This document shows, piece after piece, positions 1 through 35,823 of a stretch of DNA of 35,823 bases; the stretch's first letter is position 1, and each line of letters begins with the position of its first letter. Both the position numbers and the translations under genes were made by a program. Source of the DNA: Rhodanobacter sp. (GTDB lineage Bacteria > Pseudomonadota > Gammaproteobacteria > Xanthomonadales > Rhodanobacteraceae). The stretch lies in contig DAHUXL010000027.1 in NCBI GenBank assembly GCA_027307195.1, positions 1 to 35,823 on the forward strand. Reading direction: 5' to 3'. The notes under the pieces were generated by a model that saw nothing but the letters and a program-made list of their open reading frames with translations, was not told where the DNA came from and made no database searches.

Positions 1-1
1 G

Positions 2-322
2 TACGGGCGCTACTGGGGCGCGTCGGTAGACATTCCCGGGCTGCATTTCGAACTGTGCTACTACCGCGGCATCGAGCACGCGATCACCCATCAGCTTGCC
101 CGTTTCGAGCCCGGCGCCCAGGGCGAACACAAGCTGGCGCGCGGCTTCCTGCCGGTCCGTACGCACTCGCGACACTATCTGGTGAATCCGGATTTCCGCG
201 CTGCCGTCGCCGCGGCGCTTGCCAGCGAATCGCAAGCGGTCGACGCTTATGTCGTCGAGCTGCAAAGCCATAGTCCTTACGCCGAACACCATCGCGCCGA
301 TCACAGCCGTCCCGAACGATGA
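2..322 (+). CDS. COG3146 GNAT/FemAB-like acyltransferase, C-terminal part (5' truncated by window)
   Basis: The open frame enters from the left edge and gives the last 106 residues of a protein. It carries the block found near the C-terminus of the COG3146 family: a YGRYWG start, then HFELCYY, then RFEPGAQGEHK and ARGFLP. The family is annotated as a GNAT-superfamily N-acetyltransferase or 'peptidogalycan biosynthesis' protein related to FemAB aminoacyl transferases. The substrate is not established and I infer only a cytoplasmic acyl- or aminoacyl-transfer role. The stop codon overlaps the start of aat in an ATGA (319-322), so the two genes are probably co-transcribed and translationally coupled. 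The N-terminal half lies outside the window, so its start and intactness cannot be judged. Confidence 0.85.
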   Translation, partial: YGRYWGASVDIPGLHFELCYYRGIEHAITHQLARFEPGAQGEHKLARGFLPVRTHSRHYLVNPDFRAAVAAALASESQAVDAYVVELQSHSPYAEHHRADHSRPER

Positions 323-1047
323 TGCGCCTGCCGCTACTGGATCCCGTTGCTTGGGATCGCTTCCCCGACCCGTGCCAGGCACTGGCCGAGCCGAATGGTC
401 TGCTGGCGTTCGGTGGTGACCTGTCGCCGCAACGCCTGCTCGCCGCCTACGCCCTCGGCATCTTTCCCTGGTTCAGTGAGGGCGAGCCGATCCTGTGGTG
501 GTCGCCCGATCCGCGCTGCGTGTTCCTCACCGGAACAGCACGGATCAACCGCAGCCTGCGCCGTCAGCTGGCCGGCCGGCACTGGCGGCTAACCGTCGAC
601 CATGCGTTCGACCAGGTCATCCGCGCCTGCGCCGCGCCACGCGTCAACGACTCGGGCACCTGGTTGGTGCCGGCAATGATCGATGCGTATGTGCAATTGC
701 ATCGTCAGGGTCACGCACACAGTGTGGAAGTCTGGGATGGCGAGCGGCTGGTCGGCGGCATCTACGGCGTCGCGGTCGGCCGGCTGTTCTGCGGCGAATC
801 GATGTTCAGCGCCGAGAGCGGCGGCTCCAAGATCGCACTGATCGCGCTCGCCCGCCTGCTGCATGACATGGACTTCCCGCTGATCGATACCCAGGTCAGC
901 AACGCGCATACGCTCAGCCTCGGTGCGATCGAGATACCGCGCGCGCAGTTTCTGCAGCAGGTCGTCCAGCTCGGCCAGCGCTCCGGACTCGTCGGCAGCT
1001 GGGCCGCGTTCACGCCACGCCTGATCCAGCCTTGCGCCAGCGATTGA
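319..1047 (+). CDS. aat: Leucyl/phenylalanyl-tRNA--protein transferase
   Basis: This enzyme moves Leu or Phe from aminoacyl-tRNA onto the N-terminal Arg or Lys of proteins, marking them for ClpS/ClpAP degradation under the N-end rule. It acts in the cytoplasm. The 242 residues match the usual family length. Family blocks are clear: GLLAFGGDLSP near residue 30, then AYALGIFPWF and ILWWSPDPR, then GTWLVPAMI in the middle, and GRLFCGESMFS with SGGSKIAL near residues 150-170. Two adjacent ATG codons (319 and 322) could start it. The first overlaps the upstream stop codon in ATGA and is preferred. Its 3' end faces the HD-GYP gene across a 12-base gap. Confidence 0.95.
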   Translation: MMRLPLLDPVAWDRFPDPCQALAEPNGLLAFGGDLSPQRLLAAYALGIFPWFSEGEPILWWSPDPRCVFLTGTARINRSLRRQLAGRHWRLTVDHAFDQVIRACAAPRVNDSGTWLVPAMIDAYVQLHRQGHAHSVEVWDGERLVGGIYGVAVGRLFCGESMFSAESGGSKIALIALARLLHDMDFPLIDTQVSNAHTLSLGAIEIPRAQFLQQVVQLGQRSGLVGSWAAFTPRLIQPCASD

Positions 1048-1059
1048 CGACGGCCAGTT

Positions 1060-1872
1060 TCAGCCAGCCGGAGCGTGGCCGAGCATCTTGAGTTCGTCGT
1101 AGTGGGCCAGGAACAGCGTCACCAGGTCGGGATCAAGCTGGCTGCCGGCGACCTGGCGCAGATAGTCCAGCACGTCGGGTTCCGGCCACGCCGGCTTGTA
1201 GACCCGCGCCGTGATCAGCGCATCCCACACATCGACCACGCTGAAGATCCGCGCCGCCAACGGAATCGCCTCGCCACGCAGGCCCTGCGGGTAACCGGTA
1301 CCGTCCCAGCGTTCGTGATGGCTGTACGGAATGTCGCTGGCCTTGCGCAGGAAATCGACCTGCTGCAACAAGTCATGGCCGAGCTGCGGGTGCTGGCGCA
1401 TCACCGCCATCTCGTCATCATCCAGCTTGCCTGGCTTGATCAGGATCGAGTCCGGCAACGCCAGCTTGCCGATGTCATGCAGCAAGGCGCCGAACGTGAG
1501 ATGGCGCAGCGCTTCGCCATGCACGCCGGCGAGCCGGGCCAGACCGGCAGACATGCGCATCACCCGGTCGGAATGGTCGCCGGTTTCCTTGTGGCGGATG
1601 TCCATCGCCGAGACCAGCACGCGCAACGCCTGCTTGTGGCCGTTGCGCAAGGTCTCGTTGGCCATCTGCAGGCGGCGCAGGTCGCGGCCGATCATCCAGT
1701 ACAGCAGCGCCCCGGTGGCCAGTACGAACAGGCCACCCTTGACGCTCTGCAGGAAGGTGAGCTCGGCCTGGCCATGCACCATCGCATTCAGTGCGCGATC
1801 GGAAAACCAGATCCACAGCGTGGACAGCAGCACGTAGGAAAAGGCCGTGCGGAATTGGGGACTGATCGTCAA
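1060..1872 (-). CDS. Membrane-anchored HD-GYP domain protein (putative c-di-GMP phosphodiesterase)
   Basis: HD-GYP proteins hydrolyse cyclic di-GMP and lower the level of this second messenger. The N-terminal part holds two hydrophobic segments separated by a short loop (FSYVLLSTLWIWFSD and GGLFVLATGALLYWMIG), a two-helix anchor also seen in other signalling proteins. A helical linker leads to the HD-GYP domain with LLHDIGK (HD near residues 132-133), SHHERWDGTGYP (GYP near 193-195) and a DVWDAL block. The catalytic signature looks complete. I chose the TTG at 1872 because GGAG lies eight bases upstream. A GTG at 1911 in the same frame would add 13 residues (283 in total) but has no clear ribosome binding site. 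The signal sensed is unknown. Confidence 0.9.
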   Translation of the reverse strand: MTISPQFRTAFSYVLLSTLWIWFSDRALNAMVHGQAELTFLQSVKGGLFVLATGALLYWMIGRDLRRLQMANETLRNGHKQALRVLVSAMDIRHKETGDHSDRVMRMSAGLARLAGVHGEALRHLTFGALLHDIGKLALPDSILIKPGKLDDDEMAVMRQHPQLGHDLLQQVDFLRKASDIPYSHHERWDGTGYPQGLRGEAIPLAARIFSVVDVWDALITARVYKPAWPEPDVLDYLRQVAGSQLDPDLVTLFLAHYDELKMLGHAPAG

Positions 1873-1980
1873 GGCTAAGGCTCCGGCGAGAAAGTCTTGA
1901 GCACGACACACACATTACGCTTCTTGCGGTCAGGCGCGGCAGTGTGAGGCACGAGCCGGTGCGACTGTGTGACAGAAACC

Positions 1981-3240
1981 TCAGCCGGCCCGTACGGCGT
2001 ACTTGCGCGCCACGTAATCGTCCAGGATGCCGACAAACTCGTTGGCGATATTGTCACCACGCAAGGTCATCGCCTTCTCGCCATCGATGAACACTGGCGC
2101 CGCCGGCGCCTCGCCGTTGCCGGGCAGCGAGATGCCGATGTTGGCGTGCTTGGATTCGCCGGGACCGTTGACGATGCAGCCCATCACCGCCAGCGTCAGG
2201 TTCTCCACACCGTCGTACTTGATGCGCCAGACCGGCATCTGCGCGCGCACATGTTCCTGCACGGTCTTGGCCAGTTCCTGGAAGAACTCGCTGGTGGTGC
2301 GGCCGCAACCGGGACACGCGGTGACCAGCGGTGTGAACGAGCGCAGGCCCATCGTCTGCAGCAGTTCCTGCGCCACGATCACCTCGCCGGTGCGCGAGGC
2401 GCCCGGCTCGGGCGTGAGCGAGATGCGGATGGTGTCGCCAATGCCTTCCTGCAGCAGCACCGCCAGCGCGGCGCTCGAGGCGGTGATGCCCTTCGAACCC
2501 ATGCCGGCTTCGGTGAGCCCCAGATGCAACGCGTAGTTGCAGCGCGCCGCCAGGTCGCGATACACCGCGATCAGCTCCTGCACGCCGGAGACCTTGCACG
2601 ACAGGATGATGCGATCGCGGGCCAGCCCGATCTTCTCGGCCAGTGCAGCCGAATCCAGCGCCGAACGGATCAACGCCTCGCGCGCCACGTGCGAGGCATC
2701 CCACGGATCGGCGCGCTGCGCGTTCTCATCCATCAGCGCGGTGACCATGCTCTGGTCGAGCGAGCCCCAGTTCGCGCCGATGCGCACCGGCTTGTCGTAG
2801 CGCAGCGCCATCTCGATGATCGCGCCGAACTGGCTGTCCTTCTTCTTGCCGAAGCCGACGTTGCCGGGATTGATGCGGTACTTCGCCAGCGCCTCGGCAC
2901 AGGCCGGCTCGCGTTCCAGCAACTGATGACCGTTGTAGTGGAAGTCGCCGATGATCGGCACGTCCACGCCCATCATCGCCAGCCGTTCGGCGATGCGCGG
3001 CACCGCCGCAGCCGCCGCCGGCGTGTTCACCGTGATGCGCACCAGTTCGGAGCCGGCACGGGCCAGCTCGGCAATCTGTCTGGCAGTACTGGCCGGATCT
3101 TCGGTGTCGGTATTGGTCATGGACTGCACCACCACCGGCGCACCGCCACCGACGTGGATCTTGCCGATCTGCACGGCCACGCTGGGCCGGCGTAGCGCCG
3201 GTTCGGCCGGACGCGGTTTGTGCGAAGCAATCTCACTCAT
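1981..3240 (-). CDS. ispG: 4-hydroxy-3-methylbut-2-en-1-yl diphosphate synthase (flavodoxin-type family)
   Basis: IspG (GcpE) catalyses the penultimate step of the MEP pathway: reductive ring opening of MEcPP to HMBPP, using a [4Fe-4S] cluster. It supplies isoprenoids such as ubiquinone side chains and undecaprenyl phosphate. The 419-residue product begins MSEIASHKP and soon has the family block VQSMTNTDT. The cluster-binding cysteines are visible in ACPGCGR and in [10 protein letters not shown] near the C-terminus. The frame is open for 27 codons upstream, but that stretch does not resemble the family, so the ATG at 3240 is taken as the start. It lies 108 bases upstream of the HD-GYP gene on the same strand; co-transcription is possible but unproven. 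Confidence 0.96.
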
Positions 3241-3547
3241 GGAATCAACCGGAAGACAGGTCGCGATGGTCCGCGACGACACCGCCAAGGATACCCGATC
3301 GAGCTTGCCATCCTGTGGCAAATCGGCGCATCGTGGTCCAGAGGCTGACGATCAGCGGGCCGTAGCCGGGCACGCCGTTGGCGCATGATCGGAACAGGCC
3401 AGCCATGCGTCCTGCCCGCGCAAGCCGAAGCTGTGGCTCGTCACTGATCCGCGCGGTCGCCATGAGGTCGGCATGGGCGGGGGCGACGGCTCTGCCCCAT
3501 CACGCGACAGGCGCCGGTGCGCGGATCGGGCGAATTGCCGCAGCAAA
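3241..3547. other. Non-coding stretch between ispG and the cco operon
   Basis: About 370 bases separate the ispG start (minus) from the ccoN start (plus), so this region holds two divergent promoters. Two short minus-strand frames (about 70 codons each, near 3245-3463 and 3352-3561) are open, but they have neither recognisable protein character nor a good ribosome binding site. I regard them as chance frames in GC-rich DNA. I could not pick out a convincing ispG promoter. Confidence 0.6.
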
Positions 3548-3596
3548 TTGATCGTGGTCATGGCGAGGCGCCATGCTTGGGCGAATACTGTAGGGA
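3548..3596 (+). promoter_or_regulatory. Probable Fnr/Anr-type box and promoter of the cco operon
   Basis: TTGAT (3548-3552), four spacer bases and GTCAT (3557-3561) form an imperfect match to the Fnr/Anr consensus TTGAT-N4-ATCAA: the left half is perfect and the right half matches 3 of 5. A -10-like AATACTGT lies at 3584-3591, giving a start near 3596. The box centre (3554.5) is then about 41.5 bases upstream, the normal class II activator position. Oxygen-limited induction of cbb3 oxidase by Fnr-family regulators is well established. The assignment here is inference from sequence and spacing. Confidence 0.5.
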
Positions 3597-3613
3597 TTGA
3601 CCAGGGAAGCCAT

Positions 3614-5080
3614 ATGCCGAATACCGAGTATTACAACGACAAGGTCGTGCGCCAGTTCCTGCTGGCCGCGGCGGTGTGGGGCATCATCGGCATGTCGGTC
3701 GGCGTGTATATCGCCGCCGAGCTGATGTGGCCCGCACTGAACTTCGATATCCCCTGGATCACTTTCAGCCGGTTGCGACCTGACCATACCTTCGGCGTGA
3801 TCTTCGCATTCGGTGGCTCAGCGTTGATGGGCACCTGCTACTACGTGGTGCAGCGCACCGGCCACGCGCGGCTGGCACTCGGCAAACTGGCCGGATTCAC
3901 GTTCTGGGGCTGGCAGCTGATCTGCGTGCTGGCGATGGTTTCGATGCCGCTGGGTCTGACCACGAGCAAGGAATACGCCGAACCGGAATGGTGGATCGCG
4001 CTGCTGACCGCGGTCGTGTGGGTGAGCTTCGGCACGGTGTTCTTCGCCAGCCTAGCGCGGCGTCGGATCAAGCACATCTACGTGGCGAACTGGTACTACG
4101 GCGCCTTCATCATCGCGGTGGGCCTGCTGCATATCGTCAACCACCTGTCGCTGCCGGTGTCCTGGACCAAGTCGTACCCGATCTACTCGGGCGTGGTCGA
4201 TGCAATGGTGGAATGGTGGTACGGCCACAACGCGGTGGCGTTTTTCCTCACCGCCGGCTTCCTCGGCATGATGTATTACTTCGTGCCGCGGCAGGCACAG
4301 CAGCCGCTGTGGAGCTACCGCTTCTCGATCGTCAATTTCTGGGCGCTGATCTCGGTCTACATGTGGGCCGGCGCGCACCACCTGATGTACACCGCGCTGC
4401 CGGACTGGGTGCAGTCGGTCGGCATGGCGTTTTCGCTGGTGTTGTTGATGCCGAGTCTGGGCTCGGCGGCGAACGGCCTGCTCACCTTCAATGGCTCGTG
4501 GTGGCGGCTGAAGACCGACCCCGCTGCCAAGTTCATGGTGATGTCGCTGGTGTTCTACGCCGCGTCCACCTTCGAAGGTTCGATGATGGCGATCAAGACA
4601 GTGAACTCGCTGACGCACTACACCGACTGGACGATTGCCCACGTGCATTCGGGCTCGCTCGGCTGGGTGGCCATGATCACCATCGGCTCGCTCTACGCGA
4701 TGGCGCCGCGCGCGCTGGGTCGTCCGGAGATGCATTCGCGCAGCAGCATGGAACTGCACTTCTGGCTGCACATGACGGGCACCCTGCTGTACGTGGGCTC
4801 GATGTGGACCGCCGGCGCCACCGAGGGCCTGATGTGGCGCGCCACCAATCCCGATGGCGCGCTCACCTATGGCTTCCTGGACAGCCTGATCGCGATCAAG
4901 CCGATGTACCTGATCCGCTGGCTGGGTGGCGTGTTCATCCTGTCCGGCATGTGGGTCATGGCGTGGAATCTTTGGTACACCGCGGCGGATGCGCGGGCAC
5001 GACTGATCAAGCCGATCCCGGTGCCCATTCCCGAGCCGGTGCCGCATCAGGTACCCGCCCCACTGCCTGCGGCCGGTTGA
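3614..5080 (+). CDS. ccoN: cbb3-type cytochrome c oxidase subunit I
   Basis: CcoN is the catalytic subunit of the high-affinity cbb3 oxidase in the inner membrane. It holds low-spin heme b and the heme b3-CuB centre and reduces O2 while pumping protons. The 488-residue product is strongly hydrophobic, with about 12 membrane segments. Conserved histidine-bearing blocks are present: [27 protein letters not shown] and [14 protein letters not shown]. The ATG at 3614 is preceded by AGGGAAG at a suitable distance and gives the normal N-terminus ([12 protein letters not shown]). The same frame is open further upstream but is not coding in character. ccoO follows after 10 bases, so this is the first gene of the operon. 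Confidence 0.96.
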
Positions 5081-5090
5081 GGACGAGATC

Positions 5091-5741
5091 ATGGCCTACA
5101 AGCATTTCGAAGCGATCGAGAAACACGCCGGCCTGCTCGGCATCCTGATCGCGATCATGGTGTCGCTGGGTGGTCTGGCCGAGATCACCCCGCTGTTCGT
5201 CGAGGCGCATACGCTCAAGGCACCGGCTGGCGTGCATCCATACGATCCGTTGCGGCTGATGGGCAAGGACGTCTACGTGCGCGAGGGCTGCTACCTGTGC
5301 CACTCGCAGATGATCCGCGCGCTGCGTTTCGAGACCCAGCGTTATGGTCATTTCTCGACCGCCGCCGAGTCGGTCTACGACCGCCCGTTCCAGTGGGGCT
5401 CCAAGCGCACCGGGCCGGATCTGGCGCGGGTCGGTGGCAAGTACTCCGATGACTGGCAGCGCATGCACCTGATGAATCCACGTCAGGTCGTGCCGCAGTC
5501 GAACATGCCCGGCTATCCGTGGCTGGCGCACGACAAGATTGACGCCGCCGATGTGCAGGCGCGCATGCGCACCCTGCGCCGGCTGGGCGATCCGTACAGC
5601 GACGCCGACATTGCCGGCGCGCCGGCTGCGGTGGAAGGCAAGACCGAGATGGATGCATTGATCGCCTATCTGCAAGGCCTGGGCATCCGCAACGAACCCG
5701 CACCGACCGCTGCAGCGGCCAGTGATGGAGCCGCGCCATGA
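5091..5741 (+). CDS. ccoO: cbb3-type cytochrome c oxidase subunit II (monoheme cytochrome c)
   Basis: CcoO is the membrane-anchored monoheme cytochrome c subunit that passes electrons towards CcoN. The 216-residue protein has one N-terminal membrane helix (about residues 13-32) and a periplasmic domain. The single heme c motif is CYLCH at residues 67-71, and the likely axial Met is in SNMPGYP near residue 139. The GPDLARVGGKYSD block is typical of the family. The ATG at 5091 sits behind GAGGACGAG, and the stop overlaps the ccoQ start in ATGA (5738-5741). Confidence 0.96.
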   Translation: MAYKHFEAIEKHAGLLGILIAIMVSLGGLAEITPLFVEAHTLKAPAGVHPYDPLRLMGKDVYVREGCYLCHSQMIRALRFETQRYGHFSTAAESVYDRPFQWGSKRTGPDLARVGGKYSDDWQRMHLMNPRQVVPQSNMPGYPWLAHDKIDAADVQARMRTLRRLGDPYSDADIAGAPAAVEGKTEMDALIAYLQGLGIRNEPAPTAAAASDGAAP

Positions 5742-5926
5742 CGCCCATGAACCCGGCCTGGGGCCACATCGCCGGCGCCATCATCCTGCTGATGATGTTC
5801 ACCTTCATCGGCATCTGGATCTGGGCCTGGCGCAAATACCACAAGCCCACGTTCAATCGCATGGCGCGGTTGCCGATGGAAGACGAAGCCGTGGCCGCTG
5901 CCGATACCAAAGAGGATCGTCCATGA
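5738..5926 (+). CDS. ccoQ: cbb3-type cytochrome c oxidase small subunit (CcoQ/FixQ)
   Basis: This 62-residue, single-pass membrane protein sits in the position normal for CcoQ, between ccoO and ccoP. CcoQ is non-catalytic and helps assembly or stability of the oxidase. One hydrophobic helix (IAGAIILLMMFTFIGIWIWAW, about residues 11-31) is followed by a basic stretch and a short acidic tail, as usual for the family. Both ends overlap neighbours by four bases (ATGA at 5738-5741 and 5923-5926), indicating translational coupling. Identification rests on position, size and topology, because CcoQ sequences are poorly conserved. Confidence 0.9.
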   Translation: MTPMNPAWGHIAGAIILLMMFTFIGIWIWAWRKYHKPTFNRMARLPMEDEAVAAADTKEDRP

Positions 5927-6834
5927 GTACGGGCTGGTCGTTGTGGGTGATGTTCCTGGTGGTGCTGAACATGGGCATCACGTTCTTTCTGTACCTGTGG
6001 GGACCGCGCGCAAAGATCCCGACCCTGCCCGACGGCACCAGCGGTCACGTGTGGGCCCATGGTGTGCTGCGCGAAGGCGTGCGCAAGTTGCCACTGTGGT
6101 GGGTGCTGTTCTCGGGATCGATGTTCGCCGCCGGATTCACCTACCTGGCGCTGTTTCCCGGTTTTGGCAGCTTCAAGGGTGTGCTGGGCTGGACCTCGCA
6201 CGGCGAACTGGCGCGCAACGTGGCGGCCAACGAGGCCACGCTCGCGCCGTTGATCGATCGCTTCAGGCTGTACCCGGTCGAACAGCTGGCCAATGATCCG
6301 GCCGCGCAGCAGATGGGCAAGGTGCTGTTCGAAGACAACTGCGCCGCCTGCCACCAGCGCAGCGCGAAAGGCAACGTGGCGCTCGGCGCGCCCGATCTGA
6401 CCGACAACGACTGGTTGTACGGCGGCAGCGGCAAGGACATCACCACCTCGATCCACGACGGCCGTAACGGCGTGATGCCGCCATGGGCCAGCCTCGGCGC
6501 GGACAATGTGAAGAACCTTGCGCAATACGTGCTGAGCCTGTCCGGCTCGCCGCACGACGAGGCCAAGGCCGCCGCCGGCAAACCGCTGTTCGCCACCTGC
6601 GCTGCCTGCCACGGTGCCGACGGCAAGGGCAATCCGGCGGTGGGCGCGCCCAACCTCACCGACCGCATCTGGCTGCATGGCGGCAGCGTGGCCGAGATCG
6701 AAAAGACCATCGGCGAGGGTCGCCAGGGCCATATGCCGGTGTGGAGTCCGCGACTGACCGACGACCAGATCCACACCGTCGCCGCCTACGTCTATCACCT
6801 GTCGCACGATGCCGATGCTGCCAGCAGCCAATGA
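5923..6834 (+). CDS. ccoP: cbb3-type cytochrome c oxidase subunit III (diheme cytochrome c)
   Basis: CcoP takes electrons from soluble or membrane cytochromes c and passes them to CcoO/CcoN. The 303-residue protein has two N-terminal membrane segments (about residues 5-26 and 58-78), followed by two class I cytochrome c domains in the periplasm. Heme motifs are CAACH at 140-144 and again at 226-230; probable axial Met residues lie in GVMPPW (185) and HMPVW (271). The ATG at 5923 overlaps the ccoQ stop. A longer open stretch upstream in this frame runs through ccoQ and is not real. The next gene probably starts inside its last 26 bases. Confidence 0.96.
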   Translation: MSTGWSLWVMFLVVLNMGITFFLYLWGPRAKIPTLPDGTSGHVWAHGVLREGVRKLPLWWVLFSGSMFAAGFTYLALFPGFGSFKGVLGWTSHGELARNVAANEATLAPLIDRFRLYPVEQLANDPAAQQMGKVLFEDNCAACHQRSAKGNVALGAPDLTDNDWLYGGSGKDITTSIHDGRNGVMPPWASLGADNVKNLAQYVLSLSGSPHDEAKAAAGKPLFATCAACHGADGKGNPAVGAPNLTDRIWLHGGSVAEIEKTIGEGRQGHMPVWSPRLTDDQIHTVAAYVYHLSHDADAASSQ

Positions 6835-7048
6835 CATCGGCGCCCGCCACGGCACCGCCTGGCATCGCCAGCCGGTGCTGTGGCTGGGCGTCGTCATCTT
6901 CGTGGCCTCGCTGGCCGGTTGCGTGTGGATGATCGTACTCGGCGCGCATCACGCCGATATGCCGCTGGATACTTCGCACACCGTCTTCGGCGTCCCGGTC
7001 AGCGCACACAGCAGTCCGCCGCATCCTCCGGCCGACCCGCCGCGATGA
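6809..7048 (+). CDS. Short single-pass membrane protein, probable FixH/CcoH-like anchor
   Basis: This encodes 79 residues with one membrane helix (about residues 24-45, WLGVVIFVASLAGCVWMIVL) preceded by AWHRQP and followed by a short Pro/Ser/His-rich tail. It sits where ccoG-ccoH normally lie, between ccoP and ccoI. The Trp/Arg/Gln run before the helix resembles the start of FixH/CcoH proteins. Those are usually about 150-170 residues with a periplasmic domain, which is missing here. CcoH is required for cbb3 assembly in several bacteria, so a reduced CcoH is a reasonable inference but not proven. The start is either of two close ATGs (6809 or 6815), both inside ccoP. The end overlaps ccoI in ATGA (7045-7048). 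Confidence 0.7.
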   Translation: MPMLPAANDIGARHGTAWHRQPVLWLGVVIFVASLAGCVWMIVLGAHHADMPLDTSHTVFGVPVSAHSSPPHPPADPPR

Positions 7049-9351
7049 GCACTTCCACAGCGAGCACTTATGCAGCGAGCACTGATGCGGCCGGCACTTA
7101 CGCAGCGTGGGGCCATCCACAACTCGCCGCGCAGGTGTTGCGCCGTCGCCGCGATGGTTGCAGTGAGATCGCCCTGCGCGTCGAATCGCTGCATGACCCG
7201 CGGCAGGTGCTGTGGCTGGAGCAACGCATTCGTGCCCTGCCCGGCGTGCAGCATGTCGCTATCGATCGCCCGGCCCGACGCGTGCGGGTGGTGTGGGACG
7301 CGCAACGCACTTCGCTGCCCAGTCTGCTCGACAACTTTTCCGCCGCGCAATGCCCGGCGCAACCGCTGCAACTCGACAGCATCGACGACGCCCGCTCGCG
7401 CGAACAGCACGATGCGCTGAAGCGGCTGCTGGTCGCCGGCATGTGCGCGATGCAGGTGATGACCTATGCGTTCGTGATCTACATCGGTGTGGTCGATTTC
7501 GTCGACTTCAGCACGCGTCACCTGTTCCGCTGGCTCGGCCTGATCACTACCGTGCCGCTGGTGTTCTACTCGGCACAGCCGTTCTTCGCCGGCGCCGTGC
7601 GCGAACTGCGCGAACGCCGGCTCGGCATCAACCTGCCGGTGGCGCTGGCGGTGGCGCTGGTGTTCCTCGCCAGCACGTTCAACACGCTGCGCGGCAGTGG
7701 CGAGATCTATTTCGATTCGGTGAGCATGTTCGTGTTCCTGCTGCTCGGCGGTCGCTATCTGGAACTGCGCTCGCGCCATCGCAGCGGCGCACTCGGCGAC
7801 GCGGTGATCGACGCAGCGCCCCTGCTGGCCGAACGCCGACGCGCCGATGGCGAACTGGAAACGGTTGCCGCAATCACCCTGCTGCCCGGTGATCGCGTGC
7901 ATGTCGCCGAAGGGGGCACCGTGCCGGCGGACGGCATGCTGGAAAGCGCGTGCGTGCAGGTGGACGAGGCGCTGCTGTCAGGCGAATCCCGTCCGCTGCG
8001 CCGCGTACGTGGCGAGCGACTGATCGCCGGCAGCGTGCTGCTCTCCGGCCCTGCCGAGCTGCGCGTGGAGCACGGCGGCGCAGCCACCACGATGGCACGC
8101 CTGGGTGCGCTGGCCGCTCGTGCGCGACAGGCGCGCAGCCTGCTCGGCGGCAGCGATCGCGAGATCGGCCGCTTCGTCGGCCGCATATTGCTGCTGACTG
8201 CACTCACCGCGCTGGGTTGGCTGCTGGTCGAACCCGCGCGCGCCTTCGAGGCCGCCGTGGCTGTACTGGTGGTGGCCTGCCCCTGCGCGTTCGCACTGAC
8301 CCGCCCGGCCACGCTGACCCGCGCGCTCGGCGTGCTGGCAGGTCGCGGCGTGCTGGTCACCGATGGCAGCGCGCTGGCCACGCTGGCGCAGGTCGACCAT
8401 GCCTTGTTCGACAAGACCGGCACCCTGAGCGTGCCGCAACTGGACCGCCGCGCGGTCGAACCGCTGCGCGGCGACACGCTGGAACACGTGCTGCAACTGG
8501 CCGCCGCACTGGCCCACGAAAGCTCGCATCCGCTGGCCCGCGCGCTGGCCGAGGCCGCCCGCCAGCACGCGCTGCCGTTGCGTGCGCAGTCGGTGCAGGT
8601 CAGCGCCGGTGCCGGCATCAGTGGCGAGATCGATGGCCGCTGCCTGCGCCTGGGTCGCGCCGACTTCGCGCTCGCGCCCAGCGGCCAGCCCGTGTCGGCC
8701 GATACGGCGGGCGCGTTGCTGCTGGCCGATGCACAAGGCGCCATCGCGGCGTTCCATCTGGACGAACAACCGCGCGCCGATGCCCGCCGCATGCTCGATG
8801 CCCTGCGCGCCGACGGCATCGTGCCGACGATCGCCAGCGGCGACGGCGAAACGCGCGTGGCTACGCTGGCCAGCCGGCTCGGCATCGACAACTGGTACGC
8901 GCGCCAGTCGCCCGCCGACAAGCTCGAACGGCTGCAGGCCGCGCGCCGCGACGGTCATCTCACGCTGGCTGTCGGTGACGGCAGCAACGACGCGCCGATA
9001 CTGGCCGGCGCCGACGTCTCTGCCGCGCTGACTTCCGGCACCGAACTGGCGCAGGCGCATGCCGACCTGCTGTTGCTGGATGGACGTCTGGACGGCCTTA
9101 TCGATGCGCGAGTGATCGCCCGTCAGGTGCAACAGGTAATGACGCAGAGCCGGCGCTGGTCGCTGTTGTACAACCTGTGCGCCGTGCCGTTCGCCGCGTT
9201 CGGTTTCGTGCCGCCATGGCTGGCCGGCATCGGCATGTCGCTGAGCTCGCTGGTGGTCGTGCTGAACGCGCTGCGCGTCGGCCGCAATGAGACGCCCGTG
9301 CGCCCCGACCCGGCCAGCCCCGCGGAACGCATACGCGAGCTGCGCGCATGA
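7045..9351 (+). CDS. ccoI: Heavy-metal P1B-type ATPase for cbb3 oxidase assembly (CcoI/FixI)
   Basis: CcoI is an inner-membrane P1B ATPase that supplies copper for the CuB site of cbb3 oxidase. The 768-residue protein has an N-terminal HMA-like fold (about residues 36-85, with LPGVQHVAIDRPARRVRVVW). Its usual GMxCxxC loop reads ESLHDPRQ, so the metal-binding cysteines are gone. The core is intact: A-domain SGES at 312-315 (family consensus TGES), membrane CPC at 412-414, phosphorylation motif DKTGT at 456-460 and GDGSNDAP in the hinge. The first 20 residues form an Ala/Ser/Thr repeat (STYAAS, GTYAAW). The frame opens 55 codons upstream, but the ATG at 7045 overlapping the previous stop is the likely start. 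Confidence 0.93.
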   Translation: MSTSTASTYAASTDAAGTYAAWGHPQLAAQVLRRRRDGCSEIALRVESLHDPRQVLWLEQRIRALPGVQHVAIDRPARRVRVVWDAQRTSLPSLLDNFSAAQCPAQPLQLDSIDDARSREQHDALKRLLVAGMCAMQVMTYAFVIYIGVVDFVDFSTRHLFRWLGLITTVPLVFYSAQPFFAGAVRELRERRLGINLPVALAVALVFLASTFNTLRGSGEIYFDSVSMFVFLLLGGRYLELRSRHRSGALGDAVIDAAPLLAERRRADGELETVAAITLLPGDRVHVAEGGTVPADGMLESACVQVDEALLSGESRPLRRVRGERLIAGSVLLSGPAELRVEHGGAATTMARLGALAARARQARSLLGGSDREIGRFVGRILLLTALTALGWLLVEPARAFEAAVAVLVVACPCAFALTRPATLTRALGVLAGRGVLVTDGSALATLAQVDHALFDKTGTLSVPQLDRRAVEPLRGDTLEHVLQLAAALAHESSHPLARALAEAARQHALPLRAQSVQVSAGAGISGEIDGRCLRLGRADFALAPSGQPVSADTAGALLLADAQGAIAAFHLDEQPRADARRMLDALRADGIVPTIASGDGETRVATLASRLGIDNWYARQSPADKLERLQAARRDGHLTLAVGDGSNDAPILAGADVSAALTSGTELAQAHADLLLLDGRLDGLIDARVIARQVQQVMTQSRRWSLLYNLCAVPFAAFGFVPPWLAGIGMSLSSLVVVLNALRVGRNETPVRPDPASPAERIRELRA

Positions 9352-9548
9352 ACATCCTGCTGGTGCTGATTCCGGTCACCCTGCTGGTCATCGTGGTCGC
9401 GGTGGCGCTGTTCTTCTGGGCGGTCAACCACCAGCAGTTCGACGATCTGGACAGTCCCGCGATCCTGCCGCTGCTGGATGATCCGCCGCGGCAAGGGCCC
9501 GCCGCGGAGCCCTCCGAGAAAACCGAACCGCCCACGCAAGACAGCTAG
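9348..9548 (+). CDS. ccoS: cbb3-type cytochrome oxidase assembly protein CcoS
   Basis: This 66-residue single-pass membrane protein is needed in other bacteria for incorporating cofactors (heme b, CuB) into cbb3 oxidase. Its signature is visible: a helix (about residues 3-26) ending in FFWAVN, followed by QFDDLDSPA and ILPLLDD, the standard CcoS pattern in which the helix is followed by a conserved QFDDL block. The Pro/Glu-rich tail is variable in the family. Its start overlaps the ccoI stop in ATGA (9348-9351). It is the last gene of the operon and faces the CoA-transferase gene across 17 bases, with no clear terminator between them. Confidence 0.94.
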   Translation: MNILLVLIPVTLLVIVVAVALFFWAVNHQQFDDLDSPAILPLLDDPPRQGPAAEPSEKTEPPTQDS

Positions 9549-9565
9549 GGCTCGCTGGCTGGCTG

Positions 9566-11521
9566 CTACGTTTTCCGCCGCAGTGCGGCCTGCAGCAGGC
9601 GTTGCTGCAATCGGTCAGCCAGTGTCACCGGCGCGCCCAGGCCCATCCGCGCCAGCGCGTCGGCTTCACCGGCAACCGCAGCACCGGGTCGGCAGGCCGC
9701 ACGCAACAGTCGGAAGCGGCCGCCCCAGTGGCTGCCGCAGGCCTTCAGCCAGTTCAGCGCCGGCAGCAGGCGCTGCTCGACCTCGCTGAAGTCGCTGCCG
9801 AACGGAAATGTCGGCAGCAGGCCTTTCTGCTGCAGCGGCGCCAGTGCCTCGCGCAGGTAGCGCGGGCGATGCCGACGCCAGGCTTCGGGTATCACGAAAT
9901 CCGCCGCCAGCTTGCGATGTGCCTTCGCCTCCGCACACAGCGCATCGAGAAAGCGTGCATCGCAGATCGACAACATCGCCTCGACGCATTCGCTGTCGCT
10001 CTTGCCACGCAGATCGGCGACGCCGTATTCGGTGATGTAGATATCGCGCAGATGGCGTGGAATGGTGGTCTGGCCGCAGTTCCAGCGGATGTTGCTCTCG
10101 ATGCCGCCACGCACCTGCCGGGTTGCGCGCAGCAGCAGCGCCGAGCGGCCTTCCGGCAGCTCGTGCGCCATCGCCACGAAGTTGTACTGGCCGCCGACGC
10201 CACTGACCACGCTGCCGTCGTCCAGCGTGTCGGATACCGCCGCACCGAGCAGGGTCGCCATCATGCAGGTATTGAAGAAACGCGCGCCACGCCGCTGCAG
10301 CGTCGCCAGCGCCTGATGATCGCCGTACAGCTGGTTGACATTGGAAACCGGGCACATGTCGATCGCATCCGGATCGGCCGCCTCGGTGGCATCGAGCCAT
10401 TCGTACAGTTCGTGCGAACCGAGGAAGAACGCGCCGCGCAGGTAGTGCCCGCCGGGCACGTCGTCGGCCAGTCGACCGGCGACCGAGGCGCGTTCCAGCG
10501 CGAGGTTGTCCCAGCTGCGACGCTTGAGGATGCCGGCGCGCTGCAGATGCATGAAGCCGTCCATCACCATTTCGCTGGCGCCGTACAGGCCGGCCTGGAA
10601 CGCCGCCAGACCACCCAGCCAGCCGGCCAGCGCATGCGTAGCGCCGTGCGGATCCAGCGCCACCAAGGCGCGTCGCCACATGGTGTTGTCCTGCTGGCGC
10701 AACAGCAGCGCCTTGACCAGCGCATCGGACAGCGCGCCGATGCCGATCTGCAGGCAGCCGCCATCCTTGACCAGCGCACTGGCATGCAGGCCCAGCGCGT
10801 ATTCGGCCAGATCGACCGGCAGCCGCGGCAGCGCGAACAGCGGCGGCATGGTTTCGGGACGCAGCTCCACATCGAAATAGGCTTCAGCCACTTCGGCGTC
10901 GCCGCTCAGGTACGGCAGACCCGGATGCACTACCGCCACGCACATCGGTCGCTGCTTGCCGGCGAGCTGCACCTGACGCAGGAAATCCAGGGTCAGGTCC
11001 GGATTGCACGACAGGCTGTAGCGCACCCCGTCCGATCCCTCGCGGCGCGCCACCAGCTGCACCAGCAGGTTGATGTCCTGCACCACCAGATCGCGGGCGA
11101 CGTGGGTGTAGTTCTGGCTGATGTAGCTGCGCTGCGCGCTGCCCGAATGCAGCAGCGCGCCCGACTGCAGGTAGAACTCGTGCACCTCGACGTTCGAGGG
11201 CAGCGCATCGCGCGCCTGGTCCAGCGCGTATTGCGGATCGACCTGGTCGGCGCCGAAGTGACGCTTGAGGAACGGCCCGAGAAATCGCTGCTCCAGCCCC
11301 GGCTTCGGCTGGGGCCGGGTCAGCGACAGCGCGGTGTACAGGCGCAACGAACGGGTCGGATCGGCTGCGGTGTCGCGATACAGCGCATTGAGCAGCCCAT
11401 GCGGTTTGCCCAGACCCAGCGGCGCAGCGATGCGCAGGTCCGCCCCCAGTTCTTCGGCGAGGTAGTGCGCGCAGGCTTCGGTGTCGGTATAGCGGTGCTC
11501 GATCGGCATGCGCGAGATCAT
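9566..11521 (-). CDS. Acetyl-CoA hydrolase/CoA-transferase family protein (COG0427)
   Basis: Members of this family transfer or hydrolyse CoA on small acyl groups such as acetyl, succinyl or 4-hydroxybutyryl. The 651-residue product has the C-terminal family domain: GQYNFVAMAHELPEGRS, then IRWNCGQTTIPRHLRDIYI, then ITEYGVADLRGKSD, in which the Glu (about residue 498) is the expected catalytic residue that forms the glutamyl-CoA intermediate. The protein is longer than typical 430-550-residue members and belongs to a large form. Which acyl-CoA it uses cannot be read from the sequence. The start may be ATG 11521 or ATG 11509; neither has a strong ribosome binding site. It diverges from the phospholipase D gene with a 54-base gap. 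Confidence 0.88.
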   Translation of the reverse strand: MISRMPIEHRYTDTEACAHYLAEELGADLRIAAPLGLGKPHGLLNALYRDTAADPTRSLRLYTALSLTRPQPKPGLEQRFLGPFLKRHFGADQVDPQYALDQARDALPSNVEVHEFYLQSGALLHSGSAQRSYISQNYTHVARDLVVQDINLLVQLVARREGSDGVRYSLSCNPDLTLDFLRQVQLAGKQRPMCVAVVHPGLPYLSGDAEVAEAYFDVELRPETMPPLFALPRLPVDLAEYALGLHASALVKDGGCLQIGIGALSDALVKALLLRQQDNTMWRRALVALDPHGATHALAGWLGGLAAFQAGLYGASEMVMDGFMHLQRAGILKRRSWDNLALERASVAGRLADDVPGGHYLRGAFFLGSHELYEWLDATEAADPDAIDMCPVSNVNQLYGDHQALATLQRRGARFFNTCMMATLLGAAVSDTLDDGSVVSGVGGQYNFVAMAHELPEGRSALLLRATRQVRGGIESNIRWNCGQTTIPRHLRDIYITEYGVADLRGKSDSECVEAMLSICDARFLDALCAEAKAHRKLAADFVIPEAWRRHRPRYLREALAPLQQKGLLPTFPFGSDFSEVEQRLLPALNWLKACGSHWGGRFRLLRAACRPGAAVAGEADALARMGLGAPVTLADRLQQRLLQAALRRKT

Positions 11522-11563
11522 GCCAGAAGCCTGCCAAAGACAGCGTGCAGACAGACCATCGCC

Positions 11564-11576
11564 TACACTCGTCGCA
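11564..11576 (+). promoter_or_regulatory. Possible -10 element giving a leaderless phospholipase D transcript
   Basis: TACACT at 11564-11569 ends six bases before the ATG at 11576. A start of transcription at the usual distance would fall on the A of the start codon. There is no Shine-Dalgarno sequence upstream and no good -35 match. This is a weak prediction. Confidence 0.25.
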
Positions 11577-13021
11577 TGTTCACGCCACTGATCCCTTCCA
11601 CACCGAGCCGCCTGCTGGCCGAACAGGCGCTGAGCCGAACCGCCGGCGCACCGCTGCTCAACGGCAACGCGGTGGAATTGCTGATCGACGCCGCCGCGCA
11701 TTACGACGCCTGGCTGGCGGCAATCCGTGGCGCGCAGCAACGCGTGCTGCTGGAGAACTACATCATCCGCGACGACGAGGTCGGCCGTGCATTCCGCGAT
11801 GCGCTGGTCGAGCGCGCGCAGAATGGCGTATTCGTCGCCGTGGTGGTGGACTGGGTCGGTTGCCTCGGGCAGTCGCGCAACTCGTTCTGGGCGCCGTTGC
11901 GCGCGGCGCGCGGCGAGGTACGAGTGTTCAATCCACCGCAGCTGGGCCAGCCGTTCGGCTGGATCAGCCGCGATCACCGCAAGCTGCTGGTGGTCGACGG
12001 TGTGCATGGCTTCCTGTCCGGCGTATGCATCAGCGCGAAATGGCTGGGCGACCCGGCGCGCAACGTGCCGCCATGGCGCGACACCGGCGTGGCGCTGCAC
12101 GGCCCCGCCGTGGCGGAACTCGAAGCCGCGTTCGCGCAGAGCTGGAGCGAGATCGGTGCCGCGCTGCGGCAGTTTGTGCCGCTGCCGGAACCCGCCACGG
12201 CCGCCGGCAATGTCTCATTGCGGCTGATCGCCACCCAGCCGGCCACCGCCGGCATGTACCGGCTCGATCAGTTGATCGCCTCGATGGCGCGCAAGACGCT
12301 GTGGCTCACCGATGCCTACTTCGTCGGCCTCGCGCCGTATGTGCAGGCGCTACTCGCCGCCGCACGCGATGGCGTCGACGTACGCCTGCTGGTACCCGGC
12401 AGCAGCGATATTCCGGCCGTGGCCAGCATCTCGCGCTCGGGCTACCGGCCGCTGCTGAAGGCCGGCATCCGCGTGTTCGAGTGGAACGGCTCGATGCTGC
12501 ACGCGAAGACCGCGGTGGCCGACGGGCAGTGGGCGCGGGTCGGTTCGTCCAACCTCAATATCGCCAGCTGGCTCAGCAACCGAGAGCTCGATGTGGCGGT
12601 CGAGGATGCCGGCTTCGCCGGTCAGCTCGCCAGGCAGTACGAAAAGGATCTTGGCAACGCCACCGAGATCGTGCTCGCCCCCCGTCGCCATGGCAGCAGC
12701 ACGCGCGTTCGCTCCAGCAAAGCACCGCGACCACGGGTGCGGCGCGGTGGTGGCAGTTCCGGTCGCGCCGCCGCCGGTGCCCTGCGCATCGCCAACAGGG
12801 TCGGCGCCGCGCTGACCGCCGACAAGCGTGTGCTCGGCGACACCTCCAGCGGCCCGCTGGTCATTGGCACAGTGGCACTGATCGCGCTGGCGGTGATCGC
12901 CATCCGGTGGCCGGCGTGGATCGGCTGGCCGTTCGGCGCACTGGCTGGCTGGTTCGCACTCAACAGCGGCATCCGCGCCTGGCGCGTACGCAAGCGGCGC
13001 GCCCCAGCCGACAACGATTGA
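11576..13021 (+). CDS. Phospholipase D family cardiolipin synthase-like protein (ClsB type)
   Basis: This family makes cardiolipin or related phospholipids by phosphatidyl transfer at the inner membrane. The 481-residue protein has two HKD motifs: HRKLLVVD near residue 132 and HAKTAVAD near residue 308, each followed by the expected small-residue segment (GVCISAKW; VGSSNLNIASW). It lacks the N-terminal membrane helices of ClsA and is closer to ClsB. After the catalytic core there is a basic Arg/Ser-rich linker (about 385-410) and then a C-terminal pair of hydrophobic segments (about 428-462), which probably tether it to the membrane. The long open frame upstream of 11576 is antisense to the CoA-transferase gene and is not coding. 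A probable terminator follows. Confidence 0.9.
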   Translation: MFTPLIPSTPSRLLAEQALSRTAGAPLLNGNAVELLIDAAAHYDAWLAAIRGAQQRVLLENYIIRDDEVGRAFRDALVERAQNGVFVAVVVDWVGCLGQSRNSFWAPLRAARGEVRVFNPPQLGQPFGWISRDHRKLLVVDGVHGFLSGVCISAKWLGDPARNVPPWRDTGVALHGPAVAELEAAFAQSWSEIGAALRQFVPLPEPATAAGNVSLRLIATQPATAGMYRLDQLIASMARKTLWLTDAYFVGLAPYVQALLAAARDGVDVRLLVPGSSDIPAVASISRSGYRPLLKAGIRVFEWNGSMLHAKTAVADGQWARVGSSNLNIASWLSNRELDVAVEDAGFAGQLARQYEKDLGNATEIVLAPRRHGSSTRVRSSKAPRPRVRRGGGSSGRAAAGALRIANRVGAALTADKRVLGDTSSGPLVIGTVALIALAVIAIRWPAWIGWPFGALAGWFALNSGIRAWRVRKRRAPADND

Positions 13022-13035
13022 ACGTCGCGAAGCCT

Positions 13036-13080
13036 GCTTGAAGTGCTCTCTGCACTCCCGCCCTCAAGCGGATGTTTTTT
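13036..13080 (+). terminator. Probable Rho-independent terminator after the phospholipase D gene
   Basis: GCTTGA (13036-13041) pairs with TCAAGC (13064-13069), and inside this AGTGC (13042-13046) pairs with GCACT (13052-13056). A short GGATG follows and then six T residues (13075-13080). The stem is interrupted by a one-sided bulge, so strength is uncertain, but the position just past the stop codon fits. Confidence 0.55.
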
Positions 13081-13120
13081 CACGACTTGATACTTTCACC
13101 ATGCTAGGCTCGCTCCCCTT

Positions 13121-14470
13121 ATGCATGCGCCGTCCGACGACACCACACCGCGTCACGTCCTGACCCCCAGCTCGCTCAACCGGCTGGTGCGTGACCTGCT
13201 GGGCGACGCGCTGCCGCAGGTGTGGATCGAGGGCGAGCTGTCGAACGTGGCCAAGCCCGCGTCCGGGCATCTGTACTTCACCCTGAAAGACAGCGGCGCG
13301 CAGGTGCGCTGCGCCATGTTCAAGCTGAAGGCGATGGCGTTGCGCTTCCGCCCTGTCGACGGCATGCAGGTGCTGTTGCGCGCCAAGGTCGGCCTGTACG
13401 AACCGCGCGGCGAATTCCAGCTGGTCGCCGAATACATGGAGCCGGCTGGCGAAGGTGCGCTGCAACGCGAGTTCGAACAGCTCAAGGCACGACTCGATGC
13501 CGAAGGCCTGTTCGCGCAGGCACGCAAGCGCGAACTGCCCCGTTATGCGCGGCGCATCGGCGTGATCACCTCGGCCACCGGCGCGGCAGTACGCGACGTG
13601 TTGAGCGTGCTGGCGCGCCGCTGGCCGCTGGCCGATGTCGAGGTGCTGCCGGTGCCGGTGCAGGGCCGTGAGGCCCCGCCAGCGATCGTCGCGATGCTCA
13701 ACAAGGCGTCCACCAGCGGGCGTTACGACGTGCTGCTGCTGACCCGCGGCGGCGGCTCATTGGAAGACCTGTGGGCGTTCAACGAGGAAGTCGTGGCGCG
13801 GGCGATCCATGCCAGCGCCGTGCCGGTGGTTTCCGCCATTGGCCACGAGATCGACTTCAGCATCGCCGACTTCGTCGCCGACCTACGCGCGCCGACACCC
13901 TCGGCCGCGGCCGAACTGCTGGTGCCCGACGCAGTGGCGATCGACCGACATCTGCAGCAGCTGCAGCAGCGCATGATCACCCTGCAGCAACGTCAACTGC
14001 AGGCACTCGCGCAGCGCGTCGATCACCTGCTGGCGCGACTGCAGACACAGCGACCGCAGGCGCGACTGCAGCGTGATCACGAGCGGCTACTGCATCTGCA
14101 GCGCCGTTTGACTGCCGTGCTGCGCGAACAGAGCCAGCTTCGCCACACCCGACTGGAACGATTGCACGCACGCCTGCTGGCACAGCATCCGCGCGCGCGG
14201 CTGTCGCTGCTGGCGCGCCGACTGGCCGAACAGGATCAACGCCTGCGTCGCGCCATCGCGCATATCCTCGAACGCCGGCAGACGACGCTGCGCCATGCCG
14301 GTCATGCACTGCACGCGGTAAGCCCGCTGGCCACGCTGGAGCGCGGCTACGCGATTCTGTTCGAGGCCGATGGCCAGGTGCTGCGCTCGGCAAAGCACCT
14401 CGCCGTCGGCACCGCCTTGCGCGCGCGCCTGGCCGATGGCGAACTGCCGCTGCGGGTCAGCGAGGACTGA
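13121..14470 (+). CDS. xseA: Exodeoxyribonuclease VII large subunit
   Basis: XseA is the catalytic large subunit of exonuclease VII, which degrades single-stranded DNA in both directions, together with the small subunit XseB (not in this window). The 449 residues match the family length. The N-terminal OB-fold shows [24 protein letters not shown] and GHLYFTLKD. The nuclease domain shows [34 protein letters not shown] and [25 protein letters not shown] long Gln/Arg/Leu-rich coiled-coil region (about residues 265-400) precedes a C-terminal segment with TLERGYAIL. The ATG at 13121 gives the usual N-terminus, and it has its own upstream region after the terminator. Confidence 0.95.
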
Positions 14471-14480
14471 GCGGCTCACA

Positions 14481-14508
14481 TTCGCTGAACACCGCGCGCA
14501 TTTATGCT
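14481..14508 (+). promoter_or_regulatory. Weak sigma-70-like promoter upstream of the aldehyde dehydrogenase
   Basis: TTCGCT at 14481-14486 and TATGCT at 14503-14508 are separated by 16 bases and would start transcription near 14515, about 23 bases before the ATG at 14538. The -10 matches 4 of 6 consensus bases and the -35 is poor. This is a tentative call. Confidence 0.3.
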
Positions 14509-14537
14509 TGATGCGATGCCCTCACCGACGAAGAGCC

Positions 14538-15968
14538 ATGCTCGAGAAAAGCTACCCCTACTATCTCGCCAACCAGCCGCAGCAGCCGAATACCGACCTG
14601 GCTGTGCTGGACAAGTACAGCGGCAAGGTCGCCACGCGGGTCGCGGTGCCTGACGCGAAGGCCGTCGAGAAGGCGATCGCTGCCGCGGTGAAGGCCACCA
14701 CGCCGATGCGCAACTTCAAGCCGTGGGCGCGCCAGGCGGTGTTGCAGCATTGCGCGAAGCGCTTTGCCGAGCGCCGCGACGAGCTGGCCGAGGCGCTGTG
14801 CATCGAGGCGGGCAAGCCGATCAAGGATGCGGCGGGTGAAGTCACCCGCCTGATCGAGACATTCCAGATCGCCGCCGAGGAAGCCGTGCGTATCAACGGC
14901 GAAACACTGAATCTGGAACTGGCCTCGCGTCTGGACGGCTATCATGGCTACACCAAACGCGTGCCGCTGGGGCCGGTCTCGTTCATCACGCCGTTCAACT
15001 TTCCGTTGAACCTGGTCGCGCACAAGGTCGCACCGGCGATCGCGGCCGGCTGTCCGTTCGTGCTGAAGCCGGCCGAGAAAACCCCGATCGGCGCGTTGAT
15101 CATCGGCGAGGTACTGGCCGAGACCGACCTGCCGAAAGGCGCGTTCTCGATCCTCACGCTGGACGGCAAGCATGCCGCGCCGCTGGTCGAGGATGAGCGC
15201 TTCAAGCTGCTCTCGTTCACCGGCGGCCAGGTCGGCTGGGAACTGAAAGCCCGCGCCGGCCGCAAGAAGGTGGTGCTGGAACTCGGGGGCAATGCTGCGT
15301 GCATCGTCGATGCGGACCAGGGCCCGCATCTCGATCGCGTGGTCGAGCGACTGGTGTTCGGTGCGTTCTACCAGTCCGGCCAGAGCTGCATCGGCGTGCA
15401 GCGCATCTACGCGCATGCCGATGTCTACGACGCGCTGAAGAAGAAATTCGTCGCGGCCACGAGGAAGCTCAAGGCCGGCGACCCGAAACAGAAGGATGTG
15501 TTCCTTGGCCCGATGATCGACGAGGCCGCCGCCGAACGCCTGCACGACTGGATCGATGAAGCCAGGAAAGCCGGCGGCAGGATCCTGTGCGGCGGCAAAC
15601 GCAGCGGCAACATGCTGCAAGCGACCTTGATGGAAGACGTGCCGCAGGATGCGAAGGCCAACCGCATGGAGGCCTTCGGTCCGTTCGCCCTGCTCGCCCC
15701 GTTCAAGGAGTTCGACGACGCGATCGCGCTCGTCAACGATTCCGACTACGGTCTGCAGGCCGGCATCTTCACCGACAGCCTCGACCACGCGATGCGCGCA
15801 TGGAACGAACTGGAACAGGGCGGCGTGATCGTCAACGACATTCCCAGTTTCCGCGTCGACAACATGCCTTATGGTGGCATCAAGCTGTCCGGGCTCGGCC
15901 GCGAAGGCATCCGTTACGCGATCGAGGACATGACCGAGATTCGCCTGATGGTGATGCGCGAACGCTAG
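14538..15968 (+). CDS. Aldehyde dehydrogenase family protein
   Basis: This NAD(P)-dependent enzyme oxidises an aldehyde to a carboxylic acid in the cytoplasm. The 476-residue product has the family landmarks in order: ITPFNFPLNLVAHKVAPA near residues 153-170, LKPAEKTP (cofactor-binding Lys), SFTGGQVGWELK, the general-base Glu in LELGGNA, and the catalytic Cys in YQSGQSCIGVQR. MEAFGPFALL and NDIPSFRVDNMPYGGIKLSGLGR follow. The sequence resembles short-chain, lactaldehyde or succinate-semialdehyde type members, but the substrate cannot be fixed. The ATG at 14538 is preceded by GAAGAG. The frame is open further upstream, overlapping xseA, but that part is not coding. It converges with the YdcF gene, three bases away. 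Confidence 0.93.
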   Translation: MLEKSYPYYLANQPQQPNTDLAVLDKYSGKVATRVAVPDAKAVEKAIAAAVKATTPMRNFKPWARQAVLQHCAKRFAERRDELAEALCIEAGKPIKDAAGEVTRLIETFQIAAEEAVRINGETLNLELASRLDGYHGYTKRVPLGPVSFITPFNFPLNLVAHKVAPAIAAGCPFVLKPAEKTPIGALIIGEVLAETDLPKGAFSILTLDGKHAAPLVEDERFKLLSFTGGQVGWELKARAGRKKVVLELGGNAACIVDADQGPHLDRVVERLVFGAFYQSGQSCIGVQRIYAHADVYDALKKKFVAATRKLKAGDPKQKDVFLGPMIDEAAAERLHDWIDEARKAGGRILCGGKRSGNMLQATLMEDVPQDAKANRMEAFGPFALLAPFKEFDDAIALVNDSDYGLQAGIFTDSLDHAMRAWNELEQGGVIVNDIPSFRVDNMPYGGIKLSGLGREGIRYAIEDMTEIRLMVMRER

Positions 15969-15971
15969 CGC

Positions 15972-16742
15972 CTAGCGCGCCGGCGCCAACATCAGCGGCG
16001 GCATCCGCGGCGCATTCCAGCCCATCGCGTTGTAGACGTGATAGCGGGCGATGCCCACGTACTCATGCAAGGCGACTTCGCCCAGGCTGAGGTTCGACCA
16101 GCGGGGCCATGCGCTGAACTCGGCTTTCAGGTAATCCCCGCGCACCGGCGTGACGCCGATGCCGAAGTGCGCGAAGTACAGCAGGCTGCGCTGCAGGTGA
16201 AACGCCGAACTCACCAACCAGATCCGCTGTACCCCGAGGGCACTCAGCAGCGGACGGCTGAACTGCGCGTTCTGCCAGGTGGTGTTGCTGCGCGACTCGA
16301 GGATCAGATCCTCCGCGGGCACGCCGAGCCGGCGCAGCACCGCACCGTAGGAAACCGCCAGCGAGGTGCCCAGATCCGAAGGATCGCCACCGCTGACCAG
16401 CAGCTTGCAGCCCATGCCGGCGCGCCTGCAGTCGTCGTACAGCATGGCTGCCTGGGTGATCCGCCCGTAGGCGCTGAGACTGGGTTCGACCGCGCCATGC
16501 GGAATATGCAGGGCGTCGCCAGTCAGCAGCACGATCGCGTTGTTCGGCGCCCACTGCAGCGCAGGTTGCAGCGCGTACGGCGCCTCCAGCCGCGACAGCA
16601 GCCAGCGCGGCAACAGACCGCACCCCATCGCCAGAAACAGCAGCAGGGCCAGCGCGACAAGGCTGCGTGCCAGCCAATGCCGCTTCCGCCAGCTGGCCAC
16701 GAACGCCAGAAACAACAGCAGCACAAGCGCGGTCAAGGTCAT
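15972..16742 (-). CDS. YdcF/ElyC family (DUF218) membrane protein
   Basis: DUF218 proteins are envelope proteins. The E. coli members ElyC and SanA affect peptidoglycan or barrier integrity, and their biochemical activity is not settled. The 256-residue product has two N-terminal membrane segments (about residues 2-18 and 26-45) and then the DUF218 domain: NAIVLLTGDAL near the start, LLVSGGDPSD, LGVPAEDLILESRSNTTWQNA and IWLVSSAFHLQRS. The conserved Glu-Ser-Xaa-Asn-Thr block and the following His are present. The frame is open 50 codons further upstream, but those residues are Arg/Gly-rich and unlike the family. The ATG at 16742 directly precedes the first membrane helix and is preferred. It is divergent from the hydrolase at 16922. 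Confidence 0.85.
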   Translation of the reverse strand: MTLTALVLLLFLAFVASWRKRHWLARSLVALALLLFLAMGCGLLPRWLLSRLEAPYALQPALQWAPNNAIVLLTGDALHIPHGAVEPSLSAYGRITQAAMLYDDCRRAGMGCKLLVSGGDPSDLGTSLAVSYGAVLRRLGVPAEDLILESRSNTTWQNAQFSRPLLSALGVQRIWLVSSAFHLQRSLLYFAHFGIGVTPVRGDYLKAEFSAWPRWSNLSLGEVALHEYVGIARYHVYNAMGWNAPRMPPLMLAPAR

Positions 16743-16921
16743 GACGACGGGTCCCGGGGAAACGATCTGCAGCGTAACGCAGCCCGCATGTCGGCCGCAC
16801 GAAGGCGACGCACCGCCGGCGGGTCGGCCGGGTATACGCTCGGACCTGTTCCGAATCGGCCGGTATTTCGCCTCAGCGCGAACCGGCATCATGCGGATGT
16901 CCCGCCTCGCGGAGTTGAGCC

Positions 16922-18403
16922 ATGACCACCCTCGTGTTCGTCCACGGCTGGAGCGTCACCAACACCTCGACCTACGGCCAGCTGCCGGCGCAGCTGCAGC
17001 AGCACGCTGCCGCCGCCGGCCTGTCGCTCACGCTGACCGACATCTGGCTGTCCGAATACGTGAGCTTCGACGATGCGGTGACCATGCCCGACCTGGTCCG
17101 CGCCTTCGATCACGCACTGCGCGACCTGCACCTGCTCGACGCCAGCTTCGCCTGCATCACCCATTCCACCGGCGGCCCGGTGGTGCGCGAATGGCTGCGA
17201 GCGCAGCGCGACAAGCCCGGCACGCACAGCACCATCAAGCTCAGTCATCTGGTGATGCTGGCGCCGGCCAACTTCGGCTCCGCGCTGGCGCAGCTGGGCA
17301 AGGGCGTGCTCGGCCGGCTCAAGTCCGCGTTTGCCGGCGTGGATCCGGGCCAGCGCATTCTCGACTGGCTGGAACTGGGCAGCGCCGAATCGCTGTCGCT
17401 CAACCTCGACTACATCCACAGCGACGACACCATCCTGCGTGGGCAATTCCAGTTCGTGCTGGCCGGCGACCGGCCGGACCGCTCGCTGTACGACCATCTC
17501 AACAGTTACACCGGCGAGGACGGCTCAGATGGCGTGGTGCGCCTCGCCGCCGCCAATCTCAACGCTCATCACGCCGTGCTGTCGCCGCAGGGAAGCGGTG
17601 CGCAAGGCAGTGTCGATGCGCTGACGCTCAACCTCACTCGCGGTCCGCGCTGCGCGTTCAAGCTGATCGCCGGGGCAGCCCATTCCGGCAATGCGCAAGG
17701 CATCATGGCCAGCGCCGCGCCGGCCACCATACAGGCGATCCTGCGCTGCCTGCAGGTCCGCAGCGCCACCGATTACGGCGCGCTCTGCGACGCATTCGAC
17801 CGGGAGAACGCCGCGCGCGACGCCGACAAGGTGGAACTGGAGCCGGCCGGCCCGTTCTCCCCGCGCGTGCACATCCACGATCCGCGCAGCCTGCTGATCG
17901 TGCGGCTCACCGACGAGGACGGCGAACCACTGACCGGCGCCGGCTTCCTGCTCACTGCCGGCGCACAGGCCAGCGCCGACCTGTTGCCGGACGGTTTCAT
18001 GCTCGATCGCCAGGCCAACTCGAAGTGCCGCACCAGCATTTCGCTGTTTCTCGACTACAGCCTGCTGGCCGGCGATGACCGCGTGGCCGACCCGCGCAAC
18101 AGCCGCAAGACGCTGCGCGCCGCCGTCGCCAGCCACCGCCCCTACGGCGCCAGCGTGCAGCCTACCGATCTCGGCGGACTGGTCCACCACGCGCTGGCGA
18201 AAAGCGCCGCCGTCGACGACCTGTTCGGCATGCTCGGCCCGCACCAGACCACCGTGCTCGACGTGGTGCTGCCGCGCAAGATCCACGAAGGCGTGTTCCG
18301 GCTGACCCAGAAACTGGCAGCGGAGGATTTCAGCAAACCGGTGCCCGGCAACGTGATCGGCTCAGCGATCCCGTATCATCACGATGCACTCCGGCAGGGT
18401 TAA
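16922..18403 (+). CDS. Alpha/beta hydrolase (lipase-like) with unassigned C-terminal extension
   Basis: The first half is an alpha/beta hydrolase: FVHGWS (oxyanion region, residues 6-11) is followed by a nucleophile elbow ITHSTGGPV with Ser82. The elbow is HSTG rather than the common GxSxG, as in some triacylglycerol and phospholipid lipases. LVMLAPANFGS follows, as in lipases of this type. No signal peptide is visible, so the protein is probably cytoplasmic. Residues from about 290 to 493 hold VHIHDPRSLLIVRLTDEDG and other beta-rich segments that I do not recognise. The start at 16922 has GGAG upstream. It lies 51 bases before the large deacetylase-glycosyltransferase gene on the same strand, so co-transcription is likely. 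The substrate is unknown. Confidence 0.82.
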   Translation: MTTLVFVHGWSVTNTSTYGQLPAQLQQHAAAAGLSLTLTDIWLSEYVSFDDAVTMPDLVRAFDHALRDLHLLDASFACITHSTGGPVVREWLRAQRDKPGTHSTIKLSHLVMLAPANFGSALAQLGKGVLGRLKSAFAGVDPGQRILDWLELGSAESLSLNLDYIHSDDTILRGQFQFVLAGDRPDRSLYDHLNSYTGEDGSDGVVRLAAANLNAHHAVLSPQGSGAQGSVDALTLNLTRGPRCAFKLIAGAAHSGNAQGIMASAAPATIQAILRCLQVRSATDYGALCDAFDRENAARDADKVELEPAGPFSPRVHIHDPRSLLIVRLTDEDGEPLTGAGFLLTAGAQASADLLPDGFMLDRQANSKCRTSISLFLDYSLLAGDDRVADPRNSRKTLRAAVASHRPYGASVQPTDLGGLVHHALAKSAAVDDLFGMLGPHQTTVLDVVLPRKIHEGVFRLTQKLAAEDFSKPVPGNVIGSAIPYHHDALRQG

Positions 18404-18454
18404 GCCGCGCCGTGCACACTGCCACTTCCTCGCGTCCGTCGACCCCGCCCAGGC

Positions 18455-21400
18455 ATGCACAAGAAACCGATTTTCTTCGATCCCACTGGCCGGCGTGCCA
18501 TCCATGTCTCGCGACTCGTACTGATCGCTGGCGTGGTCAGCACGCTGTTCGTGGTGGTGTGCGCGATCAGCCTGTTCGTCGGGCCGAATATGGACGGCCT
18601 GCATCTTGGCGGACAAGGCAAGAGCCGGCACGGGCTGACCGGCGTGAAGGCCGCTGCGCCGGAACTGCTGAAACCGGCCGCCAAGCTGGCGGCGGAATTG
18701 CGCGCCAGGCAGAAACTGCTGCACCCGTCGCGCGCGCACGTCAACAAGGCCAATGCGGTGCACACTCCACCGCCGTCGCTGGACAAACCGGCCAACCGGT
18801 CACTGGCGATCGGCTTCTACGTCAACTGGGATGACACCAGTTACCCGTCGCTGAAGCGCTCGCTGCCCACGCTGGACTGGGTGATCCCGACCTGGATGAG
18901 TCTGAGCGGCCCCGACATGGCGCTGCAGACCAGCATCGACGCCAAGGCGCTCAACCTGATCCGCAAGCAGAAGCCGTCCACGCCGATCCTGCCGCTGCTG
19001 CAGAACGCGGTGGGCGGCAACTGGGATGGCCCGGGGCTGGCGCGCATGCTGGCCGATCCCGCCGCACGCCAGGCACGCATCGCGCAGATCGTTGACTTCC
19101 TCGCTGCCAACCATTTCCAGGGCGTGACCATCGACTTCGAGGAAGTCCCCGAAAAATCGCAGAAGGATCTCAAGGCTTTCCTGTCCGAACTCAACGATGC
19201 GTTCGACCCGCACGGATGGGGCATCGTGCTGTCGGTGCCATTCGACGACGCGTCGTGGGACTACGCCGGCTTCGCAGACATCGTCGATTTCGAACTGCTG
19301 ATGGCCTACGACGAACACTGGGCCGGCAAGGATCCCGGCAGCATCGCAAGCCAGGACTGGTTCGAACGCACGCTCGACAAGCGCATGAAGGTGCTCGACT
19401 CCGACCAGACCATCGTCGCGATCGGCAGCTACGGCTATGACTGGTCGCACGGGCAGAATGCCGAAACGCTGACCTTCCAGGACGCGATGGATCGCGCCGC
19501 GGATGCGCAGGCCGACATCGCGTTCGATCCGGACACGCAGAACCCGCACTTCTCCTACAGCGAGGATGACGGCAGCAAGCATCAGGTCTGGTTCCTCGAC
19601 GGCGTCACCGCATACAACCAGATCCACGCCGCCGACGATTACAAACCCTACGGCTACGCGTTGTGGCGGCTGGGTGCGGAGGATCCGTCGATCTGGTCGG
19701 TGCTGGGCCGCAACTATGGCGCGGCGGCGCCGGAGTCCCTGCACGCGATCGGCCAGGGTGAAGATATCGACATCGAAGGCCAGGGCGAGGTGCTCGAGAT
19801 CGCCGCCGAACCGTCGCCCGGCGCACGCACCGTCGAGCTGAACAAGGACGACGGCAGCATCGACGACGAGAATTACACGGCGCTGCCCAGTTCCTACGTG
19901 ATCCAGCGCGCCGGCACGCTGCCGCACAAGATCGCGCTGACCTTCGACGACGGCCCCGACCCGGAGTGGACGCCGCAGATCCTGGACATTCTCAAGGCCA
20001 AGCACGTGCCGGCGACGTTCTTCATCATCGGTGCGAACGCCGAGATGTCGCCGCGGCTGGTGCAGCGCGAGGTCAACGAAGGTCATGACGTCGGCAATCA
20101 CACCTTCACCCATCCCAACCTGGGCGACAGCCCGCCCGGCATCGTGGCGCTGGAACTCAACGCCACCCAGCGGCTGTTCGAGGCGCTGACCGGGCATTCG
20201 ATGCGGCTGTTCCGCGCACCCTACTTCGGCGATGCCGAACCGACGACCGCCGACGAACTGGTGCCGATCCAGATCGCGCAGAAGATGGGTTACCTCTCGG
20301 TTGGCCTGCACATCGATTCGGAGGACTGGCAGCGGCCGGGAGCCGACCAGATCGTCAACAACGTGCTGACCCAGATCGCCACCACCAACACCGATCGCAA
20401 GGGCCAGGTGGTGCTGCTGCATGACAGCGGCGGCGAACGCTCGCAGACGGTGGCGGCGCTGCCGCGCATCATCGACGGTCTGCGCGCGCAGGGTTACGAC
20501 TTCGTCACTGTGTCGACCCTGGCCGGGCTCACCCACGAGCAGACGATGCCGCCGCTGACGCCCGGTTCACTGTCGCAATGGGCTGACCGCTCGGTCTTCC
20601 TCGCCCTGGGCGCGTTCGGCCATCTCATCCGCTGGTTGCTGACTGCAGCCATCACGCTGGGCGTCGCACGCCTGTTGCTGCTCGGCGGACTTGCCCTGTG
20701 GAACCGCGCGCGCGAACGGCGGCGTGTATTACCTGTGCTCGGCGATGATCCGCCGCTGGTCTCGGTACTGATCCCCGCCTACAATGAGGAAAAGGTGATT
20801 GCCAGTTCGATCCGGCAGATCCTCAAGAGCCGCTACGCGAACCTCGAAGTGATCGTGGTCGACGACGGTTCTACCGATGCCACCTCGGCGGTGGTCAATC
20901 AGCACTACGCGAACGAGCCGCGCGTGCGGCTCATCACCATCCCGAACGGCGGCAAGGCGCACGCGGTCAACACCGCGCTGCATGCGTCGAAAGGCGCGGT
21001 GGTGGTGGCGCTGGATGCCGATACCCAGTTCGAACCCGACACCATCCCGCGGCTGGTGCGCTGGTTCGTCGATCCGAAGGTCGGTGCGGTCGCCGGCAAC
21101 GCCAAGGTCGGCAACCGGATCAACCTGATCACCCTGTGGCAGGCGCTGGAGTACATCACCGCGCAGAACCTGGAACGCCGCGCACTGGCCGCACTCGGCG
21201 CGATCACGGTCGTCCCCGGTGCCGTCGGCGCCTGGCGGCGCGAGGCGCTGGAACAGCTCGGCGGCTTCCCCGCCGACACGCTGGCCGAGGACCAGGACCT
21301 CACCATCGCGGTGCAGAAAGCCGGCTACCACACACTGTTCGACAGCGAGGCGATCGCCTGGACCGAAGCACCCGACAGCGCGCGTGGCCTCGCCCGACAG

Positions 21401-21880
21401 CGCTTCCGCTGGGCCTACGGCACCCTGCAATGCCTGTGGAAACACCGCGACGCCACCTTCCGCCCGCGTTATGGCGCGCTCGGCACGGTCGCACTGCCGC
21501 AGGTGTGGCTGTTCCAGATCGCGTTCTCGGTGGTGTCGCCGCTGGTCGACCTGGTGCTGGTCTGGCAGATCGTCAGCACCGGCCTCGATTACCTGCAGCA
21601 CCGCGGCCAGTTCGACGACACCAACCTCATCAGGATGCTGATCTTCTATGCCGCATTCATGGCCGTCGATCTCGCCGCGGCGGCACTCGCCTTCGCGATG
21701 GAGAAGAAGGAGAAATGGAGCCTGCTGTGGTGGCTCGTGCTGCAGCGCTTCGGCTACCGCCAGCTGATGTACTACGTGGTGGTGCGCTCGGTATGGACGG
21801 CTATCCGCGGGCCATCGGTCGGCTGGGGCAAGCAGGATCGCAAGGCGACCGTGAACACCAGTGACGCATTGAAATCGTGA
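18455..21880 (+). CDS. GH18-like / NodB polysaccharide deacetylase / family 2 glycosyltransferase fusion
   Basis: This 1141-residue membrane protein joins three modules. After an N-terminal membrane helix (about residues 21-45) comes a GH18-like domain (about 110-435) with GVTIDFEEVPE (acidic pair near 225) and FELLMAYDEHW. A NodB domain follows (about 488-690) with LTFDDGPD near 494, VGNHTFTHPN and LFRAPYFGDAEP. After a second hydrophobic stretch (about 710-750) comes a processive GT2 domain with SVLIPAYNEE near 769, VVDDGST, ALDADTQF, AEDQDL near 944 and QRFRW near 982. At least three more membrane segments end the protein. Inferred topology: hydrolase and deacetylase outside, transferase inside. 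A beta-1,4 or beta-1,6 N-acetylglucosamine-type polymer made and trimmed by one chain is the likely product, by analogy with PgaB/PgaC. Confidence 0.92.
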   Translation: MHKKPIFFDPTGRRAIHVSRLVLIAGVVSTLFVVVCAISLFVGPNMDGLHLGGQGKSRHGLTGVKAAAPELLKPAAKLAAELRARQKLLHPSRAHVNKANAVHTPPPSLDKPANRSLAIGFYVNWDDTSYPSLKRSLPTLDWVIPTWMSLSGPDMALQTSIDAKALNLIRKQKPSTPILPLLQNAVGGNWDGPGLARMLADPAARQARIAQIVDFLAANHFQGVTIDFEEVPEKSQKDLKAFLSELNDAFDPHGWGIVLSVPFDDASWDYAGFADIVDFELLMAYDEHWAGKDPGSIASQDWFERTLDKRMKVLDSDQTIVAIGSYGYDWSHGQNAETLTFQDAMDRAADAQADIAFDPDTQNPHFSYSEDDGSKHQVWFLDGVTAYNQIHAADDYKPYGYALWRLGAEDPSIWSVLGRNYGAAAPESLHAIGQGEDIDIEGQGEVLEIAAEPSPGARTVELNKDDGSIDDENYTALPSSYVIQRAGTLPHKIALTFDDGPDPEWTPQILDILKAKHVPATFFIIGANAEMSPRLVQREVNEGHDVGNHTFTHPNLGDSPPGIVALELNATQRLFEALTGHSMRLFRAPYFGDAEPTTADELVPIQIAQKMGYLSVGLHIDSEDWQRPGADQIVNNVLTQIATTNTDRKGQVVLLHDSGGERSQTVAALPRIIDGLRAQGYDFVTVSTLAGLTHEQTMPPLTPGSLSQWADRSVFLALGAFGHLIRWLLTAAITLGVARLLLLGGLALWNRARERRRVLPVLGDDPPLVSVLIPAYNEEKVIASSIRQILKSRYANLEVIVVDDGSTDATSAVVNQHYANEPRVRLITIPNGGKAHAVNTALHASKGAVVVALDADTQFEPDTIPRLVRWFVDPKVGAVAGNAKVGNRINLITLWQALEYITAQNLERRALAALGAITVVPGAVGAWRREALEQLGGFPADTLAEDQDLTIAVQKAGYHTLFDSEAIAWTEAPDSARGLARQRFRWAYGTLQCLWKHRDATFRPRYGALGTVALPQVWLFQIAFSVVSPLVDLVLVWQIVSTGLDYLQHRGQFDDTNLIRMLIFYAAFMAVDLAAAALAFAMEKKEKWSLLWWLVLQRFGYRQLMYYVVVRSVWTAIRGPSVGWGKQDRKATVNTSDALKS

Positions 21881-21896
21881 GCGACGCAGGTTGTTC

Positions 21897-22781
21897 TCAA
21901 TTCGCCAGCGGCTCGGCCAGCATGGGTCGACGCACGCTCAACGCGGTGCCCGCCGCCGCCACGATGATCGTCACGATGGCCAGCCACTGCAGCAGGCTGA
22001 GCCGTTCGCCCAGCAACGCCACGCCGGCTACCGCTGCAATGGCCGGCTCCAGGCTCAACAAGGTGCTGAACGTGCGCGCCGGCAACCGGGTCAGCGCGAC
22101 CATTTCCAGCGAATACGGCAGCGCCGAACTGAGCACCGCCACGCCCAGCGCATACGGCAACAGCGCCGGTGACAACAAGGCGCTGCCGGCATGCGCGATA
22201 CCGAACGGGATCGCCAGCAATGCACCGATCGAGGTGCCCAGCGTCACCGCGTCTGCGCCGTAGGCCGCTCCCGCCTTCTGCCCCTGCACGATATACAACG
22301 CCCAGCCCACGCCAGCAGCCAGCGCATACATCACGCCGACCGGATCGAGCGCCTGCATCTGCCCGCGCAGCGGCAGCAGCAGGGCCAGCCCGGCCACCAC
22401 CAGCGCGATCCAGACGAAGTCGAGCAACCGGCGCGAACCAAACAGCGCCAGCGACAGTGGCCCGGTGAATTCCAGCGCTACCGCGATACCCAGCGGGATC
22501 GTGCGCAACGACATGTAGAACACCAGATTCATCGCGCCCATCGAGAGGCCATAGCCCCAGAGCGCGCGCCAGTCGCGCCGGCTGCCCGACCGGCGCCACG
22601 GTCGCCGCCACAACAGCAGGATCAGCGCGCTGAACCCCAGCCGATAAGCAGTAGCGCCCTGCGCGCCGACCTGGGGGAACAGGTGCTTGGCCAACGATGC
22701 GCCGCACTGGTACGAGACCATGCTGATCAACAGCATGCCGACCGCGAGCGCGAGCGGACCAATCATGGACCGTGATGACAT
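21897..22781 (-). CDS. DMT superfamily (EamA) exporter, RhtA-like
   Basis: The 294-residue product is an inner-membrane protein of about ten helices, of the drug/metabolite transporter superfamily. It resembles the E. coli threonine/homoserine exporter RhtA in length and in blocks such as MVSYQCGASLAKHLFP, GATAYRLGFSALILL, GAMNLVFYMSLRTIPLGIA, ALEFTGPLSLAL and SALPYSLEMVALTRLPARTF. Export of amino acids or related metabolites is the family role; the actual substrate is not shown. The frame is open 57 codons upstream, but these residues are Arg-rich and non-membrane. ATG 22781 (MSSRSMIGPLALAVG) is preferred, with 22766 as an alternative. It converges with the polysaccharide gene across 16 bases. 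Confidence 0.9.
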   Translation of the reverse strand: MSSRSMIGPLALAVGMLLISMVSYQCGASLAKHLFPQVGAQGATAYRLGFSALILLLWRRPWRRSGSRRDWRALWGYGLSMGAMNLVFYMSLRTIPLGIAVALEFTGPLSLALFGSRRLLDFVWIALVVAGLALLLPLRGQMQALDPVGVMYALAAGVGWALYIVQGQKAGAAYGADAVTLGTSIGALLAIPFGIAHAGSALLSPALLPYALGVAVLSSALPYSLEMVALTRLPARTFSTLLSLEPAIAAVAGVALLGERLSLLQWLAIVTIIVAAAGTALSVRRPMLAEPLAN

Positions 22782-23289
22782 GAGCGCAGCCGAGGCGGGA
22801 GAACAGTGCGCCCATGATGCACGCAGCGCCGGACGAAACCTACCAGACAGACCGCCTCGCCGTCGCCATTGCTGACAGCGTCTGACAGCAATGTACGGCA
22901 TGACTCGCGGGCGATGCGTGGATGCCTTGATCCTCGTTGCTTGAACACTCATCCGGATGCCGCATCAACAAACTGAATCCACCGTCGCAAGCAGACTTTC
23001 CAAAAGCGGATTGGCGCCATCTTGTCCCAGCCAGCGCCACGTGCAGTTTCCGATACCTTTGCACCGCCCCAGCCTGCACACGCGCCCGCCGTGCTCGGCC
23101 CCCTTCGGCGATCCCCTTTATCCATGGCTGGCCTCGACGATTCGGCGCCCTGTCGCATGAACTTTCGTTCAAGACATGACGGTTTTGAGCAGCAGTTCAA
23201 ATGCCGACGCGACGACGCTTCCATTCTTGTCATCTTTGGTTGAGATAAAGGACTGGGGGGACCTTGCTTAACTTACTTGGATGGGGGTT
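22782..23289. other. Long intergenic region upstream of the secreted PHP-type protein
   Basis: About 500 bases without a supportable gene. Several frames of 60-110 codons are open on both strands, but none has protein character or a convincing ribosome binding site. The last part is less GC-rich than the neighbours and contains a small dyad, TTTGA (23184-23188) and TCAAA (23197-23201), with an 8-base spacer. It could be a regulator site for the gene at 23290. No promoter can be called with confidence. Confidence 0.5.
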
Positions 23290-26022
23290 ATGTCGATGAA
23301 TTGGAAAACCAAGCTCGCAGGCAGCTTGTTGCTCGCCTGCGCAGTTGTTGCTGTTCCGGCACTCGCCGGTACATTGCCGGATCACGAGGAATTCGACGCC
23401 GCGTTGCAGGTGCCGTTCCGCAGCGCCGGGGTGCGCCCGGTGACGATGCATTTTTCCTATCCCGGGGCGACACCAGGAACACCAGTGGCGTGGGAGGTCA
23501 CCCTGCTCGGCCCCGATGGAAGTGCGTTGCGCACATGGCAGGGGCGCAGCACGATCGACGCCGGCAGCACGCAGGCGCAGGTGCTGTGGGACGGACTGGA
23601 TCGCAACAGCAAGGCTGTACCCGCCGGCTATGTGACGGTACGGCTGCGTGCCGTTGCGCTGGACAACGCCACAGCCGCCCGCATCGGCACCGGCCAGCCC
23701 GACCAGGCGCTGACGCTAGCGCAGCAGCGGGCACCGGAGCTGATCGAGGAACAACGCTACGACGTGCTGGTCGGCTCCGTGGCCGCACCGGTGATGCCGC
23801 ACTTCCAGGCCTTGCATCAGCACACCAGTACCTCGGCGCTGTCGCCGATGTCGGTGAGCACCGGCAGCCTGCCGTACACCATCTACTTCGGCAATCTGCA
23901 CAGCCAGACCAACCACAGCGATGGCGGTGGCGTGCTGTCCACCTGCACCGGCGCACAGAATCCGCAGAGCGCGCCGTACGGTCCGGCCGATGCTTACCAG
24001 TACGCGGCCAACCGCGGCCTGGACATCCTGATGACGTCCGAGCACAACCACATGTATGACGGCTCGACCGGCACCAATACGTCGGCCAGTCCGACCACAG
24101 CGCACAACCTTTACCAGTCCGGCCTGCAGGCGGCCAGCACGTTCAACGCCGCGCACACGAATTTCCTGGCGATCTACGGTCTGGAATGGGGTGTCATCAG
24201 CAACGGCGGCCATCTCAATATCTTCAACACGCCCAGCCTGCTGGAATGGGAATACAACAGCTCCAATCAGCTGATCGGCGACGTGTTCACCGCCAAGAGC
24301 GACTACGGCTCGCTGTACACGCTGATGAAGACGAACGGCTGGGTCGGACAGTTCAACCACCCCGCCAGCAGCGGCCAGTTCAACGTCGGCGGAACGGATC
24401 TCGCCTACACCGCCGACGGCGACACCGTGATGGCCCTGGCCGAGGTGCTCAACAGCTCGGCGTTCTCCACCAACACCACCGAGACGGAAACCAGCCGCAG
24501 CAGCTACGAGCCGGCGTTCAACATCCTGCTCGAACGCGGCTACCACGTGGCGCCGAGTTCAGACCAGGACAATCACTGCGCCAACTGGGGCGCCAGCTAC
24601 ACCAACCGCACCGGTGTGCTGATCCCCAACGGCACCGCGCTCAGCCTGTCCGCATTCCTGGATGCCGTACGGGCCCGCCGCGTGTTCGCCACCGAGGACA
24701 AGACCGGCCAGATCGTGCTGACGGCGAACAGCCATGTGATGGGCGAACGCTTCAGCAACAGTGGCCCGCTGACGCTTACCGTCAACTACGCCAGCAGTGC
24801 CGGCCACACTGCGCAGCGCGTGCAGGTGTTTGAAGGCGTGCCAGGCAGCAACGGCACGATCGCCACCACCTCGAGCACCGCCACCACCACCATCACGCCG
24901 ACCAATGGCGATCACTTCTACTACGCCAAGATCACCCAGGAAGATGGCAAGCAGTTGTGGTCCGCGCCGGTGTGGGTCACCCAGGGTGCGGGCGGTGGCG
25001 ACACCACGCCACCGACGGTGAGCGCGTCGGAGAGCGGCAGCTCCGGCACCATCACGCTGTCGGCCAGTGCCAGCGACAACGTGGGTGTGACCAAGGTGGA
25101 GTTCTATGTCGACAACGTGCTGAAGGCCACCTCGACCAGCTCGCCCTATCAGGCATCCATCGACTCCACCACGCTGAGCAACACCACCCACAGCCTGGTG
25201 GCCAAGGCCTATGACGCAGCCGGCAATGTCGGTACCAGCACCGCGGTGAGCTTCAGCGTCTCCAACAGCACCGGCGGCGACACCACGCCGCCCACGGCGA
25301 GCGCGTCGGAAAGCGGCAGCTCCGGCACCATCACGCTGTCGGCCAGTGCCAGCGACAACGTGGGCGTGACCAAGGTCGAGTTCTATGTCGATAATGTGCT
25401 CAAGTCGACATCGACCACTACGCCATACCAGTCCACGTTGGATTCCACCACAGTCAGCAACAGCACGCACAGCCTGGTGGCCAAGGCTTATGACGCGGCA
25501 GGCAACGTCGGCACCAGCAGCGCGGTCAGCTTCAGCGTCGCCAACAGCAGCGGCACCGCCACCGAACTGGTGAAGAACAACAGTTTCGAAAGCGGCACCA
25601 CGTCGTGGACGCAGACCAGCGGGGTGATCAACAACACCGCAAGCGAGCCAGCGCATACCGGCAGCTACAAGGCGTGGCTGGATGGCTACGGCAGTGCGCA
25701 CACGGATTACGTGCGCCAGTCCATCACCATCCCGGCCACGGCGACCAAGGCCACGCTGGATTTCTTCATGCACATCGACACCGCCGAGACCACGACCAGC
25801 ACGGTCTACGACACGCTCAGCGTGCAGGTGATCACCTCCGCCGGCAAGTACGTGACGCTGGCGACCTGGTCGAACCTCAATGCGGCCACTGGCTATGTCG
25901 AGCACACCGTGGATCTGTCGGCCTATATCGGCCAGACCGTCCAGATCAACTTCTACGGTGTGGAAGACAGCTCCAGCCAGACCTCGTTCGTGATCGACGA
26001 CGTCAGCGTGAAATCGCAGTAA
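23290..26022 (+). CDS. Secreted PHP-type metal-dependent phosphoesterase-like protein with two Ig-like repeats and CBM-like C-terminus
   Basis: The 910-residue product begins with a Sec signal peptide (basic MNWKTK, hydrophobic core, cleavage probably at ALA-GT near residue 27). A beta-rich region leads to a PHP-like domain (about 195-465) with candidate metal ligands in [13 protein letters not shown] (about 200), MTSEHNH (250), QFNHP (354) and [11 protein letters not shown] (424). Two Ig-like repeats of 93 residues follow (about 569-754), then a jelly-roll-like module starting [13 protein letters not shown], similar to carbohydrate-binding or P/Gal-binding domains. Similar PHP proteins are annotated as phosphoesterases; the natural substrate is unknown. 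Starts at 23281, 23290 and 23296 are all possible, and none has a strong ribosome binding site. Confidence 0.82.
24997..25275 (+). repeat. Ig-like repeat, copy 1 (279 bp)
   Basis: First of two tandem 93-codon units inside the secreted protein gene, beginning GGCGACACCACGCC. It encodes [16 protein letters not shown], then [20 protein letters not shown] and [11 protein letters not shown]. These units resemble bacterial Ig-like domains found in extracellular enzymes, where they act as spacers or adhesion modules. Confidence 0.85.
25276..25554 (+). repeat. Ig-like repeat, copy 2 (279 bp)
   Basis: Second tandem unit with exactly the same length and the same opening GGCGACACCACGCC. The first half is nearly identical to copy 1 at the DNA level, and differences cluster around the [11 protein letters not shown] / [11 protein letters not shown] segment. 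This indicates a recent duplication or ongoing gene conversion. Confidence 0.85.
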
Positions 26023-26030
26023 ACAGGTTG

Positions 26031-26059
26031 GGGCGGGGTTCCACGAGGAGCTCCCGCCC
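26031..26059 (+). terminator. GC-rich stem between convergent genes (possible terminator)
   Basis: GGGCGGG (26031-26037) pairs with CCCGCCC (26053-26059) around a 15-base loop, nine bases past the stop of the secreted protein gene. No T-run follows on either strand, so intrinsic termination is doubtful. Confidence 0.35.
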
Positions 26060-26078
26060 TCCCCGCTCCGGAAACTGC

Positions 26079-26552
26079 TCAGGCGTTATCGCGCACCCGC
26101 ATCGTCAGTCCCTTCAGAAAATTCCGCAGCAGCTGATCGCCGCACAACTTGAAATTCTTGTGGTCGGCCTGGCGGAACAGCGCACTGAGCTCCGGCTTGG
26201 AGACCGGGAAGCCGGCACTTTCGAGGATCTGGTGCATGTCGACGTCCTTCAGTTCGAACGCCACGCGCAGCTTTTTCAGCACCACGTTGTTGGTGACGCG
26301 TTTTTCCACCGGGCGCTGCGGCAGGCTTTCGTCGCGGCCGCGACGGTAAAACACCAGGCCGTCGAGGAAATGCGCCAGCGCTGCGTTGCTGCATTCGACG
26401 TAACCCGGCTCCTCGTCCTTCTTCAGGAATGCCTGCACGTCTTCCTTCGCGATCGGAAAATTCGGATCGGCCAGATGGGTGATCTCCACCACCTTGCCGT
26501 CGCTGAGGTCGAGCATGTAGCGAATGGCGCGCAGTACGTCGTTGTTGATCAT
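26079..26552 (-). CDS. YehS family protein (DUF1456)
   Basis: The 157-residue product carries two related DUF1456 units. The first begins MINNDVLRAIRYMLDLSD and the second RVTNNVVLKKLRVAFELKD near residue 85. Each unit includes a PxxKxDxxAFL-like helix (FPIAKEDVQAFLKKDEEPGY and FPVSKPELSALFRQADHKNF) and a conserved DGLVFYRRG / NFLKGLTMR end. The E. coli homologue is YehS, of unknown function. The protein is soluble with no signal peptide. It converges with the secreted protein gene and diverges from the sigma-factor locus, so it is probably transcribed alone. Confidence 0.9.
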   Translation of the reverse strand: MINNDVLRAIRYMLDLSDGKVVEITHLADPNFPIAKEDVQAFLKKDEEPGYVECSNAALAHFLDGLVFYRRGRDESLPQRPVEKRVTNNVVLKKLRVAFELKDVDMHQILESAGFPVSKPELSALFRQADHKNFKLCGDQLLRNFLKGLTMRVRDNA

Positions 26553-26659
26553 GTCGTTCCGATGGAGCTCGCTGAGGGCGCCATGTTACCGCGCGGCGAT
26601 CAACCCCGTTTGCGTCATGCCCGCGTTTCATCTTTCACGAACCGGAGGAGAACCGCCCC

Positions 26660-26728
26660 ATGAATGTGAAAGCACTGCAACACGGCCGGCTGTATGGCCA
26701 GGCTGGCAACAGCAGGGGCGTGCGCTGA
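26660..26728 (+). CDS. Possible 22-residue leader peptide upstream of the ECF sigma factor
   Basis: A very short frame starts at ATG 26660 behind a near-perfect Shine-Dalgarno (GGAGGAG, 26644-26650, nine bases upstream) and stops at TGA 26726. The peptide begins MNVKALQHGRLYGQ and ends RGVR. It has no recognisable homology. The ribosome binding site is among the strongest in the window, and the frame sits 100 bases before the sigma gene, with a hairpin between them. It could be a translated leader or simply a decayed gene start. Confidence 0.35.
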   Translation: MNVKALQHGRLYGQAGNSRGVR

Positions 26729-26761
26729 GGTTTCCGGCCCCGCTGCGCGGACCGCGGCTGT

Positions 26762-26789
26762 GACTGCAGGCATGCTCCCCGCTGCAGTC
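26762..26789 (+). promoter_or_regulatory. Hairpin in the leader of the ECF sigma gene
   Basis: GACTGCAG (26762-26769) and CTGCAGTC (26782-26789) are perfect inverted copies around a 12-base loop. The element lies between the small leader frame and the sigma-factor start. It could be an mRNA hairpin affecting translation, or a DNA operator. There is no T-run after it, so a simple terminator is unlikely. Confidence 0.4.
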
Positions 26790-26828
26790 CTCCCCCGCCG
26801 CCAGCGCGCAACGGGGTCGGAGCTGGTG

Positions 26829-27434
26829 ATGACTTCTCCGTTACCTGCCGACAGGCGATTTGGCTTACGCTCACTTCCCATGGATGCTGCGGTCGACCCC
26901 GATGCAATGCTGATGCTTGCCTATGCACGCGGCGACCTCGCCGCGTTCGAGGCGCTGTATGTGCGTCATCGAGGCATGCTGTACCGGTTCCTGCTGCGCA
27001 GCGTGCGCGACCCGCACCGTACCGACGAGTTGTTCCAGGAAACCTGGAGTCGGGTGATCAGCGCGCGAGCACGCTACCAGCCACAGGCGAAGTTCAGCAC
27101 CTGGCTGCTGCAGATCGCGCACAACCTGATGATCGACAGCGCCCGCCGCCAGCGACCGATGGCCGATGGCGACGAAGGCGAGATCGCGCTGGCCAACGTG
27201 GCCACACCGGAGCAGGAACAACCCGATCACACCCTGTCCGAGTTCCAGCGCCGCCGCGGTCTGCAGCGCGCGATCGAACAGTTGCCGGACGAACAGCGCA
27301 CCGCCGTGCTGCTTCGACTGGAGCAGGAACTCAGTCTGGAGGAGATCGCCACGGTTACCGGCGCCCGCCGCGAGACGGTGAAGTCGCGCCTGCGCTATGC
27401 CATGACCCGATTACGCGAAGTGCTGTCCGAATGA
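26829..27434 (+). CDS. ECF-type RNA polymerase sigma factor
   Basis: The 201-residue product has sigma-70 region 2 (AYARGDLAAFEALYVRHRGMLYRFLLR, then RTDELFQETW and FSTWLLQIAHNLMIDSARR) and region 4 (IEQLPDEQRTAVLLRLEQELSLEEIATVTGARRETVKSRLRYAM), with no region 3 or long N-terminus, so it is an ECF-type factor directing RNA polymerase to a small regulon. ATG 26829 is chosen because GGAG lies six bases upstream. ATG 26880 (MDAAVDPDAM, 184 residues) is a plausible alternative without a ribosome binding site. The stop overlaps the next gene in ATGA (27431-27434), typical of a sigma/anti-sigma pair. Confidence 0.92.
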   Translation: MTSPLPADRRFGLRSLPMDAAVDPDAMLMLAYARGDLAAFEALYVRHRGMLYRFLLRSVRDPHRTDELFQETWSRVISARARYQPQAKFSTWLLQIAHNLMIDSARRQRPMADGDEGEIALANVATPEQEQPDHTLSEFQRRRGLQRAIEQLPDEQRTAVLLRLEQELSLEEIATVTGARRETVKSRLRYAMTRLREVLSE

Positions 27435-28513
27435 CTACCCGACTGCCACCGCAAGGCCCACCAGAGCCCGACGAAAAGCTGCCCGGAGAAGGCGAGCTGG
27501 CGGCGCTGTATCGCCAGCTGCCGAAGAGTGAACCGAGTCCGGCACTGGACGCGGCCGTGCTGCGTGCCGCGGCGCAGGCGCTGGCACCCGACGAAGCAAA
27601 TCCGACGGTGCTGGGGGCTGAACGCGAACGCGGCGGCGAGACACTCCCGAAATCGAACATTTCATCGCTGGCTGCGTCAGCGTCTGCAGGCGGCGCCCGG
27701 AGAAGGCCACGCTGGCCGATCGCGCTGGGCAGTGCCGCCACCCTGGTACTCGCTGCCGGGCTCGCCTGGCACATGCGCGAATTGCCTTCGGCCACATCGA
27801 CACCCACAGAGATGGATAGCGCAGCACCGGCACAGGCCACTGCAGCTGCGTCGCTGCCGCGTGCAACGCCGCCCGTCGCAGCGATGCAGTCGGCGGAACC
27901 TGCGCCCTCCTCCTCGCCGATGAAGCCACCCGAACAATCGTCACCGGAAATGGTGGTCGCACCATTGCGCGCGTCAACGACCAGTGCTTTGCGCAAGGCC
28001 ATCGCCGACCAAGCAGCGGAACGCACCTCCAGCAAGGCCAAGGCAGCCGGCGAGTCGCGTCAGTACGCTCCGGCCCCGATGGCTGCGCCCGCTCCGCCAT
28101 CCGTGGCGCTGCAAGAGACGTCCAGCAACTCGGTCGAGCCCGCGTCGAAAATGCCCGTGACGAGGGCCGCTCCGGCGCCGGCCGCGCCGCCTGCGGATGA
28201 AACCACGGCCCCGCAAGCCGCCGGCGTTTCCGCAACGAATGCCGCCACCACGCCAACCCCGGACGAAGCCGCGCCCGTGGCGCCCCGCGTGCGAGCAAGG
28301 ATGCCGGTGGCGCCGACGCCATTCACGCCCGCTGCCGGCATGGACACCACTTCGTACGCCAGCGATACGCCAGCGCAGGAGCTGGACAAGATCCGCCAGT
28401 TGTTCGCGCTGGGCCATGATGACGAAGCGCAGCAGCGACTGACCGCCTTCCACCTCGCACATCCGCGCTGGGATCTGCCACTGGATCTGCAGGCGAAACT
28501 GCGCAAGCCATGA
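27431..28513 (+). CDS. Pro/Ala-rich single-pass membrane protein, candidate anti-sigma factor
   Basis: The 360-residue product has a soluble N-terminal part (about residues 1-93) with LAALYRQLPKSEPSPALDAAVLRAA, one membrane helix (about 97-113, IALGSAATLVLAAGLAW), a long Pro/Ala/Ser/Thr-rich low-complexity stretch (about 120-310), and a short helical C-terminus (ELDKIRQLFALGHDDEAQQRL). The cytoplasm-in, periplasm-out layout and the ATGA overlap with the sigma gene fit an anti-sigma factor. No zinc-binding HxxxCxxC is visible, so the call rests on position and topology. The stop overlaps the YigZ gene start in ATGA (28510-28513). Confidence 0.75.
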   Translation: MTTRLPPQGPPEPDEKLPGEGELAALYRQLPKSEPSPALDAAVLRAAAQALAPDEANPTVLGAERERGGETLPKSNISSLAASASAGGARRRPRWPIALGSAATLVLAAGLAWHMRELPSATSTPTEMDSAAPAQATAAASLPRATPPVAAMQSAEPAPSSSPMKPPEQSSPEMVVAPLRASTTSALRKAIADQAAERTSSKAKAAGESRQYAPAPMAAPAPPSVALQETSSNSVEPASKMPVTRAAPAPAAPPADETTAPQAAGVSATNAATTPTPDEAAPVAPRVRARMPVAPTPFTPAAGMDTTSYASDTPAQELDKIRQLFALGHDDEAQQRLTAFHLAHPRWDLPLDLQAKLRKP

Positions 28514-29106
28514 GCGGAACGTTGTCCACGCTGGCCCAGTCGTGCCGTCATCAGGAAGAGATCAAGAAGAGCCGCTTCCTTGCCTTGGCCGCCTCCGTGG
28601 CGTCGCCCGAGCAGGCGCTGGCGTTTGTGCGTGAGGTGAGCGAGCCCACCGCCACGCACAATTGCTGGGCGTACCGCATCGGCCAGGATTACCGCTTCAA
28701 CGACGACGGCGAACCCGGCGGCACCGCCGGGCGACCGATCCTGCAGGCGATCGAGGGGCAGGAGATGGATCGTGTCGCGGTGGTGGTGACGCGCTGGTAC
28801 GGCGGCATCAAGCTCGGTGCCGGCGGTCTGGTACGCGCCTACGGCGGCACCGCAGCCGAATGCCTGCGCCGCGCCGAACGCGTGCCGATCGTGGCGATGA
28901 CGCGGCTCGGCGTGCATTGTGATTTCGCCGAACTGGCCCTGTTCAAGGCGCGTCTGAAGGAGTTGCTGGCCGAGGTCGAACAGGAAGTGTTCGGCGCCGA
29001 TGGCGTGGAGCTGCAACTGCGTCTGCCGGACAGCCTCGTTGCCGAAGCCCAGCTGCGGATCAGCGACATCAGCCGTGGACGCAGCACCGCGAAGCGTCTG
29101 GATTGA
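28510..29106 (+). CDS. YigZ/IMPACT family protein
   Basis: The 198-residue product shows the IMPACT N-terminal domain signatures: KKSRFLA near residue 20, ATHNCWAYRIG, FNDDGEPGGTAGRPIL and VTRWYGGIKLGAGGLVRAYGG, followed by a variable C-terminal domain. E. coli YigZ has this layout, and its function is unsettled; eukaryotic IMPACT regulates Gcn2. The protein should be cytoplasmic. The start overlaps the preceding membrane protein stop by four bases, so it is probably translated from the same mRNA as the sigma factor. That link may be chance gene order or may place it in the same stress response. Confidence 0.93.
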   Translation: MSGTLSTLAQSCRHQEEIKKSRFLALAASVASPEQALAFVREVSEPTATHNCWAYRIGQDYRFNDDGEPGGTAGRPILQAIEGQEMDRVAVVVTRWYGGIKLGAGGLVRAYGGTAAECLRRAERVPIVAMTRLGVHCDFAELALFKARLKELLAEVEQEVFGADGVELQLRLPDSLVAEAQLRISDISRGRSTAKRLD

Positions 29107-29140
29107 GTCGGCCAATCCGAGGCAAGGATTGAATCGGCCA
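29100..29140 (+). repeat. 26-bp-period imperfect direct repeat over the yigZ stop codon
   Basis: GGATTGAGTCGGCCA (29100-29114) recurs as GGATTGAATCGGCCA (29126-29140), 14 of 15 bases identical. The first copy contains the stop codon of the YigZ gene. It looks like a small local duplication. Confidence 0.6.
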
Positions 29141-29166
29141 CGACGCACCCCACCTTGAATGGCATT

Positions 29167-29180
29167 GCCCGCGCGCGGGC
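29167..29180. promoter_or_regulatory. Perfect 14-bp GC palindrome before the ABC exporter
   Basis: GCCCGCGCGCGGGC is self-complementary over all 14 bases and lies 33 bases upstream of the ATG at 29214. It could be a regulator site or a fold in the mRNA leader, but alternating GC runs also arise by chance in DNA of this composition. Confidence 0.3.
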
Positions 29181-29213
29181 CCGTGTCACCTGCGATCCAT
29201 CCTGCGAGAGCCC

Positions 29214-30986
29214 ATGAGCGACGCCACTACCGAAACGCCCCGCCCCATTCGCCGCATCGGCGCGTTGCGAGAGCTCTGGCCCTTCCTGAAACCCCATCGC
29301 GCGCTGGCGATCGGCTGGCTGGTGTTCCTGGGCCTGTCCTCGGGCTCCTCGCTGATGCTGCCGATGGCGTTCCGCCACATCATCGACCAGGGCTTCGGCC
29401 ATTCCAGCCAGGCGGTGATCAACGAGACCTTCATCGCGCTGTTCGGGGTGGCGCTCGTACTCGCCGTCGCCACCGCCGCGCGCTATTTCTGCATCACCCT
29501 GCTCAGCGAGCGCGCGCTGGCCTCGCTGCGGCAAAAACTGTATGCGCAGGTGATCCGGCTTGACGTCAGCTTCTTCGAACGCAGCCGCGTGGGTGAACTG
29601 CTGTCGCGCCTCAGCGCCGATACCGAAGTGGTGCAGGCGCTGATCGGCTCCGGTGTGTCGGTCGCGCTGCGCAGTGCGGTGATGCTGATCGGCGCAGCGG
29701 TGGCGATGGTGTGGACCGCTCCGTCGCTTGCCGGCCTCACCGCGCTGGTGATTCCCGCCGTGATGCTGCCGATCCTGGTGTTCGGCCGCCGCGTGCAGAA
29801 ACTCTCGCGCGCCAGTCAGGATCGCCTCGCCGATGCGGCCGCGATCGCCAACGAGACGCTCAACGCCTCCACCGCGGTGAAGGCGTATGCGCGCGAGGAC
29901 ATCGAGAGCACCCGCTACGGCAGCGCGATCATGCGCGCGCTGGCCACCGCGCGTCGCCGCATCGGCATGCGCTCGCTGCTGACCATGGCGGTGATCGTGC
30001 TGGTGTTCGGCGCGATCACCCTGGTGCTGTGGGCCGGTGCCCGCCACGTATTGGCCGGCACGCTGGATGCCGGCGTGCTGGGCCAGTTCGTGCTGTACGC
30101 AGTGTTCGCCGCCGGCTCGGTGGCTGGTCTGTCCGAAGTGTGGGGCGATGTGCTGCGCGCCGCCGGCGCGATGGAGCGCATCGGCGAACTGCTGGCCGAG
30201 CGCGCCGAGATCGTCGACCCGCCCCGGCCGACAGCATTGCCGCGGCCCATGCATGGCGCGCTGCGTTTCGATGATGTGACCTTCCACTATCCGACACGCC
30301 CCGATGCCGCCGCCCTGCACGGCTTCACGCTGGACATCCGCCCCGGCGAAACCGTGGCCCTGGTCGGCCCGTCCGGTGCCGGCAAGAGCACGGTGTTCGC
30401 GATGCTGTTGCGCTTCTACGATCCGCAAAGTGGAAGCATCAGCATCGACGGCATCGACCTGCGCGCACTGACCCTGGCCGACCTGCGCGGAGCGATCGCG
30501 CTGGTGCCGCAGGAAACCGTGATCTTCAGCGGCAGCGCCGCCGACAACATCCGCTTCGGCCGCGCAGGCGCCAGCGACGAGGAAGTGCGCGACGCCGCCC
30601 GCGCCGCCGAAGCACACGACTTCATCAGCGCACTCAGCGACGGCTACGACGCCGAGATGGGCGAACGCGGCGTGCGCCTGTCCGGCGGACAGCGCCAGCG
30701 CATCGCGATCGCCCGCGCGATCCTGCGTGATGCGCCGCTGCTGTTGCTCGACGAAGCCACTTCATCACTCGATGCGCAATCGGAAGCGGCAATCCAGCAG
30801 GCGCTGGAACGGCTCGAAAGAGGCCGTACCACCCTGGTCATCGCCCACCGCCTCGCCACCGTGCAGCGCGCTGATCGCATCGTGGTGATGGACGGCGGCC
30901 GCATCGTGGCGCAGGGCACGCACGAGAGCCTGCTGGCCGAGGGTGGCTTGTACGCGGAGCTGGCGCGGTTGCAGTTCGTGGCCTGA
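29214..30986 (+). CDS. MsbA-like ABC exporter (fused permease and ATP-binding domains)
   Basis: The 590-residue protein is a half-size exporter that would work as a homodimer in the inner membrane. Six membrane helices lie in the first 310 residues, with FFERSRVGELLSRLSADTEVVQ in the expected intracellular loop. The ATPase domain has Walker A GPSGAGKST (about 385-393), signature LSGGQRQRIAIARAIL (about 488), Walker B LLLLDEATSSLD (about 510) and the H-loop IAHRLATVQ. Such proteins move lipids, drugs or peptides; the substrate cannot be read here. The ATG at 29214 is preceded by GAGAG. The gap of 107 bases from the YigZ gene suggests a separate promoter or an operon end. Confidence 0.93.
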   Translation: MSDATTETPRPIRRIGALRELWPFLKPHRALAIGWLVFLGLSSGSSLMLPMAFRHIIDQGFGHSSQAVINETFIALFGVALVLAVATAARYFCITLLSERALASLRQKLYAQVIRLDVSFFERSRVGELLSRLSADTEVVQALIGSGVSVALRSAVMLIGAAVAMVWTAPSLAGLTALVIPAVMLPILVFGRRVQKLSRASQDRLADAAAIANETLNASTAVKAYAREDIESTRYGSAIMRALATARRRIGMRSLLTMAVIVLVFGAITLVLWAGARHVLAGTLDAGVLGQFVLYAVFAAGSVAGLSEVWGDVLRAAGAMERIGELLAERAEIVDPPRPTALPRPMHGALRFDDVTFHYPTRPDAAALHGFTLDIRPGETVALVGPSGAGKSTVFAMLLRFYDPQSGSISIDGIDLRALTLADLRGAIALVPQETVIFSGSAADNIRFGRAGASDEEVRDAARAAEAHDFISALSDGYDAEMGERGVRLSGGQRQRIAIARAILRDAPLLLLDEATSSLDAQSEAAIQQALERLERGRTTLVIAHRLATVQRADRIVVMDGGRIVAQGTHESLLAEGGLYAELARLQFVA

Positions 30987-31104
30987 GGAAAGCTGCCGGG
31001 AATGGCCTCCGGCCACGAGCCGGCATCCGAAAGTTCACTGTGATCCGGGTTCCGGTCGAGGCTGCGCGCCAAACACCGTTTCGACATCCATGAACCCCGC
31101 CCCT

Positions 31105-31197
31105 GCTTTCACCTGAAAGTCACGCGCGCTTTCACGCCCTCGTCCTGAACGTGGTGGTCCCATGCTGATTGCATGAGTCGTGCGGATTGTCATCCGC
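31105..31197 (+). promoter_or_regulatory. Upstream region of the PepSY-like gene with direct and inverted repeats
   Basis: GCTTTCAC occurs at 31105-31112 and again at 31128-31135, a spacing of 23 bases. The first copy also pairs with TGAAAG at 31114-31119 as a tight dyad. Further on, CATGC/GCATG (31161-31165, 31171-31175) and GCGGAT/ATCCGC (31182-31187, 31192-31197) form two short dyads. Such an arrangement could be tandem sites for a response regulator plus mRNA leader folds. No promoter can be assigned firmly. Confidence 0.35.
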
Positions 31198-31269
31198 GGA
31201 CTCGCGCATCGGATAGACGCCTGCACTAGCTGGCGACACCGATCCGTTTCAGCACCCAAGGAGTTCCCC

Positions 31270-31779
31270 ATGATCAAGCGCATGCTTCCCCTGTTGATTG
31301 CACTATCGGTTTGCGGCGCCGCCTTCGCGCAGGACATGCCTGCCACCGCCCGGTCGGCGAGCACGTATCACTCCACCACGACCACGACCACGACGACCAA
31401 GTGGGCAGTCCAGCCGCCCACCGGCGGATCGACCGAGGAGGCGGTCAAGACCGCGATCGCCAACGCCGGCTACAAGGAAGTGAAGGATCTGAAATTCAAG
31501 GATGGCGTGTGGCGCAGCAAGGCCCGTGGCGGCAACAAGCAGTGGGTCGAACTTGCGGTCGGGCCGGTCAACGGCAAGGTGTATCCAGCCGATGCACCGT
31601 CCAAACTCAACAAGGACGAGATCAGCGCCAAGCTGGCGACGGCTGGCTACCAGAACATCGATGACGTGAAGTTCGACGACGGCCTGTGGGCCGCTGAAGC
31701 CAAGACCCCGCATGGCGACGATGTCGACCTGCTGGTCGATCCGGACGATGGCAGCGTGGTGGCCAAGTCGCGCGATTGA
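31270..31779 (+). CDS. Small secreted protein with two PepSY-like repeats
   Basis: The 169-residue product has a clear signal peptide (MIKRMLPLLIALSVCGAAFA, cleavage near residue 20). A Ser/Thr-rich linker follows with a run of eight Thr, and then two related units: one starting STEEAVKTAIANAGYKEV (about residue 54) and one starting NKDEISAKLATAGYQNI (about 116). Each unit has the PepSY-like pattern of a helix, a DxxFxDGxWxxxA strand and a basic or acidic strand ending in (N/D)GxV. PepSY domains are often periplasmic inhibitors or sensors. The start is firm: AAGGAG lies eight bases before ATG 31270. A strong terminator follows the gene. Confidence 0.85.
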   Translation: MIKRMLPLLIALSVCGAAFAQDMPATARSASTYHSTTTTTTTTKWAVQPPTGGSTEEAVKTAIANAGYKEVKDLKFKDGVWRSKARGGNKQWVELAVGPVNGKVYPADAPSKLNKDEISAKLATAGYQNIDDVKFDDGLWAAEAKTPHGDDVDLLVDPDDGSVVAKSRD

Positions 31780-31803
31780 TTCATGGCGTCTGCAATGGTG
31801 ACG

Positions 31804-31841
31804 GAAGCCCGGCGCGTTGATGGCGCCGGGCTTCTTCGTTT
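31804..31841 (+). terminator. Rho-independent terminator after the PepSY-like gene
   Basis: GAAGCCCGGCGC (31804-31815) pairs perfectly with GCGCCGGGCTTC (31823-31834) across a seven-base loop, and TTCGTTT follows. The 12-bp GC-rich stem starts 25 bases after the stop codon. Read on the minus strand, the same stem has no good T-run. Confidence 0.85.
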
Positions 31842-31911
31842 GCCGGGGAAATTCGCGCACCTGGTGTGCGTGGCTCCAATCGCATACCCCGCTTTCGGCA
31901 CGCAACGTCAT

Positions 31912-33117
31912 TCAGTGCGTCGACGACTTCCGCTCCGCATCCACCGCACGCTTGACCGCAGCCACGAACGCCCACCGTGCGGCAACCAGTTCGTCGGACG
32001 TGGCATGCGGCCACGCGCCGACCTGGGCAATCACCAGCTGGCGCGAGGGATCGACGTAGACCATCTGGCCGAAGATGCCGATCGCGGCATAGCTGCCATC
32101 CTTGTCCGTCCACCACAGATAGCCGTAGCCGCGGTCCGGGTCGTCGACGTTTTCCTGGCGGCGTATCGCGCCCGCAAGCCATGTCTTGGCGACCACCGGC
32201 TTGCCGGCGATGCGGCCGCCGTCGAGCATGAACTGCCCCAGCCGCGCGTAGTCGCCGAGGGTGGCCGACAGGCCGCTGCCGCCCGTGTCTGTGCCATCGC
32301 ATTCGTCCTTGAGCCAGTACGCATCGGTCGCCATGCCATAGGGTTTCCAGATCGTCTGCGACAGATAGGCAGCCAGCGAATGGTGCGTGGCACGCTGTAC
32401 CAGGATGCCGAGCAGGTCGGTTTCCGCGGTGTTGTAATTCCAGTGCGCGCCGGCGGGCCATTGCCGCGGCTGCTTGCGCAGATACGACAGCACATGCGCC
32501 TGCCCGTCGACGCAGGCGTGCAGATACATCTGCGCAACGTCCGACTTGGCATCGGCGTAGTCCTCGTTCCAGTGCACGCCGGAAGTCATCGTCAGCAACT
32601 GCTGCACCGTGACCTTGGCGTAGGCGCTGTCGCGCAGCTCCGGAATGTACATGCCCAGCGTGTCGTCCATGCTGTGGATGTCACCCCGCTGCAGCGCGAC
32701 CCCCAACAAGACGGAGGTAACCGACTTCGCCACCGAGAACGACTCCCAGCGCTGCTCCGGCGTGAAGCCCAGGGCATAACGCTGCAATCGGACACGCCCA
32801 TGCTCCAGCACCATCACGCCGGCGAGGTGGTGCTGGTCCATGTAGCTGGCCAACGCCCCCGACGCGCCATGCCCGCCGAGCGCCAGCGGTTTGCCCGGCG
32901 GCAGTTCATGCACATGCGCGCCATGCGCGGCGCGGTCGCTGGGAAACAGCGTGTAAAGCTGCCGGAACTGCGCCTCCCGCTGCGCCTGCGGCCAGAACAG
33001 CACGGCCTCGCGTTGCTCGCCAATGGTCGGCGCATGCGGCTGGTCGGCTGCCAATGGCAGCGAGATGGTCAGGCAGAGTGCGGCGGTGAGCAGGCGGATG
33101 TAGAGAGCTGAAACCAT
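31912..33117 (-). CDS. Class C beta-lactamase-fold serine hydrolase (secreted)
   Basis: The 401-residue product has an N-terminal signal peptide (about residues 1-25, LLTAALCLTISLPLAADQ) and a beta-lactamase/esterase fold. The nucleophile motif is SVAK at 128-131 (SxxK). WNYNTAETD near 226-234 takes the place of the YxN motif, and GGSGLSATLGDYARLGQFML with YGYLWW follows. Family members are penicillin-binding proteins, esterases or 6-aminohexanoate-dimer-hydrolase-like enzymes, and true antibiotic hydrolysis is not implied. The frame is open 43 codons further upstream, but those residues lack a signal peptide. ATG 33117 gives a proper one and is preferred. The gene diverges from the SDR gene at 33300. 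Confidence 0.9.
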   Translation of the reverse strand: MVSALYIRLLTAALCLTISLPLAADQPHAPTIGEQREAVLFWPQAQREAQFRQLYTLFPSDRAAHGAHVHELPPGKPLALGGHGASGALASYMDQHHLAGVMVLEHGRVRLQRYALGFTPEQRWESFSVAKSVTSVLLGVALQRGDIHSMDDTLGMYIPELRDSAYAKVTVQQLLTMTSGVHWNEDYADAKSDVAQMYLHACVDGQAHVLSYLRKQPRQWPAGAHWNYNTAETDLLGILVQRATHHSLAAYLSQTIWKPYGMATDAYWLKDECDGTDTGGSGLSATLGDYARLGQFMLDGGRIAGKPVVAKTWLAGAIRRQENVDDPDRGYGYLWWTDKDGSYAAIGIFGQMVYVDPSRQLVIAQVGAWPHATSDELVAARWAFVAAVKRAVDAERKSSTH

Positions 33118-33214
33118 GGGGTGGCTGACCGGAGGTATGCGGGGCCACCATGATATCGGGCTAGTGTCCGGGTGGCGCGCGGCGCACATGCGATCAGGCC
33201 CGCTAAAGTGCCAT

Positions 33215-33243
33215 CTGACCGGGGATCGTGAGACGTCTATCAT
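33215..33243 (+). promoter_or_regulatory. Sigma-70-like promoter for the SDR gene
   Basis: CTGACC at 33215-33220 and TATCAT at 33238-33243 are separated by exactly 17 bases, matching 4 of 6 and 5 of 6 consensus bases. Transcription would start near 33250, about 50 bases before the ATG at 33300. Confidence 0.45.
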
Positions 33244-33299
33244 CACGGACCAACGTTACCTTTCCTTTGCTTCCCACACCTCCAACCACAGGAATGACC

Positions 33300-34373
33300 A
33301 TGAGCACCGTTCTGGTAACTGGCGGATCCGGCTTCATCGGCAGCCGTACCATCCTGCAACTGCTGGCTGCGGGCCACCTGGTACGTACCACGGTGCGCAG
33401 CCTGCAGCGCGAAGCTGAGGTACGCGCGATGCTGAAGCAAGGTGGCGCCGAGTCGACCGAGCGGCTCTCTTTTGTCGTCGCCGATCTCGAAAGCGACGCC
33501 GGCTGGCCGCAAGCCGTTGCCGGCTGCGAATACGTGCTGCACATCGCATCGCCGTTTCCGCCCACCCTGCCCAAGCACGAGGACGAGTTGATCGTGCCGG
33601 CGCGCGAAGGTGCGCTGCGGGTTCTGCGCGCCGCGCGCGACGCTGGCGTCAAGCGCGTGGTGCTGACCTCCTCGTTCGCCGCGATCGGCTACGGGCAGAA
33701 AGTGCAGCAGGCACCGTTCGACGAAAACAACTGGACCGATCCCGCCGGCGACGACGTGCAGCCCTACGCGAAATCGAAGACCCTGGCCGAACGCGCGGCG
33801 TGGGATTTCATCGCCAGCGAAGGCGGCGCCCTCGAACTTGCCGTGGTCAATCCGGTCGGCGTGTTCGGCCCGGTGCTGGGACCGGACTACTCGACCTCGA
33901 TCCTGCTGGTGCAGCGGCTGATGGACGGCGCCATGCCCGGCTGCCCGCAGCTCAGCTTCGGTGCCGTCGATGTGCGTGACGTCGCCGATCTGCACATCCG
34001 CGCCATGACCGATCCTGCCGCCAAGGGCGAGCGATTCCTCGCCGTGGCCGGCGATTTCCTCTCGATCCGCGACATCGCCCGGATCTTGAAGAGCCGCATG
34101 GGTGCAGCGGCCAGACGGGTGCCGACCCGGCAATTGCCGAACTGGCTGGTGCGCCTGGCCGCGCTGCGCGACCCGGCGGTCAAACAGATCCTTCCCGAAC
34201 TCGGAAAACCGAAGAACGCCACCAGCGAAAAAGCCCGACGCGTGCTCGGCTGGACACCGCGTTCGAGCGAGGAAGCCATCGTCGCCACCGCCGAAAGCCT
34301 GTTGCGGCTCGGGCTGCTGAAGGAAAGCCCGCATCGATCAGAGAACAACGAAAAAGAGGGCCGAGGCAATTAA
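33300..34373 (+). CDS. NAD(P)-dependent extended SDR, dihydroflavonol/aldehyde reductase-like
   Basis: The 357-residue product is a short-chain dehydrogenase of the extended type. The cofactor motif VTGGSGFIGS occupies residues 6-15, the catalytic Ser lies in VLTSSFAAIGY (124-125) and the Tyr/Lys pair in YAKSK (156 and 160). An Arg-Thr-Thr-Val-Arg stretch after the second strand suggests NADPH. NPVGVFGPVLGPD and DVRDVADLHI are typical of dihydroflavonol 4-reductase and bacterial aldehyde reductase relatives. The substrate is not defined. ATG 33300 is preferred because AGGA lies six bases upstream; an in-frame ATG two codons earlier (33294) overlaps that AGGA. The FAD monooxygenase starts 55 bases later on the same strand, so they may share a transcript. 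Confidence 0.92.
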   Translation: MSTVLVTGGSGFIGSRTILQLLAAGHLVRTTVRSLQREAEVRAMLKQGGAESTERLSFVVADLESDAGWPQAVAGCEYVLHIASPFPPTLPKHEDELIVPAREGALRVLRAARDAGVKRVVLTSSFAAIGYGQKVQQAPFDENNWTDPAGDDVQPYAKSKTLAERAAWDFIASEGGALELAVVNPVGVFGPVLGPDYSTSILLVQRLMDGAMPGCPQLSFGAVDVRDVADLHIRAMTDPAAKGERFLAVAGDFLSIRDIARILKSRMGAAARRVPTRQLPNWLVRLAALRDPAVKQILPELGKPKNATSEKARRVLGWTPRSSEEAIVATAESLLRLGLLKESPHRSENNEKEGRGN

Positions 34374-34428
34374 GGGAATTCGGTTACCTCAGTCCTTTTG
34401 ATTCATGCGCAGCGCCGGAGAAAACTCC

Positions 34429-35823
34429 ATGCCGGAAACGAAGATCGATACCGATGTCCTGATCGTGGGCGCAGGTCCCGTCGGCCTGTTTCTCGCCAAC
34501 GAATGCGCTCGGCGGGGTCTGCGTTGCCGCATCGTCGAAGCGCACGCGGCGCAGTCGGAGCATTCCAAGGCGCTGGCAATTTTTCCGCGAACGCTCGAGA
34601 TCTTCGACATGGCGGGAATCGTCGCGCCGTTCCTCGACCTGGCAAACCGCGTCACCTCGGTCGCAGTAATGGCGCATGGGCGCACCCTGGCCCACATGCC
34701 CTTTGCGCCGGAGGACAGTCCCTACCCCTTCATCGCCATGGTCCCCCAGAACGTGACCGAGCGGTTGCTGGTCGAGCACCTGCACCGCAGCGGCGGCGAG
34801 GTCGAATACGAGACCACGTTCGTTTCCGCGGTCCAGCACAGCGACTATGTCAGCGTGACGCTGGAGCACAACGGCCAACACCCGGAACTCAATGCCGCGT
34901 TCGTCGTCGGTTGCGATGGCGCGCACAGTCCAGTCCGGCATCAACTGAACTTGTCGTTCGAGGGCGCGGAATATCACGACCTGTTCCTGCTGGCCGACAT
35001 CGAGACCAACGACACCCTGCCCGCCGACCAGCTCCAGCTATGCCCACATGAACTGGGCCCGGTGGCGATCTTTCCGATGAGCGCCACTCGCCGGCGCATT
35101 GTGGCCATGATCCAGAATCCGCAAGGCGATGCGCCGTCGCTGGATCTCGTGCGGGAGATACTGAGTCAGCGCGCACCCGCCGGCATCGAAGCACGCACGC
35201 TGCACTGGAGCAGCTATTTTCATATCCACCATCGGCACGTCGCACAGTTGCGTGAGGGGCGCATGTTCGTTGCCGGCGACGCCGCCCACATCCATAGTCC
35301 ATTCGGCGGTCAGGGCATGAATACCGGCTTGCAGGACGTCTGGAACCTGGCCTGGAAGCTCGACCTCGTCCTGCACGGGCATGGCAACGAGCGTTTGCTC
35401 GACAGTTACGGAGCCGAGCGCCTGCCAGTGATCAAGAGCGTGGTCGGCATTACCGATCTATTGACCAAGGCCATGGGAACACCCAGCAAGTTCGCCCAGG
35501 CACTGCGCGACGCCGTGATCCCCATGGTGTCGCGGCTGGCCCCGTTCCAGCATGCGTTCGTGCAGCGCCTGTCCGAGCTCGGTATTGCCTATCGTGGCAG
35601 CCCGATCGTCGATGGATCGGGTGCGCGCTACTTCGATGATTCGATCCGCGGCGGCCACGGCATTCTGAGTCGCTTCCTGCTGATGGTCGACAGCGACGCG
35701 GAACCCGCAACCATCGAGGCGGCGCGACAACTCGCCGACTCGTTTGCCGAACTCGTCGAACTGCGCTTGTCGCGACAGTCCGGTGTATCGCTGATCCGCC
35801 CCGATGGCTACATCGCCTGCTCG
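34429..35823 (+). CDS. FAD-dependent aromatic monooxygenase (PheA/TfdB type), 3' end outside window
   Basis: The frame runs 465 codons to the right edge with no stop, so the C-terminus is missing. FAD-binding signatures are complete: GAGPVGLFLA (about residues 15-24), the NAD(P)H/FAD-linking DG motif VVGCDGAHSPVR (about 160), and GRMFVAGDAAHIHSPFGGQG (about 278-297), which binds the ribityl and phosphate groups. This is the class A flavoprotein hydroxylase family that adds one O atom to phenolic or polyketide rings. The exact substrate cannot be inferred. ATG 34429 has GGAGAA at a suitable distance. An in-frame ATG at 34405 is less likely. A possible operon with the SDR upstream fits catabolism or modification of an aromatic compound. 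Confidence 0.92.
   Translation, partial: MPETKIDTDVLIVGAGPVGLFLANECARRGLRCRIVEAHAAQSEHSKALAIFPRTLEIFDMAGIVAPFLDLANRVTSVAVMAHGRTLAHMPFAPEDSPYPFIAMVPQNVTERLLVEHLHRSGGEVEYETTFVSAVQHSDYVSVTLEHNGQHPELNAAFVVGCDGAHSPVRHQLNLSFEGAEYHDLFLLADIETNDTLPADQLQLCPHELGPVAIFPMSATRRRIVAMIQNPQGDAPSLDLVREILSQRAPAGIEARTLHWSSYFHIHHRHVAQLREGRMFVAGDAAHIHSPFGGQGMNTGLQDVWNLAWKLDLVLHGHGNERLLDSYGAERLPVIKSVVGITDLLTKAMGTPSKFAQALRDAVIPMVSRLAPFQHAFVQRLSELGIAYRGSPIVDGSGARYFDDSIRGGHGILSRFLLMVDSDAEPATIEAARQLADSFAELVELRLSRQSGVSLIRPDGYIACS

Follow-up and report, generated by a model that had tools for sequence, protein, structure and literature searches.

What does a very short reading frame followed by an inverted repeat do just ahead of a gene for an ECF sigma factor? 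We addressed this question at a locus in a 35,823-nucleotide stretch of Rhodanobacter DNA (hereafter, the window), in which a 22-codon open reading frame (ORF; 26660–26728, + strand) preceded by the Shine–Dalgarno sequence GGAGGAG (26644–26650, +) lies between a divergent DUF1456 gene on its left (26079–26552, − strand; PF07308, E = 3.1e-53) and an ECF sigma factor gene. An earlier note, made from the sequence alone, had read the short frame and the repeat as a leader peptide and hairpin that place the sigma gene under translation-dependent control. We favour another reading, to which we give a probability of roughly 0.6: the hairpin is a conserved RNA element of the 3′ UTR or intercistronic region of a yfbK-like transcript, has outlived its gene and is not a leader of the sigma gene.

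Origin of the 22-codon reading frame

Both the ORF and its upstream GGAGGAG are present in the sequence, as had been reported. When 60 genomes were searched at the DNA level, the left-hand and right-hand portions of the ORF region lay ~1.8–2 kb apart in many genomes of the same genus, separated by a gene for a YfbK-type lipoprotein of ~590 amino acids with PF12034 (YfbK_C), PF12450 and VWA domains. The intact yfbK-like gene begins with MNVKAL or a similar sequence behind the same Shine–Dalgarno site that precedes the ORF, and its terminal TGA has the same context as the stop codon of the ORF (26726–26728, +). With the DUF1456 gene as landmark (present in 44 of 45 Rhodanobacter genomes), a PF12034 gene was found at the locus in 17 of the 45 genomes and the ECF sigma factor in 23; PF12034 had no match in the window's genome, which is 90% complete. 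Six genomes carry the sigma gene and lack PF12034, namely the window's genome, G014, G016, G007, G018 and G019. The first five retain relic ORFs of 22, 31, 22, 18 and 18 codons, respectively, and G019 has no relic start, stop or hairpin. As judged from these comparisons, the 22-codon ORF is the scar of an in-frame deletion that joined the start of a yfbK-like vWA lipoprotein gene to its stop. Further upstream, a 21-genome alignment revealed a conserved box, GCGTTTCATCTTTCAC (26623–26638, +), ahead of the yfbK-like gene. It is a possible promoter core of that gene, and at up to one mismatch the window's genome holds no second copy.

The supposed leader peptide is thus better described as a remnant. 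DNA identity among the relics (56–70%) does not exceed that of third codon positions in the sigma gene (70–85%), so the peptide sequence is not conserved; of the peptide frame that the earlier note had wished to see kept in relatives, only the open frame itself survives, with start, frame and stop intact in 5/5 relics. A crude neutral simulation gave a probability of 0.0005–0.03 for five open relics out of five with three effective lineages, and a lower one with five. We regard this as suggestive only, because the Shine–Dalgarno sequence is weak or lost in two of the five relics (by eye), one start codon has changed from ATG to GTG, and stretches as short as these are frequently open in other frames as well. 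Between G000 and G016, pN/pS was 0.28/0.44 for the relic and 0.06/0.35 for the sigma gene.

How often the yfbK-like gene was lost depends on the tree consulted. The rpoB tree permits a single loss for G014, G016, G007 and G018 (AU p = 0.42; 66% of 200 bootstrap trees), with rpoB recovered in 19 of 23 genomes and missing from G000, G063, G019 and G066. By contrast, a local tree built from the sigma gene and the adjoining stretch behind it rejects placing the five relic genomes in one clade (p = 0.0003), and likewise the six obtained when G019 is added. As the conflict between the two trees may come from recombination, we refrain from inferring that in-frame deletion happened several times independently.

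Erosion extends to the sigma gene, which is absent from 22 of the 45 genus genomes. When ten of these were read at the locus, four still had the conserved box that stands ahead of the sigma gene, together with sigma fragments or the sigma start, remnants which indicate that the locus erodes repeatedly within the genus. Decayed sigma genes lie near the DUF1456 start at L182, L183, L184 and L188 (G013, G031, G064 and G060), where the conserved box and an MDA start remain and most of the sigma gene is gone. At L187 (G068), a GGAG and a variant form of the box upstream of yfbK lie beside the DUF1456 start, with no sigma or YfbK match left.

Structure and conservation of the hairpin

The inverted repeat noticed earlier, GACTGCAG (26762–26769, +) and CTGCAGTC (26782–26789, +) separated by 12 nucleotides, is perfect. 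It cannot be regarded as significant by itself: 35 perfect 8-bp repeats with loops of 3–20 occur in the window, and 20 dinucleotide shuffles gave 32 on average (sd 7). What the earlier note had missed is the long stem around it, which makes the repeat the tip of a ~95-nucleotide hairpin of three helices (26729–26823, +). The outer helix pairs 26732–26750 with 26804–26822, its innermost pairs being the least regular; the middle helix pairs 26754–26758 with 26797–26801; and the two arms of the repeat form the apical helix. Folded alone, the 95-nucleotide unit had a z score of −3.5, with 0 of 200 shuffles as low, and only 4 of 1,787 windows of 95 nucleotides sampled every 20 bases on the + strand folded at least as well. 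Positions 26644–26850 folded as one piece were unexceptional (z = −1.2; 27 of 200 shuffles as low). Elsewhere in the window, the most stable hairpin among the + strand windows sampled, of ~20 bp, lies at 6801–6940 (z = −6.4) and overlaps the starts of the ORFs at 5215–6897 (−) and 6880–9351 (+).

Compensatory stem changes, which the earlier note had proposed looking for in relatives, were found. Among 19 genomes, 15 of 32 pairs changed on both sides (41 cells versus 10.9 in shuffles; 0/500 as high), and with four outside sequences added (23 in total) this rose to 20 of 31 pairs (64 cells versus 16.9; 0/500); all five pairs of the middle helix have two-sided changes. These shuffles ignore relatedness among the genomes; in a control that retains it, sliding the pairing partners lowered pairing from 90% to 32–51% (19 genomes). 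The 19-genome alignment, A1, leaves out G002, G025 and G026, which have the yfbK-like gene and no match to the element, as well as G019; the 23-sequence alignment, A5, leaves out G303, which is 93.6% identical to L072 over 3,320 bases, and G286, which has the L074 sequence. A shorter apical form, left unpaired in the alignment, occurs in 8 of the 19 training rows. Comparison of sequences thus strongly supports the three-helix hairpin as a real structure held by compensatory changes.

The strand on which it acts is less sharply indicated. Core pairs comprise 24 G·U against 8 A·C, and all pairs 38 against 19, which argues modestly for action as + strand RNA; the reverse complement is at least as stable as the + strand fold in 12 of 19 rows. 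Within the hairpin, the sequence UCCCC in the 3′ internal loop (26791–26795, +) is present in all 24 copies (22 + 2) and is unpaired in the predicted structures. A second UCCCC in the apical loop (26776–26780) is not general among the copies. Pairing of UCCCC with the yfbK Shine–Dalgarno sequence was weighed by eye and dropped.

A covariance model, R1, trained with the window included, scored the window's element at 98.4 bits. It found the element in 19 of the 45 genus genomes, each time at a single place. Every one of these carries the sigma gene: they comprise 14 of the 17 genomes with a yfbK-like gene and 5 of the 6 that have the sigma gene and lack the yfbK-like gene, and none of the 22 genomes lacking this sigma gene gave a match. 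Outside the training set, the model also found L072, L073 and L074 (Dyella and Frateuria), and a search of 299 genomes drawn from the order added three more matches, all of one further genus code, one of the three being the L074 sequence; stricter filters, which lose weak matches, applied whenever more than 40 genomes were searched. The non-training copies in five Dyella- or Frateuria-type genomes (L072, L073, L074, L233 and L234) occupy the same place: each begins at the TGA of the yfbK-like gene and has the sigma gene on its downstream side. In all 24 copies examined, the stop is TGA and the hairpin lies directly behind it at a fixed distance.

The element is nevertheless dispensable, as its absence from G002, G025 and G026, which keep the yfbK-like gene, and from G019, which has lost both, indicates. 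More widely, 18 of 31 yfbK-bearing loci gave no model match (15 of the 18 from Luteibacter, Oleiagrimonas and Bordetella); some of these have other hairpins and others almost no spacer. At the Luteibacter loci L082, L084 and L122, different long perfect hairpins of unrelated sequence stand behind the yfbK-like stop. The yfbK–sigma spacers of G014, G002, G025, G033 and G034 contain other palindromes, of the form CCCTCCCCTGC..GCAGGGGAGGG, which resemble a repeated element.

Across the five relic genomes, the hairpin is 71–86% identical, and the spacer behind it 40–67% with long gaps. Taken alone, these genomes show two-sided changes in 6 of 32 pairs, with 10 of 500 shuffles as high, and such compensatory changes may be older than the loss of the gene. 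That the hairpin survives in five genomes lacking the gene favours a role independent of the YfbK protein.

Start and promoter of the sigma gene

The earlier note had placed the sigma start codon at 26829, behind a GGAG that follows the repeat. We reject this start as unique to the window: in the other 22 sigma-bearing genomes compared, no start codon stands at that spacing, whereas all 23 share the ATG at 26880. Residue 5 of the protein started at 26880 aligns with position 6 of the NCBIfam profile NF009166, which the protein matches above the cut-off together with PF04542 and PF08281, so the gene likely spans 26880–27434 (+). The next ORF (27431–28513, +) overlaps its stop and, from its position, probably encodes an anti-sigma factor; it has no Pfam or NCBIfam match, is rich in Ala and Pro, and varies among relatives.

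No Shine–Dalgarno-like motif occurs in the 16 bases ahead of the ATG at 26880. Instead, a conserved stretch abuts it (26852–26879, +) that includes a −10-like TACGCT at 26866–26871, 8 nucleotides before the ATG. The box TTA(A/C)(C/G)CTC precedes the sigma gene in 23/23 genomes (by eye), and the TAnnnT part of the sigma box, 8 nucleotides before the ATG, is retained at Dyella, Luteibacter, Oleiagrimonas and Bordetella loci. A conserved −10-like box without a Shine–Dalgarno sequence points to a leaderless transcript, and the main sigma transcript probably starts at 26880 from its own promoter, without the hairpin. The earlier note had itself counted transcription starting downstream of 26789 against a leader role, and the start suggested here, near 26880, lies beyond that point. 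Consensus scans of 26400–27000 gave no sigma-70-type promoter and no intrinsic-terminator-like site (loops of 3–8 only). As a regulon-wide promoter motif the box was rejected, its core matching once per genome in 8/8 genomes (this pattern only, at most one mismatch).

Function of the element and comparison with known RNAs

In the reading we prefer, the ancestral locus comprised the DUF1456 gene (−), the yfbK-like lipoprotein gene (+), a structured spacer and the ECF sigma gene (+). An in-frame deletion in the window's lineage removed nearly all of the yfbK-like coding sequence; the upstream box, the Shine–Dalgarno sequence, the original stop codon and a relic of 22 codons were left. Transcribed from the old yfbK promoter, the hairpin would act at the RNA level. 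Its most likely task would be to form the 3′ end of the upstream transcript and protect it, and it would also separate that transcript from the sigma gene, whose mRNA most likely begins at its own promoter, at 26880. Genome comparison supplies the footing for this scheme: the relic itself, a conserved structure that always sits at the same place behind the stop, and the sigma start codon. Differential-decay structures of E. coli operons, placed mostly inside coding regions according to passages of PMC5927463, offer a precedent that, with the position behind the stop, makes 3′-end protection a good fit.

A role in trans through the constant UCCCC comes second to 3′-end protection. The hairpin would then be a small regulatory RNA, derived from the yfbK-like 3′ UTR or, in the window's genome, making up most of a short transcript, whose UCCCC pairs with G-rich ribosome-binding sites, a reading we consider possible but unlikely. 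Persistence of the hairpin without the yfbK-like gene and the invariant internal-loop motif fit a regulatory RNA of the C-rich kind; the precedent is sX13 of Xanthomonas, whose C-rich loops, in passages of PMC3771888, act on G-rich motifs close to starts. However, the consensus scan found no terminator-like site at the hairpin end, and UCCCC may be conserved because a protein or the fold requires it. We also entertain, tentatively, the idea that a protein gene was whittled down to an RNA gene: in this Rhodanobacter lineage, the yfbK-like frame would have collapsed in frame to 18–31 codons, the upstream box and structured 3′ element would form a stand-alone regulatory RNA, and the sole use of the mini-ORF would perhaps be to deliver a ribosome to the hairpin foot.

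Translation-coupled control, the idea of the earlier note, ranks below both 3′-end protection and a C-rich RNA and has the least support of the three. It supposes that the relic is translated and that a ribosome ending at 26726–26728 opens the foot of the outer helix, altering RNA stability or sigma expression. The proposed layout holds in so far as a conserved stem stands directly behind the TGA at a fixed distance, and the intact frames, with their low simulated probabilities, and the relic pN/pS between G000 and G016 lean the same way; but the peptide is unconserved, ribosome-binding and start signals have weakened in some relics, alternative frames are often open, G019 has lost relic and hairpin entirely, the sigma gene seemingly has its own promoter, and the sigma gene's pN/pS for the same two genomes also weighs against this control. 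These points make it improbable. Least probable is a neutral or DNA-level palindrome (a REP-like or recombination site) lying in the spacer by chance. Other palindromes do occur in the same spacer of related genomes and the reverse strand folds equally well, yet such an origin sits poorly with one place per genome, compensatory changes and a constant site behind a stop codon. Our preferred reading remains an RNA element of the yfbK-like transcript that survived the gene.

The supposed leader peptide thus gives way to a well-supported RNA structure that is unmatched in Rfam 15, and for an ECF sigma gene the start is corrected from 26829 to 26880. The genus also provides a natural series (gene and hairpin, hairpin and relic, gene without hairpin, neither), which offers a direct test of whether a 3′-UTR RNA outlives its gene and keeps its function.

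We compared the element with known RNA classes. At the gathering thresholds of Rfam release 15 there were 0 matches in the window, L166, L163, L178 and L172, and membership of the hairpin in an Rfam family was rejected; a lax scan of 26560–26900 returned SECIS_3 at 20.6 bits (gathering score 63), Xoo5 at 15.2 (50) and two microRNA families, all far below threshold. An intrinsic terminator was rejected, with 0 sites in 26400–27000 and no T run after 26823, as was a REP or repeated palindromic element, given one place per genome in 19/19 positive genus genomes (stricter filters). Leader-peptide or attenuation control places a short ORF ending beside a hairpin ahead of another gene, and the locus shares this arrangement; it differs in that the ORF is a gene relic whose peptide differs from relic to relic and derives from the deleted gene, in that the consensus scan showed no U-tract terminator, and in that the sigma promoter is seemingly the gene's own and leaderless, so a leader-peptide attenuator with a conserved peptide was set aside. 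Among the matches listed in a search of the open-access literature by title and start of abstract, none describes the element.

Two known systems come closer. As a stable, conserved RNA structure between cistrons, positioned so that it could protect upstream RNA, the element has the structural feature expected of an intercistronic protective hairpin and resembles the puf mRNA decay terminator and the E. coli differential-decay structures (PMC5927463). Unlike the decay structures in the passages of that source, it has three tiers and a constant unpaired UCCCC, outlasts its upstream gene, and is known from sequence alone. It also has the conserved unpaired C-rich motif of an sX13-type RNA. sX13 itself, in passages of PMC3771888, consists of three stem-loops whose C-rich loops are apical and is a demonstrated transcript at polA, whereas our element is one long hairpin with its motif in an internal loop, lies beside an ECF sigma gene and is predicted from sequence; on that description, the two nevertheless share strong structure, CCCC exposed outside the helices and the same bacterial order.
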